Virus record (IMG/VR): IMGVR_UViG_3300032053_000004
Span: 1 to 64,000 of that record
Strand: one strand, 5' to 3'
Length of the DNA stretch: 64,000 nt
Source: a virus
Made by a program: the position numbers and the translations under genes. Shown here in pieces: positions 1-64,000 of this stretch (positions are counted from its first letter, which is position 1; each line of letters starts with the position of its first letter). The notes below the pieces were generated by a model. That model saw only the letters and a program-made list of their open reading frames with translations, had not been told where the DNA came from and searched no databases.

Positions 1-875
1 CTTCCCAGACCTCCGCCGCAGGTGGAGCATCCCCCGCCGGAATCCCCCTCCCCCTCTCCTTCATGTTCCCCACCACAGTCACAAGGATCCCCATCCCCAT
101 GTCCGTGACCATCCCCAGGGGCTCCAGGAGCCTTCCCAGGGCCCTTGCCTTTATCGCCCTTCCCCTCCCCGTTGCCGGGGTCCTTTCCAGCCCCTCCCTT
201 GGCTTGGGACTTATCCTTCTTCTTAGGACCTCCAATGGCCCCGCAGGCCGGGCACTTCCGGGGGGAGTTTTTGAGATGCTTCTGGATCTCCTCATAGATG
301 GACTCCGGGGAACGCCCCTTCATCGTCTTGTCTGCGAAGATGAACCCCCCATCCTTCGGGAGGGTGTCCTTGCCGTCGATGTGATCGAGGAGATCCTTGA
401 GAGAGAGCGGCTTGCCGAGCGCCCCTTCCCAGAGATCTCCCTTGCGCTTCTGTTCGTCATGGTCCGCCTCAATGACGGCATTCACGACGTAATCCACGGC
501 CCAGTTCCAAACCTGGGGATCGCGGCCCTGGCCTCGCGGCACGTGGCTGAAAAGGACGTGGTATCCTTCGTGTTGCATGACCGTGGAGATACTCATGGCA
601 CCGAGCTTCTCCAAGAAGTCGGGGTGCCAATAGAACCTCTTGCCGTCAGTGGCAGCTGTCGTGAACTCACGCCCCCCGCTCATCTTCGTGCAGATCTCAT
701 GCGGCTTCGGAGCCGTGAGCGCGAAGAGGAATGGGTGACCTCCGTTCATGGGCTGCTGTGCGAGCTGGGTCATCGCCTTCGAGACCAACTCCTGGAGCCG
801 GACCATTCGGGCCGGGTCGTCCTTCAAGACCCCGGATGGGTCCTGTAGACGGGATGATAGCTTTGATAGACTCAT
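1..875 (-). CDS. DUF2201-type zinc metallopeptidase / VWA-like protein, C-terminus cut by window edge
   Basis: 291 residues are visible and the frame is still open at position 1, so the C-terminus lies outside the window. The ATG (873-875) follows GGAGG. Residues 102-106 are HEGYH, the HExxH zinc-protease signature, in the setting seen in putative metallopeptidases of the DUF2201/COG3864 type, whose C-terminal half is usually a von Willebrand A-like domain. Beyond residue ~205 a CPAC pair opens a Gly/Lys/Asp/Pro-rich linker with further CxC and CxxC pairs that may bind metal. The next unit on the same strand encodes a MoxR-type ATPase. Family pairs of this kind are thought to remodel or activate protein complexes; the target here is unknown. 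It has its own promoter-like element at 921-950. Confidence 0.75.
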   Translation of the reverse strand, partial: MSLSKLSSRLQDPSGVLKDDPARMVRLQELVSKAMTQLAQQPMNGGHPFLFALTAPKPHEICTKMSGGREFTTAATDGKRFYWHPDFLEKLGAMSISTVMQHEGYHVLFSHVPRGQGRDPQVWNWAVDYVVNAVIEADHDEQKRKGDLWEGALGKPLSLKDLLDHIDGKDTLPKDGGFIFADKTMKGRSPESIYEEIQKHLKNSPRKCPACGAIGGPKKKDKSQAKGGAGKDPGNGEGKGDKGKGPGKAPGAPGDGHGHGDGDPCDCGGEHEGEGEGDSGGGCSTCGGGLG

Positions 876-920
876 GATGTGCCTCCATGGAGCGCGGGAC
901 AGAGAGCGCTCCTCACCGCC

Positions 921-950
921 CGATACGCGCGGAACCGCCGAACCTGCGAC
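921..950 (-). promoter_or_regulatory. phage promoter-like element
   Basis: GTCGCA, 18 nt, GTATCG, reading leftwards into the metallopeptidase gene; the leader is about 40 nt with GGAGG just before the ATG. Confidence 0.6.
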
Positions 951-1034
951 TTTGCCATATAATACACAGAAGAATTATGCATTTACAAGCCACCATTTAG
1001 CCATATGTAAAGATACTATATAATATCAAAATAC

Positions 1035-1074
1035 GGAACAGCCCCGAGAGAGGGAATCCTCTCGGGGCTGTTCC
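1035..1074 (-). terminator. terminator-like hairpin after the MoxR gene
   Basis: A 16-bp perfect stem (left arm 1035-1050, right arm 1059-1074) lies 19 nt beyond the MoxR stop codon and before the next promoter element. There is no U-tract. Confidence 0.55.
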
Positions 1075-1092
1075 GGAGCGCTCAGAAGAGGC

Positions 1093-2217
1093 TCACTTGC
1101 TCTTCAGGACACCTCGGGTCCTGTTGACACACTCCATGAAACCGGGGACCTTCGTGAGACTCCAGTCTCGGATGAGATCCATGTCGAACGCGTTCTTGAT
1201 TGCGGCGATTTGGAACTCCGTGTCCTGCTTGGAGAGCCACTTCAGAACGTGCCCCGAGATCTTGTAGACCTTATCCGGGTCCTTCTTGGACTTGTTCGTC
1301 TTGTGAGCCTCATCCTGGCGGCGACACTCTTGCGAGATGGCTCCGACAGCAGAGATGCAGCAAACGATGAGGCGGTCGATGGACATGTCCGGAGGCTCAG
1401 TCCCGTCCTTAAGGAGCTTGTCCACGAGGGGCTCGATGTGACGATAGTGGTCGAGCCAGACCCGGAACTTGGCAGCGGACCCCATACCAACCCGTCCTGC
1501 GACGAGCATGGTCTGGAAGGTCGTGTCCTGGTTCCGATCCAGGGAGTCGAGATCCCTGGCTGCGAACGTCCAGCTGCGAGGGGAGGCGTGGCAATACGCC
1601 GTGGGATCTCCGTCAGCCGGGGGCAGCAAAAGCTGGTCCGGGTTTCGAGAGAGGAAACCCACCACGAGGGGATTGATGCCCGCCTTGACGGCCCACCCCT
1701 GCCATGCGTCGAAATTGGGCTGCATCTTGAAGACGGAGCACCGGTTCGTCAAGGCGTGGGAGACGGGCTGCGAGAAGGCACCTTCGTCGGGGAGGTTGCC
1801 CGTGAGCAGACACGTCTTGATGTTGAGAGCCCGCCCGTTGATGCTGTGCTCCAGGAGCACCTCCAGAAGGGGAGCCTGCAGCTCTGGACGGGCCTTATCC
1901 ACCTCGTCGAAGATGATCACGACGGGCTCGGCGTCCTTCTCAAGGGCGTCCTTGCACGGCATCCACCTCGGTGAGGCATAATCTGCCCACTTCTTGTCCT
2001 CCGAAATCACCGGAAGTCCGATGAAATCAGGGGCCTCCAGAACGGAGAGATCCACGTAAACGTACTTGTTCCCCGTCTCGACGGCCGCTTGCTGCGCCAT
2101 CTGGGTCTTGCCGGATCCAGCCGGTGCGAAGACCATGATGTTTGCGCCCGTCCTGCATCCGAACTTGTATACGTCCAAGAGCGTGCTCTGATCAACCTCG
2201 TGAATACCGCTGAGCAT
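1093..2217 (-). CDS. MoxR-type AAA+ ATPase
   Basis: 374 residues. Walker A APAGSGKT at residues 31-38 and Walker B IIFDEVDKA near 101-109 are intact, followed by a sensor-1-like LLTGN and a polar C-terminal half. This is the layout of MoxR/RavA-type ATPases, which remodel partner proteins together with VWA or metallopeptidase partners; the adjacent gene encodes such a partner. The ATG at 2215-2217 lies about 45 nt below the promoter-like element at 2263-2292. In phages these pairs are known but their target is not established; a role in virion or host-protein remodelling is inference. Confidence 0.85.
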   Translation of the reverse strand: MLSGIHEVDQSTLLDVYKFGCRTGANIMVFAPAGSGKTQMAQQAAVETGNKYVYVDLSVLEAPDFIGLPVISEDKKWADYASPRWMPCKDALEKDAEPVVIIFDEVDKARPELQAPLLEVLLEHSINGRALNIKTCLLTGNLPDEGAFSQPVSHALTNRCSVFKMQPNFDAWQGWAVKAGINPLVVGFLSRNPDQLLLPPADGDPTAYCHASPRSWTFAARDLDSLDRNQDTTFQTMLVAGRVGMGSAAKFRVWLDHYRHIEPLVDKLLKDGTEPPDMSIDRLIVCCISAVGAISQECRRQDEAHKTNKSKKDPDKVYKISGHVLKWLSKQDTEFQIAAIKNAFDMDLIRDWSLTKVPGFMECVNRTRGVLKSK

Positions 2218-2262
2218 GATTAGTGTCCCTTTGTGAAAGGAGCGGACTGCCCGCCCAGCGCC

Positions 2263-2292
2263 CGATACGCGCCCAGCGCCCCGGCTTGCGTC
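2263..2292 (-). promoter_or_regulatory. phage promoter-like element
   Basis: GACGCA, 18 nt, GTATCG, reading into the MoxR gene. An AT-rich CATATGGCAAA lies directly upstream, as at the 921-950 copy. Confidence 0.6.
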
Positions 2293-2320
2293 TTTGCCAT
2301 ATGATTGGTCGAATTATACA

Positions 2321-2530
2321 TTAAGAAGAGAGTACTTCATTCGCACGATACTCTTCTGAAACTTTTTCAAGTTCATGCTCCCGAAATTCTATTGGATTAA
2401 TACGACCACCCCACCATATAAATACTGAATAACCATTTGGGGTTTTCACGTTTATACGACCATATTTATCATCCCAGTCCCTTAAGGCAGGCTTTTCGAA
2501 TCGAACAGGGTCACCATTATTAAATTTCAT
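2321..2530 (-). CDS. small SH3-like protein with shared C-terminal tail
   Basis: 69 residues, not recognised by name. The N-terminus (FNNGDPVRF) followed by alternating hydrophobic residues suggests a small beta-barrel of KOW/SH3 type, like several other small proteins here. It ends NEVLSS, a form of the recurrent C-terminal tail. It starts 36 nt after the stop of the upstream gene, so both probably share the promoter at 3230-3259; AAGAAG before the ATG is the only ribosome-binding candidate. Confidence 0.6.
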   Translation of the reverse strand: MKFNNGDPVRFEKPALRDWDDKYGRINVKTPNGYSVFIWWGGRINPIEFREHELEKVSEEYRANEVLSS

Positions 2531-2565
2531 GCTTCTTTGAATCTGACGACAATCATATAAAAGTT

Positions 2566-3210
2566 CTAACTGTCAACGACTCTTTCGCAGAGATATTCGT
2601 TAACTGCTTCTTGGACAACATCCTCGGAGACCTCCTTATACTTCCTGAGAGACGCCTTGATCTCTTCCATGGCCTGGCGTGACAATGCCATCCGGCCTTT
2701 CTTTGCAAATTCCTCGGATTGTTCAAGACGTGCCATTTCGGCTTCGAGATCATTGGCTTTGTTGACGAAATTCTCATTCAGGCCATCTCCATACCACTGG
2801 TCAAAGAGATACTTCGCCAGATCCACCTTTTCACGCTTACAATTGTAAGTAGGGCAATCCTTCTGACCGAAGTGTGTTCGGACGATGCGCTCGCAGATGG
2901 GCGTGATGCTCTCTTTAAGCTCCGCCTTCAAGGGCTCCTTTACGGATCCATACGAAATGTTTCGTTCCACGAAAACAGGTATGTCCTCGACGATATCCGT
3001 CTCCATTCGCATCTTGAATAGATGAGTTGTGGTGGCATTCCAGGTATTCACATGGAATGTATATCCCACGATTTTGGCAGTTCTGACTCTATGGTTCAGG
3101 ATTTCCGGGATCTCCTTCGACTCCGGGACACTCCCGAGAATCGTGAGTACCTTGTAATATGAAGAATTCGGAAGGATGGGTTTGGGCTCAGAGTTTTTTC
3201 GACGGCTCAT
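2566..3210 (-). CDS. hypothetical protein with coiled-coil C-terminal half
   Basis: 214 residues from the ATG at 3208-3210, chosen because GGAGG lies eight bases upstream and directly follows a promoter-like element; the longer frame would run through that promoter. The middle carries a DCPTYNC pair of cysteines. Residues ~140-200 are charged and helical, probably coiled coil. The protein ends CERVVDS, matching the shared tail. No known family recognised. Confidence 0.65.
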   Translation of the reverse strand: MSRRKNSEPKPILPNSSYYKVLTILGSVPESKEIPEILNHRVRTAKIVGYTFHVNTWNATTTHLFKMRMETDIVEDIPVFVERNISYGSVKEPLKAELKESITPICERIVRTHFGQKDCPTYNCKREKVDLAKYLFDQWYGDGLNENFVNKANDLEAEMARLEQSEEFAKKGRMALSRQAMEEIKASLRKYKEVSEDVVQEAVNEYLCERVVDS

Positions 3211-3229
3211 ATGGAATACCTCCGGCACC

Positions 3230-3259
3230 CGATACGCGCCCAGCGCCCCGGCTTGCGCC
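3230..3259 (-). promoter_or_regulatory. phage promoter-like element
   Basis: GGCGCA, 18 nt, GTATCG, followed by CCGGAGG at the predicted transcript start of the 2566-3210 gene. Confidence 0.6.
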
Positions 3260-3731
3260 TTTCCTGAGTTTCCTTTGGGGTTTCTTTTGTCTTTTGAAGC
3301 ATATGGGCTATTTCGATACCTTCGGAGCGGAAAGGCCAAGGAAAGTCAAAGGAATAACTTAAACTTTCGGAATTCCGATTTCCTGGTTTTCGTTGTACAG
3401 TTCCTTCGCAAGACGAAGAACTGCGGGGTTTAAAGACCCCGACTTGGTAAGGCAATTAGAATCTTCAATCATTCAATTTCTTACCTAGTTCCTGAGGACA
3501 GAGGATAACCAAGAAGATCGAGAAGACAGTTTGAAATTTAAAGAGTGATTGAACCTAACTCTTTAAATTTCACCCTAAAGATACCGGTGAAAAACCCGTT
3601 CTTTCTTAGGGAAAGAAAAAGAAATTTTTCTTTTATTTTCTTCCTTTCAAATTTTTCGTCTCGCTTTTCAAAGAAAAACGGAAACGAAGTCTGATCGTGA
3701 AACGATAAGAGATCCAGAAGTAGTAGTAGAA
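3260..3731. other. non-coding stretch with hairpins
   Basis: No convincing gene. It becomes A/T- and purine-rich. It holds a small hairpin at 3424-3441 and a 15-bp stem at 3532-3572, and separates the leftward units from the rightward 3732-4394 genes. Confidence 0.5.
3532..3572. terminator. 15-bp stem-loop
   Basis: A perfect 15-bp AT-rich stem (3532-3546 with 3558-3572) with a 11-nt loop in a gene-free stretch. Confidence 0.4.
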
Positions 3732-3965
3732 GTGAACCGGGATGAGAAGGATTTAGTAGAGAGTCGAGTTCTAACTCGTTGTGGAATATTGGATAGGAAT
3801 GAATCAAGCGTTTCTTTGGTCTTAGAGGATTTGAAATATTGGGAAATTGTTGAATCGCTGATTGAAACTTTAGATGTCTTAAAAGTTCGAGGAGTATCTA
3901 TGAATGATCCGACATATGCTCGGGCTTCAAATGTACTTCTGAAAGTATTAAACCGGATTTATTAA
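3732..3965 (+). CDS. small hypothetical protein
   Basis: 77 residues from a GTG; helical and acidic, with no recognised domain. The AT-rich base use resembles the second half of the window rather than its neighbours. The frame ends 30 nt before the 3996-4394 gene. Weakly supported: no clear ribosome binding site. Confidence 0.4.
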   Translation: MNRDEKDLVESRVLTRCGILDRNESSVSLVLEDLKYWEIVESLIETLDVLKVRGVSMNDPTYARASNVLLKVLNRIY

Positions 3966-3995
3966 TAGTTAAATTTTCTTTGAAAGAATGGGAGT

Positions 3996-4394
3996 ATGGC
4001 GAGCACTGCAACCGTTACCGTAAGTATTGTTTATACCCCTCCTTCAGCTCCAACCAACTCTGGAACCGTTAGTTTAACGGTCCCGGTGTCACTAGATGCA
4101 CAGAACGTGGGGCAGATTGATATACCCGCTTCTACGGCCCCAGCAACAGCCTTGGCCATTCCATTCGGTTCAGTAAATTCGGCCCGAATAATTTTAGTTA
4201 AAAATTTAACTTCTCAAGAATTGGTTTTGAAGCTAAATGGCGGCTTAGCCATTTCTAATATAACAGCAAACGGCGAGTTCCTTTACGTTTGTCCGACAGA
4301 TCCTCTCGCCTTACCGATGTCTTCAGCGTCCCTCACGACTACTGCGGCCTTCCTCGGCCCTGAGTCGTTGCAATACTGGATATTCGGGACCTGA
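3996..4394 (+). CDS. small beta-rich protein, possibly virion-associated
   Basis: 132 residues rich in Thr, Ser, Ala and Val with alternating hydrophobic residues, no charge clusters and almost no cysteine: the composition of a small beta-sandwich such as a minor capsid or decoration protein (inference from composition only). GGGAG precedes the ATG. It converges with the 4396-4623 gene, leaving one base between them. Confidence 0.6.
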   Translation: MASTATVTVSIVYTPPSAPTNSGTVSLTVPVSLDAQNVGQIDIPASTAPATALAIPFGSVNSARIILVKNLTSQELVLKLNGGLAISNITANGEFLYVCPTDPLALPMSSASLTTTAAFLGPESLQYWIFGT

Positions 4395-4395
4395 T

Positions 4396-4623
4396 CTAAC
4401 CACAGTTGCAGACGTCGCCGCCAGGAGGTTGTCCCTCCAGCCGACACCACGCCTGCTTGACGCGGTAACAGAGCGAACGGCACTGGACGTCGCCCTGGCA
4501 CTGCGCGACGCACGACGAGCAGGCACGCGATGCCTGTTCCCGCCCGCTCGGTTCCGTCGCCGCGACAGGCGCCAGCAGCAGGACGAACAGCAGACAGGGG
4601 ACGACGGAGCGGTTCGGTTTCAT
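4396..4623 (-). CDS. small secreted cysteine-rich protein
   Basis: 75 residues from the ATG at 4621-4623. A basic start (MKPNRS) is followed by a hydrophobic core ending near APVAATE, a likely signal peptide with signal peptidase I site. The mature part of about 50 residues has eight cysteines, two as CSSC, so it is probably disulphide-bonded outside the cytoplasm. GC content is higher than in the 3996 gene, consistent with separate origin. Function unknown. Confidence 0.55.
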   Translation of the reverse strand: MKPNRSVVPCLLFVLLLAPVAATEPSGREQASRACSSCVAQCQGDVQCRSLCYRVKQAWCRLEGQPPGGDVCNCG

Positions 4624-4653
4624 CTTGTTTTCTACGCAGTGCATGCCGTAGAT

Positions 4654-4950
4654 TTACGCTTTATAGCGTATATCTGATCTATATTTATTGGTATCTTCCG
4701 CCTCGATCATGGCGTACTCGAGGTGGTCGAGTATTTCGTAAATTGATTTCGACTGCTGAATTCCTGACTTGAGCCCTTGGGTTATTTTACCCTGTGTTTC
4801 AAGGTTTATATTTGGGCTACCTGTAATTTGTCCGACTTCTTTCGCCATGTCATCTAAAATAGAGTAACCTTCGATTTCGCCTTTGGCTTCGAAAAGCCTG
4901 CGTCTCGCGTTATTGAAGATGCACTGAATCAGAATCCGATTGACATTCAT
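4654..4950 (-). CDS. small hypothetical helical protein
   Basis: 98 residues, helical, no recognised domain. Its ATG overlaps the stop of the 4947-5321 gene by four bases, so it is the third gene of a coupled run on the minus strand. AT-rich. Confidence 0.5.
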   Translation of the reverse strand: MNVNRILIQCIFNNARRRLFEAKGEIEGYSILDDMAKEVGQITGSPNINLETQGKITQGLKSGIQQSKSIYEILDHLEYAMIEAEDTNKYRSDIRYKA

Positions 4951-5321
4951 GCGTTTACAACTTCCTCAGCTTCACAGATTTCAATGTGATTTTTAATTTG
5001 AAGTTCACGAAATATGATTTGACTGGTCTTCGAAGCTTCAATCTGTTCAGCGAGTCTCTGGATCCAGAATTCCGGAACGTAGGAACTGTGAACGAGAGAT
5101 ATGAGATGATTGGCTGCGCTGAGTGGCGTCAAATCTTGATATTTTTTATATTTACCCATATAAACTTTATCCCACGCAAGACTTGCATGGGCGAGGTGGA
5201 TTGGAACTAATAAATCCGAACGATTAGCCCAATTTCGGCCTACTCTTAAGAGTAGGAGTCCTCGTTGCTTGTCGCGGAACTTTAAGAGTCCGATAATCGG
5301 TCCTTTGTCGATTTTACTCAT
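4947..5321 (-). CDS. KGPIIG-family small protein, copy 2, with shared tail
   Basis: 124 residues from the ATG at 5319-5321; GAAGG, formed by the last sense codons of the upstream gene, serves as ribosome binding site. Paralogous to the upstream gene: both have KGPIIG near the start, a LTPxxAA segment in the middle, and Q-I-x-FRELQ near the end. Ends AEEVVNA, matching the shared tail. Function unknown. Confidence 0.6.
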   Translation of the reverse strand: MSKIDKGPIIGLLKFRDKQRGLLLLRVGRNWANRSDLLVPIHLAHASLAWDKVYMGKYKKYQDLTPLSAANHLISLVHSSYVPEFWIQRLAEQIEASKTSQIIFRELQIKNHIEICEAEEVVNA

Positions 5322-5328
5322 GATCTGG

Positions 5329-5691
5329 TTAACCTTCGACAACTTCTCTAGCCATCTCTTGTTCAATGAAAGTTTTCAATTGAAGTTCACGAAATGTTAT
5401 CTGCTTAGTTTTTATCGAAACGATATATGCGGCAAATCGTTTGGTTATTTCTTTCCCAGAGTGTTCGTTTTGGACTCCTCCGACTTCATATAGAAGACGA
5501 TAAGCCGCATCGAATGGAGTCAGGTTTTCTCTTAAACTAAAACCTACTCGATAAGACGCGTTTCTTATTTTTAAATCAACACGCCACCCCCACCCCGTGG
5601 GATATAGATTTCGTTCCTTTATTCGGAATTTTACTATTCCGATAATCGGACCCTTAATTTTGTCAGGGTTACCCCAGAACGGATTATTCAT
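5329..5691 (-). CDS. KGPIIG-family small protein, copy 1, with shared tail
   Basis: 120 residues. KGPIIG at residues ~13-18, LTPFDAA near 57 and ITFRELQLK near 98 match the next gene, so the two are a tandem duplication. It ends AREVVEG, a textbook form of the shared tail. Its ATG overlaps the last codons of the DNA ligase gene, so it is probably translated from the ligase transcript. Function unknown. Confidence 0.6.
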   Translation of the reverse strand: MNNPFWGNPDKIKGPIIGIVKFRIKERNLYPTGWGWRVDLKIRNASYRVGFSLRENLTPFDAAYRLLYEVGGVQNEHSGKEITKRFAAYIVSIKTKQITFRELQLKTFIEQEMAREVVEG

Positions 5692-6754
5692 AATCCCGCT
5701 TTATGATGAACGTCGGGTTCCTGGGAACCTGGTCCTTGGTCAGCTCGAAGAACCGGTATGTGATCTTGGAGCCGATGGCTGGTGGATTATTCCAGGTCTT
5801 CGCGTCGAGACCCGATCCGACCTTGAACACCACTCCGGCAGGGACGTTGACGGTCTTTCCTCCAACTTTCAGGAGCATGGCGTGGGTGATGCATTCGAGA
5901 GCGCCTGTCGTTCCGACGCGGTTCCCGGTCTTTCCGGCCTTCCCCGCCGTATGTCCCGTGACGGTGGCCTCAGAATCGAAAAAGGATTTCACCTTCAGGA
6001 TGTTATGAGACCTCCCCATCTCGTGGAGCGACCTGGGCTTGCGAATCATCAGGCCTTCTCCGCCGAGAGACTCGATCCTTTCGAGCTCCTGCCTGAGATG
6101 GACGACTCCCGCGCAGGGGACCTGCTCCACGACCTTCACGTGAGCCGGGAGACTTTCCTTCGCGAGGAGAGCGAACCTGTCCTCGATCGGGAGATTCGGC
6201 ACCGGCCGGTCGAAGACCATGTAGGTGATGGCTTTCCAGCGATCCGACTTATCTTGAGTCTTGACGATAGAGACAGTCTCCTGGAGCTTCCCTCTTCCGA
6301 GGAAGAGTTCCCCGTCGAGAGCGTAGTCCGGCATCCCGGCCTTGAACCAGTCGGGGGCGTAGAAGATATTGCTCTTCTTCGTCGTAGCGTTCTCGCGCGA
6401 CCAGAACTCCTTTCCGTCCCAAATGGCTCGAAGCCCATCGTACTTTTCCGACATATGCCAGCCCTTCGGATCCATTTCGCCGTCCCAAGAGTGGGCAAGC
6501 AGACAGTTGCCTCGACTGGTACCTCCAGATACCTTGGACGTCGCCGTGGAGATCGCCTGGGTTGGAGCGGGGGCGGGAGTCCCCGAACGATAGGGCTTCG
6601 TGTGTTTGCACGCCTTTTGATCGACCGTCCCTGGACAATTCCTCCATCCAGGGCAGGTACACGAGAAAATAACCCCGTCAACGTTCTTCACTTTATAGGG
6701 ATCCCGGGCGGAACCCTGGACCAAAACAGTCTCACCGATAGATAGATTGGGCAT
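5684..6754 (-). CDS. ATP-dependent DNA ligase with N-terminal SWIM-like zinc finger
   Basis: 356 residues. Residues ~30-50 hold CTCPGW...CPG...CKH, a SWIM-type CxCx(n)CxH zinc finger. The ligase core follows: motif I SEKYDGLRA with the adenylated lysine, DGELFLG (motif III-like), GGEGLMIRKP (motif IV) and ILKVK (motif V), then an OB-fold-like end. It seals nicks using ATP. The ATG at 6752-6754 is preferred because GAGG of the promoter/RBS module lies upstream; a GTG nine bases earlier is too close to it. A SWIM finger fused to a phage ligase is unusual. Confidence 0.9.
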   Translation of the reverse strand: MPNLSIGETVLVQGSARDPYKVKNVDGVIFSCTCPGWRNCPGTVDQKACKHTKPYRSGTPAPAPTQAISTATSKVSGGTSRGNCLLAHSWDGEMDPKGWHMSEKYDGLRAIWDGKEFWSRENATTKKSNIFYAPDWFKAGMPDYALDGELFLGRGKLQETVSIVKTQDKSDRWKAITYMVFDRPVPNLPIEDRFALLAKESLPAHVKVVEQVPCAGVVHLRQELERIESLGGEGLMIRKPRSLHEMGRSHNILKVKSFFDSEATVTGHTAGKAGKTGNRVGTTGALECITHAMLLKVGGKTVNVPAGVVFKVGSGLDAKTWNNPPAIGSKITYRFFELTKDQVPRNPTFIIKRDYE

Positions 6755-6772
6755 GCGTGGCACCTCGTTCCC

Positions 6773-6802
6773 CGATACGCGACAACCCGACGCGCTTCCG
6801 CC
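6773..6802 (-). promoter_or_regulatory. phage promoter-like element
   Basis: GGCGGA, 18 nt, GTATCG, reading into the DNA ligase gene. Confidence 0.6.
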
Positions 6803-6817
6803 TCGGCGAGAAAATTA

Positions 6818-7081
6818 CTAGCTTTCTAGAAGTTCTTGGGTGTGGTCTTCGTCGTAATTGTCGTAGACGAGCTTATACTCGAAATTTGGAGGAAAGTCGA
6901 AGACGGGCTGGCCGTTATCAGCGTCCATCATTTCATATTCAGGCGAATCTCCATCCTTAATATGAATTGTCCCATATCTCCTAATTTCAACTGATAGATT
7001 GAGCTCGTGGAGAAGTGCAAACACCTTTTCGAGTTTCTGGCTCGTCGGATGTTTGTCCGTTAGACGCGTTCTTTTTGGCAT
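6818..7081 (-). CDS. small hypothetical protein with shared tail
   Basis: 87 residues: basic N-terminus, acidic C-terminal half, ending TQELLES (shared tail). The ATG lies two bases after the discriminator of the tRNA-Arg gene on the same strand and has no Shine-Dalgarno, so tRNA 3'-end processing would leave an almost leaderless mRNA. Function unknown. Confidence 0.6.
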   Translation of the reverse strand: MPKRTRLTDKHPTSQKLEKVFALLHELNLSVEIRRYGTIHIKDGDSPEYEMMDADNGQPVFDFPPNFEYKLVYDNYDEDHTQELLES

Positions 7082-7083
7082 AG

Positions 7084-7158
7084 TACCCCTGGCAGGGCTC
7101 GAACCTGCGACCGTGGCCTTAGAAAGACCCTGCTCTGATCCAACTGAGCTACAGGGGC
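7084..7158 (-). tRNA. tRNA-Arg (anticodon TCT)
   Basis: Cloverleaf read on the minus strand: acceptor GCCCCTG/CAGGGGT with a G-U end pair, D-arm GCTC/GAGC, anticodon loop TTTCTAA, T-arm GCAGG-TTCGAGC-CCTGC, discriminator A. CCA is not encoded. It reads AGA. Confidence 0.9.
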
Positions 7159-7225
7159 GAAAACACAGACACCCACTAAGAGTTTTACACTCCCAGTGGG
7201 TGAATCTGCAAGTTTTGCACAGTCT

Positions 7226-7474
7226 TCAGTCGCGTGGCGAGGGCTTCCGGATCTTGAACTTCACGTAGACCGGGGCCTCGGTGTCGCCGTCTGCCGGAAC
7301 GTTCACGATGCAGGCAAGCGAGAAAAACGGGCCGAGTGGAATCGTGAACGTGATGAGTTCCCCTCCGACGTTGTTTGCCTTGATGGTTCCGGTCACCGTC
7401 AGCTGAGGGTCGTTGGTCTTGGTACGGGGATGTTCGTTGTTTTCGGGAATATTGATATTGGTCGGGTCGATCAT
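7226..7474 (-). CDS. small beta-rich hypothetical protein
   Basis: 82 residues with alternating hydrophobic/polar residues and few charges until the end, suggesting an all-beta fold. The ATG follows a full promoter-GGAGG module. No family recognised and no shared tail. Confidence 0.6.
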   Translation of the reverse strand: MIDPTNINIPENNEHPRTKTNDPQLTVTGTIKANNVGGELITFTIPLGPFFSLACIVNVPADGDTEAPVYVKFKIRKPSPRD

Positions 7475-7495
7475 AGCTGGTTAGCCTCCACTCCC

Positions 7496-7525
7496 CGATA
7501 CGCAGCGGCCGGTCCGATTTCCGCC
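7496..7525 (-). promoter_or_regulatory. phage promoter-like element
   Basis: GGCGGA, 18 nt, GTATCG, then GGGAGT and GGAGG before the 7226-7474 gene. Confidence 0.6.
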
Positions 7526-7549
7526 CGTCTTATGCCGTATATTTTTGGA

Positions 7550-7858
7550 TTATATATCCAATCCCGTTAAATTCCGGGCCATAGCAGCATTTTCCACCCG
7601 GAGTCTCAATTTACTCCATCCGATAGACCCGAGACTCTCCATCAGTGACTGAGGAGAAATTCTGGTTCCAGTATTGAGGTCAATGACTGACCCTACATGG
7701 AAAGAATCTGGATCTATATAAGCTTCAATACGATAATTGCAATTTTGAAAAGACTCGTATACCGTAACGGTGCTGCCGATTTTTGCGATTCGATTCGCGA
7801 TTTTTCGTATGTTAGGGGCCACCGGATAGCAACTTCGCAAAATGAAACGCAATTTCAC
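7550..7858 (-). CDS. small hypothetical protein
   Basis: 102 residues from a GTG, overlapping the end of the upstream gene by 47 nt. Contains IRKIANRIAKI near residues 17-27. No recognised fold. The start is uncertain because no ribosome binding site is clear. Confidence 0.45.
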   Translation of the reverse strand: MKLRFILRSCYPVAPNIRKIANRIAKIGSTVTVYESFQNCNYRIEAYIDPDSFHVGSVIDLNTGTRISPQSLMESLGSIGWSKLRLRVENAAMARNLTGLDI

Positions 7859-8099
7859 TCATCGGAGGATTTGGGACTTGTACCCAGACCATCTGTCCGT
7901 GTTGGTTTCGCTTCGTGAAAACCGAAAGCCGTTCGTGTTCCAACACGACGCGAAGCGTGCCCCACACCATGCCGAGTCGAATATCCCAGTGCGCGTCTCC
8001 CGTGGGGTCGTCGTCGGGCTCAAGCGGCTCGGACGAGCCGTAGTCCCGACGCTCCGTGAGCGGCTGGGAGAGCGAACTGGCGATTCTCTTCAGGTTCAT
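7812..8099 (-). CDS. small hypothetical protein with IAS-type N-terminus
   Basis: 95 residues. The N-terminus MNLKRIASSL resembles the amphipathic KIASR start of proteins at 33.9-35.9 kb. The middle is acidic and Pro-rich, and the C-terminal half looks like a beta hairpin. AAGGAG precedes the ATG. Function unknown. Confidence 0.6.
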   Translation of the reverse strand: MNLKRIASSLSQPLTERRDYGSSEPLEPDDDPTGDAHWDIRLGMVWGTLRVVLEHERLSVFTKRNQHGQMVWVQVPNPPMSEIAFHFAKLLSGGP

Positions 8100-8122
8100 C
8101 TTAGCTCCTTTATTAAAACTCA

Positions 8123-8138
8123 GACACCAATTGGTGTC
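8123..8138. terminator. 16-bp perfect palindrome between genes
   Basis: Self-complementary 16-mer between the stop of the 8151-8393 gene and the start of the 7812-8099 gene; probably a terminator or processing hairpin. Confidence 0.35.
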
Positions 8139-8150
8139 AATTTCCGTATT

Positions 8151-8393
8151 TCATGAATCAAGAAGAAGAGCAGTTTGATACTCATCTTCGGAAATTTCTT
8201 CAAGAGCTACAAACTTGTAACTAGCGAATATTCCTCTGTTAAATCGAACAGTGACGTCTTCGTGAGGGTTAATGGTACAGCAGATCCCTACAGAACCCGG
8301 AGGGAACGAGAATTTTTCGTTATTCTTTCCCGTGTCCAATCTCCAAGTCACCACTTGGTGCACGAGAGTACGGACTTTTGAACCGTTATCCAT
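8151..8393 (-). CDS. small SH3-like protein with full shared tail
   Basis: 80 residues. GSKVRTL near the start and alternating hydrophobics suggest a small beta-barrel. Residues 67-80 are ISEDEYQTALLLDS, one of the best matches to the longer form of the shared tail. Driven by the promoter-like element at 8470-8499 with a hairpin in the leader. Confidence 0.6.
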   Translation of the reverse strand: MDNGSKVRTLVHQVVTWRLDTGKNNEKFSFPPGSVGICCTINPHEDVTVRFNRGIFASYKFVALEEISEDEYQTALLLDS

Positions 8394-8420
8394 CTGAACC
8401 GCATTTCATGTAAATTAGTG

Positions 8421-8463
8421 GGCGGCGAGTGGATATTCCGTGGAATATACGGCACCCGCCGCC
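8421..8463 (-). promoter_or_regulatory. leader hairpin
   Basis: GGCGGCG pairs with CGCCGCC around an inner self-complementary ATATTCC/GGAATAT. It lies between the promoter-like element and the 8151-8393 gene, so it would be in the transcribed leader. Confidence 0.4.
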
Positions 8464-8469
8464 AGTATA

Positions 8470-8499
8470 TGATACGTCAGACTGTCGTCAGTTTGCGGC
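8470..8499 (-). promoter_or_regulatory. phage promoter-like element
   Basis: GCCGCA, 18 nt, GTATCA, reading left toward the 8151-8393 gene. Confidence 0.55.
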
Positions 8500-8538
8500 T
8501 TAACTAAATTATTAATTGAAGCTGTAAAGTCGACCCCG

Positions 8539-8742
8539 ATGCTTGTACCCGGTCACAGCTACATGAACCACATAAATAATATCATTCTTCTTTCTCGAAA
8601 ACTCGTAGACCAGATGGAAGCTGATAAACACATGGACCAACCGGAACTTCTCGAGGTCCAGCTTTTAAAAGCCATTCTCGATTATGACCAACATATGAAT
8701 TGGGATAACCCTGCTATCGTTGATGACGATGGGGAAGTTTAG
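8539..8742 (+). CDS. small helical hypothetical protein
   Basis: 67 residues, His/Met/Asp-rich and helical. The first in-frame ATG is used; a second at 8563 is equally possible since neither has a good ribosome binding site. Function unknown. Confidence 0.45.
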   Translation: MLVPGHSYMNHINNIILLSRKLVDQMEADKHMDQPELLEVQLLKAILDYDQHMNWDNPAIVDDDGEV

Positions 8743-8747
8743 CTAAA

Positions 8748-8777
8748 GCCGCAAACCGGAGCCCGCCCGACGTATCA
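8748..8777 (+). promoter_or_regulatory. phage promoter-like element
   Basis: GCCGCA, 18 nt, GTATCA, seven bases, then GGAGG before the 8797-9117 gene. Confidence 0.6.
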
Positions 8778-8796
8778 GGACGCAGGAGGCCGCTCT

Positions 8797-9117
8797 ATGA
8801 TTCAAATTCGTGTTAAGGATATCCTGACGGAAGAGGCTCGCTTGGGGGATCGTTATTCAGCGATCGTGCTCAGGAACGAGATCGAGAAGAACTGGAACCC
8901 CATCCAGCAGGATGAGGAGATCGAAATCGACTTCGAGGGAGCCGAGTTCAACAACTACGACTTCGTCGATGAGTGTTTCTACGTTCTGATGGTCCAGAAC
9001 GGGAAGGAAGAGTTCGATAGGCTCATCCGTCCAATCAACCTCTGTGAGCAGGACCAGAAGTGCTACAACGCCTTCCTCACAGGGAAGTACAAACACCGGT
9101 ACAAAGGCGGATTTTAG
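8797..9117 (+). CDS. STAS-like (DUF4325-type) small protein
   Basis: 106 residues. IEIDFEGAEFNNYDFVDECFYVL (read in parts: IDFEGA then a buried helix) resembles STAS-like DUF4325 proteins, in which a beta strand ending in DFxG is followed by a helix with an acidic end. Those domains are found with sensor or anti-sigma-type ATPases. The next gene, four bases on, encodes a tiny P-loop protein. Family assignment is by pattern only. Confidence 0.45.
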   Translation: MIQIRVKDILTEEARLGDRYSAIVLRNEIEKNWNPIQQDEEIEIDFEGAEFNNYDFVDECFYVLMVQNGKEEFDRLIRPINLCEQDQKCYNAFLTGKYKHRYKGGF

Positions 9118-9120
9118 GAA

Positions 9121-9393
9121 ATGCCACGGGTTTCAGTCAAAGGACCCCCAGGGTCCGGAAAAATCGATCTCATACTGAAAGGTTTGGAATCTGCGGGAAT
9201 GCCGACGCAAGTGGTTTCTTGCGATCAATTGGGTCCCGTGGACATCCATAACTTCAAATCTAGATTTAAAGGAGCAGTTTTCATTCTTGACAACTTCGAT
9301 CGGCTGTCAGAATCTAATCAAGACTGTCTTCTTCGAAAGATAAAGGAGCGGAACTCTTCCAATCTCGTGTTTACTGTCGAAACTGAAGCGTGA
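9121..9393 (+). CDS. 90-residue minimal P-loop protein
   Basis: Residues 8-15 are GPPGSGKI, a Walker A loop with Ile where Ser/Thr is normal, and residues ~51-58 are AVFILDNF, a Walker-B-like strand ending in Asp. At 90 residues it covers only half of an AAA-type core and lacks sensors and arginine finger, so it may be a nucleotide-binding regulator or a degenerate loader ATPase. Probably translated together with the STAS-like gene before it. Confidence 0.55.
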   Translation: MPRVSVKGPPGSGKIDLILKGLESAGMPTQVVSCDQLGPVDIHNFKSRFKGAVFILDNFDRLSESNQDCLLRKIKERNSSNLVFTVETEA

Positions 9394-9395
9394 AA

Positions 9396-9425
9396 GCCGC
9401 AAGCCGGGCGCGCTCCCGCGTATCG
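9396..9425 (+). promoter_or_regulatory. phage promoter-like element
   Basis: GCCGCA, 18 nt, GTATCG, six bases, GGAGG. It starts within four bases of the stop of the preceding gene. Confidence 0.65.
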
Positions 9426-9443
9426 GGGAGTGGAGGTTCGTCT

Positions 9444-9983
9444 ATGAATTGTATTATCACCGTTAAGGGAAATGGTTCGGGGCGATACGGCAATCCTAAA
9501 ACGCCCCGTACTGGCCCTCTAAAAGAGTTCCTGGTCGATAACAGTGTTTTCTACATTGCTGTTACGAACCATCTCAAGACATGCAACACTTGTTCTATCG
9601 AGGAAATTCTTCGATATTATCTTGAGCGAAGGAAGACCAACTCTAAATTTAACGGGTTTACGGCAACCGGGATTGTAAACCGGGCTCTGATTTTGGAAAA
9701 ACTGGCTGCTAAGAAAGGCTGTCCAGTTCCAAAAGAGCTTGTGAATGAATTTCTTTGGAGATCTGGACCGTATTTTAACGTGAATTTCGGAGACCGCCTT
9801 TCTCCTCGAGAGAAGATTCTCGGTTTCAAGGTACTCTTCTCCGTTCCAGAATTCACTCAAGTGGGCTTGCTAACCAGTGTTGATATGACTCTGGCGAAGA
9901 TTGCCCAGGATTCGTCTGGGAAAGATTTCACTGACGAAGAGATAGAATCTCTTGTGAGGGTCGCTGAAGTGATTTACGCCTGA
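9444..9983 (+). CDS. hypothetical protein
   Basis: 179 residues from the ATG at 9444, eight bases after GGAGG. Mixed alpha/beta, with a TCNTC cysteine pair. The end, TDEEIESLVRVAEVIYA, is an extended relative of the shared tail. No family recognised. Confidence 0.6.
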   Translation: MNCIITVKGNGSGRYGNPKTPRTGPLKEFLVDNSVFYIAVTNHLKTCNTCSIEEILRYYLERRKTNSKFNGFTATGIVNRALILEKLAAKKGCPVPKELVNEFLWRSGPYFNVNFGDRLSPREKILGFKVLFSVPEFTQVGLLTSVDMTLAKIAQDSSGKDFTDEEIESLVRVAEVIYA

Positions 9984-9984
9984 A

Positions 9985-10014
9985 AACGGAAACCGGGCCG
10001 CCCCGCTCGTATCG
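9985..10014 (+). promoter_or_regulatory. phage promoter-like element
   Basis: AACGGA, 18 nt, GTATCG, six bases, GGAGG; begins one base after the preceding stop codon. Confidence 0.6.
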
Positions 10015-10033
10015 GGAATCGGAGGACACAACT

Positions 10034-10429
10034 ATGCGGATTTTTATTCTGGATGACAACCAAGACCGGCACGATGGATTCCGTAAGGCTTTTTCGGATC
10101 CAGATCACGTTCTCATCCACGTTTATACTCATAACCAGGCCGTAAAGGCTCTCCAGGACAATCCGGCGTTCGATGTGGTCTATTTGGACCACGATCTCGG
10201 GGACCTCCAGGATGGGGATAAGGATGACTACGGAAGAGAGCTGACGGGTCAAGATGTGGCTCGTTTCATCGCCAGGGAGCTCGATAGTAGCAAGCTCCCT
10301 GGAGAGGTCATTATCCATTCTTGGAACCCGGTCGGAGCACGTGCCATGCTTCAGATGCTCCAGGATGTTGTTCAGGTGTCGTGTCGTCCATACACGGTTC
10401 CCGGCCAAACTCAGATTCACTTCAAGTAG
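10034..10429 (+). CDS. cREC (cyclic-phosphate processing receiver-like) protein
   Basis: 131 residues. The pattern IFILDD at the start, VVYLDHDLGD near residues 55-64, TGQDVARFI near 80 and IHSWNPVGARAM near 102-113 is that of receiver-like cREC domains, described in RNA-repair and conflict systems and predicted to act on cyclic phosphate ends or metal-bound nucleotides. No transmitter or DNA-binding domain is attached. Own promoter with GGAGG. The biochemical role in this phage is unknown. Confidence 0.7.
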   Translation: MRIFILDDNQDRHDGFRKAFSDPDHVLIHVYTHNQAVKALQDNPAFDVVYLDHDLGDLQDGDKDDYGRELTGQDVARFIARELDSSKLPGEVIIHSWNPVGARAMLQMLQDVVQVSCRPYTVPGQTQIHFK

Positions 10430-10435
10430 GGAACC

Positions 10436-10549
10436 ATGCCATTTCACATCTGCGGAGACGAGATCGCGGCTTTCTTCGCTTCTCTTCCTTGGCTCGTCTT
10501 TGGATGGCGCTGGGTGAAGGCGAGGTTCAGTGGGATCAATGGGAAGTAA
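10436..10549 (+). CDS. 37-residue small protein with hydrophobic helix
   Basis: ATG at 10436, stop at 10547-10549. Sequence pattern MPFHICGDEIAAFF then a Trp/Leu-rich helix and a basic end (WVKARF) resembles short proteins seen in many large phages that start with FHIxxDE and carry one membrane-like helix. It lies six bases after the cREC gene and overlaps the start of the next gene by 11 nt. Confidence 0.55.
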   Translation: MPFHICGDEIAAFFASLPWLVFGWRWVKARFSGINGK

Positions 10550-10937
10550 TTGGGAAGACGTTTGGCCGACACAGCGGGCCAAGCGTCCGCCGGATGATGG
10601 AAAGGTCGATCCCTGGGCGCGGGAAGTGACCGAAACTATCCGTTCCGTCATCAACCGACCGAAGTCCGGTCTCCATGCTGAGGAACGCCATAAGGTCCCT
10701 AATGTCAAAGGGATTTGCACTCCTATCGAAGTTCTTGCAACTGGGGAGAAGTTCAATCTCTTCATTCATTGGTATCGAACTAATGTTAGTATCCGGGTCG
10801 GTCCCAGTAACTTTGAAGAACGGTTCAATTTCTCAGTTGTAATATCTAGAGATAAGCCAATCAAGATCCGTAAACTTGCGTTGGTGTTGTGTAAGAAGCT
10901 CGTGAACAAGGCCGTATACGACATATTAAAGTCTTGA
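10539..10937 (+). CDS. hypothetical protein
   Basis: 132 residues. Basic, Pro-rich N-terminal 40 residues, then an alpha/beta domain; ends YDILKS, a loose match to the shared tail. The ATG at 10539 is preferred over a GTG nine bases earlier. Confidence 0.5.
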   Translation: MGSNWEDVWPTQRAKRPPDDGKVDPWAREVTETIRSVINRPKSGLHAEERHKVPNVKGICTPIEVLATGEKFNLFIHWYRTNVSIRVGPSNFEERFNFSVVISRDKPIKIRKLALVLCKKLVNKAVYDILKS

Positions 10938-11099
10938 TAAGGAGTAAAGTAATGACAAGTAGTTGACACTGTTGCGATTGGCAATGAGCCCGGATCTCCA
11001 GTAAATTACAACCGAAGCTGCGATGGGTTGTAGGGGCTGGTTTTTCGAATAAATATGTAATAGTGAAACTGCAGGACACTGACACGACGCGCGTTGGTA

Positions 11100-11136
11100 G
11101 TGTGGCCAGGTTTCTTTTAGGAGAGCCTGGCCACAC
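11100..11136 (+). terminator. terminator-like hairpin
   Basis: An 11-bp GC-rich stem with a 15-nt loop, between the 10937 gene end and the next promoter element. The 160 nt before it hold no gene I can support. Confidence 0.5.
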
Positions 11137-11151
11137 ATGTATTATATAAAA

Positions 11152-11181
11152 GATGCAAATCGCGCCGTCGCCCACGTATCG
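11152..11181 (+). promoter_or_regulatory. phage promoter-like element
   Basis: GATGCA, 18 nt, GTATCG, six bases, GGAGG. Confidence 0.6.
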
Positions 11182-11200
11182 GGACATGGAGGACAAGACT

Positions 11201-11356
11201 ATGAATCTCTATAAATTTTTCTTCGGAGACTTCAAGACCCCGATCTTCGTAAACGTCTACGGAGTCGGAGTTCCGGCCGGGCTTTACGAAAGGCTGCCTG
11301 AGAAATTCAGAGCTCATCTGGAGAAGCGAACCCTTCGCTCGCGGAGACGTTCGTGA
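11201..11356 (+). CDS. small hypothetical protein
   Basis: 51 residues from the ATG at 11201 after a promoter-GGAGG module. Hydrophobic N-terminal half, arginine-rich end. The next gene overlaps its stop by four bases. Confidence 0.5.
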   Translation: MNLYKFFFGDFKTPIFVNVYGVGVPAGLYERLPEKFRAHLEKRTLRSRRRS

Positions 11357-11550
11357 TCGAGCGGGGCACGCGCGTCCGTCTCATTCGGTGCAATGACCGA
11401 TACACGCGGCTGCAGCCAGGAGAAGAGGGAACCGTGTCGTGCGTCGACGCGCTCGGCACGGTTCACATCCGCTGGGATTCAGGTTCGCATCTCGGTTTGA
11501 TACCGGACGACGATGAGTTCGATGTAGCGCTCATTCAAAAGTCAAACTAG
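11353..11550 (+). CDS. DUF4314-like small protein
   Basis: 65 residues from a GTG in a GTGA overlap. The spacing GTRVRLI, LQPGEEGTV, VDALGTVHIRWDSGSHL and the DDEF near the end match DUF4314, a small SH3-like phage family of unknown function. Confidence 0.7.
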   Translation: MIERGTRVRLIRCNDRYTRLQPGEEGTVSCVDALGTVHIRWDSGSHLGLIPDDDEFDVALIQKSN

Positions 11551-11560
11551 CACACGCAAA

Positions 11561-11590
11561 AGCGGAGGCCGAGCCCCTGCCGTCGTACCG
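11561..11590 (+). promoter_or_regulatory. phage promoter-like element
   Basis: AGCGGA, 18 nt, GTACCG, eight bases, GGAGG. Confidence 0.55.
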
Positions 11591-11616
11591 GACGGACAGG
11601 AGGCCCGCGCATTTAC

Positions 11617-12216
11617 ATGCAAATTTGTAAAGACAAAGATGTTGAAGAAGCCGTCGCCAATAGGCTCGAAGAAGGATGCCGAGAGCATTTGAAGAAAATC
11701 GCTTATCGGTATATCAAGACTGGTCGTGAAGAGGTCTATGCTAGCGGTATGATGATGGCTGCTGAAATTGGACAGGCGAAAGACGGTCTCAATCTTTCAA
11801 TCGTTGTCGTTGTCGGAGGCATTTTTGTTTTTGACGGGAAGCAGGAAGAAATTCTGGACAAGATCTACGGAATTGTCCGGACGAACATCGATACGCCAGT
11901 AAAAGTCCTTGGCAAAATGGCTTATATCCGCATGAAGCGGTTTGAAGAGATGCTCAGAGGGAGAAACTATACGTTTATCCAACACGGACAGAGAAGAGCT
12001 CATAATTTCAACGAACATGAAGAACTCCCAGATCTTAGTAAGAAAGAGCTTTGGGGTCCGGCAATAGCCATACTCAAGCAGAGTCCTTGGGGCACGACTC
12101 AACACGTACATCATGAAGCGGACATCAAGAAATTCCTCGCTCGGGACGAAGTCACGGACGAAGTTCTTCAAGTCGGTTGGGATATGATGATGACGAAAGA
12201 ATTGATTACTGCATGA
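11617..12216 (+). CDS. hypothetical protein with shared tail
   Basis: 199 residues, alpha/beta, with a strongly hydrophobic strand SIVVVVGGIFVF near 68-79 and a His-rich stretch (HVHHE) near 167. Ends TKELITA, a form of the shared tail. No family recognised. The next gene overlaps in ATGA. Confidence 0.6.
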   Translation: MQICKDKDVEEAVANRLEEGCREHLKKIAYRYIKTGREEVYASGMMMAAEIGQAKDGLNLSIVVVVGGIFVFDGKQEEILDKIYGIVRTNIDTPVKVLGKMAYIRMKRFEEMLRGRNYTFIQHGQRRAHNFNEHEELPDLSKKELWGPAIAILKQSPWGTTQHVHHEADIKKFLARDEVTDEVLQVGWDMMMTKELITA

Positions 12217-12431
12217 GGGGTTTTTGGGCTTGGTGGGAGTCCCAAGAGGAACGCCGGAAATCATTATATGGGGAGGGACCTGCGGGAGGCCATTGGGTTT
12301 GGTCCGGGTCTATAGAAGACCCAGGGAAGGAGCGTCAAATTTTCCTAGGGAAGGATTTTAAAGAAGCTCAAGAAAATATGTCGGCCTTACTTGAAAATGA
12401 TAGAATAACGAACGAGATTATAACTTCGTAG
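12213..12431 (+). CDS. small hypothetical protein with shared tail
   Basis: 72 residues starting in an ATGA overlap with the preceding stop. Trp-rich start (MRGFWAWWE), then polar helical sequence ending NEIITS (shared tail). Function unknown. Confidence 0.55.
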   Translation: MRGFWAWWESQEERRKSLYGEGPAGGHWVWSGSIEDPGKERQIFLGKDFKEAQENMSALLENDRITNEIITS

Positions 12432-12445
12432 TGAGCTGAGCTCGG

Positions 12446-12475
12446 GGCGCAAGTTGTCGCTCGTCCGACGTACCG
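12446..12475 (+). promoter_or_regulatory. phage promoter-like element
   Basis: GGCGCA, 18 nt, GTACCG, followed by TGGAGTGGAG and the ATG of the next gene. Confidence 0.55.
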
Positions 12476-12485
12476 TGGAGTGGAG

Positions 12486-12911
12486 ATGGCACGTCCAGAT
12501 CTCATAAATAGATTCCGTAATCTCGTCCCATATGGCATACAATGGATCACGAGGGAGTATATCTGCGAAAAGACTGGAGCATCTTTGCCAGACGTCGATG
12601 ATTGTTTTCAGCATTTCATCCGGACGAAAACCCTCCGGGAGATGCAGCAGTCTATACCTCGAAGAGAAGAACGCTGGCATAAGCGAGAAATAGCTCTTGA
12701 TTCGGACCGGAGCCATGTTCGATTTTATATTGTGCTCCGTCCTTGTGATTGGATGTTCGACTGGTATGGCCAGTCTCTCGGGAAGAAAACCAAGCCTCAG
12801 CGCCTCTGCAAACTCTGCCAAAAGCCGATCTTGCGTCGTCACCAAAAAGCTGGTTTTCACGACAAGGATAAATGCGACGAGGATCAAACCGAGTGGGTGC
12901 TGAAGTCATGA
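12486..12911 (+). CDS. hypothetical zinc-ribbon-like protein
   Basis: 141 residues. The C-terminal 45 residues contain CKLC, then H...C spacing (FHDKDKC), a likely zinc site. The N-terminal half is helical with an HTH-like look (ICEKTGASLPDVDDCF). Ends WVLKS. Possibly nucleic-acid binding; not recognised by family. Confidence 0.5.
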   Translation: MARPDLINRFRNLVPYGIQWITREYICEKTGASLPDVDDCFQHFIRTKTLREMQQSIPRREERWHKREIALDSDRSHVRFYIVLRPCDWMFDWYGQSLGKKTKPQRLCKLCQKPILRRHQKAGFHDKDKCDEDQTEWVLKS

Positions 12912-13159
12912 CAGAGATGACCGACAAACAAATTCGTCGAGCCATCCTTCGGGTGAACACCGGGCTCACAGAACAAATGCTTCAGTTGAATGAATCCGAT
13001 TTTCGTCTTATGAAAACTCAAGCCGGTTGGCATGTTTCGATTTCCAAATACGAAAATTTTCAGCGGGAATATGTGGCTAATTGGAGTCAAATTCCGACTG
13101 TTGAAGCTGTTCGACAAGCGATCGACATAATTTTAGCTGAAGAAGTAATGGACAGCTGA
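12908..13159 (+). CDS. small hypothetical protein with shared tail
   Basis: 83 residues starting in an ATGA overlap with the previous gene. Helical ends around a beta-like centre; ends ILAEEVMDS, a good match to the shared tail. Confidence 0.55.
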   Translation: MTEMTDKQIRRAILRVNTGLTEQMLQLNESDFRLMKTQAGWHVSISKYENFQREYVANWSQIPTVEAVRQAIDIILAEEVMDS

Positions 13160-13160
13160 A

Positions 13161-13190
13161 GACGTGAATGACCCGGTGCGTCGCGTATCG
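13161..13190 (+). promoter_or_regulatory. phage promoter-like element
   Basis: GACGTG, 18 nt, GTATCG, six bases, GGAGG. Confidence 0.6.
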
Positions 13191-13213
13191 GACAGTGGAG
13201 GCTGCGCATACAC

Positions 13214-14128
13214 ATGACCGACAATTTGCTCGAAACCGAAACGACTGCAATGATTCACCAGGCGACCCAGTTGGGTCAGGACGCCATGGCCCTGTGGAGT
13301 GACGATCGTCGCAAGGAGTTCTGCAACACCTTCGACGCTCGCGCCCGTGCTGCCAGATACATCCTGGCCATGACGGGGTACTACATCGTCGAGAAGGCCA
13401 AGAAGAGCCACATCGCGGGGGCTCATGCCAGCGGTGAGCTGATCACCGACAACAGGCAAGACGGGGTTTCAGGCATCCGGCACGACGCCTACACCGTTCA
13501 CTATGGTACGGAGTACGGCAACAAGATCATCGGTGGAAGATCCACCGAGGACCTCAATGCCATCGCTTCTGAGCGGGCGGACGCCATTCTTTCGGATCTT
13601 CCGGGCGTGCGGAAGGCAATGTCGATTCTTCAGCCCGAGATGGTGAAGATGATCGACCGTCGGGACGCGCTGAAGAAGAAGGGGCAGGAGTACCTGAATT
13701 CCCTGAACGAGATCTCGCAGCCCGTGGCGCTCTCGGAAGTGGACCAGAACATGACGATCGCGTCCTTCCGGAAGTTCGCCAAGGAGCGCGAGAAGAACCG
13801 CAAGGATCTCGTCTCCAAGCTCAACGAGGTGGGCGAAGAGGGCACGGAGCTGGATAACCTGATCAACAAGAAGCTCTACAAGGGCGTTCCGGGCCTGCAC
13901 GAGGCAGTCGTGAAGACCGCCAACACGCACTTGGAGAAGTCCAAGATGTTCGAGGAGATGACGCGCCGAGTGACCGAGAAGGTCATGTTCGGAGACAGCG
14001 AAGCGGCCAAGGACCTCCTTCACCACTTCGAGAAAGACGAGGTTTCTATTTCCGACACCGTGCGTTCGGAACTCCGTGCGGCCGTCCAGAAGCTCCTCGG
14101 CACGACGCCAAAGAAGACCAAGAAGTGA
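13214..14128 (+). CDS. hypothetical coiled-coil-rich protein
   Basis: 304 residues. Residues ~1-60 helical, ~60-110 with a Gly/His-rich segment (YTVHYGTEYGNK), then long charged helices (~130-300) and a Lys-rich end. GC-rich with strongly biased codons, suggesting high expression. Own promoter-GGAGG module. No family recognised. Confidence 0.65.
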   Translation: MTDNLLETETTAMIHQATQLGQDAMALWSDDRRKEFCNTFDARARAARYILAMTGYYIVEKAKKSHIAGAHASGELITDNRQDGVSGIRHDAYTVHYGTEYGNKIIGGRSTEDLNAIASERADAILSDLPGVRKAMSILQPEMVKMIDRRDALKKKGQEYLNSLNEISQPVALSEVDQNMTIASFRKFAKEREKNRKDLVSKLNEVGEEGTELDNLINKKLYKGVPGLHEAVVKTANTHLEKSKMFEEMTRRVTEKVMFGDSEAAKDLLHHFEKDEVSISDTVRSELRAAVQKLLGTTPKKTKK

Positions 14129-14469
14129 GCCAATTGCATCACACGGATGGGGACCTGGTGCTTCTCACCGGGTCCCCATCCGATTCCGCGTCAGGTGATC
14201 CATACTCGGGGATAGAAGAATCTGGTCGTCAATTCTTCTACAACGACATGTACAAGAAGGATCGCCAAATAGTACTTCTTGCCCACAGGGTGACAATCCG
14301 GGGTGAGGGGCACTTCGCTGTCACCAAGAAGGGCGAGTATCGGCACTTCAGTTCCAAGGAACTCTCGCTTCGGTATACTGAAGATGGAAAACTTTTCTTC
14401 TACATGTTCTCCAAGTCTGATGAATTCCGTAAGAAAATGTGGGACGCGTCCCATTACGAGGTGGACTGA
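14125..14469 (+). CDS. hypothetical protein, start uncertain
   Basis: 114 residues from a GTG in a GTGA overlap; but a strong hairpin at 14144-14182 would then lie inside the coding region, so the real start may be the ATG at 14248. The C-terminal 75 residues look like a beta-rich domain with basic patches. Confidence 0.45.
   Translation: MSQLHHTDGDLVLLTGSPSDSASGDPYSGIEESGRQFFYNDMYKKDRQIVLLAHRVTIRGEGHFAVTKKGEYRHFSSKELSLRYTEDGKLFFYMFSKSDEFRKKMWDASHYEVD
14144..14182 (+). terminator. terminator-like hairpin
   Basis: 12-bp perfect outer stem (14144-14155 with 14171-14182) plus a 4-bp inner stem, 16 nt after the 13214-14128 stop. Confidence 0.5.
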
Positions 14470-15012
14470 ATGATCAAAGAAGCATGCATGCGGGTTGTGG
14501 ACGACGAGGTTTGGTTCGACCCTTCGTCTCTGAAGGACAAAGACGGATATGACCAAAGCGTTCCCCAATTTCAATACAAACTCAAGGCGTTTCTCGTCGA
14601 TGACCACAATTCTCGGGCGATTATCGAAGCCGCCTTCGGCAGGTCCGTCCCGAAGAATCGTGAATACATCGAAGAATTCAAGAAAGAAATCGATCTGGCA
14701 AAGTTCGATACGGGCGGAAAGAAGCTCCAGTTTACGTCCGGAGACCCACTTATTCGGGAACTGATAAAGGTCTCGGATCTCTCTGAGGGAATTCAGGAAG
14801 AACTGAAAAAGTACACATACATTATTAGTGATTACGAGGGAGAAAAAGTTGTGGACTTGTACTCCATGAGGTCCTTCGTCGAATGTGGGAGTTTTAACGA
14901 CTTCCACGACCGAATTCGGTCAAAGATTATCCACGAGGTTGTTTCTGAGGGAGCGAAGAACGACCACTGGACGAAGAAAATCGCAAATAGCAACGTTTTC
15001 CTCGTAGATTGA
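14470..15012 (+). CDS. hypothetical protein
   Basis: 180 residues, ATG directly after the preceding TGA. Acidic N-terminal half, helical segments with Lys/Glu, no recognised motif. Part of the run 13214-16224. Confidence 0.55.
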   Translation: MIKEACMRVVDDEVWFDPSSLKDKDGYDQSVPQFQYKLKAFLVDDHNSRAIIEAAFGRSVPKNREYIEEFKKEIDLAKFDTGGKKLQFTSGDPLIRELIKVSDLSEGIQEELKKYTYIISDYEGEKVVDLYSMRSFVECGSFNDFHDRIRSKIIHEVVSEGAKNDHWTKKIANSNVFLVD

Positions 15013-15013
15013 A

Positions 15014-15694
15014 ATGCAAATGACAAGAAAACCAAAGACCCCGACCGTCAAGAAGATTGAAATGCAAATGACAAGAAAACGAAAGACCCCGACCGTTCAG
15101 GAACTCCAGGCAACGATTGACGCATACAGAGCAAAGAACGAAGCTCTCGTGAAACAGTCGTGTTCTGCGAAACAGTCGCAGATATCTGCGAAAGATGCAG
15201 AGGAAAATTATATGGAACTCACTGATCTGAAGCACCAGGTCTTCACTCTGAAGGAGGGCTTGAGAGAGCTTGATCCTATTTTGAAGCAAGAGCTTCATCC
15301 TCTTTCGAATCTTGCTGAGAAGAGTAATCAAGCTCTCTCAAGTAAAGAGATTGAATCGATCAAAAAGTCTATGAAGAAGGCTCTGCATGATGCCCAAGAT
15401 AGGCTTGCCACGGAGTCCATCAAGCCCGCTCTGGAGTCGCTGCTTCTTCAGCGAGGTGAGGCCTTGACTGAGGTTTCTTTCGTCAAGATCGACGGGAAAT
15501 GGAGATCAACTCTTTCGTACGTCGAATTCGAAGAACTTCCGGATTATACTTCGTATATGCCGAAGTTCTTCTCTTCCGTCAAGAATCGAGTGAAGGTGCA
15601 CTCGGTTGATGCCGAGACTCTGGTGGGCTCAATCTCAGGGCTCAAGGAGCCGCCACCCAAGAAGTCTCTAACCTCAAGATATTCCCGACACTAA
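15014..15694 (+). CDS. hypothetical coiled-coil protein with duplicated N-terminus
   Basis: 226 residues. The first 32 residues are two near-identical 16-residue units (MQMTRKPKTPTV / MQMTRKRKTPTV), encoded by a 48-nt tandem duplication that also duplicates the start codon (15014, 15062). A coiled coil follows (~35-150), then a beta-like domain and a basic tail. Either ATG could be used. Function unknown. Confidence 0.6.
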   Translation: MQMTRKPKTPTVKKIEMQMTRKRKTPTVQELQATIDAYRAKNEALVKQSCSAKQSQISAKDAEENYMELTDLKHQVFTLKEGLRELDPILKQELHPLSNLAEKSNQALSSKEIESIKKSMKKALHDAQDRLATESIKPALESLLLQRGEALTEVSFVKIDGKWRSTLSYVEFEELPDYTSYMPKFFSSVKNRVKVHSVDAETLVGSISGLKEPPPKKSLTSRYSRH

Positions 15695-15710
15695 CCAAAA
15701 AGAAACCAAA

Positions 15711-15995
15711 ATGACCAAGAATCCAACTTCCGCCCCGAAGCATCGCGTCGTGACGCATCACCTCCGGTCCCTGAACCTCGATCGGTTCGCCATGAGCGGA
15801 ACTGACGAGTCGTTCCAGCTGTCGCGCCTGACGCCCGAGCAGGTCGAGACGTACAAGGAGCGCGTCATGGACGAGATCGAGCGGACGAAGCAAGAGGACG
15901 GGCCGCTGCTGGGCGAACTGTCGTACGTCGAGGGCTATCTCCACGCCCTGGAGAAGTTGGGCGCCTCTGGGTTTCACAGAACCCACATTGGTTGA
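15711..15995 (+). CDS. small hypothetical protein
   Basis: 94 residues, helical, His-rich near both ends. GC-rich codons; the next ATG follows its stop after one base of overlap region. No family recognised. Confidence 0.5.
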   Translation: MTKNPTSAPKHRVVTHHLRSLNLDRFAMSGTDESFQLSRLTPEQVETYKERVMDEIERTKQEDGPLLGELSYVEGYLHALEKLGASGFHRTHIG

Positions 15996-15996
15996 G

Positions 15997-16224
15997 ATGA
16001 TGGACCTAGAAAAACCAGGCGACGTGTTGGTCATGATCAGCTCCGCTCTGGAGCATCACGCTGATGGCTCGGTGTACGACGGACTGTGTATCGGTTGTCT
16101 GAGTTGGGATGGCGACGACCTGATCGTGCCCGTCCTGAGCGAGGAGGAGGCACAGGCTGAGAACATCAAGTTTGGTTCTGCGAAGATTGTGTATCGAGTA
16201 AAGATCGAAAGGGTTGTTCTGTAG
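15997..16224 (+). CDS. small hypothetical protein
   Basis: 75 residues from the ATG at 15997. Mixed alpha/beta with GLCIGCLSWDGDD in the centre; ends KIERVVL. Last gene of a rightward run before a bidirectional terminator palindrome. Confidence 0.5.
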   Translation: MMDLEKPGDVLVMISSALEHHADGSVYDGLCIGCLSWDGDDLIVPVLSEEEAQAENIKFGSAKIVYRVKIERVVL

Positions 16225-16248
16225 GGTTCACAGAATCCAGACTGGTTG

Positions 16249-16310
16249 AATCCAGATACGGGTTGGCCCCATTATCCAATTGGATAATGGGGCCAACCCG
16301 TATCTGGATT
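16249..16310. terminator. 62-bp perfect palindrome between convergent genes
   Basis: Every base of 16249-16279 pairs with 16280-16310, centred on CCAATTGG. It lies 25 nt after one stop codon and 28 nt before the opposing one, so it is best read as a bidirectional terminator. Confidence 0.65.
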
Positions 16311-16337
16311 ATTGCTCAGATATCTGGCATACCTGAA

Positions 16338-16604
16338 TTAGGCATGTATTAATTGAGACGCGTGGAATTCGTCGATTTCTTCAGGCGAGGCCGCCCAAAG
16401 ACTTGAAAACGGACAATGAACCGTGTGCCCGTCGGCAAGACGGAGTACAGCCACATGAATGTTGATCCCATTCCGGTTGGGCTCCATTCCAGAGCGAATA
16501 TGTTCTCCAACCATTCCTTCGAACTTATATAAAGCTTCGGGCCAAGGTCGGCGGCTCGTTTCTTGGGAGCTGCCAAGGCAAATTCTATAATAACTAGTAC
16601 TCAT
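16338..16604 (-). CDS. small hypothetical protein with shared tail
   Basis: 88 residues, ending DEFHASQLIHA, a loose form of the shared tail. It overlaps the end of the upstream gene by four bases (ATGA). Beta-rich centre with His/Cys. Function unknown. Confidence 0.5.
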   Translation of the reverse strand: MSTSYYRICLGSSQETSRRPWPEALYKFEGMVGEHIRSGMEPNRNGINIHVAVLRLADGHTVHCPFSSLWAASPEEIDEFHASQLIHA

Positions 16605-17017
16605 GAAGTCATGACTTCAAGGGTAGCGATCTCGTCGTCTGTGTAAAAACCACAGGAAATCCCGGATCGCATAAGTTCCGATGCGCAACCCTCTATTGTT
16701 GGATTCGAGTTGTATGGGTTCAGACTGACCCGAAAGACCTTCGGAACACCAGAACAAGGCCCGAGCTCAATAAAGTCCTTGGCATCTTTCAACGTTATCC
16801 CGCTGTAATTCCGAAGAATCTTGATGGCTGCAATTTTTAGGCTAGATGGAACCCGAGTTATGACCAAATGACGCTCTTGTGCCAATTCTTTGATAATTGG
16901 GTGAGCGTTCTCCCAAACGATTTTTGCCACCTCAAGATATTTTTCTTTACTTAGAGAGGCGAACTCGCGCGAAACCTCAACGCGTGTTTCGTCTTCGATG
17001 ATGATTGTGATTTTCAT
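16601..17017 (-). CDS. protein with ribosomal L7/L12 C-terminal-like segment and shared tail
   Basis: 138 residues from the ATG at 17015-17017, in ATGA overlap with the preceding gene. Residues ~65-95 (KIAAIKILRNYSGITLKDAKDFIE, quoted in part: SGITLKDAK) resemble the core of the bL12 C-terminal domain, KxxVIKxVRxxTGLGLKEAKDLVE. In ribosomal bL12 this face binds translation GTPases. The end is YTDDEIATLEVMTS, one of the clearest long-form shared tails. L12 similarity is by pattern only. Confidence 0.5.
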   Translation of the reverse strand: MKITIIIEDETRVEVSREFASLSKEKYLEVAKIVWENAHPIIKELAQERHLVITRVPSSLKIAAIKILRNYSGITLKDAKDFIELGPCSGVPKVFRVSLNPYNSNPTIEGCASELMRSGISCGFYTDDEIATLEVMTS

Positions 17018-17391
17018 GCTGATAGAACTTCGTACGTGTGTACTCGTTCCCGAAGATACTCGAGATCGGAGTAAGAATTGATCCAATCCCGGATCTTTTC
17101 AAAGATTTTAACATCTCCTTCAGAGTTTCTTCTCTGTTGAGTATTTAGATAACCAGCTACCTCTACAAGACGGAGAGATTCTCCGCTCAGAAGAGAGTCA
17201 AACGTGTGGCGGAATGAGTCTGCCACATGATGCGATGTTCCCACGAGGGCGCAAACTGCATCCTCATAGACTGTATCCAGATCGACGGGTTTGGCCGCAG
17301 AGAGCCAAACAACGGTATCCTGCCGTTTGACGAGGTATCGCTTACATACTTCGCAGATACAATATACATCCACAGTAGACTCTCTATACAC
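17014..17391 (-). CDS. hypothetical protein with shared tail
   Basis: 125 residues. CICEVC near residue 11 is a possible metal site. Ends HTYEVLSA (shared tail). First gene of the leftward run 17391 to 16338. Confidence 0.5.
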   Translation of the reverse strand: MYRESTVDVYCICEVCKRYLVKRQDTVVWLSAAKPVDLDTVYEDAVCALVGTSHHVADSFRHTFDSLLSGESLRLVEVAGYLNTQQRRNSEGDVKIFEKIRDWINSYSDLEYLRERVHTYEVLSA

Positions 17392-17449
17392 GAAGTATGG
17401 AGTACCTGGTTCGCAACGGCTCGGATTCGGAGAAGTGCGTCAGATCTGT

Positions 17450-17617
17450 TCACTTCTTATATCCCGTGGAAAAAGACGCAGGCATCTCGCGGTCCTTCAG
17501 AAGGGACAGGCGAGTAGCCTGTCGGATAGCACGATGCGCCCGCTTCTTATGTTCTCCTCGGGTTTTCGAATCGGCAGTCTTGCACATTCGGCAGTTACAC
17601 GACGTGTAGACCCTCAT
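17450..17617 (-). CDS. 55-residue basic small protein
   Basis: Too short for most gene callers. CNCRMC at residues 7-12, then an Arg/Lys/His-rich helix (HKKRAHRAIRQATR) and an end STGYKK. Short basic proteins with this RAHRxxR...STGY layout are common in large phages; function unknown. Its ATG overlaps the previous stop by four bases. Confidence 0.55.
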   Translation of the reverse strand: MRVYTSCNCRMCKTADSKTRGEHKKRAHRAIRQATRLSLLKDREMPASFSTGYKK

Positions 17618-17811
17618 GTGGCGTTATCCCACTCGGAGGGCGGGAGCTTCGGTTCCTTTTCGGACTCGTACTCCTCGAGAAGATTCCGCTCCTCGTTGGT
17701 CTGGCCGCCTCGTCCTTGGCGACGATCATGGAAAACCGTAGTGGTCTTCCCGTGGCGAGCCTGCATCGCCATTGCCATCGCGCGGTAAGCAGATCGGATA
17801 TTGCGGGACAT
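17614..17811 (-). CDS. small hypothetical protein
   Basis: 65 residues from the ATG at 17809-17811, placed by GGAGG and the promoter-like element at 17832-17861. Basic N-terminal half, acidic C-terminal half. First gene of a pair with 17450-17617. Confidence 0.55.
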   Translation of the reverse strand: MSRNIRSAYRAMAMAMQARHGKTTTVFHDRRQGRGGQTNEERNLLEEYESEKEPKLPPSEWDNAT

Positions 17812-17831
17812 AAACGCGTGCCTCCAATGTT

Positions 17832-17861
17832 CAATACGCGGCGGAAAGTACAACTTCCGCC
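17832..17861 (-). promoter_or_regulatory. phage promoter-like element
   Basis: GGCGGA, 18 nt, GTATTG, then GGAGG upstream of the 17614-17811 gene. Confidence 0.55.
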
Positions 17862-17902
17862 CCGAGCTCGAGCTCATTACCAAGTTATCATTTTGGCCTG
17901 AA

Positions 17903-17932
17903 GGCGCAAGCCGTGCCATCCGCGGCGTATCG
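17903..17932 (+). promoter_or_regulatory. phage promoter-like element with no gene behind it
   Basis: GGCGCA, 18 nt, GTATCG, followed by GTGAGTGCG, the same octamer-plus as at the 31375-31404 copy. No ORF follows within 340 nt. Confidence 0.55.
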
Positions 17933-18047
17933 GTGAGTGCGGCAATAAACGCCGACTAAACAGCAAATAGACGCCGATCGATAACCATAACGGGAAAGAA
18001 AAGGTGTGTCATGACCTGGGGTATAACCGAGCGGGAGTGAGTCCCGC
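17933..18047 (+). ncRNA. candidate small non-coding transcript
   Basis: From the predicted start below the 17903-17932 promoter to a hairpin GCGGGA/TCCCGC at 18031-18047. The longest frame inside is nine codons. The 31375 promoter is followed by a similar start and a similar GCGGG/CCCGC hairpin, so two related short RNAs are possible. Confidence 0.35.
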
Positions 18048-18111
18048 TTCCCTGAACCGGCGTACGACTTCTTTGGTGAGGACCGAGTTCAGTTAAAACT
18101 GAATAAATGGG

Positions 18112-18149
18112 AGATACCCTCCGCCAGCTTAAATGCTCGGAGGGTATCT
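18112..18149 (+). terminator. terminator-like hairpin
   Basis: 12-bp perfect stem, 18112-18123 with 18138-18149, in the gene-free stretch before the 18200 promoter. Confidence 0.45.
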
Positions 18150-18199
18150 GCATATTTTGAATGATATTTATTGCAAAGTTATACAACCAAGCCACGGCC

Positions 18200-18229
18200 G
18201 CCGGAAGTCTGCTGAGTTGTCGCGTATCC
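18200..18229 (+). promoter_or_regulatory. phage promoter-like element
   Basis: GCCGGA, 18 nt, GTATCC, with an approximately 45-nt leader before the 18280 gene. Confidence 0.55.
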
Positions 18230-18279
18230 GAGAGCACGCCGGGCAATTTCGCTCGGCCTTTCTCCCAGGAGTTTTTCTC

Positions 18280-18630
18280 ATGACGAACCTTTACCCCTTC
18301 CTCTCCAAGGCCCAGATCTCCACCCGCATCGAGGAGGATCCCGCCTTCGCGCTGGAGTGTCTCCAGATCATGTGCTCGCGACAGACTGCTTTCGAGCAGG
18401 AGTCCAAGACCACGGTCGTGAAGAACCGGAGGGGCTTCATGAGCAGCCATGCCGTGAACGGCACCCTCCTGGCCGTCAAGGCTCGGACGGAGGGTCTCGA
18501 CGAGGTGGAGACCGCGAAGGCACAGGAGATGGTGTCTCACTACACCAAGCAGCTTGCGAGCCATTTCCGCCAGGAGGCTCTGGAGCGGGATCCTTCTCTT
18601 GCCGCAACGGCCCGGGTCTTCGGGGTCTAG
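18280..18630 (+). CDS. LYPF-family 116-residue protein, copy A
   Basis: Member of a four-copy family in this window (also 27810-28166, 30737-31114, 32223-32585). Shared features: LYPFxSK at residues 4-10, SRQTxxE(Q/H)E near 38-46, VxKNRRGxxSSHAVxGT near 50-66, and MVSHYTKQLASHFRQEA near 84-100. Nearly all helix with many His, Gln and Arg. CAGGAG lies upstream of the ATG. Codons are strongly GC-biased and the leaders are long, so it is probably abundant. Function unknown. Confidence 0.7.
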   Translation: MTNLYPFLSKAQISTRIEEDPAFALECLQIMCSRQTAFEQESKTTVVKNRRGFMSSHAVNGTLLAVKARTEGLDEVETAKAQEMVSHYTKQLASHFRQEALERDPSLAATARVFGV

Positions 18631-18637
18631 CCCCAAG

Positions 18638-18667
18638 GGTGGAGGCCCGCGCCCTCCCCGCGTATCG
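18638..18667 (+). promoter_or_regulatory. phage promoter-like element
   Basis: GGTGGA, 18 nt, GTATCG; heads a long leader containing the repeated element at 18742-18798. Confidence 0.5.
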
Positions 18668-18741
18668 TGGGTTGGGCGCGGGCAGCCGCGCAGAGACGTG
18701 GGTTGGATGAGATCCCCAAATGGCGGCCGAAGCCCGGCGCG

Positions 18742-18798
18742 GTTTGGGGCGGGGAAAGCCACCTGAAGCTCGGCTTGACAGACCGGAGAGACGGTCAA
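18742..18798 (+). promoter_or_regulatory. conserved leader element, copy 1
   Basis: GGCGGGGAAAGCCACCTGA, a variable stretch, then GACCG-GAGAGA-CGGTC. The copy at 19508-19558 has the same order with AGCTG-GAGAGA-CAGCT, so the stem covaries while the loop is constant. Confidence 0.45.
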
Positions 18799-18840
18799 GA
18801 AGACTTTGAGGAACGATTCGTTGACCTGGAGGGAAATAAT

Positions 18841-19047
18841 TTGAAGAAGAGGTCAAAAGAAAGAGGGGACCTTCCTGGAGATATTGCTTGCGTCGGGGAC
18901 ACCATCCGGTTCCCGCATGGGAAAAGATCCTTTCGAGGCAAGGTCGTCTCTGTAACAGAGATGGCGGTAACAGCGAAAACAAAATCTGGCCGTCTTTATG
19001 GGGTATTTCGATCGGATGTGCAGGAGATTGAAAAGCTGGAGTTATAG
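18841..19047 (+). CDS. small SH3-like (DUF2187-like) protein
   Basis: 68 residues from a TTG seven bases after GGAGGG. GDIACVGDTIRF then FRGKVVSV resembles DUF2187-type small beta-barrels. An upstream frame through the leader is open but is better explained as untranslated. Confidence 0.5.
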   Translation: MKKRSKERGDLPGDIACVGDTIRFPHGKRSFRGKVVSVTEMAVTAKTKSGRLYGVFRSDVQEIEKLEL

Positions 19048-19053
19048 GTCAAA

Positions 19054-19083
19054 GCCGCAGGCGCGGGGTCTGTTGTCGTATCA
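19054..19083 (+). promoter_or_regulatory. phage promoter-like element, leaderless type
   Basis: GCCGCA, 18 nt, GTATCA, six bases, ATG: the predicted transcript starts at the start codon. Confidence 0.6.
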
Positions 19084-19089
19084 GGCGGC

Positions 19090-19410
19090 ATGACCAACCC
19101 CGCGCCCGAGTGTGCTTCCGTCGAGTCCTTCGTCGAATTCTGTCTCGACGATGAGCGCGATACCTTCTCTCACGAAGATCTGGTGGTTCTCAACTTCTCT
19201 CTTCGCAAGACCGTCGCCGTCTTGCGCGGGGAGCTTGAGGCATACGGTCTCAGGCTCGCGCCCCGGATTCCTCCGAAGAAGGTGAGGGGTTTTACGACCT
19301 CTTCCAACGATCGGTGGTTTGGACCGGGATCATGCCCTACGAGCGGGGGAGCCGCTTACGGAGCCATGATGACTTCCAAATACGGCTCCAAGGACACACC
19401 CTTCGGTTGA
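19090..19410 (+). CDS. hypothetical phage protein with SSNDRWFGPGSC motif
   Basis: 106 residues from the ATG six bases below the promoter element, with no Shine-Dalgarno. The second half contains TTSSNDRWFGPGSC followed by a Gly-rich segment, a motif I have seen in small conserved phage proteins of unknown function. The N-terminal half is helical. Confidence 0.6.
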   Translation: MTNPAPECASVESFVEFCLDDERDTFSHEDLVVLNFSLRKTVAVLRGELEAYGLRLAPRIPPKKVRGFTTSSNDRWFGPGSCPTSGGAAYGAMMTSKYGSKDTPFG

Positions 19411-19418
19411 AGGACGAT

Positions 19419-19429
19419 GGGGGGGGGGG
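19419..19429. repeat. poly-G tract (11 G)
   Basis: Eleven G between the 19410 stop and the next promoter-like element. Confidence 0.8.
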
Positions 19430-19433
19430 CAAA

Positions 19434-19463
19434 GGCGGAAGCCCGAGCCCCTCGTTCGTATCG
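19434..19463 (+). promoter_or_regulatory. phage promoter-like element
   Basis: GGCGGA, 18 nt, GTATCG; heads a ~115-nt leader with the second copy of the conserved leader element. Confidence 0.55.
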
Positions 19464-19507
19464 TGGACTGGACCCCGAGGGTGGCAGTCCTGCGCTTCGC
19501 AGGCCAT

Positions 19508-19558
19508 ACCTTGGGCGGGGAACGCCACCTGAGGCTGGGCGTGGCAGCTGGAGAGACA
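19508..19558 (+). promoter_or_regulatory. conserved leader element, copy 2
   Basis: Same order as at 18742-18798: GGCGGGGAACGCCACCTGA, then a stem AGCTG/CAGCT closing a GAGAGA loop, 20 nt before the ATG region. Confidence 0.45.
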
Positions 19559-19580
19559 GCTATTTTTTCTGGAGGTTACC

Positions 19581-19727
19581 ATGACCGAAAACACCAAGAT
19601 TCCAACCGAAATCGTTCCCCTTCCTTCGTGGGAGGAGGCACTCATAGAACTCGATCGGAAGAATACCGAGCTCGCTCTCAAGAGGCTTGAGAATCCTCGT
19701 CCTTCTCGTCTTGGACGAAAGTTCTGA
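19581..19727 (+). CDS. 48-residue small protein
   Basis: ATG at 19581 after CTGGAGG; stop overlaps the next ATG. Helical, with PSWEEALIELDRKNTELA in the middle. Function unknown. Confidence 0.55.
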   Translation: MTENTKIPTEIVPLPSWEEALIELDRKNTELALKRLENPRPSRLGRKF

Positions 19728-20068
19728 TGACCGACCTACAAATCGTCTCAGCCTACATTAGTGCGTTCTTTGAAGACTCGCACACGGTTGCTGTCCAGGA
19801 TGAGGACGGCATCCACGTGCTGGGCTACACCATTTGGAAAGACGGCGACGTGTATCGTCTCCAGAAGACGGTGTACAATGCGGGAAACCGCGAGGAGCCG
19901 CCGTCTGAGGACGTGCAGGATCTCGAGGATTCCTACGCTCGCCTGGACAGCATGGTGCAAGCCATCATCCAATATGAGATTCAGGATATCTTCGCAGACG
20001 TGAGCGAGGGCATCTACTACCAGCAAGAGCAGGAACTCAAAAACGTTCAGGAAGTTGTGGAGGGATGA
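19727..20068 (+). CDS. hypothetical protein with shared tail
   Basis: 113 residues, acidic, alpha/beta, ending NVQEVVEG, an exact consensus tail. Its last codons GTGGAGGGATGA also supply GGAGG for the next gene, which begins four bases before the stop ends. Confidence 0.6.
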   Translation: MTDLQIVSAYISAFFEDSHTVAVQDEDGIHVLGYTIWKDGDVYRLQKTVYNAGNREEPPSEDVQDLEDSYARLDSMVQAIIQYEIQDIFADVSEGIYYQQEQELKNVQEVVEG

Positions 20069-20307
20069 TCCCAATCGGTTCAAAAGTCCGGGTGAAGGAT
20101 AGCCATTTCCATTCTCAGTGGCTCTATGGTGTTGTCACAGCGCATCACGACTTCCGAATGAAGGATTTTCATTCGGTGAATCTTCCCAACTCCTGTACTT
20201 ACCTTCAAGGTAAAAGAATTGGGGGAGTCACTCGCATGGTTTCTGAATCAGATCTTGAGGTGATCTCAGAAGAAGAGTTCGCAGCTGCGATAGTGGTGGA
20301 AGGCTGA
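20065..20307 (+). CDS. small SH3-like protein with full shared tail
   Basis: 80 residues. GSKVRVKDSH near the start suggests a KOW/SH3 barrel. Ends ISEEEFAAAIVVEG, one of the best long-form tails. ATGA-type overlap with the preceding gene. Confidence 0.6.
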   Translation: MIPIGSKVRVKDSHFHSQWLYGVVTAHHDFRMKDFHSVNLPNSCTYLQGKRIGGVTRMVSESDLEVISEEEFAAAIVVEG

Positions 20308-20341
20308 AAATTCGGACGTGTCCGAAGTAAAGGGAAACACA

Positions 20342-20536
20342 ATGGCACAAAATGGCGGCAAGGGACGGACGGCGCAGCAACATAGGTCGGAGAGCGCCAA
20401 GAAGCTGGCGGAGGAGCGGGCGAAGCGCTCACCCAAGGAGCAGGTCGCACTGCTCGACCAGAAGCTCGGGAAGGGCGAGGGAGCGAAGAAGGAGCGGGCT
20501 CGCCTGACCGCGGAAATGAAGGGTGCGAGCGAGTAA
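20342..20536 (+). CDS. small basic phage protein (KEQxxLLDxxLGxGxGAKKER type)
   Basis: 64 residues. SPKEQVALLDQKLGKGEGA then KKERARL is a layout shared by short proteins of many phages, function unknown. AAAGGGA precedes the ATG. Confidence 0.6.
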   Translation: MAQNGGKGRTAQQHRSESAKKLAEERAKRSPKEQVALLDQKLGKGEGAKKERARLTAEMKGASE

Positions 20537-20847
20537 ACAAATCCAAGGGTCCGAGTAGTCCTGCCTGAGATAACGCCATCCGAGACGAAGTAGTTCCTGC
20601 GTTGGGACAAAAAGTTTTAGATGCTCAGGCAGTGCAGATGCAACTTCTGCAGGACCTTCCAAATCTTGTCCTTTTGATTGTAGTGTGATAAAATGCCTTT
20701 CGTGGACTTTCAGCTTCCTGTTAAAACAGAGACGAGCTGGATATCCATATTAAAACAAGAACGCTTATCCTAGTTTGTACGCCTAAGGCGTAGACCGACT
20801 GAGTTCGGGCGTACAAACGGGGACGGAAGCAGAACTCGGTTCCTCAT
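20537..20847. other. gene-free stretch before the tRNA cluster
   Basis: About 310 nt. I see no supported gene; a 26-codon frame near 20694 has no ribosome binding site. It contains the hairpin at 20773-20818. Confidence 0.45.
20773..20818 (+). terminator. stem-loop upstream of the tRNA genes
   Basis: 11-bp perfect stem (20773-20783 with 20808-20818) around a 24-nt loop, 29 nt before tRNA-Gln. Confidence 0.4.
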
Positions 20848-20918
20848 TGAGGCATCGTTCAACGGTAGGACAAGGGACTTTGAATCCCTGAATCTAGGTT
20901 CGATTCCTAGTGCCTCAA
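20848..20918 (+). tRNA. tRNA-Gln (anticodon TTG)
   Basis: Acceptor TGAGGCA/TGCCTCA, anticodon stem AGGGA/TCCCT with loop CTTTGAA, T-arm CTAGG-TTCGATT-CCTAG, discriminator A. CCA not encoded. Reads CAA. Confidence 0.9.
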
Positions 20919-20923
20919 CTCAT

Positions 20924-20998
20924 GACCCCATAGTTTAGCGGCTAAAACTCTGGACTTTCAATCCGGCAATTGGGGTTCGATTCCCCATGGGGTCACCA
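20924..20998 (+). tRNA. tRNA-Glu (anticodon TTC), CCA encoded
   Basis: Acceptor GACCCCA/TGGGGTC, anticodon stem CTGGA/TCCGG with loop CTTTCAA, T-arm TGGGG-TTCGATT-CCCCA, discriminator A, encoded CCA. Reads GAA. The tilS gene starts seven bases later. Confidence 0.92.
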
Positions 20999-21004
20999 AG
21001 AATC

Positions 21005-21625
21005 ATGATTCATCTCGCTTGCGACGTACCAAAGGACCACTTCTTCCTGGCTTGTTCAGGTGGGGTGGATTCTATGGTAGCTCTCGACTTCCTCTTGCGA
21101 GGAAAGCGAAGGCCGCACCTGCTCTATATCGACCATGGAACAGAACATGGGCGAGAAGCGAAGGCGTTCGTCCAAAAGCGCGCGGTAGAACTGTCACTCG
21201 CTTACCAAATTTGGTATACAGGTCCCCGTCCCGCCCACCTTTCGGTAGAAGAACACTGGAGAAACGAGCGGTACGCTCTCTTTCACGCGATGAAAGCGCC
21301 AGTCATCACTGCGCACCATCTCGACGACGCGGTTGAGTGGTGGATCATGTCAGCCTTGCACGGAAACCCGAGGCTCACTCCCGTAACGAACAAGAACGTG
21401 GTCCGTCCCTTCCTGTTCACGCCGAAGCAGGAGCTTCGCGACTGGGCGGAACGTCATCAGGTTTCTTGGATTGAAGACCCAACGAATGCAACAGGAGAAC
21501 ACGCAAGAAACGTTGTGCGCCACGAAATCATGAAACATGCGCTCCACGTAAATCCGGGTCTTCATAAGACCGTAAGAAAATTGTATGGGCCTTTAGTTCA
21601 ATTGGTCAGAACCTCCGGCTCATAA
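21005..21625 (+). CDS. tilS: TilS-like tRNA(Ile)-lysidine synthetase, catalytic domain only
   Basis: 206 residues from the ATG at 21005; a possible start at 20987 would lie inside tRNA-Glu. ACSGGVDSMVAL near residues 17-28 is the PP-loop SGGxDS that binds ATP; TAHHLDDAVEWW near 100 matches the TilS HHxDDQxET region, and VSWIEDPTN plus RNVVRHEI near 155-172 match the end of the N-terminal catalytic domain. Cellular TilS usually carries 100-200 more residues of C-terminal tRNA-binding domains. It converts C34 of tRNA-Ile(CAU) to lysidine. The stop codon lies inside the following tRNA gene. Confidence 0.85.
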   Translation: MIHLACDVPKDHFFLACSGGVDSMVALDFLLRGKRRPHLLYIDHGTEHGREAKAFVQKRAVELSLAYQIWYTGPRPAHLSVEEHWRNERYALFHAMKAPVITAHHLDDAVEWWIMSALHGNPRLTPVTNKNVVRPFLFTPKQELRDWAERHQVSWIEDPTNATGEHARNVVRHEIMKHALHVNPGLHKTVRKLYGPLVQLVRTSGS

Positions 21626-21660
21626 CCGGATAGTTGGCGGTTCAAGTCCGCCAGGGCCCA
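21587..21660 (+). tRNA. tRNA with anticodon CAT, probably tRNA-Ile2 (lysidine-dependent)
   Basis: Acceptor GGGCCTT/AGGGCCC, anticodon stem TCCGG/CCGGA with loop CTCATAA, T-arm GGCGG-TTCAAGT-CCGCC, discriminator A. CAT could mean Met, but the acceptor/T-arm sequence resembles bacterial tRNA-Ile2, and the tilS gene directly upstream overlaps it by 39 nt, so reading AUA after lysidine modification is the better call (inference). Confidence 0.85.
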
Positions 21661-21668
21661 CTAAAAGA

Positions 21669-22208
21669 ATGACGAACGTAGCGCGAATAGAAGACTTCTT
21701 TCATCGAAACGTGATCGATGAATACAAGAGCTTGTCCAATGAAGAAATTGGTCAAGCAATTGCGGAGAAGTCTCTTCCGTTCGCCGTGCTCATGGAGCAT
21801 TGGGAGCAGGATTTCAACATTGGAACGCTTCTCCGCAACGCAAATGCTCTGGGCGCTCGTGAAGTCTTCTATGTCGGCACCAAGCAGTGGGACCGTCGAG
21901 GCGCAGTGGGCGTACAGAACTACACAAAGCTTCGCCATCTGACCTCAGTTCATGAACTTCAAGATCGCTACAATTTTGTAGCACTAGAACAAACGGAAGG
22001 GAGCGTGTCACTCACCAAGTTCGTCTGGCCTGAAAACCCACTGATTGTTATCGGTTCAGAAAGCCTTGGCATCAGTGCGGAAACTCTCGCACTCTGCCCG
22101 TACCGGGTAGTGATCGAGCAGCGCGGAAGCGTCCGTTCGATGAACGCCGCGTCTGCTTCAACCGTTGCGATGTACGACTTCATAACGAAACGAGAGAGTC
22201 TTCTATGA
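21669..22208 (+). CDS. SpoU/TrmH-family RNA 2'-O-methyltransferase
   Basis: 179 residues. The three SPOUT motifs are present: NIGTLLRNANALG near residues 55-67, PLIVIGSESLGIS near 120-132 and SVRSMNAASASTVAMYDF near 152-169. Such knotted methyltransferases use S-adenosylmethionine to methylate ribose 2'-OH in tRNA or rRNA. It starts nine bases after tRNA-Ile2, so a tRNA substrate is likely; which nucleotide (for example 18 or 34) cannot be told. Confidence 0.85.
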   Translation: MTNVARIEDFFHRNVIDEYKSLSNEEIGQAIAEKSLPFAVLMEHWEQDFNIGTLLRNANALGAREVFYVGTKQWDRRGAVGVQNYTKLRHLTSVHELQDRYNFVALEQTEGSVSLTKFVWPENPLIVIGSESLGISAETLALCPYRVVIEQRGSVRSMNAASASTVAMYDFITKRESLL

Positions 22209-22447
22209 AGAAGTGTTGGTTTTGTAATAAGAAGGCAATACAAGTAATAAAGCTTTCTGTTTCAAAGCCTGCTATCGAAAAAACTCATGTTGACTTTTTC
22301 TCTCAGACCAAAGGAATTCTCACCGTTTGTGAAACGCATTTAGAGAATTTAGAAAGAATGTCTGAACTTTCGAAAGAAAAAGGGAAAGGAGAAGTTGTAA
22401 GGTTCACGCCTGATGAAGTAAAGACTCTTGAACTCTTAGAAGCTTGA
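22205..22447 (+). CDS. small zinc-binding-like protein with full shared tail
   Basis: 80 residues in ATGA overlap with the methyltransferase gene. CWFC at residues 4-7 and CETH near 50 form a likely zinc site. Ends FTPDEVKTLELLEA, a long-form shared tail. AT-rich. It may accompany the tRNA-modifying genes, but no function is known. Confidence 0.6.
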   Translation: MKKCWFCNKKAIQVIKLSVSKPAIEKTHVDFFSQTKGILTVCETHLENLERMSELSKEKGKGEVVRFTPDEVKTLELLEA

Positions 22448-22463
22448 ACTTAAGATAGTGTCT

Positions 22464-22537
22464 GGGCCCGTAGCTCAGTTGGTAGTAGCTACTCCCTTTT
22501 AAGGAGATGGTCGTCAGTTCGATCCTGACCGGGCCCA
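22464..22537 (+). tRNA. tRNA-Lys (anticodon TTT)
   Basis: Acceptor GGGCCCG/CGGGCCC, D-arm AGCT/AGCT, anticodon stem CTCC/GGAG with loop CTTTTAA, T-arm GTCAG-TTCGATC-CTGAC, discriminator A. Reads AAA. Confidence 0.9.
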
Positions 22538-22601
22538 CTGTTTAGAACAACAGAAGGAAGATTTTCTGAATAAACTTAGACAAGCTTCGTAAAGAGATCA
22601 C

Positions 22602-22686
22602 GCCCCGGTGGTGGAAATGGCGATACACTCTGGACTTAAAATCCAGCGCCCGCAAGGGATTGAGGGTTCGACTCCCTCCCGGGGTA
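22602..22686 (+). tRNA. tRNA-Leu (anticodon TAA)
   Basis: Class II tRNA with a long variable arm (CGCCCGCAAGGGATT). Acceptor GCCCCGG/CCGGGGT, anticodon stem CTGGA/TCCAG with loop CTTAAAA, T-arm GAGGG-TTCGACT-CCCTC, discriminator A. Reads UUA. Confidence 0.9.
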
Positions 22687-22700
22687 CTAGTTAAACTCAA

Positions 22701-22730
22701 GCCGTCAGTCTTTTGTTATTTTCCGTATCG
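22701..22730 (+). promoter_or_regulatory. phage promoter-like element, leaderless type
   Basis: GCCGTC, 18 nt, GTATCG, six bases, ATG. Confidence 0.6.
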
Positions 22731-22736
22731 GACAAT

Positions 22737-22886
22737 ATGGACGATTTTATTGTTTCCTATTTGAGGTTGCTGAAGGGCACATTACGTGAGTTGGACATGA
22801 TGGATGACGACACGTACATGAAGAATCGAAACTTCTCGTACGGGATCGACGTACTCGTCCACAAACTCTTGACGGAGGGCACATGA
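22737..22886 (+). CDS. 49-residue small protein, leaderless
   Basis: ATG exactly six bases below the promoter element; no Shine-Dalgarno. Helical and acidic in the middle. The last codons GAGGGCACATGA provide GGAGGG for the next gene. Function unknown. Confidence 0.55.
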   Translation: MDDFIVSYLRLLKGTLRELDMMDDDTYMKNRNFSYGIDVLVHKLLTEGT

Positions 22887-23131
22887 AACTCAAAAAGGGT
22901 GATCTCGTCCGGGTGACAGCTCTATGTCACAGCAGACACCGTGAGTTTTTAAACTGTATCGGCGTCGTCGAAGGCCTGGTGAACTATGGAGTCTATGAAG
23001 GTGAGGTGATTCTGGGTCCGGAGATTGACGTTCGTTGGAGACCCTCAAACTTGAGATATGCTTATAAAGCAAACGAACTCGTCAAACTCTCTGACGACGA
23101 AGTCGCCACTCTGGAAGTTGTAGAATGTTAG
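22883..23131 (+). CDS. SH3/KOW-like small protein with full shared tail
   Basis: 82 residues in ATGA overlap with the preceding gene. KKGDLVRVTAL at the start and GVVEGLVNYG suggest a KOW-like barrel. Ends LSDDEVATLEVVEC, the clearest example of the long-form tail. Function unknown. Confidence 0.65.
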   Translation: MKLKKGDLVRVTALCHSRHREFLNCIGVVEGLVNYGVYEGEVILGPEIDVRWRPSNLRYAYKANELVKLSDDEVATLEVVEC

Positions 23132-23136
23132 ACAAA

Positions 23137-23166
23137 GCCGTGAGTTCTGCCTCGGTCCGCGTATCG
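23137..23166 (+). promoter_or_regulatory. phage promoter-like element
   Basis: GCCGTG, 18 nt, GTATCG, six bases, GGAGG. Confidence 0.65.
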
Positions 23167-23183
23167 GGCGGTGGAGGACACGA

Positions 23184-23468
23184 ATGAAGATCTATGATCC
23201 AAGTTTCACCACCATGGTGAAGACCAACACGCCGTTGAAGAGCAACCGCAAAAGCGGACACCGGGTGGCGTTGCTCCGACGTGGAGATAATGTGGTGGTT
23301 TTCAAGACTGGGAAGAGGAAGGCGCTCGTTCAGGTCAATCGGCTGAAAGAGCCTCCAGGACTAACTCATGAAGTGCGCCGTCTTCGATACAAAGAAGGAA
23401 AAAGCGGTGAAGGTACCAAGAATCTCATCTTCACCGGCTGGATCCCGAAGACAGCCCTCGCGTCGTAA
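23184..23468 (+). CDS. small basic hypothetical protein
   Basis: 94 residues, very basic, with Lys/Arg spread along the length and an alternating pattern VVVFKTGKRKALVQV. Possibly nucleic-acid binding. Own promoter-GGAGG module. Confidence 0.6.
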   Translation: MKIYDPSFTTMVKTNTPLKSNRKSGHRVALLRRGDNVVVFKTGKRKALVQVNRLKEPPGLTHEVRRLRYKEGKSGEGTKNLIFTGWIPKTALAS

Positions 23469-23521
23469 GGATTTGGAGGGAGAGAGGTGGTTGAACCGAA
23501 AGCCGAAGCCCACCTCTCTTC

Positions 23522-23640
23522 CTCCGGGGTCCAGGACTCTCGATTAGCACAGTCCACTCAGGGGCTATCAGGATGTGACTGAGCCACCAATAAACATCCT
23601 TTGACTAACTAATCGAGAGTCCTGGACCTCATAACCGGAG
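23522..23640 (+). promoter_or_regulatory. riboswitch-like structured leader that pairs the ribosome binding site
   Basis: Outer stem CTCCGG (23522-23527) with CCGGAG (23635-23640); the latter is the ribosome binding site of the 23649 gene. Inside is a 20-bp perfect stem (23528-23547 with 23609-23628). Its loop contains CTCAG/CTGAG and AGGATGT/ACATCCT pairings that cross, so a pseudoknot is possible. It could also act as a terminator or processing site for the gene upstream. Confidence 0.5.
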
Positions 23641-23648
23641 AAATTCAA

Positions 23649-24011
23649 ATGTCCTACGTAGGATACGATCAGATCATTTGTAAAGCTGGGCATCTTTATG
23701 TCGTAGACGTACAACACTCATTCAACTGTGAGTGTGGCGCGATGCCATACTGGGTAAATTCAGTGGACGACACGAATGGCGAATCGTACGGCAAAATTTT
23801 GGACTTCTCCTCTCTTTTGATCGAGGGAGAAAAGACCGAAACCTGCCCTTGTTGCCAAAACACGAAAGTGACGGCCCTCGCCCAGTATCGCGTTCCGAAT
23901 GAGGAAGAAATGAAGCGTCTCCGTTTCCGTCGCGAGACTCTCGATAACGGTGAACACCGCTGGGTGAACATCCAGGAGGACCGAGAGGTTTCGGATGTTG
24001 TTGAAGGATAA
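23649..24011 (+). CDS. zinc-ribbon-like protein with shared tail
   Basis: 120 residues. Two cysteine clusters, CECG near residue 26 and CPCC near 65, suggest zinc ribbons. Ends REVSDVVEG (shared tail). Its ribosome binding site CCGGAG is inside the structured leader. Function unknown. Confidence 0.6.
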   Translation: MSYVGYDQIICKAGHLYVVDVQHSFNCECGAMPYWVNSVDDTNGESYGKILDFSSLLIEGEKTETCPCCQNTKVTALAQYRVPNEEEMKRLRFRRETLDNGEHRWVNIQEDREVSDVVEG

Positions 24012-24015
24012 ACCC

Positions 24016-24219
24016 GTGAAGGGTAAACCCGTGAAAAAGACAAAATTCCAGAAAGTCGAGGCATCTGTCTATCTCGACATCCTCATCAAGGAGTTGTCCG
24101 AGGGCGAAGTCTCGGACGAAATGTACTGCCAAATAGGCAAGCTCCTACTCGGCCATCCTGTTGTCATGATCGAAGACGAAGAGAACCTGAAGTTCGAAAT
24201 CCAATGGGGTAAACGCTGA
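24016..24219 (+). CDS. small hypothetical protein
   Basis: 67 residues from a GTG; GAAGGA at the end of the upstream gene (its Glu-Gly-stop codons) lies seven bases before. Lys-rich start, acidic helical remainder. Confidence 0.5.
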   Translation: MKGKPVKKTKFQKVEASVYLDILIKELSEGEVSDEMYCQIGKLLLGHPVVMIEDEENLKFEIQWGKR

Positions 24220-24274
24220 TATCCCATACAGGAGCAACGTATCCTATATGGGAAAAATATAGGGCATAGCCGAA

Positions 24275-24304
24275 ACCGCAAACTTGCGCCCTGCGCGCGT
24301 ATCG
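24275..24304 (+). promoter_or_regulatory. phage promoter-like element, leaderless type
   Basis: ACCGCA, 18 nt, GTATCG, six bases, ATG at 24311. Confidence 0.6.
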
Positions 24305-24310
24305 GGCGAT

Positions 24311-24640
24311 ATGAGCAAAATTACCGCCAACATTCCTGCAGACTACCGGCTCTCAGATGGGGAGATCGACAACATCGTGTACCTCGTGTGCAAGTACACG
24401 GTTGAATGGAATATGAGGCAAGTCGACAAGATGGTTTGCCAGAGGATGATGTCCGAGGAGAAGACCGGCGTCTCCCAGATCCAAGATCTCATTTGCATCA
24501 CATGTGAATACGTCTGGGACCACATCTGTGGAGAACCGGACACCTTCACACCAGAGTCGCTCTACGAGCATATGGCTCCCATGATCTCTTCCTGGTTCGA
24601 GAACACGAGCTCTCAAGAGGAACGCTCGAAGATCAGCTGA
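24311..24640 (+). CDS. hypothetical protein, leaderless
   Basis: 109 residues. The ATG at 24311 is chosen because it lies exactly six bases below the promoter element; a longer frame would start inside that promoter. Helical, Met- and Cys-rich (ICITCEYVWDHIC). Confidence 0.6.
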   Translation: MSKITANIPADYRLSDGEIDNIVYLVCKYTVEWNMRQVDKMVCQRMMSEEKTGVSQIQDLICITCEYVWDHICGEPDTFTPESLYEHMAPMISSWFENTSSQEERSKIS

Positions 24641-24652
24641 TCTCCGCCTGAA

Positions 24653-24682
24653 ACCGCAAACCACGCCCCGGTCGCCGTATCG
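24653..24682 (+). promoter_or_regulatory. phage promoter-like element
   Basis: ACCGCA, 18 nt, GTATCG, six bases, GGAGG. Confidence 0.65.
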
Positions 24683-24701
24683 GGGCGTGGAGGTCTACAC
24701 C

Positions 24702-25190
24702 ATGGGTTTCGGCAATACGCTATCTGAAGGTTATTCGTCTCTTCTCCTCGATCGTCTCGTGAAGTGGTATGTTGAGACTGGGGATTTTTACGAGATCTCC
24801 AGCAAAATGCTTGAAGGCAAGACATCGGCGGATTTCACGCTAATGTCTGCCGCACCCACGTCTGTGGGAGAGTGGTTTCTCGATCTCAGTCCCCTTCAGG
24901 CGGGAAATAGGAAGTTTTCCGATACAACCCGGTACTGGATTGTCAACTCGGGAACTCCGCCGGAAAACGTTCAGGTGTGGTTTCTGACGGAGCTTTACAA
25001 GCTCTTCTGGAAGACCAATCTGGCGAGTCATCTTCTCGAGAAAGAGGAGGAAGAAAAAATCCTCAAGAAGAAACACCTGACTCTCATTGGCAAAGCCATC
25101 ATGTCAGGAGCCTGGTGGGAAACACATGGACTTGCCGTCAAACGCCAGATCATCAATCTGAGAGCAACCAAGAAGGTTTTGGAAGCCTAG
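24702..25190 (+). CDS. hypothetical helical protein
   Basis: 162 residues from the ATG at 24702 (eight bases after GGAGG). Aromatic-rich N-terminal two-thirds, a Lys/Glu helix near 110-130, and an end TKKVLEA that fits the shared tail loosely. No family recognised. Confidence 0.6.
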   Translation: MGFGNTLSEGYSSLLLDRLVKWYVETGDFYEISSKMLEGKTSADFTLMSAAPTSVGEWFLDLSPLQAGNRKFSDTTRYWIVNSGTPPENVQVWFLTELYKLFWKTNLASHLLEKEEEEKILKKKHLTLIGKAIMSGAWWETHGLAVKRQIINLRATKKVLEA

Positions 25191-25192
25191 AC

Positions 25193-25233
25193 ATTACAAA
25201 CCCGATGGGCCCGGGGGGCATCTGGTTTGTAAT
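25193..25233 (+). terminator. terminator-like hairpin
   Basis: 10-bp outer stem plus a 4-bp inner stem, three bases after the 25190 stop codon. Confidence 0.55.
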
Positions 25234-25248
25234 CAGTGATGCGCCCAA

Positions 25249-25278
25249 GGTGTGAGTCGGGTCCCCGCCTGCGTATCG
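25249..25278 (+). promoter_or_regulatory. phage promoter-like element
   Basis: GGTGTG, 18 nt, GTATCG, six bases, GGAGG. Confidence 0.55.
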
Positions 25279-25298
25279 GGGAGCGGAGGACACGACCT

Positions 25299-25493
25299 AT
25301 GCACACCAACTATCGCCGCACCGCATCCCGCTCCAAGACGTATTGGAAGCGCAAGGCTTCCAGTTTCAAGGGACTCAACACCGGGAAGGCGCGGGCGCAG
25401 CAGACCCAGGTCCTCGTGAAGGAGGACTTCGACGCCCTCGATTCCTTCGAGCCCAAGTACGCTCGGGGCGAAGACCTCTGGAGCTACACGTGA
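25299..25493 (+). CDS. small basic hypothetical protein
   Basis: 64 residues, Arg/Lys-rich N-terminal half (NYRRTASRSKTYWKRKAS), acidic end. Promoter-GGAGG module upstream. Confidence 0.55.
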   Translation: MHTNYRRTASRSKTYWKRKASSFKGLNTGKARAQQTQVLVKEDFDALDSFEPKYARGEDLWSYT

Positions 25494-25545
25494 AAAAGAT
25501 CGACGGCACGGCCGTTGCTTATGCAGACCGTACGGAGGTTCTCCC

Positions 25546-25710
25546 TTGAAGCGACAGCGGCTCGTTCGATGGTTGCGGGTGTTTCTCACGGGCGTGATCA
25601 TCGTGGGAATTCTGGTGATCTTCTTCGGCCCAGGTCTCTTGGACTTGGCAAAAGGGAAATCTGATGTGGGAGATTCAAACTCCGATGTTCATCGCACAGT
25701 CCGCCATTGA
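25546..25710 (+). CDS. 54-residue single-span membrane protein
   Basis: TTG start seven bases after GGAGG. Basic N-terminus (KRQRLVRWLR), then a membrane helix of about 20 residues (VFLTGVIIVGILVIFF) and a polar end. Likely inserted with the N-terminus inside. It overlaps the next gene by 47 nt. Confidence 0.5.
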   Translation: MKRQRLVRWLRVFLTGVIIVGILVIFFGPGLLDLAKGKSDVGDSNSDVHRTVRH

Positions 25711-25966
25711 GAAGATCCTGCCTCAACTCCCGTCCATCTGCGACGCCCTCGAGATCGAGAAAGGAGGACATCGCAACGGCCTGTTCAGGTCCAACCCGGA
25801 TGGAACGACCGAGGTCCACGTGGGAGAAATCCACTGGGATGGGAGCTTCATCCTGATCTTCGATCACGGCGTCTTCAAGGGTTTCTATCAGTACAGGTGG
25901 ATTTCGGATGGAAGGGACATCGACCGCCACTGGTCGGACGCCGACACCCTCAAGCTGGTGGCCTGA
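25664..25966 (+). CDS. hypothetical protein
   Basis: 100 residues. The C-terminal half has alternating Phe/Ile/Trp strands (FILIFDHGVFKGFYQYRW) and ends acidic. Start overlaps the preceding membrane-protein gene; GGGAAA lies upstream. Confidence 0.5.
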   Translation: MWEIQTPMFIAQSAIEKILPQLPSICDALEIEKGGHRNGLFRSNPDGTTEVHVGEIHWDGSFILIFDHGVFKGFYQYRWISDGRDIDRHWSDADTLKLVA

Positions 25967-26046
25967 CGGCAATCCGGTTCAGGGCGAGGATTGTAAATAT
26001 CAATATCTCGACTGTACTGTTCATATGAAAGGTTTGAGGTACATAA

Positions 26047-26256
26047 ATGGGCAAGAATGATCTGAATTTTTCCGATAGAATGAAGCGAATCATGGAGCTG
26101 AAGAAGGGCTCCTATCGGGTGACGGTGGTGGTTGGCGGTCCGCTCGTGGACGTGAAGGTCGCCAAGATCCGAGGGAAGAAGGTATGGGTCACGACCCCCA
26201 GTGGGGATACCGTGAAGCTCGACGCACCGGCCGCTCTCAAGATCCTGAACGGCTGA
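26047..26256 (+). CDS. small SH3-like protein
   Basis: 69 residues: short helix, then a beta-rich part with VKVAKIRGKKVWV. GAGGT precedes the ATG. Confidence 0.5.
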   Translation: MGKNDLNFSDRMKRIMELKKGSYRVTVVVGGPLVDVKVAKIRGKKVWVTTPSGDTVKLDAPAALKILNG

Positions 26257-26257
26257 A

Positions 26258-26287
26258 GCCGGAACCCGCCGCCCGGTCTGCGTATCG
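26258..26287 (+). promoter_or_regulatory. phage promoter-like element
   Basis: GCCGGA, 18 nt, GTATCG, six bases, GGAGG; starts two bases after the preceding stop. Confidence 0.65.
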
Positions 26288-26305
26288 GGCGGCGGAGGTT
26301 CGTCT

Positions 26306-26623
26306 ATGTCCGATAAGAAGCTCGCACTGTTCATGCACGGAGAGTTTGGCGAGGCTCACAGCAGCGCCAAAATGGTGACTCTCGAAGAGTTCATCGAATA
26401 CAGAATCTCTCCCCATCCGAAGTTCGTGGCGATGATCCCCAAGGACGCCCGTACGGTGCGCTTCGAGCACCACGTTCAGGATGGGGGAAGCTACGGAGGG
26501 AGTTGGGGCTACGAAATGCCCGTCTTCAGCGAGGGAGACCTCTTCGAGGGTGTCGGTTTCGTCCTGGAAGTGGACGGAAAGATCATGCACGACGACGTTG
26601 TGTATGAAGATGAGGACGGTTGA
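26306..26623 (+). CDS. hypothetical protein
   Basis: 105 residues, alpha/beta with a Gly/Ser-rich loop (DGGSYGGSWGYE) and acidic end. Promoter-GGAGG module upstream; strong hairpin downstream. Confidence 0.6.
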   Translation: MSDKKLALFMHGEFGEAHSSAKMVTLEEFIEYRISPHPKFVAMIPKDARTVRFEHHVQDGGSYGGSWGYEMPVFSEGDLFEGVGFVLEVDGKIMHDDVVYEDEDG

Positions 26624-26628
26624 GATTC

Positions 26629-26675
26629 ATGGGATGCCTTGCTGATATATGGCATGTCTCAGCAAGGCATCCCAT
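26629..26675 (+). terminator. terminator-like hairpin
   Basis: 17-bp perfect stem (26629-26645 with 26659-26675), 13-nt loop, directly after the 26623 stop and before the next promoter. Confidence 0.6.
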
Positions 26676-26681
26676 AACCAA

Positions 26682-26711
26682 GCCGGAAGGCGCGGGCTCG
26701 GTGGCGTATCG
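26682..26711 (+). promoter_or_regulatory. phage promoter-like element
   Basis: GCCGGA, 18 nt, GTATCG, six bases, GGAGG. Confidence 0.65.
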
Positions 26712-26730
26712 GGGGCTGGAGGTTACGCCC

Positions 26731-26904
26731 ATGCCCAATGACCGAGAAGACTACGAGGCCATGCGTTTCGAGGATCTGACTGAGGACGCGCTGCAGCAGG
26801 ACGCCTGCGAGCAGTACCGCGAAGACTTCGAACAGGAGGACGATTTCGAGGAGGAGGACCGCGAGCCCTCCGACTACGACGAGTTCTTGGAGGCCCAGCT
26901 CTGA
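26731..26904 (+). CDS. small very acidic protein
   Basis: 57 residues from the ATG at 26731 after GGAGG. About 40% Asp/Glu, with EQEDDFEEEDREPSDYDEF near the end; could mimic nucleic acid or bind a basic partner (inference from composition). Confidence 0.55.
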   Translation: MPNDREDYEAMRFEDLTEDALQQDACEQYREDFEQEDDFEEEDREPSDYDEFLEAQL

Positions 26905-27435
26905 GATAGGCTGGCCCGGGGAGGACTGCCAACTCCCCGGGCGCAAAGAGTGTTTCGGTTTTGAAGGCTGTCGGCACGCCAGTGGGACGTACGTCCACGC
27001 CCTGAAAGGGGAGAGTGCTTACGCGAGGTGAAGCTAGCTTCGCGCACTCCCGAAAGGGAGGCCGACAGCCTTCAAAACCGAAGGTACATATAGATTTAAC
27101 GAATATATGCCCTATACTCGTGTCACAAAGAATCTCGGGACGGGCCCGTCCTGTGACAAAAATTGTATATACCAAATCTTTAAAAGATATAGGGTATAAC
27201 TCAGCAATGTTGACTTAGTCATCAACGAAATTATGTCACCACACAATACAATTTGTGCCAGGTCTGACGTCCGGCGCGAATTGTCTCAAAAACAATTTAC
27301 CTGTCACTCGAGGACATAAATAAAGTTGTTCGTTGATATATGGCATATATCAACTTTAGAAATTTGACCGACGGGTCAACTAAATTATAAGAGCTGTCAG
27401 GTGATAACTTGTTCGCACGTCCCCGCGTACGAGAG
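26905..27435 (+). other. 530-nt non-coding stretch rich in inverted repeats
   Basis: No supported gene. It contains the branched element 26954-27082, a GGACGGGCCCGTCC palindrome inside a TGTCACA/TGTGACA stem near 27120-27158, the AATCTTTAAA-loop hairpin near 27168-27198 and a 10-bp hairpin at 27332-27354. A structured RNA or an origin are possible readings. Confidence 0.5.
26954..27082 (+). ncRNA. candidate multibranched structured RNA
   Basis: A 22-bp perfect closing stem (26954-26975 with 27061-27082) encloses 85 nt that fold into hairpins: GGACGTACGTCC (26985-26996), CCC-TGAAA-GGG (27000-27010), a longer arm AGTGC/GCACT (27014-27048) around GAAGCTAGCTTC, and CCC-GAAA-GGG with a GNRA loop (27049-27058). 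No known class recognised. Confidence 0.5.
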
Positions 27436-27696
27436 TTATATCCAGGAAGACAACTCACGAGAGACCTGGACGTGGGTCTCCTCGTTCTCAGGACGAACCG
27501 AGACGTTTTTGAAGCCATGCTTTTTGAAGGTCCTGGCGTATCTCCACGCATCAAGTTCGCACCGAGCAGTTGCCATAACCCCTCCCCCAGAACCGTCTGG
27601 GTAGAAAGCCACGATAACGTGGGATGCCTCTTCGTAAGGCACCCAAGACTCGTAGATCGCTGCAAGTTCTCGATGAATTTTAGTCGTAACTTTCAA
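27436..27696 (-). CDS. hypothetical protein
   Basis: 86 residues from a TTG six bases after GGAGG. Alpha/beta pattern with VIVAFYPDGSGGGVMATAR in the centre. No promoter-like element could be found upstream. Function unknown. Confidence 0.5.
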   Translation of the reverse strand: MKVTTKIHRELAAIYESWVPYEEASHVIVAFYPDGSGGGVMATARCELDAWRYARTFKKHGFKNVSVRPENEETHVQVSRELSSWI

Positions 27697-27779
27697 GGGG
27701 ATCCTCCTTTGAAGGATATACTTCTTTCCGTTTAGGCGAAAGACGCCGCGAACAGGCCGAGGGGAGGGCCGCGATGGGG

Positions 27780-27802
27780 CCCCCCCCCCCCCCCCCCCCC
27801 CC
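27780..27802. repeat. poly-C tract (23 C)
   Basis: Twenty-three C in a row, seven bases beyond the stop of the 27810-28166 gene. Confidence 0.9.
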
Positions 27803-27809
27803 GCTCAGG

Positions 27810-28166
27810 TCAGCCTGCCGAGAAGACCTCAGCCACGGCCTTCAGCTCGGGGTTGTTCTGGATGGCCTCCTGGCGGAAGTGGCTCGCCAGCTGCTTGCTG
27901 TAGTGCGAGACCATCTCCTGCAGGCGGGCCACCTCGTTCGGCTCCAGCTCCTCGCCCTGAGAGAGCTTGTCCGTGAGCTTCGTGCCGTTCACGGCGTGCG
28001 AAGACATCCAGCCCGCCCGGTTCTTCACGACCGTCTGCTTCGTCTCGTGCTCGAAGGCCGTCTGCCTCGACGACATGATCTGCGCGCACTCCATCGCGAA
28101 GCCCACGTCTTCGAGGATGAGGGTCTTGATGGCGGCCTTGGACTGAAAGGGATAGAGAATGCCCAT
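27810..28166 (-). CDS. LYPF-family 118-residue protein, copy B
   Basis: ATG at 28164-28166 after CAGGAG. Same landmarks as the 18280 copy: LYPFQSK, SRQTAFEHE, VVKNRAGWMSSHAVNGTKL, SHYSKQLASHFRQEA, ending VFSAG. It has a ~100-nt GC-rich leader below its promoter. Function unknown. Confidence 0.7.
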   Translation of the reverse strand: MGILYPFQSKAAIKTLILEDVGFAMECAQIMSSRQTAFEHETKQTVVKNRAGWMSSHAVNGTKLTDKLSQGEELEPNEVARLQEMVSHYSKQLASHFRQEAIQNNPELKAVAEVFSAG

Positions 28167-28269
28167 TTGAGTAACTCCTGCGTAAACGGCCTTGGGGGCC
28201 GGGGTGTCGGAGAGAGAGCCGCGCCGGGCACCACGCCCGTCGCAAGCCCGCCCGCCGCGCCCATCACCC

Positions 28270-28299
28270 GATACGCGCCCAGGGGCCCGATTTCCGGCG
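28270..28299 (-). promoter_or_regulatory. phage promoter-like element
   Basis: GCCGGA, 18 nt, GTATCG, reading into LYPF copy B. Confidence 0.55.
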
Positions 28300-28341
28300 G
28301 CTCGTCCCGGCCCGTGTCTTTTGAAGCATGGTTCCCATAAA

Positions 28342-28371
28342 GCCGCAGGTTTTGGGTTCCGCCTCGTATCC
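28342..28371 (+). promoter_or_regulatory. phage promoter-like element, leaderless type
   Basis: GCCGCA, 18 nt, GTATCC, six bases, ATG. Preceded by CCCATAAA, as are the copies at 28730, 29016 and 29248. Confidence 0.6.
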
Positions 28372-28377
28372 GCCCGC

Positions 28378-28641
28378 ATGGAGAAAACGAAGGTCGAGTG
28401 GAGCTTGGTGTCCGAAGACTACGAAGGCCGTTCCGACTACTCGGTGCTCCGGCTCTCTGAGGACCGTAAACGGGTCCTTGCCGAGTGTAACGGTGCGGGA
28501 GAGTGGTGGGACCTTGAAGGCGAGCCGGTTCTGAACGACTCGTTCGAGGAACCAGAGTACCCGGTTTGTCCCGACGACCACTTCTCTGTTGACGAAGTCT
28601 GTCGTTCCGCGTTTGGTGTTGGAGTGAAAAAGAAGGTCTGA
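28378..28641 (+). CDS. small acidic hypothetical protein, leaderless
   Basis: 87 residues, ATG six bases below the promoter, no Shine-Dalgarno. Trp/Glu-rich with a beta-like centre and a Lys end (VKKKV). Confidence 0.55.
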   Translation: MEKTKVEWSLVSEDYEGRSDYSVLRLSEDRKRVLAECNGAGEWWDLEGEPVLNDSFEEPEYPVCPDDHFSVDEVCRSAFGVGVKKKV

Positions 28642-28662
28642 CGCGAAGGGGACTGACTCTAA

Positions 28663-28710
28663 AAGAGACAGAAGCCGGGGCTAAAAAAACCGCCCCGGCT
28701 TCTGTCTCTT
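28663..28710 (+). terminator. terminator-like hairpin
   Basis: 19-bp perfect stem (28663-28681 with 28692-28710) with an A-rich 10-nt loop, 22 nt after the 28641 stop. Confidence 0.6.
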
Positions 28711-28729
28711 GAAGCAGGGTTCCCATAAA

Positions 28730-28759
28730 GCCGCAAACTCACGGTCTGCCCGCGTATCG
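28730..28759 (+). promoter_or_regulatory. phage promoter-like element
   Basis: GCCGCA, 18 nt, GTATCG; about 35 nt before the 28794 gene. Confidence 0.6.
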
Positions 28760-28793
28760 GGTGTTGGGCGCAATGAACGTTAGGAGTCCGTCT

Positions 28794-28979
28794 ATGAAAT
28801 TCGGCTACATGATTATCGACAATTGCCTCTCGGTTTACGTAGGACGGTTCGGATTCACCACCGGACCAGTGTTCTTGACGCTGGATCATGATGGCGATAT
28901 TGCTTTCCAAATTGGAAAGCAAATCAACCCGATGAGTGACTATTCGAAGGAATGGCATTCCCGTCCAACGGCCATCTGA
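28794..28979 (+). CDS. small hypothetical protein
   Basis: 61 residues from the ATG at 28794 after AGGAG; an earlier in-frame ATG (28773) is possible. Beta-like, with ILDHDGDIAF in the centre. Confidence 0.5.
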   Translation: MKFGYMIIDNCLSVYVGRFGFTTGPVFLTLDHDGDIAFQIGKQINPMSDYSKEWHSRPTAI

Positions 28980-28983
28980 AAAA

Positions 28984-29011
28984 TGGGGACGGGGTTCGAA
29001 CCCCGTCCCCA
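28984..29011 (+). terminator. 28-bp perfect palindrome
   Basis: Fully self-complementary, five bases after the 28979 stop and five before the next promoter element. Confidence 0.55.
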
Positions 29012-29015
29012 TAAA

Positions 29016-29045
29016 GCCGCAGACTCACGGTCTGCTCGCGTATCG
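29016..29045 (+). promoter_or_regulatory. phage promoter-like element
   Basis: GCCGCA, 18 nt, GTATCG, six bases, GGAG. Confidence 0.65.
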
Positions 29046-29065
29046 GACAGTGGAGATTACGAACA

Positions 29066-29239
29066 ATGAAACTCATCCTCGCTCTCGTTCTTTCGGTGGC
29101 CGTCTACGTCGCTCTCGGCGCCGTGGTGCCTTTCACGGGCAAGACCGCGCTGGTCATCACCCTGCTCGGAAGCCTCGGGGCTTTCACGTACAAGGGCGTC
29201 GTGGCTTTCGTCGCGTTCGCCGGGCTTTCTCGGGGATAA
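29066..29239 (+). CDS. 57-residue membrane protein with two hydrophobic helices
   Basis: ATG at 29066. Helix 1 (LILALVLSVAVYVALGAVV), a short Lys-containing turn, helix 2 (LVITLLGSLGAFTY) and a third hydrophobic end. Probably inserted in the inner membrane; holin-like size but no further evidence. Confidence 0.55.
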   Translation: MKLILALVLSVAVYVALGAVVPFTGKTALVITLLGSLGAFTYKGVVAFVAFAGLSRG

Positions 29240-29247
29240 CCCATAAA

Positions 29248-29277
29248 GCCGCAGGTGCCCGGTCCGGTCGCGTAGAG
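29248..29277 (+). promoter_or_regulatory. degenerate promoter-like element
   Basis: GCCGCA, 18 nt, GTAGAG; the -10-like hexamer departs from GTATCG at two positions. Confidence 0.35.
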
Positions 29278-29283
29278 TGAGGC

Positions 29284-29377
29284 GTTCGATCTGTGGTCGA
29301 CGCCGAAGAGGGCTGAGGTATAGGGTATATTTGTGCTAACTACCCTATACCTGCGCTAGCCCAAGGCGTGAACGCTT
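29284..29377 (+). repeat. direct repeat copy 1 with hairpin
   Basis: Shares identical flanks with 29871-29973. Contains GGTATAGGGTA (29317-29327), a 13-nt loop (29328-29340) and TACCCTATACC (29341-29351). The loop is in the opposite orientation to copy 2. Confidence 0.8.
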
Positions 29378-29433
29378 ACGCCCAGGGTGGCGTTCGCATA
29401 TGTCATATTTCTTTAACGACGGAGGGACGCTGA

Positions 29434-29823
29434 ATGGCAAAAGATCCTGAATTGTTTAAGCCCAAGCCGGACGACTGGCTCGAACACGGACACAGAGGGA
29501 GGTTGCACGTAGACGATGCGGACGTGGCCATGGTCATAATAGAAGAAATCGCCCATCCGTACCCGTGGCAGGTCGGCGGCCGGCACAGCGATACCGGGCT
29601 CTATAATCATCAGAGTGTCGAGGAGGCTGGAGAGAGACTGCGGAGGCAACAGATCGATCGTGCCGCTGTGTGGATCGCAGAGCGAAACGCTTGCAGGATG
29701 GAGCACAGAGCCAAATGGCGAGCCACTGGGCTCTATTTATACGGACACTGTGCATGCTCGGAAGGTGGGCGCGTGCGGCATCCGCGCGGAGTCCATTGCG
29801 GCAAGTATTGGTATAAGTGGTAA
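29434..29823 (+). CDS. hypothetical His/Cys-rich protein
   Basis: 129 residues, GGAGGG before the ATG. His-rich in both halves (EHGHRGRLH, HCACSEGG, HPRGVHCGK), so metal binding is plausible. It sits between the two direct-repeat copies. Function unknown. Confidence 0.55.
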   Translation: MAKDPELFKPKPDDWLEHGHRGRLHVDDADVAMVIIEEIAHPYPWQVGGRHSDTGLYNHQSVEEAGERLRRQQIDRAAVWIAERNACRMEHRAKWRATGLYLYGHCACSEGGRVRHPRGVHCGKYWYKW

Positions 29824-29870
29824 ATCGCCAAGCCCATCGAAGCGTTCGGCTGGAGAGTGAGGAGGCGGAC

Positions 29871-29973
29871 GTTCGATCTGTGGTCGACGCCGAAGAGGTT
29901 GTCGAGGGCTGAGGTATAGGGTAGTTAGCACAAATATACCCTATACCTGCGCTAGCCCAAGGCGTGAACGCTT
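29871..29973 (+). repeat. direct repeat copy 2 with inverted loop
   Basis: Same flanks as 29284-29377 with nine extra bases. Stem 29913-29923 with 29937-29947; the 13-nt loop 29924-29936 is the exact reverse complement of the copy-1 loop. Confidence 0.8.
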
Positions 29974-29990
29974 CAAAGCGTCGCGTATCC
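29961..29990 (+). promoter_or_regulatory. phage promoter-like element, leaderless type
   Basis: GGCGTG, 18 nt, GTATCC, six bases, ATG at 29997. Confidence 0.55.
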
Positions 29991-29996
29991 CCGAGC

Positions 29997-30071
29997 ATGA
30001 ACAGAACCCGAGAGTTTTTGAGTCTTCTTGGCTGGTTGGGTTTGCTTTTCGCAGTGATCACTCATCATTGA
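29997..30071 (+). CDS. 24-residue membrane micropeptide, leaderless
   Basis: MNRTREFLSLLGWLGLL then FAVITHH. One hydrophobic helix after a short polar start. Paralogous to the 31613 peptide (EFxxLLGWxxLLF shared) and both have ATG six bases below a promoter element, which supports real expression. Confidence 0.5.
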   Translation: MNRTREFLSLLGWLGLLFAVITHH

Positions 30072-30096
30072 AGAGCCGGGCAGCGTGCCCGGCTCT
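30072..30096 (+). terminator. terminator-like hairpin
   Basis: 11-bp perfect GC-rich stem with a 3-nt loop, immediately after the micropeptide stop. Confidence 0.6.
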
Positions 30097-30398
30097 AACG
30101 CATATACCATATAGATCTAAAGCAAATATATGGTATATTTCAAAGCCCATGGAAGCCCCGAAGAGGGCTCTATCAAGGGGGAGGGCTACTTAGATAGCCC
30201 TCAGGTCCTTCAAAGGCCAGGGAAGTACCAAGGAAGGGAAGGACGGGGTTCAGAAGAGGATAACGCCTATCAAAGGCTGGATATGAATTATCTTTGAAAA
30301 ATATATACCATATATTTAAAATCCAGCTCTTGAAAACGATTATGTGAATACAGTCTTTGGGAGCCCAGGGTGGCCCAAGCTCCCAAAGACACTTCTTC
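30097..30398. other. non-coding stretch with AT-rich hairpins
   Basis: No gene. Contains a 12-bp ATATACCATATA/TATATGGTATAT hairpin (30102-30138), a GA/GGG-rich segment near 30170-30270, and the terminator-like stem at 30353-30390. Confidence 0.5.
30353..30390 (-). terminator. terminator-like hairpin of the 30399 gene
   Basis: 12-bp perfect stem; the paralogous gene at 31886 has a hairpin of the same design at 31828-31863. Confidence 0.55.
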
Positions 30399-30563
30399 TC
30401 AAGTCCTCAGCTGGTCGCGGATTTCCTTTCGAGCGCCGTGACGAACCCGCGTTTCCCATGCCTTCTCCTCAGCGTTGTACTTGCGCTTGGAGCGCGAACT
30501 GTGGCGTTGAACGCAGATCTTGCCGAGATGTTCCTGACCTTGAGCTTTACGACCCACTTGCAT
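30399..30563 (-). CDS. 54-residue basic protein, copy 1
   Basis: ATG at 30561-30563 after GGAGGTGCAA. Starts MQVGRKAQGQEHLGK and ends RKEIRDQLRT; paralogous to 31886-32050. Basic and helical, perhaps nucleic-acid or ribosome binding (inference). Confidence 0.6.
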   Translation of the reverse strand: MQVGRKAQGQEHLGKICVQRHSSRSKRKYNAEEKAWETRVRHGARKEIRDQLRT

Positions 30564-30580
30564 TTGCACCTCCAAAAGCC

Positions 30581-30610
30581 CGATATGCAGATCGAGCAAC
30601 AATTCACGGT
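30581..30610 (-). promoter_or_regulatory. promoter-like element, variant
   Basis: ACCGTG, 18 nt, ATATCG, then GGAGG of the 30399-30563 gene. Confidence 0.45.
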
Positions 30611-30623
30611 TTTGATTTAGACC

Positions 30624-30641
30624 ACGTTTCACGTGAAACGT
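30624..30641. promoter_or_regulatory. parS-like palindrome 1
   Basis: 18-bp perfect palindrome with core GTTTCACGTGAAAC, identical to the 14 central bases of the bacterial ParB-binding parS consensus. A related site lies at 32124-32139 in the duplicated module. Confidence 0.55.
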
Positions 30642-30689
30642 TCAGGGTACAGATCCGCCCCTCCGGACGTTAGACGTCGGATAAGCCGA

Positions 30690-30718
30690 GAGGGCCCCCG
30701 GACAAGCCGGGGGCCCTC
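30690..30718 (-). terminator. terminator-like hairpin of LYPF copy C
   Basis: 12-bp perfect GC-rich stem, 19 nt beyond the 30737 stop. Confidence 0.6.
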
Positions 30719-30736
30719 GATCTCAGGGCCGGGGTC

Positions 30737-31114
30737 TCAGCCCGCCGAGAAGACGACCCGTGTGGACCACGCCCTCTCCGCGATCGCCTTCAGGTCCGGG
30801 TTGGCCTTGATGGCCTCGACCCGGAAGTGCGACGCCAGCTGCTTGCTGTAGTGCGACGTCATGTCCTGCAGGCGCGCGATCTCGTGAGGCTCGAGCTCCT
30901 CACCGGCTCGGAGCTTGTTCGTGGCGGTCGTGCCGAAGACCGCGTGGCTGCACGACCAGCCCCGGCGGTTCTTGTTCACGGTCGTCTTCGCCTCCTGCTC
31001 ATACTCGGTCTGGCGCGACGTCATGATCTGCGCGCACTCCATCGCGAAGGACACGTCGTTGACGATGCGGGTCTTGATGTCGGACTTGGAGAGGAAGGGG
31101 TAGAGGTTGGCCAT
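30737..31114 (-). CDS. LYPF-family 125-residue protein, copy C
   Basis: ATG at 31112-31114 after AAGGAG. Same family landmarks: LYPFLSK, SRQTEYEQE, VNKNRRGWSCSHAVFGT, SHYSKQLASHFRVEA. Seven extra residues (AWSTRVV) precede the VFSAG end, and WMSSH is WSCSH. Two tandem promoter-like elements lie upstream. Confidence 0.7.
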   Translation of the reverse strand: MANLYPFLSKSDIKTRIVNDVSFAMECAQIMTSRQTEYEQEAKTTVNKNRRGWSCSHAVFGTTATNKLRAGEELEPHEIARLQDMTSHYSKQLASHFRVEAIKANPDLKAIAERAWSTRVVFSAG

Positions 31115-31138
31115 GTTGTAAGTGCTCCTTGTAACGCC

Positions 31139-31168
31139 CGGTACGAACCGGGGGGCTCGATCTCCGCG
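31139..31168 (-). promoter_or_regulatory. promoter-like element, proximal of LYPF copy C
   Basis: CGCGGA, 18 nt, GTACCG, about 25 nt before the ATG. Confidence 0.55.
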
Positions 31169-31220
31169 CTGCGTCGTCGGCCCATCCGCCGTCGCAGCGC
31201 TCGGTGTCGCGCCCAATCCC

Positions 31221-31250
31221 CGATACGCGGGCAGGGGGCCGATCTACGAA
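31221..31250 (-). promoter_or_regulatory. promoter-like element, distal of LYPF copy C
   Basis: TTCGTA, 18 nt, GTATCG. Confidence 0.5.
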
Positions 31251-31273
31251 ACGACGCGGCGCGTCACGAGCAG

Positions 31274-31303
31274 GCCGGAAGTCCGAGTGCCGACCGCGTA
31301 TCG
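31274..31303 (+). promoter_or_regulatory. promoter-like element, divergent
   Basis: GCCGGA, 18 nt, GTATCG, seven bases, ATG of a six-codon remnant. Confidence 0.55.
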
Positions 31304-31310
31304 GGCCCTG

Positions 31311-31331
31311 ATGATCAAGCCACCTGATTGA
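31311..31331 (+). pseudogene. remnant of the 32832 membrane-protein gene
   Basis: ATG ATC AAG CCA followed by a stop after six codons. Promoter, spacing and the first four codons match the intact gene at 32832 (MIKP), so this is probably a truncated duplicate. Confidence 0.45.
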
Positions 31332-31335
31332 AAGT

Positions 31336-31372
31336 GAGTATACCATAATCTGAAGAGATATATGGTATACTC
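31336..31372. repeat. AT-rich hairpin
   Basis: 12-bp stem GAGTATACCATA/TATGGTATACTC, directly before the 31375 promoter; one of a family of similar hairpins between 27.1 and 33.3 kb. Confidence 0.6.
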
Positions 31373-31374
31373 AA

Positions 31375-31404
31375 GCCGCAGATCTGCCCACCCTCGCTGT
31401 ATCG
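31375..31404 (+). promoter_or_regulatory. phage promoter-like element
   Basis: GCCGCA, 18 nt, GTATCG, then GTGAGTGCG as in the 17903 copy. Confidence 0.55.
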
Positions 31405-31416
31405 GTGAGTGCGCTA

Positions 31417-31497
31417 ATGAAGCAAACCACGCGGGTGATGCCCGCTCCCCTCATAACCCAAGTAACCCAAGCCACCCAGGCGGATGACGGCCCCTAA
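31417..31497 (+). CDS. possible 26-residue peptide or small RNA
   Basis: ATG 12 nt below the promoter element, 26 codons (MKQTTRVMPAPLI then a Thr/Gln-rich end). No ribosome binding site. The related transcript at 17933 has no matching frame, so this may instead be a small RNA with the GCGGG/CCCGC hairpin at 31430-31446. Confidence 0.25.
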   Translation: MKQTTRVMPAPLITQVTQATQADDGP

Positions 31498-31576
31498 GGC
31501 CCGACGCAATAGGGATCGCTTGGGTTTCGGCATATATGCCTAATCTTTAAAAAATATACCCTATACCTGAACAAAA

Positions 31577-31606
31577 GTCGTCAGCGCTTCAAAACGTCGC
31601 GTATCC
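31577..31606 (+). promoter_or_regulatory. promoter-like element, leaderless type
   Basis: GTCGTC, 18 nt, GTATCC, six bases, ATG at 31613. The 18-nt spacer resembles that of the 29961 copy. Confidence 0.5.
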
Positions 31607-31612
31607 CCGGGT

Positions 31613-31705
31613 ATGAACGACGAAACCCAGGAATTCGTGGCACTTCTCGGGTGGGTATGCCTTCTTTTCGTATTGGTCATGCGTGCGAACAACATTATGC
31701 CATAA
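31613..31705 (+). CDS. 30-residue membrane micropeptide, leaderless
   Basis: MNDETQEFVALLGWVCLLF then VLVMRANNIMP. Paralogue of the 29997 peptide. Its stop codon lies inside an AT-rich hairpin (31696-31728). Confidence 0.5.
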   Translation: MNDETQEFVALLGWVCLLFVLVMRANNIMP

Positions 31706-31728
31706 TCTTTAAACAGGTATATGGCATA
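31696..31728. repeat. AT-rich hairpin with AATCTTTAAA loop
   Basis: TATGCCATA at 31696-31704 pairs with TATGGCATA; loop AATCTTTAAACAGG. Similar loops occur near 27173, 31540 and 31805. Confidence 0.55.
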
Positions 31729-31827
31729 CCCGAAAGCCTGAGTAAAATTTCAGGCTGAAAAGACATACGGTACCTTAAAATTGTATGCCATATATTTGGT
31801 AGACAATCTTTAAAACTGGATAAGCAT

Positions 31828-31863
31828 TCTGGGAGTTCCAGGTTTTATCCCAGAACTCCCAGA
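31828..31863 (-). terminator. terminator-like hairpin of the 31886 gene
   Basis: 11-bp perfect stem, 22 nt beyond the stop codon. Confidence 0.55.
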
Positions 31864-31885
31864 TTTTCGATTTTGAGAGGGATCT

Positions 31886-32050
31886 TTATGCCCTCAACTG
31901 GTCGCGAATTTCCTTCCGAGCGGACCTGCGCACCTTGGTCTCGAAGACCTTCTCCTGGGCGTTGAGCCCTCGCTTGGCGGACCGCCCGTGGCGAATCACG
32001 CACATCTTGCCGTATTGCTCTTGACCCTGCGCTCTTGACCCAACTTGCAT
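31886..32050 (-). CDS. 54-residue basic protein, copy 2
   Basis: ATG at 32048-32050 after GGAGGTGATTG. Starts MQVGSRAQGQEQYGK, ends RKEIRDQLRA; paralogue of 30399-30563 (about two-thirds identical by eye). Part of the duplicated module with LYPF copy D. Confidence 0.6.
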   Translation of the reverse strand: MQVGSRAQGQEQYGKMCVIRHGRSAKRGLNAQEKVFETKVRRSARKEIRDQLRA

Positions 32051-32067
32051 CAATCACCTCCAACACC

Positions 32068-32097
32068 CGATACGCGATCGGGCAAACGGGTTACGTG
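32068..32097 (-). promoter_or_regulatory. phage promoter-like element
   Basis: CACGTA, 18 nt, GTATCG, then GGAGG of the 31886-32050 gene. Confidence 0.5.
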
Positions 32098-32123
32098 TTC
32101 ACGGGGAGATGGGGATACCGGGC

Positions 32124-32139
32124 TGTTTCAAGTGAAACA
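32124..32139. promoter_or_regulatory. parS-like palindrome 2
   Basis: TGTTTCAAGTGAAACA: one mismatch from the parS consensus TGTTTCACGTGAAACA. It lies in the loop of a GGGGAGAT/ATCTCCCC inverted repeat. Confidence 0.5.
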
Positions 32140-32176
32140 TAGATCTCCCCTTTGAAGTTCAGACTCCGGATACGCC

Positions 32177-32210
32177 GATGGGGCACCCCGGCTGTCCGGG
32201 GTGCCCCATC
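32177..32210 (-). terminator. terminator-like hairpin of LYPF copy D
   Basis: 15-bp perfect stem with a CTGT loop, 13 nt beyond the 32223 stop. Confidence 0.6.
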
Positions 32211-32222
32211 CTCAGCGCGGGG

Positions 32223-32585
32223 TCAGCCCGCCGAGAAGACGTCCGCGATCGCCTTCAGCTCGGGGTTGGCCTCGATGGCCTCGGCCCGGAAGTGGCTCGC
32301 CAGCTGCTTCGAGTAGTGGCTCACCATATCCTGGAGCTTCGCGATCTCGTTCGGCTCCAGGGCGTCGCGGCCTTCGGCCTGGAGCTTGTCAGTGAGCTTC
32401 GTGCCGTTCACGGCGTGCGAGGACATCCAGCCCCGGCGGTTCTTGTTGACGGTGGTCTTCGTCTCGTGCTCGTAGTCGGTCTGGCGCGACGTCATGATGA
32501 CGGCGCAGGCGAGCGCGAACTCGGCGTTTTCAAAGATGCGGGTCTTGATCTGGGACTTGGAGAGGAAGGGGTAGAGGTTGGCCAT
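32223..32585 (-). CDS. LYPF-family 120-residue protein, copy D
   Basis: ATG at 32583-32585 after CAGGAG. LYPFLSK, SRQTDYEHE, VNKNRRGWMSSHAVNGTKL, SHYSKQLASHFRAEA, ending VFSAG. The upstream open frame to 33377 runs through two promoters and is rejected. Tandem promoters suggest strong expression. Confidence 0.7.
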   Translation of the reverse strand: MANLYPFLSKSQIKTRIFENAEFALACAVIMTSRQTDYEHETKTTVNKNRRGWMSSHAVNGTKLTDKLQAEGRDALEPNEIAKLQDMVSHYSKQLASHFRAEAIEANPELKAIADVFSAG

Positions 32586-32668
32586 GTTGTAAATGCTCCT
32601 GATATTCAGACAGTCGGTGCCAGTGTGGTCGCAGCGGCCCATCCGCCGCGATCCCACCGCCCAGCCCC

Positions 32669-32698
32669 CGATACGCCATCGGGGGCCCGATCTCCGCG
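32669..32698 (-). promoter_or_regulatory. promoter-like element, proximal of LYPF copy D
   Basis: CGCGGA, 18 nt, GTATCG. Confidence 0.55.
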
Positions 32699-32745
32699 CG
32701 GGGGGCGTCGCGGCATCACCGCATCCGACCACCGCGCGCATCACC

Positions 32746-32775
32746 TGATACGCGCCCAGGGGCCCGATCTCCGAA
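32746..32775 (-). promoter_or_regulatory. promoter-like element, distal of LYPF copy D
   Basis: TTCGGA, 18 nt, GTATCA. Confidence 0.5.
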
Positions 32776-32795
32776 ATGACGCGACGCGTCACGAC

Positions 32796-32825
32796 CCCGG
32801 AAGTCTGGGTGCTGCTCGCGTATTC
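32796..32825 (+). promoter_or_regulatory. promoter-like element, leaderless type, divergent
   Basis: CCCGGA, 18 nt, GTATTC, six bases, ATG at 32832. Confidence 0.5.
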
Positions 32826-32831
32826 GGTGGC

Positions 32832-33122
32832 ATGATCAAGCCCATTCTGACTCTCGCGTTCTTCGTCTCGGGCGCTGCTCTCCTTGCAGTCGCGCTGCAA
32901 CGGCCGACTTCCGCTCCTCCGGTCGCGAGCGGTGACGTCGTGCTCGGTCCCGTCGCGGTCTCGCCTGTGGTTCTGCCCGAGACGGTCGTCGTGGCGTCTC
33001 CTCGCCTCGCCGTGGCGTCTCCTCGCCGCGAGCGGCCTGCGACCCGTCGCGAGTTCACGCGGCCTCTCGAGCCCTGCTGGACGCCGGCCGGAAGTGTCCG
33101 CGTCTGGGACACCCAGCTGTAA
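32832..33122 (+). CDS. membrane-anchored or secreted Pro/Val-rich protein, leaderless
   Basis: 96 residues. Hydrophobic start (ILTLAFFVSGAALLAVALQ) acts as signal or anchor; the rest is Pro/Val/Arg-rich with repeats (VVASPRLAVASPRRE). Divergent from LYPF copy D; a six-codon remnant occupies the equivalent place beside copy C. Confidence 0.55.
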   Translation: MIKPILTLAFFVSGAALLAVALQRPTSAPPVASGDVVLGPVAVSPVVLPETVVVASPRLAVASPRRERPATRREFTRPLEPCWTPAGSVRVWDTQL

Positions 33123-33137
33123 ATCCACGTCTTCCGC

Positions 33138-33174
33138 CCGTACCGGGACCTGCCCATCGGGTCCCGGTACGGGA
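33138..33174 (+). terminator. terminator-like hairpin
   Basis: 14-bp perfect stem (33138-33151 with 33161-33174), 15 nt after the 33122 stop. Confidence 0.6.
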
Positions 33175-33350
33175 ACCCCGTAAATCGGGGGTGGGGTGGA
33201 GTATAGGGGGTATGGTATACCATATAGGGTATAGGGTATGATAGGGATGGGGGCGTAAATCGGGTGAATTTCTTCGTATGGGGAACCGCATGCATACGGA
33301 AAAAAATATATTTCGACCCGTTTGTATACCGATTCAATTTTTGCGGTCTC

Positions 33351-33480
33351 GTTTCCGTTTTTAGATATATATGCCATTTTGAAAAATTTTGAAAAGTTCC
33401 GTTTTTAGATATATCTATCTATATGCCATTTGTTGAAGAAAGGTTTTTTGAAAGTTCCGTTTTTAGATGTATACATATAA
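33351..33480. repeat. three imperfect direct repeats
   Basis: TTCCGTTTTTAGAT(A/G)TAT occurs near 33352, 33396 and 33455, twice followed by ATATGCCATTT, with spacings of 44 and 59 nt. Confidence 0.65.
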
Positions 33481-33564
33481 AATAAACCTTTTTGTGAGAG
33501 AAAACTTCATTTCCAAAATTTTTTGGGTCCCTTCCACATAAATTTATTATTTCTTGTTAGAATC

Positions 33565-33906
33565 GTGAAATACTGGAAGGTTCTCGATGGGAAATGGACC
33601 ACTGACGATTTAAATATTAAAACAAGTTCAGAATCTAAATTCCATAGAATTTCTATCCGTGTTCTTAACAAATTGAGATGGGACTATCCCACACTCAAAA
33701 AAACCTATGATGAGTTAAATAAAAAATTATCTGACGAAATAATTAATTTAGGTGATGAAGAATATGAAATTCATAAAAAATGGCATGATGGAGAACTCAA
33801 AAAGGGCGACGCTGGGGATTGGTTGGAGCCTGAAATTAAGGAATTGATGACAAAAGCTGGTTGGGATTTTGAAGAGTTTTGTGAGGAATCTGAACGAGAG
33901 TCATAA
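33565..33906 (+). CDS. hypothetical protein
   Basis: 113 residues from a GTG at 33565; a longer frame starts at 33523. Polar, Lys/Glu/Asp-rich, helical, Trp near both ends. First gene of the AT-rich half. The next ATG follows its stop directly. Confidence 0.5.
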   Translation: MKYWKVLDGKWTTDDLNIKTSSESKFHRISIRVLNKLRWDYPTLKKTYDELNKKLSDEIINLGDEEYEIHKKWHDGELKKGDAGDWLEPEIKELMTKAGWDFEEFCEESERES

Positions 33907-34176
33907 ATGTTGAATCTTTCTAAAATTGCCTCTCGCGTTGCTATACTCACTGAACCTAAAACTTGTGACGGTTGCGGTTTCCCCGCCCGTTCTTCTTTAA
34001 TTTTGAATTCTCAGGGCGACGCCTCAATTTGCCCTATGTGTTCCGATATTGAAAATTTCCATAAAACTGGAGAACGTGAACCTACCCAATGTCCTCTTTC
34101 CTTGGTGCCCGGTTCCAAGAGTACTTCGGCCTCACCCACGATGACACCAGCTACGCCGGCAATGTCCTGGCCCTGA
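33907..34176 (+). CDS. zinc-ribbon protein with KIASR N-terminus, C-terminus probably disrupted
   Basis: The start MLNLSKIASRVAIL matches the motif of the next genes. CDGC (residues ~19-22) and CPMC (~42-45) form a likely zinc ribbon. From about 34087 the base composition becomes GC-rich and the rest of this frame (Ser/Thr/Pro-rich) overlaps a better frame, so the native C-terminus was probably replaced by an insertion. Confidence 0.5.
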   Translation: MLNLSKIASRVAILTEPKTCDGCGFPARSSLILNSQGDASICPMCSDIENFHKTGEREPTQCPLSLVPGSKSTSASPTMTPATPAMSWP

Positions 34177-34364
34177 CCAAGCAGGTGATGCAGCAGGACC
34201 TACAGGTCAGGTCGGTACGGCGTGGCGAGCTCAAGCAACGGCAGGTATCGCTCGGCAGCTTCGAAGAGCCTGACTTCGAGTTCGACCAGCAAGATATCGA
34301 TCGAGGGCTTGTGCCTGATGCCCCCGGCGGCAACCCACCACCCCGACAAGGAGACGCGTACTGA
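34089..34364 (+). CDS. hypothetical protein in a GC-rich islet
   Basis: 91 residues, GC-rich in an AT-rich neighbourhood. Starts MSSFLGARFQEYFGL, ends in a Pro/Gly tail. Gln- and Asp-rich. Possibly the 3' remainder of a longer transferred gene. Next ATG overlaps its stop by one base. Confidence 0.45.
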   Translation: MSSFLGARFQEYFGLTHDDTSYAGNVLALTKQVMQQDLQVRSVRRGELKQRQVSLGSFEEPDFEFDQQDIDRGLVPDAPGGNPPPRQGDAY

Positions 34365-34570
34365 TGGAAACAACCGTAGCGAAGAAACTGATTCTCGAGG
34401 TCGACGGCAAAGAGGTCGAGTACCCGATCCTCAACGGACTCCACGACGACTTCATCTACCGAACCGTCGTCAAGATAGACGGCGAAGACATCCAGCTTTC
34501 GCAGACGCGAGAACCCGTGGGAGGCTGGGACGCCTGGAGGCAACGACATGGCTCTGAAAACCGATCGTAG
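34364..34570 (+). CDS. small hypothetical protein in the GC-rich islet
   Basis: 68 residues, beta-like first part (KKLILEVDGKEVEYPI), Trp-rich end. Overlaps the preceding stop by one base. Same GC-rich character, so both were probably acquired together. Confidence 0.45.
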   Translation: METTVAKKLILEVDGKEVEYPILNGLHDDFIYRTVVKIDGEDIQLSQTREPVGGWDAWRQRHGSENRS

Positions 34571-34626
34571 CGAAGTCGACCGCACAGAACTGCCGGACCA
34601 CGCGGAAAATTCCGTTAAAGTTATAA

Positions 34627-35298
34627 ATGGCATCGTCGATTGTGAAGAATGCTATGGATCTCCATAAAATAGCCTCACGCGTTGCCAGGGTCGCTCGCGT
34701 TGAGACCGTTGGCGATAGCTCAGTTCTCACTGGATTAATTTCAGATGATATAAAAGCCCGTTTTAAAATCCCCGCCTCCGCCCAACCATTTAAATCAGGC
34801 AGTTTTTCTTCCGTTTTTGAAAATTCAGAAGGCAATATTGTTGCCTTCATCGATACGCCTAACGCTTGCTCTACTGCCTATAAAGCCGTAGGACGCAATC
34901 TCACCACTGTCCCTGAGGTTTACGATCTCGACACTTTCACAGTAAATAAACAAAAAGACAACAAACCTTATATTAGTAAGAGTTATGGCGGGTGGGATGT
35001 TGATATTTGCGTCATCGTTATGGAGAAACTCACTCCAATTTCCAGTGAGGATTATAAGGCATTTGATGATTTATTTTTATCTTATAACCAAAGAAACCCT
35101 AAAGAAGAAAAAGAAAAATTGATTAAATCACTCAACGGTTTAGAGCCTACAAATTTTCAAAAGGAAGTCATAGATTTACTCCATCGCATGAATGAAGAAA
35201 ACGTTCACCACGTAGATTTCCATCCCGGCAACGTCGCCTGGGGCCATGACGGCAAACTAAAATTAATTGATTGGGAACCAATCTTTATAGGTGACTGA
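34627..35298 (+). CDS. kinase-like protein with KIASR N-terminus, copy 1
   Basis: 223 residues. N-terminus includes LHKIASRVARV. The C-terminal part has HHVDFHPGNVAW (near 192-203) and KLKLIDWEP (near 208-216), the catalytic HxDxxxxN and metal-binding D motifs of protein-kinase-like/aminoglycoside phosphotransferase folds; SGSFSSVFE near 57-65 may be the glycine-rich loop and VIVMEKLTP the hinge. Small for the fold. No Shine-Dalgarno; ATG follows TATAA. Confidence 0.7.
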   Translation: MASSIVKNAMDLHKIASRVARVARVETVGDSSVLTGLISDDIKARFKIPASAQPFKSGSFSSVFENSEGNIVAFIDTPNACSTAYKAVGRNLTTVPEVYDLDTFTVNKQKDNKPYISKSYGGWDVDICVIVMEKLTPISSEDYKAFDDLFLSYNQRNPKEEKEKLIKSLNGLEPTNFQKEVIDLLHRMNEENVHHVDFHPGNVAWGHDGKLKLIDWEPIFIGD

Positions 35299-35301
35299 AT
35301 C

Positions 35302-35958
35302 ATGAATTTTCACAAAATCGCCTCACGCATAGCTCGCGTTGAAACCGTCGGGGACAGTTCTGCCCTCACTCGTCTTATTACCGACGATATAAAATCCCGT
35401 TTTAAAATCCCTTCTTCCGCCCAACCATTTAAATCCGGTTATTTTTCTTCCGTTTTTGAAAATTCCGAGGGCAATATTGTCGCTTTCGTTGACACACCGA
35501 ACGCTTGTGAATCCGCATATACCGCCGTAGGACGCAATCTCACCACCGTCCCTGAGGTTTACGATCTCGACACCTTCTCCGTTACTAAAGAAGACGCATA
35601 TGAAACAACAGGTGGATATGCCGAGCCCCTTGATGTTAATATTTGCGTCATCGTCATGGAGAAACTCACTCCCTTAACTCGAGAAGAAATAAATCAGCTT
35701 AATAATATAGATCCATCAGGTAGTGACGATCTCATGGACGATCCGGGAGATGCAAAAATTCGATTAGAAAAAATGCTCGAAAATATTGATGAAATACAAC
35801 GGCCATATCCCTATCCAATCGTGTATGATAAAATTGATTTACTCCAACGCATGGATGAAGAAAATATAGGGCATGATGATTTTCATCCCGGTAATGTCGC
35901 CTGGGGTCACGACGGAAAGTTAAAATTGATTGATTGGGAATCAATTTATTTTAGATAA
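35302..35958 (+). CDS. kinase-like protein with KIASR N-terminus, copy 2
   Basis: 218 residues, tandem paralogue of the previous gene starting four bases after it. FHKIASRIARVETVG at the start, SGYFSSVFE, VIVMEKLTP, GHDDFHPGNVAW and KLKLIDWES are conserved. The middle insert differs and is acidic. Catalytic residues look intact in both copies. Substrate unknown; virion-borne kinases are one option. Confidence 0.7.
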   Translation: MNFHKIASRIARVETVGDSSALTRLITDDIKSRFKIPSSAQPFKSGYFSSVFENSEGNIVAFVDTPNACESAYTAVGRNLTTVPEVYDLDTFSVTKEDAYETTGGYAEPLDVNICVIVMEKLTPLTREEINQLNNIDPSGSDDLMDDPGDAKIRLEKMLENIDEIQRPYPYPIVYDKIDLLQRMDEENIGHDDFHPGNVAWGHDGKLKLIDWESIYFR

Positions 35959-35959
35959 T

Positions 35960-36850
35960 TTAAAAACTCACTCCTCCATCTCCATCCACATCCATATCCC
36001 CTTTCCACCCCGTCGGGACTTCTAAAACTCTATCCACTTTTTTGTAAATACTGATTTCCCGGTCTTTCCTTGGTTCTATAAAAAGAAAACCGGTCATTCC
36101 GTCTTTTCCTTTCTCCACTTCTTTCGCTTTCGCCCCTTTTTCCATTTTCGCATTCGTTTTCATTTTCGTTTTGAATTTTTCTCTTTCTTTTGAAATCCAT
36201 ACAATCCTAACTTTCGGCGTCGCCATCCCCTCTTCCCCCATAATTTCAATTATCAACTTCGATCCTTCGACCCTTGCTAGAATGGCAACGTCGTCTCCTT
36301 CGTTTTTGAATTTTAAATCAGAACACGCGTTTTTATCTTTTTCGCATTTTTCTTTTTCGTTCAACGCCACCATCGCGTCCCACCCCGGGCCCACATAATC
36401 CGACAGCCTTGAATGTGCCCTCCTTTCTACAATTTTCATTCCCGCTCTTAGTGCCGCTCCGAACAGCGTTGAGCTCACTTGACACGTCCCTCCCCCCACC
36501 CCTTCCGTCAACGTTCCCATAAAAATTTCCGGTGCCGGAAAGAATCCATTTTCTTTCGTCCTCTCCCCAACCCTCGCGTTGAAACTAAACGTTTCGCCCC
36601 GTTCAATTTTCACCCCGTTCAATTTTTCCACCACTCTTTTAATATTTAAAATACGTTCCGCGCTTCCGTGAATTTGCGTTTCCTGTTTTCCTATAACATG
36701 TAGGTTCGGTTTTTCTTCTTTCTTTTCTTCTTTTTCCGTTATTCTTTCCATTTCCACTTCCACTTCTACTGTCGGCAAAACAATCGGTCGGTTATTTTCA
36801 ATATTATCCGATGTCAAAAATAATATAAATATCATTATGAAATATATCAT
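35960..36850 (-). CDS. VanW-family protein
   Basis: 296 residues. Short hydrophobic N-terminus (signal or anchor), a charged linker, then the VanW core: LNGVKIERGETFSFN, VGERTKENGF, GGGTCQVSSTLF near 118-129 and RRAHSRLSDYVGPGWDA near 141-157. The C-terminal ~80 residues are Lys-rich. VanW proteins are cell-surface proteins of unclear role (some linked to peptidoglycan/vancomycin operons). Unusual in a phage. Confidence 0.85.
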   Translation of the reverse strand: MIYFIMIFILFLTSDNIENNRPIVLPTVEVEVEMERITEKEEKKEEKPNLHVIGKQETQIHGSAERILNIKRVVEKLNGVKIERGETFSFNARVGERTKENGFFPAPEIFMGTLTEGVGGGTCQVSSTLFGAALRAGMKIVERRAHSRLSDYVGPGWDAMVALNEKEKCEKDKNACSDLKFKNEGDDVAILARVEGSKLIIEIMGEEGMATPKVRIVWISKEREKFKTKMKTNAKMEKGAKAKEVEKGKDGMTGFLFIEPRKDREISIYKKVDRVLEVPTGWKGDMDVDGDGGVSF

Positions 36851-36905
36851 CTTTTTTTAATTTACACAGGAGCCTTTATTTTTAATTGTAACTTTTATTT
36901 TAGAA

Positions 36906-37124
36906 ATGAAGGAAATTTTTTGCGATGCTATAATGAACGCGACTGATAACACTTCTTATTGTCGCGAACCTTCCGTTCATTTTTACATAAGCCGTCATCG
37001 TGAAAGGCACTCTCGTTGCGCCCGTCATCCTTTAAAACTATCTACCCCGTGGGGAGACGTTAATCCATATTTTTCTATAATCTCTCGTGATGAATACATC
37101 ACTCAAGAAGTCTTAGAATCATGA
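36906..37124 (+). CDS. small Cys/His protein with full shared tail, copy 1
   Basis: 72 residues. His/Arg/Cys-rich centre (RHRERHSRCARHP) and end ISRDEYITQEVLES (long-form tail). Similar in plan to the next gene, which starts in an ATGA overlap. Confidence 0.55.
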   Translation: MKEIFCDAIMNATDNTSYCREPSVHFYISRHRERHSRCARHPLKLSTPWGDVNPYFSIISRDEYITQEVLES

Positions 37125-37384
37125 ATAGCTTGTTCACATGTATGTATCATGAAACCAATCACGGGCTGAAACCAAGGTTTGGTCGTGTGTGGACGATCGT
37201 ACGGAATGAATGTTCTCGTCCTCCTATTTTCTTTTATATAGTGGCTTCCGATAGCCAAAAGTATCTAACCTCAGCGTCCTCAAGAAGATATTGTTGTTGT
37301 GAAGATCATCCCATACATCATTCTTGGGATCCGGATAGAGTATCTCTTGATGAATATATCGCTTTTGAGATTTTAGAGGCTTGA
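37121..37384 (+). CDS. small Cys/His protein with full shared tail, copy 2
   Basis: 87 residues. CCCEDHPIHH near 65-74 suggests a metal site; ends VSLDEYIAFEILEA (long-form tail). Probably a diverged tandem duplicate of 36906-37124. Confidence 0.55.
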   Translation: MNSLFTCMYHETNHGLKPRFGRVWTIVRNECSRPPIFFYIVASDSQKYLTSASSRRYCCCEDHPIHHSWDPDRVSLDEYIAFEILEA

Positions 37385-37415
37385 ATAGTTTGATTTTTTA
37401 TCTAAATTATAAATT

Positions 37416-37853
37416 ATGAAACCTTCTCAAGTCATTCAATCTTTACTTCATATGGCTTCAAAGCTTGAAGCTTCGTCTAACCCCGACCGGTCTTTAGTCA
37501 AAAAAGATTTGTTGAAAATAATTTCTTCTATTTCTCCTATCAAAACATCCGGGTATAGAAACCGAGGATGTCGTCCCGGAGGGAGTATTAATTTTACTAT
37601 TGATATTGAACGACCCGTAGACCCGAATGATCCTGATAGTGAGCTTGTTAGTACTGAAGTAGATATTGAAGCTGATATTTCCGATTATGATCCAGGTAGA
37701 ATTGATTGTGCCCCTGAAGATAGTTACCCTGAAGAGGGCGGGGATGTTGAGATTACTAGTATCACAGTTAATGGTGAACCATTTGAATTAACTGATGACG
37801 AATTCGAAAATGCGGTTTCAGAAGCCGGTTATAAATTCTCGAAACAACACTGA
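37416..37853 (+). CDS. hypothetical protein with KPxQV N-terminal domain
   Basis: 145 residues. Residues 1-40 (MKPSQVIQSLLHMASKLEA, then NPDRSLVKKDLLKII) match the start of the 39302 protein, so they share an N-terminal helical domain; the rest is acidic and beta-like and differs. No Shine-Dalgarno. Confidence 0.55.
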   Translation: MKPSQVIQSLLHMASKLEASSNPDRSLVKKDLLKIISSISPIKTSGYRNRGCRPGGSINFTIDIERPVDPNDPDSELVSTEVDIEADISDYDPGRIDCAPEDSYPEEGGDVEITSITVNGEPFELTDDEFENAVSEAGYKFSKQH

Positions 37854-38050
37854 AAAGTATTTGTTCGAATGTATGTCTAAAAACGTAGACGGTTGGAAGA
37901 ATTGTTCTTCGAAATCCACCATTTTCTACGCTCTTCCTCTTTCGCCTCCTAAAAAATTTCAACTATTCAGGAAAATCTGTACACATACAGATTTCCTCTT
38001 TTTCTTTAACTTCGGCCGGAGAATCGCTATAGAAAGTTATACTAGCAATT

Positions 38051-38110
38051 CTAGACGCTATCCTAGACGCTATCCTAGACGCTATCCTAGACGCTATTCT
38101 AGACGCTATC
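38051..38110. repeat. five tandem 12-bp repeats
   Basis: Unit CTAGACGCTATC five times (one base differs in unit 4), between the stop codons of two convergent genes. Confidence 0.9.
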
Positions 38111-38125
38111 CTAGAGAAATTCATA

Positions 38126-39043
38126 TCAGGGGCAATTCGGACCGATGGTCATAGCAATCACAGTATCGCCTGAACAGTTCCGGCCACCAAGACCATCGTC
38201 GTAGGCATAACCGTATGATGTTCCTTTACAGGCCTTATGAACGAGGTCTACAAACTTCGTCTTAGGAACCGGTCCCGCTTGACACTGTGGAGAACTGATC
38301 GGCGGCGTTGGACAGCAGTACATTTGTTCTACCGGACCAGTTGGCGCGTTTAAACCATCACCACCGAAACCGGGATAATTCAATTTCATGCAAGGCGAGA
38401 AGCACCCAGCGCTTCCCGTGGCCACGAGACTTTGATTTTTGTATGTCGGATTCGCTCCGCCATTCGATAAATCTTCGTCAGTCGGGCATTTTGCGAGACC
38501 CAAATCCTGACATTCCACAGGCTTGCAAGATGCCCGACCATCTCCACCGTGAGTTTCAATAGAGAATGGGAATGTATACCCGTCCACAGCACTGGAATTC
38601 CAGTATGTGTCTATCATCGACACGCCTTGGGGCGTTTTCCCGCATTGTTTTTTATCTGCTAAAGTGCATCCCCAAGTAGCTTCGAGCTTCGAATCGAGCG
38701 GAGGCGCGCATCCAGTCGGCGGGCATGGAGAGCTGGACTGTCCCATCATACAATTTTGACCAGTCGCATCGCACCCCTTCTTTGGCCAAAATCGCGTGCT
38801 GGCCAATCCTTCGGCGGGGATATCATAAGTAGTCATAGCGCCTGCTTTTACAAGCACAACACTAGGACCTGAAACGCCTTGTTGTTGAACCCATATATCA
38901 TATGAACAGGAATTCAAAACAGATAATCTGTTTTGAATTCCTCCTCTGTCTGAATTTGTCGATTTCGGGTCAGATACTGTTTTAGCTGAACATCCGGCCA
39001 AGAGCATCACAATGGCGATTTTAGAATATCTGAGATTTTTCAT
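38126..39043 (-). CDS. thaumatin-like lipoprotein
   Basis: 305 residues. Lipobox LLAGCSA near residues 14-20 predicts lipid anchoring at Cys18. The mature part follows the thaumatin pattern: NSCSYDIWVQ, A...YDIP, RFWPKKGCDATGQNC, YTFPFSIE, CQDLGLAKCP, MYCCP, and at the end ACKGTSYGYAYDDGLGG then TIGPNCP, with about 20 cysteines for disulphides. Thaumatin-like proteins bind or cut glucans in plants and occur in some bacteria; in a phage this looks like an acquired surface gene. Confidence 0.85.
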   Translation of the reverse strand: MKNLRYSKIAIVMLLAGCSAKTVSDPKSTNSDRGGIQNRLSVLNSCSYDIWVQQQGVSGPSVVLVKAGAMTTYDIPAEGLASTRFWPKKGCDATGQNCMMGQSSSPCPPTGCAPPLDSKLEATWGCTLADKKQCGKTPQGVSMIDTYWNSSAVDGYTFPFSIETHGGDGRASCKPVECQDLGLAKCPTDEDLSNGGANPTYKNQSLVATGSAGCFSPCMKLNYPGFGGDGLNAPTGPVEQMYCCPTPPISSPQCQAGPVPKTKFVDLVHKACKGTSYGYAYDDGLGGRNCSGDTVIAMTIGPNCP

Positions 39044-39100
39044 ATTTTTTAGACGATATTAAGGATCCAATGATTAAAGTATTTATGAATTGCACCCAGC

Positions 39101-39274
39101 ATGAGAACTTACATAACTTTAGTCAGTCTCCTCTTTTGTGCTTGCAGTTCGTCGGAAGATGATAAAAAACCCGATGCCGGCGTGTCTAAAGACGCTGGAT
39201 CGATTTCCGACGCTGGATCGGATAGCTCAGACTCATCTATTTCGGTTGATGCCAAAATAGATTCTAAAGATTGA
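39101..39274 (+). CDS. 57-residue lipoprotein with Asp-Ala-Gly repeats
   Basis: Hydrophobic start with lipobox LFCACSS; the mature part KPDAGVSKDAGSISDAGSD is a spaced DAG repeat. Such DAG-rich lipoprotein linkers are typical of Myxococcota. Divergent from the thaumatin-like lipoprotein gene. Confidence 0.6.
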   Translation: MRTYITLVSLLFCACSSSEDDKKPDAGVSKDAGSISDAGSDSSDSSISVDAKIDSKD

Positions 39275-39301
39275 ATAAATTTTTATTTCGATTTTAAAAA
39301 C

Positions 39302-39748
39302 ATGAAACCTGTTCAGGTCGCCCAAGCTCTAAAAGTCATAGCCGATAAAATTAAGGCTTCTAAAAATCCAGATCGCAATTTAGTTGCGTCGGATATAAAG
39401 AAAATTATATTTAAATTAGCTAAAGATGACTCTATGGCGGTCGCTCTTTCGTCCGAAAATGGGAATCCTTATTTCGAGGCCATGGAAACTCTTCTTCCGG
39501 AGGCCAAAGAACTTCTTGCCCGAGTTACGGATGGTATTGACGAAGAAAAAGAAAAAGAAATCCTCGAGTATTTAGAGGGTCATGAAGGATTAGATTTCGA
39601 AATCATTAAGAGCACCCTTGATGAGACTGTGAGAATTCTTCAGGCTCTTTCCATGGCTAATAAAATGCTTTCAAATAAAGAAATTGATTCTCCTGAGGTT
39701 GAAGAGTCTGCCCCGGAAAAGCCCGCGTCAAAGCCTGAATCTGAATAA
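39302..39748 (+). CDS. hypothetical protein with KPxQV N-terminal domain
   Basis: 148 residues. Start MKPVQVAQALKVIADKIKA with NPDRNLVASDIKKII matches the 37416 protein. The rest is helical and acidic with a Glu/Pro/Ser-rich tail. Function unknown; the N-terminal part could be a targeting module. Confidence 0.55.
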   Translation: MKPVQVAQALKVIADKIKASKNPDRNLVASDIKKIIFKLAKDDSMAVALSSENGNPYFEAMETLLPEAKELLARVTDGIDEEKEKEILEYLEGHEGLDFEIIKSTLDETVRILQALSMANKMLSNKEIDSPEVEESAPEKPASKPESE

Positions 39749-39762
39749 ATGTAAAATGGCTC

Positions 39763-40032
39763 ATGTCTGAAGCCATTCGCGGAGATGAGTTAAAAGATCA
39801 GGAAATTCTCGAAGAGGTTTCTTCTATTAGAGAAAATCTCATAAATTTTGAATATGTAGTTTTTAATGAGTTTAGGAATTATAGTTTAGATACCACTTAT
39901 CGTATTCAATCTTGCCTTTATGAAATAGAGGCGTCTGTAGCCAAAATTAAATCTAAATTAGTTGATATAGAAAGGATGCGTGTTGCTCAAAGCACGGCCT
40001 TAGTTGGAAAGAAACGACGTCGTTCTCGGTAA
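39763..40032 (+). CDS. small coiled-coil protein
   Basis: 89 residues, helical with a coiled-coil pattern at ~50-75 and a basic end KKRRRSR. Function unknown. Confidence 0.5.
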   Translation: MSEAIRGDELKDQEILEEVSSIRENLINFEYVVFNEFRNYSLDTTYRIQSCLYEIEASVAKIKSKLVDIERMRVAQSTALVGKKRRRSR

Positions 40033-40059
40033 ATTTTCATATTTTGTGTGTATATTTAT

Positions 40060-40539
40060 ATGGTTGATAATCGCATGTTCAAAGTAAAAGTTATTCCAAC
40101 AAAAGAAGCTCTTCCTGGTTTGAGCAGCAGGGTTAGTTATTTTGATAGTCCATCATATAAAGAACTTTTTCAAGGTTTGAATGCTGAAATAATTCTTATT
40201 CAAGAATTCGGTTCTTACCAAGGTGATTATCTTTATATTTTTCGGGCAGAAGAAGGAAGGTATTATGGTTTTTTGAATTTCAGTTATGGTTCTTGTTCAG
40301 CATGTGACTCTCTTCTCGGTTGCACATCTTATGAGGATTTGGACACTCTCAGGGTTAGTTTAATAAACAACATAGAATGGCTTTCTCCTATGAAATTGAT
40401 AAATTATTTGAAGCAAAAAGATTTTCCGGCTACTATTGCCGGGTGCGAACTTCATCAATCGGAAAAGTTCATAGCAGATGCTATGAAGATCATTTTAACA
40501 GAAGAAGAAATTAAGACCTTGGATGTACTCGATTGCTAG
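40060..40539 (+). CDS. hypothetical protein with full shared tail
   Basis: 159 residues from the ATG at 40060. The centre has YYGFLNFSYGSCSACDSL, a Cys-containing motif seen in some phage hypothetical proteins. Ends LTEEEIKTLDVLDC, a long-form tail almost identical to that of the 22883 protein (LSDDEVATLEVVEC) although the rest is unrelated. Confidence 0.65.
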   Translation: MVDNRMFKVKVIPTKEALPGLSSRVSYFDSPSYKELFQGLNAEIILIQEFGSYQGDYLYIFRAEEGRYYGFLNFSYGSCSACDSLLGCTSYEDLDTLRVSLINNIEWLSPMKLINYLKQKDFPATIAGCELHQSEKFIADAMKIILTEEEIKTLDVLDC

Positions 40540-40577
40540 TCTTTTATAAGATCTATGAACAAGTGTAAACTGCTTTT

Positions 40578-41219
40578 GTGGAAATCACTTTTCGTATTGA
40601 TAATCGTAGGTATGAACTTTCTCCCTCCTCCATTAAAGCTGGCGATAAATTTGATTCTTATTCTAATATAGCAAAATTTCTTTATACTAAATGCGATGTT
40701 CATTTTATTCGTGACGGCGTTCCAGGTTCTTTCATCATGAGTCTTGACCCACGTTGGAAAACACCAACATGGAGCCGATTTTTTCGTAGAAATATTTCTG
40801 GTTTGCGCATAGTTTCCGATTCTGGAGACAAAAAGTTATTATTGTCTCTTTGGAAAGAGTTCATTGCTCGTCTCACAACTACTAAAATAGGAATTGCGCC
40901 AGCTCCGATATTGAAGTTATCTGATGAGCATAAAGCTCAATTTATTAAAAAAGCCAACGCTGTGTCTAAACAAAAAGTAAATCAAGCTAGAAATTTTATA
41001 TTTAAAACAATAAAAGATTCTATTTCTCATTTATCTAATGTTTCTGTCGGAGGTCATTATACTTATGCTAAAGCTGATATGAGTTCATTAATTTTAACGG
41101 AAAAACAAAAAGTCGCTCTTCTTGAGCATTTCATTTCTTCAATCTGTCCTGATTTGTCTGACGAAGCCGTATTTTCTGCTTGGAACTCTGTAAAAACTAC
41201 TTCAATTGTTGAAGGTTAA
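40578..41219 (+). CDS. hypothetical protein with shared tail
   Basis: 213 residues from a GTG. Basic, alpha/beta. Ends AWNSVKTTSIVEG (shared tail). GAAGG in its last codons lies before the next ATG. Function unknown. Confidence 0.55.
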   Translation: MEITFRIDNRRYELSPSSIKAGDKFDSYSNIAKFLYTKCDVHFIRDGVPGSFIMSLDPRWKTPTWSRFFRRNISGLRIVSDSGDKKLLLSLWKEFIARLTTTKIGIAPAPILKLSDEHKAQFIKKANAVSKQKVNQARNFIFKTIKDSISHLSNVSVGGHYTYAKADMSSLILTEKQKVALLEHFISSICPDLSDEAVFSAWNSVKTTSIVEG

Positions 41220-41220
41220 G

Positions 41221-41621
41221 ATGGTAAAGAAAACTAAAAAGAAAGCTGAACCGACTCAAGAAGATGAAGAACTTCTAAAATCATTTTTTCTTGAAGATGC
41301 AAGAAAAGAAATGGAAGTGAATCCGGATGATATTACTGAAATAGAAAAAGACATGGGTGATTTTTATCAAACAGTTTTGGAATTGAAATCTACTTCTGAG
41401 ATTTAGAAGAAGAATATAATATCGATGTTGAATTTGAATTTGAAAAACAACTTCGTTGGGTGAAATATGAAAATGATAAAATAGAAAAAGAATTGGAAGA
41501 ATTTAGTATGTCTGCGTGGCAGAATTTAAAAACTACTACCGAAGTTCTTGAAGAAAGAATTTTTTGGCCGAAAAATCAAATTGTTGATGTTAAACTCCCC
41601 AAAAGAAAAAAAAGTGGGTAA
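41221..41621 (+). CDS. acidic coiled-coil protein interrupted by an apparent -1 frameshift
   Basis: The first frame (41221-41406, 61 residues) stops shortly after LELKSTSE. The -1 frame from 41400 continues with similar acidic helical sequence (DLEEEYNIDVEFEFEKQLRW) to 41621. SAWQNLKTTTEV near the end resembles SAWNSVKTTSIV of the previous gene. Mutation, sequencing error or recoding are all possible; no classic slippery heptamer is seen. Confidence 0.4.
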
Positions 41622-41678
41622 GCAGACAGATGGCGACTGAGGGGGTAAGTCGCACTTTCTGTCTGCTTACCCACTTTT
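41610..41678 (+). terminator. 21-bp hairpin with inner stem
   Basis: Outer 21-bp perfect stem (41610-41630 with 41658-41678) and inner GCGACT/AGTCGC stem; overlaps the end of the frameshifted gene. Confidence 0.6.
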
Positions 41679-41721
41679 ACTGTACAATTAAAAACTTCAA
41701 TCCTATATCGTTTTCGATAAA

Positions 41722-42333
41722 ATGAAACCCAAACATGATTATAGGGGTGAAATTAATTTATTTATCCAAAGTTTTGAGAATTTTGAACCAAAAGTAAGAC
41801 ACTATATTATAGAAAAATTACTTCGGAGCCATTGGTCGGAGATACCTCCAGAATTCTCAGTTAGTGGATTGAAATATAAACTCGAAGAATTTCAGGCTAA
41901 TCTTAAACATTTACAAAATACTAATATGGTCATAAATAAACTTACGAAAATCAATTTTAAACTTCTTCAGAAAGAAATCAATTCTGTTAAGAATCATATA
42001 TTCAAAGATTTGTCTGATTTAAACATGAATGGATATGAATTTGTTGGATGGGCTTCCACTCACGGTAAAGGGATGTATTTTTGGTTTAAAGGTATGTATG
42101 TGAGAATTTCTATCAGATTCCATAACAGACGCCCCTACATTGGAGTTCAAGGATATAAAGATGATCATAATCCTGACCATGCACATGAGTGGACTTTAAA
42201 TTCAAATCATCGTAAATATGAAAACCCTTTGATTTTTGATTTCAGAATCAATGAATCAAATGAACCTTTCGATCATAGAAAAATTCTCGACGAAATAGAT
42301 CTTAAATTGACTGAGCAGATAATTCTTTCATGA
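41722..42333 (+). CDS. hypothetical protein with shared tail
   Basis: 203 residues, helical first half (coiled coil ~50-95), then an alpha/beta domain with aromatic residues. Ends TEQIILS, a loose tail match. Function unknown. Confidence 0.55.
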   Translation: MKPKHDYRGEINLFIQSFENFEPKVRHYIIEKLLRSHWSEIPPEFSVSGLKYKLEEFQANLKHLQNTNMVINKLTKINFKLLQKEINSVKNHIFKDLSDLNMNGYEFVGWASTHGKGMYFWFKGMYVRISIRFHNRRPYIGVQGYKDDHNPDHAHEWTLNSNHRKYENPLIFDFRINESNEPFDHRKILDEIDLKLTEQIILS

Positions 42334-42352
42334 CTATAGTAATGTAAAATAT

Positions 42353-42643
42353 ATGTTAAATATTATTTTAACAAACTGTGTTATAAATAGTTATTTTTAT
42401 GTAGATAAAAGAATTACTGATGGTCTATATGAAGGAAAAATTACAGATGTTTTTGTTGATAGTGAAATATTTAACAGACCAGTTGATTTAACGATTGATA
42501 AATTTAATCTTTTAACAGAAGGGATTTCGGGGAAAGTTCGTTTAGGTCCATGCCCTATTTGTTATAATTTAGCGGTTTATATTGAAAATAAACCTACTCA
42601 CAGAACTGATTTAGAAAAAACCATGTGTTTGATTGAAGGTTAG
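42353..42643 (+). CDS. small protein with shared tail
   Basis: 96 residues, with CPIC near residue 62. Ends EKTMCLIEG (shared tail). AT-rich; no Shine-Dalgarno. Confidence 0.55.
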   Translation: MLNIILTNCVINSYFYVDKRITDGLYEGKITDVFVDSEIFNRPVDLTIDKFNLLTEGISGKVRLGPCPICYNLAVYIENKPTHRTDLEKTMCLIEG

Positions 42644-42646
42644 AAT

Positions 42647-42877
42647 ATGTCAACAAAGAAAACTATAGAGGAGAAAAAAGAAGAAATTATAAAAAGTTAT
42701 TTAAGTACTCCTCAAGGTAGAATGAAATTAGCTCAGTCTATGGCTAACCCTATTAGAGGAAGAATAACCCCTAGTTTAATTTGTCCGGTTTGCGATCAAA
42801 TGATTAATGATATTTTCGAACACTCTAAAGAATTTGAAGATGATGAGCATAAAATTCTTTCTGTAGTTGGCGGATAA
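42647..42877 (+). CDS. small protein with shared tail
   Basis: 76 residues, Lys/Glu-rich start, CPVC near residue 47, ends KILSVVGG (shared tail). GAAGG of the upstream Glu-Gly codons serves as ribosome binding site. Confidence 0.55.
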   Translation: MSTKKTIEEKKEEIIKSYLSTPQGRMKLAQSMANPIRGRITPSLICPVCDQMINDIFEHSKEFEDDEHKILSVVGG

Positions 42878-42915
42878 TATTTAAATATTCATCAAGAACA
42901 AAATTATCTATATCT

Positions 42916-43302
42916 ATGGTTCAACTCATTAAACGGTGGTTAAGTTATGCGGTTTTTGGGAGGCAATCATATAGATTTACAAATAAGAAAATACTCGGGT
43001 TTCGGCAGTTACAAACGGGTCCTATTAAATTTTGGCAAAAAGCTCAGATTTTCTATTGGAAAATATTTTTTAAATTATTCTCATTTTATGTTTATCATTC
43101 TGATTCGAAATCATATTGGAAAGTTTCGTTTAAATATTCTCAATCTGCAATAGGCATGAGACCGAAAACAAAAATAATTGTAATGGATTTTGTTTTCGGT
43201 CCTTCGCATTTATCATCAGTAAAAAAATTCAATTGTAACATTGAACTTTTGAGAAAATCTTCAATGAAAGAAATTGAGACCGCACAAGTTGTCGATAGTT
43301 GA
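42916..43302 (+). CDS. hypothetical protein with shared tail
   Basis: 128 residues, basic and aromatic-rich (FWQKAQIFYWKIFF), ends EIETAQVVDS (shared tail). It abuts the convergent gene at 43303 with no spacer. Confidence 0.55.
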   Translation: MVQLIKRWLSYAVFGRQSYRFTNKKILGFRQLQTGPIKFWQKAQIFYWKIFFKLFSFYVYHSDSKSYWKVSFKYSQSAIGMRPKTKIIVMDFVFGPSHLSSVKKFNCNIELLRKSSMKEIETAQVVDS

Positions 43303-43614
43303 TCATCCATCAACAACTTCAGCAATTTCGTGTTCAATTGAAAAACCTTCTATCATTAAATAGTAGAGTTTAGAATTCAATTCTGTTACGATTCGGACCT
43401 CGGATGGGTCTTCTATAGTTCCTCTTTCCACATTCAAACTATTAGACATGTCCTCCCAGGAATTGAGAAAGCACTCTGATCTAAATTCATCTCTTACATA
43501 ATTGTTCATTTGACGTATTATTTTATCGTTCAAAGGATACCCTACAAATTCTGCTTGTAGTTTTTCATGACACTTCCTGACAGATGCTAAAACTTGTAAC
43601 GGTTCCGGTCTCAT
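43303..43614 (-). CDS. hypothetical protein with shared tail
   Basis: 103 residues, helical, ends HEIAEVVDG (shared tail). Its stop codon is adjacent to that of the 42916-43302 gene. Function unknown. Confidence 0.55.
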   Translation of the reverse strand: MRPEPLQVLASVRKCHEKLQAEFVGYPLNDKIIRQMNNYVRDEFRSECFLNSWEDMSNSLNVERGTIEDPSEVRIVTELNSKLYYLMIEGFSIEHEIAEVVDG

Positions 43615-43635
43615 AATGTATTGTACAGTTCGCTA

Positions 43636-43803
43636 GTGGATCTAATATCTAAAAAACTTCTTCGAATTTCTGTTGAGGTCTTGCCTAGTTTTGATAAAAT
43701 AGGTGGGCAAATAATGATTTTTGTGGACGGCCAATCGGTAAATATAGGATCATTTAAGCCTGATAAAGATGTGATTCGGTCTAATTTAAAGATTATTTAT
43801 TAA
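43636..43803 (+). CDS. small hypothetical protein
   Basis: 55 residues from a GTG, divergent from the 43303-43614 gene. Alpha/beta with IMIFVDGQSVNIG. The start is uncertain. Confidence 0.4.
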   Translation: MDLISKKLLRISVEVLPSFDKIGGQIMIFVDGQSVNIGSFKPDKDVIRSNLKIIY

Positions 43804-43855
43804 TTGATATCGGGATTAGGAAAAATAATTTAAATCCAAAGCTTAATCTAAAATT

Positions 43856-44077
43856 TTGATACCCCCCTCTGTTACTAAGAAAATATATGATTTAACGAAT
43901 GAGTCTGTCCAAAAGATAAAAAAAGTCCGAGGAGAATCTAGAAGGATTTACGAACATCATGTTTATCAACAAGCTCTTAATAAATTTGAAAGCTCTGTAA
44001 AGTTGGCGTTGAAGAATGGAGTCAAATCGAAAGACTTGAGACTGTCTTTCGATAAACTCTTGCCAGAAAGTTCCTGA
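43856..44077 (+). CDS. small basic helical protein
   Basis: 73 residues from a TTG. Lys/Arg-rich helix, no recognised domain. Start uncertain. Confidence 0.45.
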   Translation: MIPPSVTKKIYDLTNESVQKIKKVRGESRRIYEHHVYQQALNKFESSVKLALKNGVKSKDLRLSFDKLLPESS

Positions 44078-44091
44078 ACTCAGAGGTTTCC

Positions 44092-44352
44092 ATGGTCAAA
44101 AATAAGAAGAAAAAAGAAGAGAAGAAGAAGTCGAAGGAAATTTCTTTCGTTGTTTCTAAAATGGTTGAATTTTCAAATAAAGACGAATTTGAACAACAAA
44201 AGGATAAATTAGTCGAGGAGCTCGAGGAGCTCGATTATGAAGTTTCAGACCACGTTGATGACGAAACCGTAGATGACGACGGTCCTAATTTTGACGAGGA
44301 AGAGGAAGAAGAGGAAGAAGAATTAGAAGAAGATGATGATGATATAGATTAA
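44092..44352 (+). CDS. highly charged small protein
   Basis: 86 residues: the first 20 are mostly Lys/Glu, and the last 25 are almost all Asp/Glu. A disordered acidic tail of this kind may mimic nucleic acid or bind a basic partner. Confidence 0.55.
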   Translation: MVKNKKKKEEKKKSKEISFVVSKMVEFSNKDEFEQQKDKLVEELEELDYEVSDHVDDETVDDDGPNFDEEEEEEEEELEEDDDDID

Positions 44353-44387
44353 TATATTATTCAGTCGTTTATTGAGTTACCGAATAA

Positions 44388-45098
44388 ATGGCAAAACGAT
44401 TACCTGACGTCATTACGACTTGCACTCCAGAACAGATGTTCCATGCTTTGGCATTAGCATGGGTCAATATGTTCGATGAAGTTCCCAAAATCAATTCAAT
44501 TTTGGTTCTTCTTTGCCAGTGGGTGCTTGAAACGGGTTGGGGTAAGAGTTGTCATTGTTGGAATGTCGGTAATTTTAAATCTTCTGATGGTGATGGATAT
44601 GATTATGTATATTATAAATGTGATGAGCGATACGATCCGGTACAGGCCCAGCATTACATAAATAATGCTGGGAAACGTAGTGATGGTTCTGGCCTTTCTA
44701 ACGTAGCTTTAGAATCGAAGAACAAAGATGGAACGTGGACCGTTTATTTTTGGCCTGATCATCCGGTGAGTCGTTTTAGAGCATCAAATACGATTGAAGA
44801 TGGGGTTAAGATTTATTTGTCCTCAATGTTCAATCGGTTCAGTAAAGCTTGGCCCGCTGTTTTAGCGGGTAATCCTGATGCCTTTGTTCATTTGTTAAAA
44901 ATTCAAGGGTATTTTACTGCGGACGAAGAGCAATATCGTAAGACTGAGCATTCTGTGTTCAATACATTATCCGTCAAACATTTTGATATGTCAGACCTTC
45001 CAATTTTGAGTGATGATCATAGGGCTCAAATCGAAGGTCTAATTGCTTTAACGTCCTCTCAATTTTCAGATACCACTCCTCCCGAAAAATTAACATGA
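44388..45098 (+). CDS. muramidase-like peptidoglycan hydrolase
   Basis: 236 residues. LLCQWVLETGWGKS near residues 40-53 gives the helix with catalytic-type Glu, followed by NVGNFKS, and later a RFRAS...EDGVKIYLSSM segment: the layout of glucosaminidase/lysozyme-like domains that cut peptidoglycan glycan strands. No signal peptide, so it would need a holin or be virion-borne. AT-rich, starts straight after AATAA. Confidence 0.65.
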   Translation: MAKRLPDVITTCTPEQMFHALALAWVNMFDEVPKINSILVLLCQWVLETGWGKSCHCWNVGNFKSSDGDGYDYVYYKCDERYDPVQAQHYINNAGKRSDGSGLSNVALESKNKDGTWTVYFWPDHPVSRFRASNTIEDGVKIYLSSMFNRFSKAWPAVLAGNPDAFVHLLKIQGYFTADEEQYRKTEHSVFNTLSVKHFDMSDLPILSDDHRAQIEGLIALTSSQFSDTTPPEKLT

Positions 45099-45118
45099 TT
45101 TGAGTGTATTTATTTTTC

Positions 45119-45445
45119 ATGACTGAAGCAACGATTAAGAATTTTACAGTGTCATATTCTTTGGAATTATATAGAGGGGGCGAAAAGTCTTCTTCTTTCG
45201 TATCTGCCGGAGTTGAATTTTTGAACCCAGTTTCTGTAGAAGATTTTCCTTTATCCCACATAGAAGCTTCTTACAAAGTTGCCGTTGCAACTATCCATGA
45301 CGCTTTAGTTCGTGGATATTTGACTTTGGAACAAGCAAACGGAAGAATTTCTGATCTTCGTCAAAATTGTGATAATCTTCGTGAAGCTCTTTCTAAACCA
45401 ATTCCTGTCGCTGATGGGTCAACCGAAGATCTGGAAAACAACTGA
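45119..45445 (+). CDS. hypothetical protein
   Basis: 108 residues from the ATG at 45119. Beta-like first half, helical second half. The next gene overlaps its stop by one base (TGATG), so the two are probably coupled. Confidence 0.5.
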   Translation: MTEATIKNFTVSYSLELYRGGEKSSSFVSAGVEFLNPVSVEDFPLSHIEASYKVAVATIHDALVRGYLTLEQANGRISDLRQNCDNLREALSKPIPVADGSTEDLENN

Positions 45446-46194
45446 TGAATCAAGATTTAACTCTTGAAAAAATAGATCAAATCCTTGAGGAAATTTCAGG
45501 ATATGAAGTAAAGCTTGAAGAAGATCCAACTCTTCCTGAATTGGGAAATAAATACTTACAACGTATTTTATCTCAATGTCGCCAATATTTAAATAGAGTC
45601 CAATATTATTTACAACTAGCTAAACGAACTGAAAAATCTCTTCGTTCTCAGGTTCGGGAATATGAACTTGATCTTGATTTAAAAACAAATAATCTCTTAG
45701 CCGATGACCAAATAGTAAGAAAACAGCCTAGCATTGAAGATAGGAAAGCCTTAGCGGCTTCTCAACTTAAAGATGAACATGAAAATTTAGCTAAATTAAG
45801 AGTCTTTCTTCTAAATGTTGAAGAAGGATCAAAAATCATTAAACATAAGTATGATCATCTTCGAGCCACCAATCAGGATATAAGACTTCAGAGAAATATG
45901 GTCCGGGACGATATAGGCCCTGGAGATGATGGGTATCAACCACCAACTAAAGATCGGGATGGTTCTGTTTTAGGTGGTTTGCCTCCAGTTGTTCGATCGA
46001 GAATCATAGACCCTAAAGATATTTTAGATCCGGATAAGCGTCCTGCGGATCTCCCAGAACCAGTTGATGCTGTTCATGCTCAGCAGATAGCAGAATTCTA
46101 TTCTCGTTCTCAACCAGAACCGATCGTTCAAAAATCTCAGTCTAGTGATTTTGAGAAACCTGTATCTGTTGACTATTCTGATCTTCTTAAATAA
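45445..46194 (+). CDS. coiled-coil protein
   Basis: 249 residues; long helices (~60-145) with heptad-like Leu, then a Pro/Asp-rich linker ending DYSDLLK. The last residues resemble YNSLLE at the end of the next gene product, which may mean a common binding partner. Function unknown. Confidence 0.5.
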   Translation: MNQDLTLEKIDQILEEISGYEVKLEEDPTLPELGNKYLQRILSQCRQYLNRVQYYLQLAKRTEKSLRSQVREYELDLDLKTNNLLADDQIVRKQPSIEDRKALAASQLKDEHENLAKLRVFLLNVEEGSKIIKHKYDHLRATNQDIRLQRNMVRDDIGPGDDGYQPPTKDRDGSVLGGLPPVVRSRIIDPKDILDPDKRPADLPEPVDAVHAQQIAEFYSRSQPEPIVQKSQSSDFEKPVSVDYSDLLK

Positions 46195-46276
46195 TGTGGT
46201 CTTCAGTGTAATTTTTCTCTTACCCATTCAAGGGTAGTTCACCGTAACAGTTCGAAAGTAGAAGGAACATAGAAAA

Positions 46277-47143
46277 ATGTCAGATGTTGTTGATTTCAGT
46301 TTTGACGAAGCGAAGGTCATTAAGGCGCAGGGTATTGAACTTTTCAAGCAGACCAGGAGTGGTGAAAAGCATCGGGTATCTTTGATAGCATTCAAAAAGA
46401 TTCACGATATTATCCTCGCTGATAAGACCAGCCAGAAGGGTTCTCCTTTAACCGACGCGGAGAAGGCTGAATATCTGGCTAAGATTGAGAAGAATCTTGC
46501 CGGTCAGCTCAATAAGTCCGAAAAGGATTTGACTGAGGTTGACCGCCTTGACATTCGGCATCCGAAGTTTTCATACTCTTTCACCCATTATGGTGATGGG
46601 GTTGGGACTATCCGATGCTTAAGCAAGTATGAAGGTAGCAATGTTCTCAAGCAAGAAATTTGCTGTGATAAGTTCGGGGACGCGGATCAAACCGTAGCTA
46701 CGGTTTGCATGACCTACCCGGTTGACTCCAATTTCGGAGTTGATGAAGATCTCCTCAAGGCACGTAAATATACAAATGTTTATGTGTGGAGACTCGGATC
46801 GAAGAAATTCCAGAAGCTTGTTGCAACATACAACACGGCCAAAGAGGACAATAAGTCTGTTCTTGATCTGAAGGTTACGCTCGACGGTGATCCGAAGTAT
46901 CAGAAGCAGACTATTGAGACCGCAGCTTCTGCTTTTTGGGCTCGTGAGGGTGTGGATCCGGCCATCCGTACTTGGGTACTCGAGCAAGGTCTTCGTGCCT
47001 ATAAGCACGTGGCTGATAATCTTGGATACGCCATGCCTAAGGAGAAGTTGCTTGAGCGTCTCAGCGGGTCAAGCCCGTCCTTCTCCGGGGGAGAAGAAGA
47101 GAAGCCAAAGCTAACATCTGGATACAACTCACTTTTGGAGTGA
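46277..47143 (+). CDS. putative single-stranded DNA-binding protein
   Basis: 288 residues. AAGGA precedes the ATG and codons are GC-shifted, implying high expression. TNVYVWRLGSKKFQKLV near 172-188 and VTLDGDPKYQKQTIETA resemble the core of gp32-like phage SSBs, and the end is acidic then YNSLLE. It lies just upstream of ruvC-like and recA-like genes. Assignment rests on context and weak similarity. Confidence 0.4.
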   Translation: MSDVVDFSFDEAKVIKAQGIELFKQTRSGEKHRVSLIAFKKIHDIILADKTSQKGSPLTDAEKAEYLAKIEKNLAGQLNKSEKDLTEVDRLDIRHPKFSYSFTHYGDGVGTIRCLSKYEGSNVLKQEICCDKFGDADQTVATVCMTYPVDSNFGVDEDLLKARKYTNVYVWRLGSKKFQKLVATYNTAKEDNKSVLDLKVTLDGDPKYQKQTIETAASAFWAREGVDPAIRTWVLEQGLRAYKHVADNLGYAMPKEKLLERLSGSSPSFSGGEEEKPKLTSGYNSLLE

Positions 47144-47235
47144 TAAAAATTTAGTGCTACGGAGCGGAAGTATCTTCCGCTCCGTAGCATCGTGCTCTAG
47201 GTTATATCAGCTCTTAAATATTTGTTGAAAAATAC

Positions 47236-47958
47236 ATGATAGCACTTGGTTTAGACCCGAGTTTGAGATCATACGGGTGGTGTGTCTATGATAGTAAAGC
47301 GGGTCCCAGAACTCGTTTAGTGGCTAGTGGTCACGATGGAACGCTGAATTCTATTGTTCCTGTTGCTAGATTTATGCATTTTCGTGCTCTTGTTCGTGAT
47401 ATAATTAAAAAGTATTCAATCGAGGCTGTCGGGATTGAGAGTCCGGCATACGGAGGAGGGCCTTTTAGCGAAGCTCATTTTGGTCTCATGATGTTTTCTT
47501 TAGAGGCCACTTTTGAGAGTCGTTTAGATTGTGTTCTTTTCGATCCCGCTACATTAAAATATTTAGCCAAATCTGATCCGAATAAAAAAGGTATATTCGG
47601 TAAATCAGATATGCAAAAATTCGTTATGATGGATACGAATTCAACGAAAACTGTAAACAATAATGAAGCTGACGCTTATTGTGTTGCTCGTTTTTGTTCT
47701 CGTATGATAGATACTGTTAATGGTAGTCTTGACCCAAATTCCTTATCTGAAACGGAAAAATCGGTTTTTATAGGAAGAACGAAAACTATTAAACGTCCTT
47801 CAGGTATTAAAATAGTTAAACGTACTGCTTATGCATTTCGGGAAAATAGTAGATTTTTTCGTTTTAGTCATGTTCCTCATGGAGACTTAAATCTTCCTCT
47901 TAAAACTCAAATAGACGAAAATCTCTTGAAGTTTCTTGAGAAAAGTGAATCTGTTTGA
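47236..47958 (+). CDS. RuvC-like Holliday-junction resolvase
   Basis: 240 residues. RNase-H-fold signature: IALGLDPSLRSYGW at the start (first Asp), VGIESPAYGGG near 66-76 (Glu) and NNNEADAYCVARF near 140-152 (Asp). Cleaves recombination intermediates. No Shine-Dalgarno. Part of the recombination cluster with the RecA-like gene. Confidence 0.85.
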   Translation: MIALGLDPSLRSYGWCVYDSKAGPRTRLVASGHDGTLNSIVPVARFMHFRALVRDIIKKYSIEAVGIESPAYGGGPFSEAHFGLMMFSLEATFESRLDCVLFDPATLKYLAKSDPNKKGIFGKSDMQKFVMMDTNSTKTVNNNEADAYCVARFCSRMIDTVNGSLDPNSLSETEKSVFIGRTKTIKRPSGIKIVKRTAYAFRENSRFFRFSHVPHGDLNLPLKTQIDENLLKFLEKSESV

Positions 47959-47985
47959 AATGTACGTTCGTTCACCGGAGGATTT

Positions 47986-49278
47986 ATGGCATCAAAGATA
48001 GCTCTTCACCCGAAACTTGCTCGTGTCATCAAAATGGTGGACGGCCAAGCAAACTTAAAAGACGTTATGGTCAATCCGAGTTTTCGGATTGATTGTATAA
48101 ATACTGGTAGCACAGTGATGAATATGCTCATCGGTGGGAGTCGTCTTTCTGACGGTTCGTTTGTTTGTCCTGGATGGCCTAGAGGGCATATTGTCGAGAT
48201 TTATGGTAGAGAAAGCTCTGGGAAAACGACTATTGCTTTGACTGCCATGGCGCAAGCTATTTCTGCGAACGGATGCGGTCTTTATGTTGATTTAGAATGT
48301 GCAGTTAAAGATCATTATGCCATGAAACTCGGTGTTGACTTTCGTTCTCCTGAACTTGGTGGAGGCGGTCGTGCTTTACGCGCTTCTCCTCACACGTTTG
48401 AAGAGACTGAGGCTATTGTCATGAGTGCCGCGTTAAACGGAGTCGATATAATAGTTATCGATTCTGTTGCTGGTTTAGTTTCACGTCGTGAAATATCAAG
48501 AAATCCAATCAATGAAACTGAAAAATTGGGTGTTGCTGAAATTCCTCGTTTAATGTCCGGTTGGATGCCGAAATTACAGCAAGTTATTTCACGAACTAAG
48601 ACTTTAGTTATATTTCTGAACCAGACCAGAGATAAAATCGGAGCCATGGGTTACACTGAAGAAGCTAAGAAGAGTACCACTGGAGGGAATGCTCTTAAGT
48701 TTTGGGCCGCTATACGTATGATGCTTAAGCCTAAACAATCAACAAAAGCAAAACTTTTCAACCCTCTTTTAAAGCAAGATGAAGATGTTCAAATATCGAA
48801 TGATATTGAAGCTAAAATGATTAAAAATAAGATCGATTCTCGTCAAGGACACTCAGGTTTAATCACTATTCGTTACGGGGTCGGTGTTGATGAGATGCGG
48901 ACCATGCTAAACGTTGCTCTTGCTTATGGTGTTGTGAAATCTGGGAAAAACAGCAGAAAACAAGATATTTTTTCTTTTACTTCCCCTTCAACTGGGAAGG
49001 TTATAGAAACCATCGGAATCGAAAAATTTCGTATGCAAGTTAATGCTGATAAAGATGTTTTAAATGACATGCTTTCTATAAGTACTGAGCATATTCTTCA
49101 AGGGTTTAAAGAAATTGATGATGCTCAACTTGCGGAACTTTCAGAAAATGCGGTAATCACTTCTGCTGAAGAAGAAGGAGGGGACGAGTATGAAGACTCA
49201 GGAGAGCCAAGTTTTGTTGAAGCAGCTCCTGAACAAGAAAGCGATATCAAGGCTCTCCAAGTTGAGATAGATTCATGA
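47986..49278 (+). CDS. recA: RecA/UvsX-like recombinase
   Basis: 430 residues. Walker A GRESSGKTT at 74-82, Walker B IIVIDSVAGL near 161-170, a NQTRDKIG loop and TTGGNALKFWA near 230-240, as in RecA-family strand-exchange ATPases. The C-terminal ~50 residues are acidic, ending LQVEIDS. Preceded by GGAGG, rare in this half. The RuvC-like gene is upstream and the Rad50-like gene overlaps the stop (ATGA). Confidence 0.92.
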   Translation: MASKIALHPKLARVIKMVDGQANLKDVMVNPSFRIDCINTGSTVMNMLIGGSRLSDGSFVCPGWPRGHIVEIYGRESSGKTTIALTAMAQAISANGCGLYVDLECAVKDHYAMKLGVDFRSPELGGGGRALRASPHTFEETEAIVMSAALNGVDIIVIDSVAGLVSRREISRNPINETEKLGVAEIPRLMSGWMPKLQQVISRTKTLVIFLNQTRDKIGAMGYTEEAKKSTTGGNALKFWAAIRMMLKPKQSTKAKLFNPLLKQDEDVQISNDIEAKMIKNKIDSRQGHSGLITIRYGVGVDEMRTMLNVALAYGVVKSGKNSRKQDIFSFTSPSTGKVIETIGIEKFRMQVNADKDVLNDMLSISTEHILQGFKEIDDAQLAELSENAVITSAEEEGGDEYEDSGEPSFVEAAPEQESDIKALQVEIDS

Positions 49279-50567
49279 ATCAAGACTTACATCCTATTGA
49301 AGTTAGCATACAAAATTACCAATCTATAGATAACCTTAATTTTGAAATATACGGATTCACGTGTATTACCGGAAAATCTAATATTGGTAAAAGTGCCATT
49401 GTTAGAGCTATTTCTTCAGCTTTAGTAAACAACCCTGTTGTCGGTGCAGTCAGAAAGGGTGCTTCTTTTTGTTCTGTTTTAGTTCGTTCTAATGATTGGG
49501 AACTTATTTGGGAGAAAAGTGAAAAAGGATCTGGAAAGTATCTCGTTAACGGAAAATCATATGATAAAGTTGGTCAAGGTCAGATAGAACCAGTTCAAAG
49601 TTTAGGGTTTAAATCTGTTAAAGTAGGGAGCAAAAACACTTATCCTTGGTTGGCTTCTCAATTTTCTCCTATATTCTTGTTGGATGAATCCGGCCCGGCC
49701 ATAACTGACTTCATTTCTGAAGTATCTCGTTTAAATGTTCTTCAAAATTCGATCTCAATCAGTTTAAAAGGGAAAAAGAGTGCACTCGATGAAGCTAGGA
49801 TTAAGACACTTGATGTTCAAATCGCAAAAGATAAAATATCATCTTTAAATAAACTCGATGATTTAATAAATTTAGGTTTGGACCTTGAGGCTCAAGCCAA
49901 TTCTATTAGAGAGTATGAGAGCAAAATCCTTTCAGGTCAATCGTTTATTGAAAAAATCAGTTCTCATTCTAACAAAGTTAACTCGTTATCCAGTATTGAC
50001 GGTGTTAATGTTCCTGACGATAAAATAACTCCTCTTTTTGATTATTATTTTAAAGTCCATTCCCTTTGGAAGTTGATAGATAGCGCAGCGAATAAAGTTA
50101 TTTCTATTAGGAACGGATCTAAATTAATTATTCCTGATTTGCTGGAAAAAGAGTATGACACTTTCAAGTCTGTTCAAAGATTTGAAGGATATACTGATTT
50201 AAAACAATCGGTTTCTGATTTAGACAAGTCTATGGTCATTCCTGATTTAAATTTAAATCAGGAATTTGATGAATTTAAATCTATGTCAAATCTAAATGAC
50301 AAAATCAGAGTTGTTGCTGAATCTATCATTTTCTTAAATAAGAAACTCGACGTACCTGAATCGGATGCTGATTTTGATAATTTTTCTAAGATGTCAGTCT
50401 TAAATGGAAAAATTAAAGATATCACCGATGAAATGGACGATTTGTGTTCCTCGTTTAACACTTTTGATTTTGAGTTGAAAAATTTGGAAGAAGAAATTTC
50501 TAAAATACCCTCCTGTCCATCTTGTGGTAGACCTGTATCAGATAGTCATTCAACCCACGCTTCGTAA
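49275..50567 (+). CDS. Rad50/SbcC-like N-terminal half
   Basis: 430 residues. GKSNIGKSAI near 34-43 is a Walker A loop after the usual YQSI/FEIYGFTCITG start. A coiled-coil-rich region (~160-415) ends in CPSCGRP, a zinc-hook-like CxxC, and the protein stops there. The C-terminal ATPase lobe with signature and Walker B is absent, so it must be complemented by another protein or act differently. Confidence 0.7.
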   Translation: MNQDLHPIEVSIQNYQSIDNLNFEIYGFTCITGKSNIGKSAIVRAISSALVNNPVVGAVRKGASFCSVLVRSNDWELIWEKSEKGSGKYLVNGKSYDKVGQGQIEPVQSLGFKSVKVGSKNTYPWLASQFSPIFLLDESGPAITDFISEVSRLNVLQNSISISLKGKKSALDEARIKTLDVQIAKDKISSLNKLDDLINLGLDLEAQANSIREYESKILSGQSFIEKISSHSNKVNSLSSIDGVNVPDDKITPLFDYYFKVHSLWKLIDSAANKVISIRNGSKLIIPDLLEKEYDTFKSVQRFEGYTDLKQSVSDLDKSMVIPDLNLNQEFDEFKSMSNLNDKIRVVAESIIFLNKKLDVPESDADFDNFSKMSVLNGKIKDITDEMDDLCSSFNTFDFELKNLEEEISKIPSCPSCGRPVSDSHSTHAS

Positions 50568-50596
50568 ATTTAAATATTTTCTAAATATCATGTTTA

Positions 50597-51004
50597 ATGG
50601 GTTTCTTAATTAAAGAAAATTTATTATCAATATTTATTGATAATAAGATGGAAGGTGTTTTAAAGGTCAATTTGACTTTTAAAAATAACTCTCGTGTTTG
50701 TATTGCCGTTTATGACGGAATATCCATAGAACAAGCTGTTAATGTTACCGGTGATGTATCTTATAACCGGATGGAATTCATCAACAGTATTGCTAATGAA
50801 GTTAGCGACATCTGTGTAACCATTCTTGGGAGTGCAAATATAGCACTTCTTTCTGACCATGCAGAAAAAGAGTTTTTGTCTAAATGGGAGAAAGTCATAT
50901 TCTTTAATATAGTAAAAAGTTATTCTTTACATGAAAAAGTTTCTTATGAAGATGCAATTCAGGTTGTTAACGAGCTATACTCTATTCCAGTAATAGATGG
51001 ATAA
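50597..51004 (+). CDS. hypothetical protein with shared tail
   Basis: 135 residues, alpha/beta, ends YSIPVIDG (shared tail). The next gene starts eight bases before its stop ends. Confidence 0.5.
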   Translation: MGFLIKENLLSIFIDNKMEGVLKVNLTFKNNSRVCIAVYDGISIEQAVNVTGDVSYNRMEFINSIANEVSDICVTILGSANIALLSDHAEKEFLSKWEKVIFFNIVKSYSLHEKVSYEDAIQVVNELYSIPVIDG

Positions 51005-51218
51005 TGTAAAGTGTTTTATGTTAACAAAACCTGTTATTGAATATACTGAAACTGAGTTATTTTCTATTTTAAATTCTGTTTCTAATGAAATTAAACGAAG
51101 AAATATTTTACTTGGATCTCCTAAAACTGCAAATAGTCCTAGTATTAATCTTCAAGAGAGTTTAAAAGTTCTCGTTGAAGTATTAGGTCCAGCTCTTCAA
51201 AATCTACAAAAGAAATGA
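50997..51218 (+). CDS. small helical hypothetical protein
   Basis: 73 residues, overlapping the preceding gene; a later ATG at 51018 is possible. Ends in a helix LVEVLGPALQNLQKK. Confidence 0.45.
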   Translation: MDNVKCFMLTKPVIEYTETELFSILNSVSNEIKRRNILLGSPKTANSPSINLQESLKVLVEVLGPALQNLQKK

Positions 51219-51225
51219 GGCATAC

Positions 51226-51606
51226 TTGTCCGATCTTTCTCAGAATGGCAGTTGTGTTAAGATCATAGGTCCGGGGCCTGATCCTCAAGAGTTTACTCTA
51301 ACTTTCGATGGAGAGTTTTTATTTAAATATGGGCCGGAACGAGATATTGAAATAATTAATATTTTCTGGCATATTCTTGCGATCCAACCAGATGTTTTTT
51401 ATGTGAAAGATAATCCTTTAATCACTATCAGTTCCGGTAATCATTCTGATGGAACCGGAGGATCTTCTGTAGAAATTACAGATGGAAAATTTAAAACTAT
51501 AGGCTGTGTTGATACTGAACGCAGCAATGCGTTTTGGTCTGCTATAGCAGACAATTATTCTCAGTTTATTGATACTTTATTGACTAAAGACGTGGTTGAT
51601 GCTTAG
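51226..51606 (+). CDS. hypothetical protein with shared tail
   Basis: 126 residues from a TTG. Beta-rich, with SSGNHSDGTGGSS loop; ends LLTKDVVDA (shared tail). Function unknown. Confidence 0.5.
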   Translation: MSDLSQNGSCVKIIGPGPDPQEFTLTFDGEFLFKYGPERDIEIINIFWHILAIQPDVFYVKDNPLITISSGNHSDGTGGSSVEITDGKFKTIGCVDTERSNAFWSAIADNYSQFIDTLLTKDVVDA

Positions 51607-51659
51607 AAGTTTTATGGATTGGGTTTCATTTTTTTTTAGTATCAAGGCAATATGCGCAT

Positions 51660-52139
51660 TCAATCGACGCTCAGTTCAACAGATTTAATCGGAGCGTTCA
51701 TTTCTTTTTCATGATTTACTATGTTATTTAACGAAATTCCTAATTGAGCTCTGGCTTCTTCTAGAAGTTTAACTGTTCTGATTAATGTTTCTTTATCGTA
51801 GTTAAAATCCCAATCTTCATAATGTCTCTTCATTGCATTTTGAGCATCTTTAATTGCTCGCATTGTTTCAACAGGGCCGATACGGTCTATTTCTATGTCT
51901 CTTAATGTTGAATAACATGTCCAGCCCTTTCTATGATAATACTGTGAGTGTTCCTTTTTCGGGTTTTCATCTATTCGGGCCATGGCTTTAATTCTGACCC
52001 AATCCATATACTTTAGACGTTTTTCAGTCATAACGCTTTTTGGTATTATGACTGCTACTTCGTCCTCTTCACATTCTATTGTCCCATCGAACATAATTTG
52101 TCCATATGGAATCGATATCGGATAATCTATTAATGACAT
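51660..52139 (-). CDS. hypothetical protein
   Basis: 159 residues: a beta-rich first half with KGWTCYSTL near 90 and a helical second half. Ends KSVELSVD. Convergent with 51226-51606. Confidence 0.5.
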   Translation of the reverse strand: MSLIDYPISIPYGQIMFDGTIECEEDEVAVIIPKSVMTEKRLKYMDWVRIKAMARIDENPKKEHSQYYHRKGWTCYSTLRDIEIDRIGPVETMRAIKDAQNAMKRHYEDWDFNYDKETLIRTVKLLEEARAQLGISLNNIVNHEKEMNAPIKSVELSVD

Positions 52140-52243
52140 TTTTGATTTTACACTCGAGAAAGTTCTCGCACCATCAAAAAGCTAATTTCCAATCAACAGT
52201 CCAGTGTTCTTTTTCGGTTAGATTTTCATCGAGTCTTTTAAGT

Positions 52244-52471
52244 ATGAGGCAAATCCTCTGGAGCCCTGAAAAAGGTGAATGTAGTTGTTGCGGGAGTCGC
52301 AATAGTTGCATACGTCGGTTTACTTCTGAGAATATTCACTTCATGTACTGTGTTGTGTGTTGGAATCATGTTCAGGATGATGTAGAGTTCAGTTCTGGAG
52401 ATTGGTCTAGTAGCGAAGCTGTAATTTTTGAAATAGATGGAAATCCACAAGAATCTTGGGTCTGGAACTGA
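52244..52471 (+). CDS. small zinc-binding-like protein
   Basis: 75 residues from the ATG at 52244. CSCC and CVVC give a likely treble-clef or ribbon. The next gene overlaps by 35 nt. Confidence 0.5.
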   Translation: MRQILWSPEKGECSCCGSRNSCIRRFTSENIHFMYCVVCWNHVQDDVEFSSGDWSSSEAVIFEIDGNPQESWVWN

Positions 52472-53120
52472 AAAATATCGTCCGAATTTAGACGACGGGC
52501 CATCATCCTACTTTCAAAAAGCTGAAATATTCGCGAAAGAGTTTTATTCTGAAGAGTTGACTCGTATTTCTTCAACGAAATTTGAATCAGTTAGTCCTGA
52601 TTTCTTTTTTCGAGAATATATTTGGGTAGTTCATGCTACTGGCTTTTCTGCAAAAGCTGTCGGAAAATTTTTCGACAAACTTTTAAATGCTTATGGTTCA
52701 TATGCTATTTTAGCAAATGAAGATTTTTCTACTGCTTGGTCTCGAATTCAGCCTGTTTGTAATAATAAACTAAAGGCTTCTTCTATCCATAAGATGGCGA
52801 AGTTGATGACTTCTGAATTTTCCGATTGGGGAACTTTTAAATCAACCAGACTGATCTCTCCACAAACTCTTGCACAACTTCCACATGTAGGACCAGTTAC
52901 TTGTTTTCATTTAGCCAGGAATATTGGAATACTTGATTGTGTAAAGCCTGATCTTCATTTAGTTCGTATGGCTGAACACTGGGGTTTTAAAGATTGTGAT
53001 GAAATGTGTTTGAGTATTCAAAAAGAGTATGATTATCCTCTAGGAATCATAGACTTGATTTTATGGTATTCAGCCAGTACGTTTGGAACTTTAGAGATAA
53101 AGAAAGACGGTCAACGATGA
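52437..53120 (+). CDS. HhH-GPD-like DNA glycosylase
   Basis: 227 residues. LAQLPHVGPVTCFHLARNIG near 163-182 is the helix-hairpin-helix, and VKPDLHLVRMAEHWGF next to it contains the Asp of the GPD motif, as in endonuclease III/OGG-type base-excision glycosylases. No Fe-S cysteine cluster. The target base is unknown; in a phage with altered bases this is relevant. Confidence 0.65.
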   Translation: MEIHKNLGSGTEKYRPNLDDGPSSYFQKAEIFAKEFYSEELTRISSTKFESVSPDFFFREYIWVVHATGFSAKAVGKFFDKLLNAYGSYAILANEDFSTAWSRIQPVCNNKLKASSIHKMAKLMTSEFSDWGTFKSTRLISPQTLAQLPHVGPVTCFHLARNIGILDCVKPDLHLVRMAEHWGFKDCDEMCLSIQKEYDYPLGIIDLILWYSASTFGTLEIKKDGQR

Positions 53121-53815
53121 AACATTATATCATTGCCTTTTCCGGGTATTCTGGTGTTGGTAAAGACGAATGCTCCGGTCAATTAGTTAGATCGTATAAT
53201 GCTATCCATACTGGTCTTGCTGATCCTGGGAAAAGACATATGGCTGACACTTATGGATGGACTGAGGAACAACTTTTCGGTCCTAGTCATTTTAGAAATG
53301 TTGGGGATATGAAATACCCTAAATTTGAAGAAATACTCCCTGGTGTTGAAGAAGGGGACCCGAAATATTATTTATCTCCTAGGGAAGCCCTTCAAAAATA
53401 TATGGGTCTCATGAATGATCTTTATCCGAATACCTGGATACAAAAAGGTGTTTATATCCATCATCAATTGGGTATAGGTGACTGTTTATATACTAGAATG
53501 GGTGGTCTTAAAATTTCATACTCAGTAATAAAAAGAAATGAGCCCGGAAAAATTTTTACGACTTTTTCAGATTTTAGGCACAAAAATGAAATATCCTATT
53601 TGAGAAAACATGGGCCTGATTCTCCGGCTAAAGTAGAGACTATCCCTATAATTGTTAGGGTCAAACGTCCATCTATACCAAATCCCCCATATGATCATCG
53701 ATCTGAAGTTGAACAATCAACTATTCCAGACTCTGAATTTGATTTTGTTATAAATAATGATTCGACTTTGGAAGAATTATATCGAAAGGTTGACGGAATA
53801 GTATCATCCCTATAA
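53117..53815 (+). CDS. deoxynucleoside monophosphate kinase-like protein
   Basis: 232 residues from the ATG at 53117 (ATGA overlap). FSGYSGVGKDEC near 8-19 is the P-loop; KYLSPREALQKYMG-like segment near 90 and the late VxRP/NNDSTLEELYRKVD end fit phage dNMP kinases of the T4 gene 1 type, which phosphorylate dNMPs for DNA synthesis. Neighbours ThyX-like and PurZ fit nucleotide metabolism. Confidence 0.75.
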   Translation: MKHYIIAFSGYSGVGKDECSGQLVRSYNAIHTGLADPGKRHMADTYGWTEEQLFGPSHFRNVGDMKYPKFEEILPGVEEGDPKYYLSPREALQKYMGLMNDLYPNTWIQKGVYIHHQLGIGDCLYTRMGGLKISYSVIKRNEPGKIFTTFSDFRHKNEISYLRKHGPDSPAKVETIPIIVRVKRPSIPNPPYDHRSEVEQSTIPDSEFDFVINNDSTLEELYRKVDGIVSSL

Positions 53816-53841
53816 TAACCGTTTTTTCTTTCATTTAATTG

Positions 53842-54693
53842 ATGTTCACTCGTATATCAACGATCATTGAATTTGAAAAAATCTTTAAGTGGCTTAAAGA
53901 TAATCGTTGGAATCCTCAGAAAGAAAATGATGCCATAACTGGCACATACGGGAATCTTATTGAATTAGAAATTAAGTATTCTTATGAAGTTGAAATTCAT
54001 AGTATAGATGACCCATCAGACTCAGAATCTGGAGAAAATATTGAAGATCCTGTTGAATTTATCACTGAATTTGTTGGAGGAGGAGCATTGGGTGAAGAGT
54101 TATTAAAGAAGCTCCATTCTTCAAGTCCTGAAAACATTTCATATGTCCTTAATAGATTAGCTTCAAGAATAAATGAATTTTCAAAGAAAGAATTTTCGAG
54201 AGTATTAAAATTTGTTTTAGCTTCTTTAAATAAATTTCCGCCTGTTAGAATATCTACTTCTGATTTTAAAAAGCATCTTGAATCTATGAAAAATAAGCTC
54301 GAAGGAAAAGGGTGGGACGTTAAAGAAGTTTATGGGTCATTAGTTATAAACGTCGGAGATGTTTTTGAGGCTACTATTAAACCTGATGGATATATGTATT
54401 ATGTTGGTTTAACAAAGGACGAGGATGTTCATGAGATGGGGTTTTCAACCAATCCTCTTGAAAAGATAGAAAACTTCATGGGGTCCGACGAAGTTAACGA
54501 TACACGAGGAGCTCCTACTATTCCACCTCGTGGTTCTAAGCCCAAGGAAACCCCGTCCAAGGGCGAGGAAGCCCCATCTAAGAAAAAGGCGGAGCCTCCG
54601 CCTCTAAGACGTGCTCCGGATTTGGAAAGTGCTCGTTTGAAACGTTCCGAACTCCCTGAAATCAAAACCCCGAAATTTAAAGATAGAGAATAA
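53842..54693 (+). CDS. hypothetical protein with disordered tail
   Basis: 283 residues from the ATG at 53842. Two alpha/beta parts joined by helices, then ~70 residues rich in Pro, Lys, Ser and Glu. No recognised domain. Confidence 0.5.
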   Translation: MFTRISTIIEFEKIFKWLKDNRWNPQKENDAITGTYGNLIELEIKYSYEVEIHSIDDPSDSESGENIEDPVEFITEFVGGGALGEELLKKLHSSSPENISYVLNRLASRINEFSKKEFSRVLKFVLASLNKFPPVRISTSDFKKHLESMKNKLEGKGWDVKEVYGSLVINVGDVFEATIKPDGYMYYVGLTKDEDVHEMGFSTNPLEKIENFMGSDEVNDTRGAPTIPPRGSKPKETPSKGEEAPSKKKAEPPPLRRAPDLESARLKRSELPEIKTPKFKDRE

Positions 54694-54728
54694 TTGTAAA
54701 TTTAACTTTCTAGGTAGTAACAATAGAT

Positions 54729-55127
54729 ATGAATAGATATGAAGCAAACGTAGAAAATGGTTTTCTAAATTTATCTTTTGATAAATTTTTGTCTACAGAA
54801 ATCGTTTCTTTGCTCAAAAAGAGTATTAAATATCACTCTGATTACGATCCTATCATTTTTGGATATATCCCGCAACCGGATCATAGTGTAGAATATATGG
54901 ACCAGATTTTTAGATTAAGTCGCATGGCTTACGAGTTGATGATAACAAATAAAATTTCTAATATGTCTGAAAAAGATGTGGAAATTCTCATGAATTTAAA
55001 AATTCATTCTGATTGGACTAAGAATCTATCTTACTTTCTAAAAGGTCGGAGTTTGTCTAAAGATTGCAAGCACTATCCGATATTCGCGGATCAAGCCGGA
55101 AAATCTGTACTAGACGTTGTCATTTAG
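54729..55127 (+). CDS. hypothetical helical protein
   Basis: 132 residues, helical, ends SVLDVVI. Overlaps the end of the convergent 55120 gene by eight bases. Confidence 0.5.
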   Translation: MNRYEANVENGFLNLSFDKFLSTEIVSLLKKSIKYHSDYDPIIFGYIPQPDHSVEYMDQIFRLSRMAYELMITNKISNMSEKDVEILMNLKIHSDWTKNLSYFLKGRSLSKDCKHYPIFADQAGKSVLDVVI

Positions 55128-55518
55128 GCCGTTTTACTATAAATGGTTTTTTGTCCGGTTCAACTTGGATAGTTATTATCTTGTCAGTTTTTTGAATTTC
55201 CTCAATTTTTTCAATTTTTTCACCAGTTTCATTTACTTTTTTCTGAGTTTCTTTCGCTACCGTATTTGATTCATAAGAAGTAGATATTATTCCTCCAATT
55301 TTTGCTTCTAAATTTTCGAGTCTGTTTAATAATCCTAATTGAAAATACGCGGCTCCAATCACTCCTAACAAAACCAATATTGACTGAATAGTAATTATGC
55401 GTTGAGCGATCAACGTTTTTTTCATCATTACGAGAATTTGATTTAGTGGTTCAATTAGTCGATCGAACGATTCGATAAGTTGAGATTTCGTTTCCATTTT
55501 CTTCTCTTCTTGTCCCAT
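55120..55518 (-). CDS. membrane/coiled-coil protein
   Basis: 132 residues. Helix ~40-62 (IQSILVLLGVIGAAYFQLGLL) is a membrane span, followed by a coiled coil (~65-110). Third gene of a leftward cassette with two similar small proteins; lysis or membrane-tethering roles are possible. Confidence 0.55.
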   Translation of the reverse strand: MGQEEKKMETKSQLIESFDRLIEPLNQILVMMKKTLIAQRIITIQSILVLLGVIGAAYFQLGLLNRLENLEAKIGGIISTSYESNTVAKETQKKVNETGEKIEKIEEIQKTDKIITIQVEPDKKPFIVKRPK

Positions 55519-55735
55519 TCTCTTCTTGTCCCATTCCCTCGTTTCTTATTGGAGGGTCTGAAGGTATACTACTCGCTCTTTCGTATACTTCTTGTGAAAT
55601 TGTCTGAAGTTCTTGTCTTAAAGAATCTATATCTAAGATCGTTGATTTAAATCCATTTAATGCTTCATCGAAATTTTTTTCTGAGCTCTTTACTTCTTCA
55701 AGTCCTTTTTTCGTCAAGAATTTCAGGAATTTCAT
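55451..55735 (-). CDS. small coiled-coil protein
   Basis: 94 residues, Lys/Glu-rich helices, overlapping the following gene by 68 nt. No membrane span. Between two membrane proteins in the cassette. Confidence 0.5.
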   Translation of the reverse strand: MKFLKFLTKKGLEEVKSSEKNFDEALNGFKSTILDIDSLRQELQTISQEVYERASSIPSDPPIRNEGMGQEENGTRREENGNEISTYRIVRSTN

Positions 55736-55745
55736 TTCGACACCT

Positions 55746-56081
55746 TTATTTTTTTACAGCATCCCTAACTACACTGTCTATAGTAGATTCAAGTTTATCT
55801 AAAGTTCTTCTTTCATCATCGGTAGCCGTTTTTAAGTTATTTATGGACATTGTCATGTCTTTTATACCATTTTTCCATTCTGTAGCTACTTCTAATAGCG
55901 TTAAAGTCATTTTTTGCTGGTCCTCTACTCTTTTTTCATTTACTTGGTTCCATTTATAAATAGCCCATATGGCAAAAGAACCGACAAGGACTAATAAAGT
56001 CCCCATTACCCCGGTTTTAATTAGTTCTACGGCGGCGTTTTCAACAGAGCTCATTGGGTCGATTGACGGTCCGATAGTCAT
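55746..56081 (-). CDS. small membrane/coiled-coil protein, holin-like layout
   Basis: 111 residues. One span near 24-45 (MGTLLVLVGSFAIWAIY) then a charged helix. Single-span proteins with a cytoplasmic coil occur among holins such as BhlA, but no motif proves it. First gene of the leftward cassette. Confidence 0.5.
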   Translation of the reverse strand: MTIGPSIDPMSSVENAAVELIKTGVMGTLLVLVGSFAIWAIYKWNQVNEKRVEDQQKMTLTLLEVATEWKNGIKDMTMSINNLKTATDDERRTLDKLESTIDSVVRDAVKK

Positions 56082-56124
56082 CTAAAATGATTTCCAATTA
56101 GGTTTCTAAAACGTATTGTATTCT

Positions 56125-56466
56125 ATGGCAGCAATACTTGCTATGAGATGTGATAAATGTCTTGTGAAGGAAACTTGTCCTCGGTTTGGATCAAGTCCTC
56201 TCATGATCTTAAATCATCCGCATTTATGTCAAGTAATAGGTGGATATGGGAGAATCCCAATAGATCAAAGCATTCTTTCTGAAGAGTCTAAACAATCATC
56301 CGCCCAGAACGGTCCTTGTTTGACTATTGCAGAAGTCCCGACTTATGATGAAGATTCAGGAAAAGTTCGTTTTGTAATAACTAAAATATTTCATAAACCA
56401 TTTTTAAATGAAAGGGAAAGATCAGATTATCCTGTTCATTTAATATATCCGAAAAGTCCTTCATAA
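56125..56466 (+). CDS. hypothetical cysteine-containing protein
   Basis: 113 residues from the ATG at 56125. CDKCLVKETC near 9-18 and a later HLC resemble a metal site in ferredoxin-like or zinc proteins. Convergent with the ThyX-like gene, overlapping by six bases. Confidence 0.5.
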   Translation: MAAILAMRCDKCLVKETCPRFGSSPLMILNHPHLCQVIGGYGRIPIDQSILSEESKQSSAQNGPCLTIAEVPTYDEDSGKVRFVITKIFHKPFLNERERSDYPVHLIYPKSPS

Positions 56467-57672
56467 AATACTTTGTATTTTACACCATTTCATTTGTTCT
56501 GGAAATAGAACTTTTGATAATTCGTACATTTCGTATACTATTTTTCTATATGAACTATGTCCTTCTGGTTTAATTCGAGTTTCTATTATATGATAGAGTT
56601 CTTTCATATCCATTTGAAATATAGATCTATGTAAATAACCGAGTGGTATCATATACTGAAAATATGTTTGATTATTACAAATCTCTTCGTCTTCATAATT
56701 TGCAACAGACTCTAATGTTTTCTTATATTCAAATTCAAATTCAGACCCTTTAATTTCGTCTGGGACTACATAACCATAATCGATCGTTAGAAGTTCTGAA
56801 AATTTTTCACATCTCCTATGTCTTTGAAGATCTCTAAAAGCCCCATAATCCATCATGCAGTCAAAGCTTATTTTGATTGTTTTAAAAACATCCGGGACTT
56901 GGCCTTCTCTTTTTTCCATCATTTTCGAAAATGATTCCCAACTCATCCCGTACATATCTATCACTTGAGATTCGAATGATTTTGAAATTAACTCCGGGTT
57001 TATTAAGAATGATTTAAAGATATCAACATACCAGTTTGGTTCAGATATGTTAAACTTCGAGCTTAAATTTCCTAAATTTCTTGTCTGAAACAACATGTTA
57101 TTCGGTTTAATCTCAAAAAGATTTTCTAGTATTTTTTTCAATTCACCTCCTATATCGATGAACTCACTGTTTGAATGGCCGAGTAAATTTTCGGCCATTT
57201 CTTTAGCATCTTTTAAATTTAAAGAACATATGACATTAGTTCCTGTTCCGGCAGGTAGTAGATGTCGTACGCTGTCAAACGATTTTAGCTTAACTGCAGG
57301 ATCATCTATGTCTGTTTTCAGTTCCAGTGCGTATTTTTCTGAAATAGAATCATATAACTTTCCATATGAATCATATAATCTTAGTGCAAAATTCTTCATT
57401 GTATCAGGACAACCTGGAGGGACAATGAAATCGTATGAAAATTTTTCTTTTCTAGTGCTTTTTTCTAAATAACTCGGTCTTTGCCAGGATTCTATATACT
57501 TACTTGCTATTATAGATATTCCTTCAATATTCAGAACTATATTTACTAGTTCGTTTATATTATCCAACACCCATTCTTTATTTGACTCAGGTTTTACATA
57601 CCCCATCAATATCTCCATTTGGTTCTTAATGGAGATTATGTTGCCATCATTTGTCAGGCACGATACTTTCAT
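56461..57672 (-). CDS. thyX: ThyX-family protein with two ThyX-like repeats
   Basis: 403 residues. The first half has VRHLLPAGTGTNVICSLNLKD near 136-156; the second has LQRHRRCEKFS near 280-290 and YMIPLGYLHRSIFQMDMKE then HIIETRIKPEGHSSYR, as in the flavin-dependent thymidylate synthase fold. ThyX normally is one domain of ~230 residues with RHRx7S; here RHR is followed by Ser after five residues. It may make dTMP or a related pyrimidine. Confidence 0.65.
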   Translation of the reverse strand: MKVSCLTNDGNIISIKNQMEILMGYVKPESNKEWVLDNINELVNIVLNIEGISIIASKYIESWQRPSYLEKSTRKEKFSYDFIVPPGCPDTMKNFALRLYDSYGKLYDSISEKYALELKTDIDDPAVKLKSFDSVRHLLPAGTGTNVICSLNLKDAKEMAENLLGHSNSEFIDIGGELKKILENLFEIKPNNMLFQTRNLGNLSSKFNISEPNWYVDIFKSFLINPELISKSFESQVIDMYGMSWESFSKMMEKREGQVPDVFKTIKISFDCMMDYGAFRDLQRHRRCEKFSELLTIDYGYVVPDEIKGSEFEFEYKKTLESVANYEDEEICNNQTYFQYMIPLGYLHRSIFQMDMKELYHIIETRIKPEGHSSYRKIVYEMYELSKVLFPEQMKWCKIQSIL

Positions 57673-57695
57673 TTTTCTCCGGTAGTGTTAACTAC

Positions 57696-58277
57696 ATGGA
57701 CCAAGAGTTTCCTTCACTCCAAGATGAAGTTTCTAACATTAAGATTTTACACATGAAGAAACTTCATGTGTTTAAAAATGTCCCTGAATCTTTCCATCCT
57801 TGGGAGTCTAATTTATCCCCTTCAGCGTTATATAACTGTTCGTTGTCTTGTCGAAAACATATGAAAATTAAAACTCCTGAAGTAAAATGGATGAGTATTA
57901 AAAGATGGGTTACGTCAACTCCAAATGGAATAAATCTGCCGGATGGTGTATGTCTTTCTATAAAACGACGCGAATTTTTTATTGCTACTCCAGTCCCGAA
58001 AATTGAAAAACAGGAATTTATTCTTTTGATGTTCCCATACGGGAACGTTTGGAGTCAACGTTCTCTCGATGTTCCAATAGATGAAGATTGGATCTTTTCA
58101 AAGTCCAGTGATGGAAAATTGATTTTAGAATCTTTAATGTTAAAAGACGCTTCTAGACCAATACAAGGTTATTTTGAATCAGTATATAAATATATGACTG
58201 GAAATCCCGATCAAATCGGGATACACATGAAAAGGAAAAAAAGAGCGCAGACTCGGAAAAATCAAATAGGTTTGTGA
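57696..58277 (+). CDS. hypothetical protein
   Basis: 193 residues from the ATG at 57696, divergent from the ThyX-like gene; an earlier start at 57651 would overlap it. Mixed alpha/beta, ends in a very basic KRKKRAQTRK stretch. Between ThyX-like and PurZ genes; function unknown. Confidence 0.5.
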   Translation: MDQEFPSLQDEVSNIKILHMKKLHVFKNVPESFHPWESNLSPSALYNCSLSCRKHMKIKTPEVKWMSIKRWVTSTPNGINLPDGVCLSIKRREFFIATPVPKIEKQEFILLMFPYGNVWSQRSLDVPIDEDWIFSKSSDGKLILESLMLKDASRPIQGYFESVYKYMTGNPDQIGIHMKRKKRAQTRKNQIGL

Positions 58278-59480
58278 TTATTCATCTAGAAGGTTTATCA
58301 CTTCTTTATGCAACGCTCCTGTTCCAATTAAGACAACCGGAACGTTGGCTATTTCTTCTACTTTTTCAATGAATTCTCGTGACTCTTTTGAGAGATCATT
58401 GAAAACTTTTCTCCCACCTTTAAGACCTGCATCTTTCCAATTCAAATATTGTACAAAATTTATGCAGATTTTTGTCGCTCCGTTAGTTCTAACGGCATCT
58501 TTCAATCCTATCCATGAAAACGTAGAAACACGTCTAACTCGTTTTGTGACTGTTGTTCGCTCGCGTTCTTCTAAAATTTTTGCTTCAGACTCTGGCATTC
58601 CAGATTGTTTTGCTATTTGACTCCAAGTCAGTTCTTCACAATCCGGGTAAAAGTCTCCTGAGTATCCTTTTTGAACACCGTCCTCATATACGTTCCCAAC
58701 GCGTATAGGGAAAGTTCGCAAATTTAAATAAACGTCCCCCACCATTGAAGGTGGAATCGCCATATAATCCATCGCGGCTTGAAGTGTGCAGTTACGTGAT
58801 GTACATGAAGGATAATGCGACCCGTGATCTATGGATAGAGCGTATCCTTGTGATCCTTCATGGAGCAATGTTGCTCCTTCTTCAATCATTGAATGAACGA
58901 TGTTCCTGAATTCCATCGGTTGAATAATTTTTATTTTTTCAATATCTTCTGGATTTTTTTCAAGAATTTTGTTGATATCTGGATCCGTAGCATTTAAAAA
59001 ATTCACATGATTCGGGAAAGAATCCATTAAACCAACGTCCGGTTTACGAAGAATTTTGTCAGAAATGGCTGTTCCTGACCCCTGCATAGTAGAAGCCACG
59101 TGCTTCGTGGAGTCTTTTCCTTCTCTTTCTCGAGCAGCGTGTTCATTGGTTACAATGCTTGCTCTAGAATGAACATATATGTTTGGTCTTCCTGTTTCAT
59201 CCCATTCTTTTATTAATTGTTTTGGAAACAACCCTGATCCTGGAGATAAGAAACACTCCATACCGAGTCCCATCACTTTTTTAAGAATTGCTGATGTTGG
59301 TATAGCTTTCGATATGAACTTCGTCCCATTTTCGAAAACTGCTGAGTGCCCTGCATTTGGAAAATTAGCTGAAGAAACTTTTGTTACGTTATAATGGTCA
59401 GCTAACCAAGTGGATATTTTCCCTTTTCCAGAACTTCCCCAAGCTTGATCTAAAACTACGTTAAACTTTCCTGTCTTCAT
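58278..59480 (-). CDS. purZ: PurZ-type adenylosuccinate synthetase
   Basis: 400 residues. PurA/PurZ fold motifs: WGSSGKGK at 14-21, NFPNAGHSA near 39-47, STMQGSGTA near 130, EGSQGYALSIDHG near 208-220, RTFPIRVGN near 254-262 and TTVTKRVRRVSTFSW near 305-319. In bacterial PurA the third residue of WGDEGKGK is the catalytic Asp; PurZ enzymes of Z-genome phages have Ser there, as here, to use dGMP for 2-aminoadenine synthesis. The companion genes (datZ, mazZ, dpoZ) are not in the window. Confidence 0.8.
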   Translation of the reverse strand: MKTGKFNVVLDQAWGSSGKGKISTWLADHYNVTKVSSANFPNAGHSAVFENGTKFISKAIPTSAILKKVMGLGMECFLSPGSGLFPKQLIKEWDETGRPNIYVHSRASIVTNEHAAREREGKDSTKHVASTMQGSGTAISDKILRKPDVGLMDSFPNHVNFLNATDPDINKILEKNPEDIEKIKIIQPMEFRNIVHSMIEEGATLLHEGSQGYALSIDHGSHYPSCTSRNCTLQAAMDYMAIPPSMVGDVYLNLRTFPIRVGNVYEDGVQKGYSGDFYPDCEELTWSQIAKQSGMPESEAKILEERERTTVTKRVRRVSTFSWIGLKDAVRTNGATKICINFVQYLNWKDAGLKGGRKVFNDLSKESREFIEKVEEIANVPVVLIGTGALHKEVINLLDE

Positions 59481-59494
59481 GCTTAACAGTACAC

Positions 59495-60202
59495 TTACGT
59501 TCTTCTTCTAAGAGATTCTTGTTCGATTTTGGAAACTCTGGTTTGCCCGTGATTTTTTGAGATTCTCGCTAAATCAATTTTTTCCGAATATTTGACTATA
59601 CTATATTTACTGTCTTTATTCCCCAATGCTATTAATTTTGCTCCGGATATCTCTTTAGCGGTAAACTCTCTGCCTATTAGTTGAAGTTTTCTTCTTTTGT
59701 TCAATCTATTAGCCCATTTTATCTTTAAGTATCTTCTTATTGCTTTTTCAGACATGAATGATACTTTAATTGTCATATCCGAAGGAATTGTCCTATACAT
59801 TCTTAAGGACATTCGACACCCGAAATCACATGCCAGAGCAAAAGCTTCTTGATAAGAAACGGCTCTTATCAAGACATGTGATAATTTATACTTTTCAGGA
59901 TAAATAGCTCTCCAAATTTTTGTATCTTCAGTGCTTTCAGAAATTAATTTACTTAATGTGTCTTCTCCATAACTTGGGAAAGCTAAACTCATAGAGGCGT
60001 CATAAAGTTGGTCGAATCTTGTTTTCCCGATTTTTAATGCTTTTTGCGGGACGTTTTTTATCAATTCAATTGGTACAGCGTTATTTATTATTAAATCAAC
60101 GATCATATTTTTGAAGTATTCTGTATCTTTTTCTAGTCCGATGTTCTTTTTTAAATATTGTATTACTTCAGATTCTATTTCATGTCTTTTATGTTTTTTC
60201 AT
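59495..60202 (-). CDS. hypothetical protein
   Basis: 235 residues from the ATG at 60200-60202. Basic, alpha/beta, with a Lys/Arg-rich stretch KIKWANRLNKRRKLQ near 170. Directly upstream of purZ on the same strand. Not an HD-domain (datZ) or MazG-type protein as far as can be seen. Confidence 0.5.
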   Translation of the reverse strand: MKKHKRHEIESEVIQYLKKNIGLEKDTEYFKNMIVDLIINNAVPIELIKNVPQKALKIGKTRFDQLYDASMSLAFPSYGEDTLSKLISESTEDTKIWRAIYPEKYKLSHVLIRAVSYQEAFALACDFGCRMSLRMYRTIPSDMTIKVSFMSEKAIRRYLKIKWANRLNKRRKLQLIGREFTAKEISGAKLIALGNKDSKYSIVKYSEKIDLARISKNHGQTRVSKIEQESLRRRT

Positions 60203-60216
60203 TGTAATGTGTTTCC

Positions 60217-60477
60217 ATGTCAGCTGTAACAACGTTTTTAATATTTACTGATTTACCGAAGCATATTGAATGGAGAGTTGATGGATTTCCCGTATTGCAA
60301 GAAGGTGAAATAATTGAATTTGATATGAATTTAGTGAATCCTCTTAATATGAAACGTTCTCGTAAGGTTAATGGAAATTATGTCATTTCACGAAAAATTC
60401 TTAAATACTCTACTACAAAACCGATCGGTTTCACCCAATATTTAGAATTGACCCCGAAATTAAATCCGAAAAAGTAA
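60217..60477 (+). CDS. small hypothetical protein
   Basis: 86 residues, beta-rich, basic end. Divergent from 59495-60202 with 14 nt between. Confidence 0.45.
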   Translation: MSAVTTFLIFTDLPKHIEWRVDGFPVLQEGEIIEFDMNLVNPLNMKRSRKVNGNYVISRKILKYSTTKPIGFTQYLELTPKLNPKK

Positions 60478-60549
60478 TATAATAAAAAACAATTCAAGAT
60501 TAAACTAAATTGTGATTTTTTTGAAAATCCGACGGATGGAGCCACAGGA

Positions 60550-61047
60550 ATGACCAGAGCGAAAATCCTTGCTGCACTTTTAAGGTTACCGCAATGGAGT
60601 TTAGATCATGATACTAATGAAGAAAGAATTGAATTACTAACTCCTGTTGCTGAGGCAATTCATTTAGAAGCTCATTCTGCTGAAGAAGCAGCCGCTTTAA
60701 TCTCTCATAGTTGGAAGGAAACGAAAAATGCTCGTTTAGTTTTAACTGGGCATTGTGACCAAATGCCAAAAGGTCAACAATGTGATGGAGGTAAAGCTCG
60801 CGGGCCCTTTCAAGTACACCGTTGGTGTACTGCTGCTTGGGATTTTCCTGACGGTACTTTAGATAGTTATAGAGGTGGGGCACATTGTGTTTTGAGAGCT
60901 CTTCGTTTCGGTTATATTAATTGCCATACATGGGAAGGAGCTTTTGCTGGTTTGAGGGGTAAAGTGGTTTGTGATTGGGATCGAGCCCCGTCTTACGTTG
61001 AAACTCAAACACTAGTTCTTGTGTGGTGGAGAACCGGTGTCATTTAA
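60550..61047 (+). CDS. lytic transglycosylase/lysozyme-like protein
   Basis: 165 residues. A helix with HSWKETKNARLVLTGHCDQMP then CDGGKARGPFQVHRWC near 72-92, a motif set of SLT-like proteins in which a Glu helix precedes a GPFQ/W signature. Similar proteins with CDGGxARGPWQV are familiar from myxobacterial genomes (recalled, not searched). Peptidoglycan cleavage is likely. Confidence 0.6.
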   Translation: MTRAKILAALLRLPQWSLDHDTNEERIELLTPVAEAIHLEAHSAEEAAALISHSWKETKNARLVLTGHCDQMPKGQQCDGGKARGPFQVHRWCTAAWDFPDGTLDSYRGGAHCVLRALRFGYINCHTWEGAFAGLRGKVVCDWDRAPSYVETQTLVLVWWRTGVI

Positions 61048-61191
61048 ATTTTGCTTTCATTGTTCGTAGATCTTTTATTTATTTTTGTATTGACTGGAAG
61101 AGTTGCCTTGTGGTAAGGTAATTCTTCCAAATCCAACATCGAGTTGGGTCACCCGGTAAGTCGACGAGTCGATCGTCGCATGGAGGCTCCA

Positions 61192-62547
61192 ATGAAATTT
61201 CCTGTATCTATCCCGACGAATCAGTCGTTTCTGAAACAATGGCATAACTGGACTCATGCCCAGGTCGCCAAACATTTCAAGCGTGATAAAGAGAGGGTCC
61301 CTGACACGGTTCAGGGTGTTCGTGTACGTCTTTTAAGTAAAGACTTCATTGGAAGATGGTTTTTTAAACACCTAACTGGCGAATATGTGGATCGCACTCA
61401 GGCTGAGTATATTTTATATTCTGGTTGTCCTGATGACCATAGATTCAAGAATTTGATACGTGAGCAGCTTATCCGTCCAAGAGACGTTCGTAGTTGGCAA
61501 GCTCGCCTTCAACATGATACGGATGCTAAGAATCGCATTCAGTCATATTTGAATGAATCTCAGTCTGGCGGGATTGTTTTTAATGATGCTTTAAAACCTG
61601 TCGAAGGAGATCGAACCGATCCAAATTCAATTTGGAAAATATCTGATATTCTCGAATTTTCCAATTTCAACTATGAAAGATATTACTATTCAATTCAGAA
61701 TCATACTTTAAATACTGCTACGATTCTATATTTTCTCGGTTATGCTCCGAAGAATATGAATTTGCAAGAGGCGAAGAAATGCCCGGAGTGGTGTTTCGAT
61801 CATTTCGGATCTCTTCAGTCTCTTTATCGTCAAGGAAAACTGCTTCCGTCTGAAATGACGGAGCACGAGTGTTCTAAATCTTCTGATTGTCCTATCTGTA
61901 AATCTGGTCGGCTATCCTTAAAACTTAAGAATTTAAGTTTGGCTCATGATTGGAAAGATCCGTCCGTTGCCCACCAAATTCTTAAATTACGCTGGAATGA
62001 TAGTCAACTCAAACCATTTCTTCGTGATTGGAAGAAATCCAATAAAATAAAAACAACCCCATTGTATATTATGAGAGATTCGGCTGTTCAGGGGGTTGAA
62101 GCTGGTCTTTTGAAATACGCTAAGACAGTTATTGATAACGCTGTCAAAAATGATTTTAAACTTTTGTCTAGGAGTGACGATCTTGGTTCCATGGTCATGA
62201 ACGACGGAATTTCTCCAGAGGCCATGGATAGTGATTCCATAGTTTGGGAGAAAGATGAAAATGACGAGTCTAATATGATTAGGACTTTCGTTGATATGCA
62301 GTCTAATGCGGCGTTTTCCAACTTAGAAATCCGTCGTGATATTTCTAGTATAATTCATCTTGCTAATCTCGATGAACAAGAAGTTGATACTATAATTGGT
62401 ATAGATTTGTCAGAGTCTACTGTTCGAATATATGCCGGAAATAATGGACTGAGCATTCAATCTGTCCGAGAAATACGCTCTTCGGCTTTGAGGAAAATTC
62501 GAAAAGTAGTTGGAAATAGTTCAGAAGAGTATATCTCTCTCGAATAA
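61192..62547 (+). CDS. divergent sigma-70-like factor
   Basis: 451 residues from the ATG at 61192, which follows GGAGG. The C-terminal 60 residues read LDEQEVDTIIGIDLSES, then LSIQSVREIRSSALRKIRK, matching sigma region 4 (LxxxExxVI... LSRERVRQIEARALRKLR). Residues ~300-380 are helical and may be region 2. The N-terminal ~250 residues are unique, with CPIC. It is a candidate to direct host RNA polymerase to phage promoters. Confidence 0.6.
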   Translation: MKFPVSIPTNQSFLKQWHNWTHAQVAKHFKRDKERVPDTVQGVRVRLLSKDFIGRWFFKHLTGEYVDRTQAEYILYSGCPDDHRFKNLIREQLIRPRDVRSWQARLQHDTDAKNRIQSYLNESQSGGIVFNDALKPVEGDRTDPNSIWKISDILEFSNFNYERYYYSIQNHTLNTATILYFLGYAPKNMNLQEAKKCPEWCFDHFGSLQSLYRQGKLLPSEMTEHECSKSSDCPICKSGRLSLKLKNLSLAHDWKDPSVAHQILKLRWNDSQLKPFLRDWKKSNKIKTTPLYIMRDSAVQGVEAGLLKYAKTVIDNAVKNDFKLLSRSDDLGSMVMNDGISPEAMDSDSIVWEKDENDESNMIRTFVDMQSNAAFSNLEIRRDISSIIHLANLDEQEVDTIIGIDLSESTVRIYAGNNGLSIQSVREIRSSALRKIRKVVGNSSEEYISLE

Positions 62548-62570
62548 ATTTTTAGTGTCAAATAGAGAGT

Positions 62571-63740
62571 ATGGCCCCTATGATCCGTACTCGAATTGCT
62601 GCATCTGTCCGTTTCATATACGCAATGTTTCAGTTATATGCTGCGGTTGAAGATCAATTTGGGAAATCCTTAATAAGTATTTTGAAGAAAAATTATCCGG
62701 ATCAAGAAATTGATATAGAACCGGCTTCTTTAGGCCATAAACTTATGGCAATCGCCCGTAAGCAACTCCAATATAACGACACTGACGCCATGGATGCCAT
62801 TCAGGATTTATTAACATATTTGAGTGTCGGGTCTATGTATGAAACGGATGCTAAAGGTAGAATCACTTATGATGATGACACTGGAGAACCCCTAAAAAGG
62901 ACAACTCCTAAGCCTTGGGACTTTGCTAAAGATTCTCCTACATGGCAAAAAGCTCTAGATAAAATATACACTAATTTACGTACTACTGCCATAAGTCGGT
63001 CTATGGGGAAGACTGTTAAGCAGAAACGAGAAAAACCCATCGATAAAGCTTTTGGGGTTCGTCCGGAGGGCGGCGGGGCTCCGGAGGGCGGCGAAGCTCG
63101 CGTTCCTGATCTTGGAGATAGTAGTCCTTTTGGTGCAGCCTTGGACGACAAAGCCGCCATCAAAGAATTCATGGACTTGATTGATGAGCATATTGATGAT
63201 CTTCGTAATGGTTTAACTCCTGATTCTCGCGCTCTTTTTGATTTAGTTTTCACTGAAGGTGTCGGGTCTTTTGGTTCTGATATTAAAGAAAATATGGGTC
63301 AGGCTTCTGCTCTTAAAGAGAAGTATCCTGACATGTATGCGAAGAATCAGAAACGTTGGTCAGGGTTTGTTGGAGATCTTCGCAAAAGACTCCTTGATGA
63401 AATTTGGAGATATATAGACCGAGAAATGTCATATAGAGATTACCAAAGAATCAAAGAGGCTTTCTTTGGTGAAACTACTCCTTCTGATATTAAAAAACTT
63501 GAGCAGAAAAAGATTCAAGAAAAAGAAGGATATCAATCTGGTATCGATTCTAGGAAGCTCGCTGATTATAAGTGGATGGAACAACAAGGTGTTCTTCCTA
63601 AATCAGAAGAATCTCCATACGAAAGTTTGAAGAAGAAACTCATAAAGCAAAATGTTGATGTTGACTCTATAGAACCTACAAGGCCGAAAGAAGATAAATT
63701 GAAGCGACTCGGAATCCCCGAATCTATAGGAATGATGTAA
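62571..63740 (+). CDS. hypothetical protein
   Basis: 389 residues, 23 nt after the sigma-like gene. Helical N-terminal 130 residues starting MAPMIRTRIAASVR, a Gly/Glu-rich linker near 165-180, a second helical domain and a Lys-rich tail. A role with the sigma-like factor is possible from position only. Confidence 0.5.
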   Translation: MAPMIRTRIAASVRFIYAMFQLYAAVEDQFGKSLISILKKNYPDQEIDIEPASLGHKLMAIARKQLQYNDTDAMDAIQDLLTYLSVGSMYETDAKGRITYDDDTGEPLKRTTPKPWDFAKDSPTWQKALDKIYTNLRTTAISRSMGKTVKQKREKPIDKAFGVRPEGGGAPEGGEARVPDLGDSSPFGAALDDKAAIKEFMDLIDEHIDDLRNGLTPDSRALFDLVFTEGVGSFGSDIKENMGQASALKEKYPDMYAKNQKRWSGFVGDLRKRLLDEIWRYIDREMSYRDYQRIKEAFFGETTPSDIKKLEQKKIQEKEGYQSGIDSRKLADYKWMEQQGVLPKSEESPYESLKKKLIKQNVDVDSIEPTRPKEDKLKRLGIPESIGMM

Positions 63741-64000
63741 TGGATGGAACGGTAGCTGGCAACAAAGTTAACGGGACACTTGTTAGACTAGCTACTCTTG
63801 ATCGTGCATTAGAACTGTATCCTAGTTTAATTCTTTTGATTGCTAGGATTCAGCTTCAAGCACCGCGTTTACTTCCTATAACAACAACTCTTTCAGCCAG
63901 TGGAAGAGAGATTTTCATAATCAAAGATCCTTTAAAGATAGAAATAAATTATTGTTTACTGAGTGAGGACTGGGAAAAATGCAAAGCAATAGCTTTAAGC
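63740..64000 (+). CDS. hypothetical protein, cut by window end
   Basis: The ATG overlaps the preceding stop by one base (TAATG); 87 residues are visible and the frame stays open. Alpha/beta, no recognised motif. Confidence 0.5.
   Translation, partial: MDGTVAGNKVNGTLVRLATLDRALELYPSLILLIARIQLQAPRLLPITTTLSASGREIFIIKDPLKIEINYCLLSEDWEKCKAIALS

Follow-up and report, generated by a model that had tools for sequence, protein, structure and literature searches.

A close described parallel to the locus analyzed here is the bacterial selB-selC pair, in which the tRNA-Sec gene is nested in or overlaps selB and RNase P is predicted to leave a nonstop mRNA, and for which the idea of alternative expression was published in 2021 (PMC8124441). 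As at our locus, a protein dedicated to one tRNA is encoded by a gene that extends into that tRNA's own gene, and in Dyella and Luteibacter the selB stop codon likewise lies inside the tRNA (PMC8124441). The protein is an elongation factor and the setting bacterial in that case, whereas here we are dealing with a modifying enzyme, tRNA(Ile) lysidine synthetase (TilS), in a phage; moreover, the overlap is widely conserved in selB-selC but rare in phage tilS, where only the gene order recurs. Cellular TilS enzymes (types I and II) contact the tRNA through C-terminal domains, of which they have one or two (PMC12514573). Phage-encoded TilS has been described in Pseudomonas phages MIJ3 and PA5oct (PMC6892783) and in pelagimyophages (PMC7029224), and the portions of these two papers that were consulted report neither adjacency nor overlap of tilS with a tRNA gene. 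In a T4-like vibriophage, the phage CAU tRNA was shown to bear lysidine, so that it reads AUA, and the review that covers this work suggests that host enzymes modify phage tRNAs (PMC13191261); the phage described here instead brings its own adjoining TilS.

The stretch of DNA that we analyzed (hereafter the window) comprises 64,000 nucleotides, positions 1 to 64,000 of the 202-kb IMG/VR virus record IMGVR_UViG_3300032053_000004. It contains a plus-strand cluster in the order tRNA-Gln, tRNA-Glu, tilS, tRNA(CAU), SpoU methyltransferase, tRNA-Lys, and tRNA-Leu(UAA) (Table 1). The genes around tilS are tightly spaced, with 6 nt between the encoded CCA of tRNA-Glu and the tilS start codon and 8 nt between the end of the CAU tRNA and the methyltransferase start, and the stretches separating the genes of the cluster yielded no convincing promoter or terminator; tilS and the CAU tRNA are presumably cotranscribed. 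We do not claim the downstream SpoU protein as TrmL, which would act on tRNA-Leu(UAA), as all of its NCBIfam scores were far under the cutoffs; a SpoU gene of any kind is present in just 2 of 20 sister records.

Table 1. Features of the tilS-tRNA(CAU) cluster (window coordinates)
Feature	Position	Strand	Basis and remarks
tRNA-Gln (UUG)	20848..20918	+	CCA not encoded; Rfam tRNA 63.4 bits, ARAGORN
tRNA-Glu (UUC)	20924..20998	+	CCA encoded; Rfam tRNA 66.7 bits, ARAGORN
tilS, catalytic-domain-only tRNA(Ile) lysidine synthetase, 206 aa	21005..21625	+	ATG to TAA, 206 codons; TIGR02432, PF01171, phage relatives, PDB 1wy5/3a2k by sequence and fold
tilS/tRNA overlap	21587..21625	+	Last 12 sense codons (GPLVQLVRTSGS) and stop = tRNA 5' half through anticodon loop; sequence
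tRNA, anticodon CAU, assigned tRNA-Ile2	21587..21660	+	C4:G69, C5:G68, A73; anticodon CAT at 21621-21623 (ARAGORN); CCA not encoded; Rfam 68.3 bits, ARAGORN
tilS stop UAA	21623..21625	+	Last anticodon base and next two loop bases
SpoU/TrmH-type RNA 2'-O-methyltransferase	21669..22208	+	PF00588 76.4 bits
tRNA-Lys (UUU)	22464..22537	+	Rfam, ARAGORN
tRNA-Leu (UAA)	22602..22686	+	Rfam, ARAGORN

The open reading frame is not a chance frame, since its product scores 103.8 bits against the curated TIGR02432 model lysidine_TilS_N (cutoff, 93.6 bits) and 101 bits against PF01171 and is about 40 to 50% identical to many phage TilS proteins; the M-I motif with which it begins also opens the proteins of its relatives, backing the start at 21005. 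An alignment of 28 to 30 diverse phage TilS proteins revealed 24 to 26 invariant residues, including those of the PP-loop SGGxDS, and the motifs SGGVDS, HHLDD, RPFL, DPTN, and RNVVRHE are common to the window protein and its relatives, as aligned to 1wy5 and 1ni5. The AF2 model has a pLDDT of 95.6, with confidence dropping only at the very end of the chain, and its best PDB matches are TilS structures (TM-score of about 0.8 by query). Taken together, the curated model, the conserved residues, and the predicted fold make the identification as TilS well supported, and the TilS-specific residues whose loss would have spoken against it are retained.

The alignment to PDB structures stops at residue 227 of the 317-residue A. 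aeolicus TilS, which indicates that the C-terminal domains of cellular TilS are absent, and the 206-aa protein shows neither one nor two C-terminal tRNA-binding domains as found in type I and II enzymes. Its catalytic fold and conserved residues are those of cellular TilS, but it is filed as a catalytic-domain-only phage TilS, as the preliminary description of this DNA had held, and as neither type I nor type II. The missing domains, together with a long branch (1.07) in the TilS tree, could be taken to mean that tilS is decaying or doing another job and that its extension into the tRNA gene reflects a frameshift or a truncation of its end. We give this very little weight: the short architecture and the catalytic residues are common to all phage relatives, which are uniformly about 187 to 214 aa long and whose ends fall at a similar place, so that the window protein lacks no domain relative to them; furthermore, the last helix of the confident model (residues 186 to 204) extends into the tRNA-encoded residues (195 to 206). 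Only nine residues separate the conserved NPG motif from the tRNA start in the window protein, fewer than in any aligned relative, and the tRNA-encoded tail therefore occupies the place of the relatives' own tails. Apparent full-length matches of several relatives to this tail (e.g., in L001) were discarded, as their reading frames have already ended ahead of the tRNA and the match to the tail crosses stop codons. In the tree, which was built by a quick method with SH-aLRT support only, the phage relatives group apart from the six bacterial TilS proteins included. MIJ3 and PA5oct TilS, about 41% identical to the window TilS, are likewise short members of this catalytic-domain-only family but differ in having no tRNA in the 6.5 to 10.5 kb examined around tilS.

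The CAU tRNA is canonical (Rfam E value, 9e-13), and folds strongly by itself (z, -3.4); no other sequence in the whole 202-kb record fits the pattern of a CAU tRNA. Scoring its identity as Ile2 versus Met, a check that had been proposed for this gene, favored Ile2. The tRNA has C4:G69, C5:G68, A73, and a paired G1:C72, and C4:G69 and C5:G68 are the dominant identity pairs of E. coli TilS (PMC12514573). Its best E. coli matches are annotated as tRNA-Ile, which we regard as supporting evidence only because the E. coli match inspected as a check bears no anticodon note, and the sister cassettes bear Ile2-like tRNAs. These three lines support assignment as tRNA-Ile2 rather than Met. The alternative, an elongator or initiator tRNA-Met whose place 3' of tilS is coincidental, draws on the tRNA-Met label assigned by ARAGORN, although every CAU tRNA gets that label, and on plain identity, which separates weakly (71% to E. 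coli ileX versus 68.5% to metT). We consider it highly improbable: E. coli metT has U:A and A:U at 4:69 and 5:68, the initiator metZ has G:C pairs at these positions and an unpaired 1:72, the best matches are to tRNA-Ile, and the pairing of tilS with a CAU tRNA recurs. Across relatives, both pairs are C:G in just 22 of 37 adjacent tRNAs, the window included, and some tRNA partners may therefore be recognized differently or not be Ile2.

To our knowledge from a literature search that was thin on subscription papers, the pairing of tilS with a CAU tRNA has not been reported before. A profile search of viral contigs selecting on TilS similarity alone yielded 80 loci in 38 clusters; all 11 tRNAs lying no more than 60 nt 3' of the tilS stop were CAU, one each in 11 of the 38 clusters, compared with 16 of the 114 other tRNAs at these loci (Fisher P = 7e-9; positional binomial P = 8e-15, with related phages not fully independent). 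Among tRNAs just upstream of tilS, 3 of 7 were CAU. A DNA-spacing scan recovered 41 tilS loci in 86 matches, nearly all with a CAU tRNA 0 to 26 nt 3' of tilS, and once these pattern-found loci were added, the adjacent pair was present in 31 of 78 clusters; many phage TilS genes have no CAU tRNA on the contig examined. On the TilS tree, adjacency requires about 10 changes, at least 4 of them forced by well supported branches (SH-aLRT). Flanking genes are common to one clade of 17 clusters, but the flanks of the window, L354, L052, L375, L362, and L430 have no homologue at any other adjacent locus. As a bacterial control, 2 of 78 non-phage-type loci had a CAU tRNA within 600 nt of tilS (L096, upstream; L109, downstream). 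The former is a Saccharibacteria contig (positions 1565-1646) in which 4 nt separate a CAU tRNA from the tilS match that follows it, an arrangement seldom met in bacteria. Judged from gene order, the adjacency looks like a portable kit for the rare AUA codon, and this recurrent phage cassette of a minimal TilS and a CAU tRNA is a new result and a stronger one than the built-in control that the preliminary description had raised.

As in selB-selC, the partner gene ends within its tRNA gene on the same strand, here with an overlap of 39 nt, as confirmed by the ORF call, Rfam, and ARAGORN. The tilS stop is formed within the anticodon loop, its T being the third anticodon base and its two A's the next two loop bases (tRNA positions 36 to 38). 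The preliminary description was right about both points, and its statement that the enzyme shares sequence with its probable substrate is supported; only its count of 13 codons and a stop needs correction, as the shared part holds 12 sense codons besides the stop. If RNase P cuts at 21586/21587, tilS should lose its stop, and once the tRNAs are fully processed the remaining tilS message would have a leader of 6 nt and lack a stop. It is a fair inference from established RNase P and 3'-end processing that a given transcript can serve either as a tilS message with its stop or as the source of a mature tRNA, so that enzyme and tRNA outputs would compete for each transcript. An observation on a sister phage contig with a tilS-tRNA pair (L001) is that it also encodes a tmRNA (494-804), which could rescue ribosomes stalled on nonstop messages.

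The overlap could be a selected feedback switch, in which tRNA folding and RNase P destroy the tilS message and keep TilS low relative to the tRNA. The geometry, by which 5' processing takes away the tilS stop, and the strength of the tRNA fold fit such a switch, and the same model was put forward for selB-selC (PMC8124441). A search for the same overlap in other phages found two further cases, both in other lineages (L358 and the fragment L212, with an overlap of about 9 nt), bringing the total to three, but most pairs lack it. The distance from the tilS stop to the tRNA in adjacent pairs ranges from -39 nt in the window through -10 (L358) and 0 (L036 and L039) up to +51 nt, and most relatives keep a spacer of 4 to 26 nt and an intact tilS stop, so the overlap is not conserved across these relatives. 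Two spacing-based pattern scans for overlaps returned 149 loci, with tilS in only one (L212). The 5' half of the window tRNA had no exact match in viral contigs, and the searches yielded no phage closely related to that of the window. Overlaps of at least 8 nt occurred in 18 of 81 other ORFs abutting a tRNA at the same loci versus 2 of 31 tilS genes; the 81 were called mechanically with a minimum length of 150 aa and may include spurious ORFs. Other ORFs thus overlap tRNAs more often, and the overlap is not special to tilS. With this control we dropped the selected overlap as the leading view and now think it unlikely: gene order recurs and the overlap does not. As a hypothesis, built-in control has its published precedent in selB-selC, and the comparative data do not favor selection.

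Instead, the overlap is probably ordinary phage gene packing, apparently tolerated. The tilS stops of L358 and L212 coincide with U8-A9-G10 and U8-A9-A10 of the tRNA, respectively, and an incoming frame meets a stop at U8A9R10 in 31 of 31 tRNA genes when read in one phase and within the anticodon loop in 16 of 31 when read in another; because the tRNA supplies these stops, a gene that loses its own stop ahead of a tRNA gets caught. The most likely origin of the window overlap would be the loss of a short spacer and the original stop, after which translation would continue to the next in-frame stop, the UAA at anticodon-loop positions 36 to 38.

Of the Ile codons in the 202-kb record, 34.5% are AUA (24 per 1,000); this codon is less frequent (10 to 12 per 1,000) in the GC-rich part holding tilS, and tilS itself has none. 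The GC content falls steeply from about 52% to about 38% near window positions 33000-36000, and imperfect tandem repeats (33353-33495) lie next to this drop. Either a genome in two parts or a chimeric contig may underlie the record, and the GC-rich part with tilS may not share a genome with the AT-rich rest. Several other features of this DNA were recorded. Twenty copies of CGTATCGGG lie at window positions 919-32667 (e.g., 24676, 9419, and 26705), with none beyond the first 33 kb of the 202-kb record, and several of them lie within a G+C hairpin that immediately precedes GGAGG and an ATG, as a repeated 5'-leader or ribosome-site element. Paralogues with the motif NLYPFLSKxxIxTRI occur at 18133 (+), 27810 (-), 30737 (-), and 32223 (-), and the copy tested had no Pfam match. 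Between 19727 and 25190, several small, otherwise unrelated ORFs have similar tails (EVVEG, VVEG, EVVEC, ELLEA, and KVLEA), which may reflect a DNA element common to the ends of these genes; in L004 (6165-7196), an uncultured phage of 635 kb, a C-terminal tail like RDxxLNxIGI is common to successive small proteins. A cREC_REC protein (cyclic-phosphate processing receiver domain) is encoded at 10034-10429.

We propose, with a probability of roughly three in four, that at this locus a large phage carries a self-contained pair for decoding AUA, consisting of a minimal TilS and its probable substrate tRNA-Ile2(CAU), with an overlap that arose from a lost spacer and an effect on processing that is probably tolerated. 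TilS would place lysidine on C34, so that a CAU tRNA that accepts Met would instead accept Ile and read AUA, and with lysidine on its own tRNA, the phage would not rely on the host supply of tRNA-Ile2 or TilS. A bolder version, in which phages repeatedly build a portable AUA module from a catalytic-domain TilS and their own tRNA-Ile2, with recognition unlike that of cellular TilS, and in which the window overlap sets the enzyme/tRNA ratio per transcript, strikes us as doubtful. Phage TilS has so far been reported as an isolated oddity, and the recurrent CAU tRNA neighbor gives it a concrete, testable substrate and role. A natural minimal TilS that lacks the domains thought to read the acceptor stem would offer a direct way into the sorting of CAU tRNAs between Ile and Met, and the overlap, as a phage counterpart of selB-selC, would provide a cheap test case for tRNA processing of an overlapping message.
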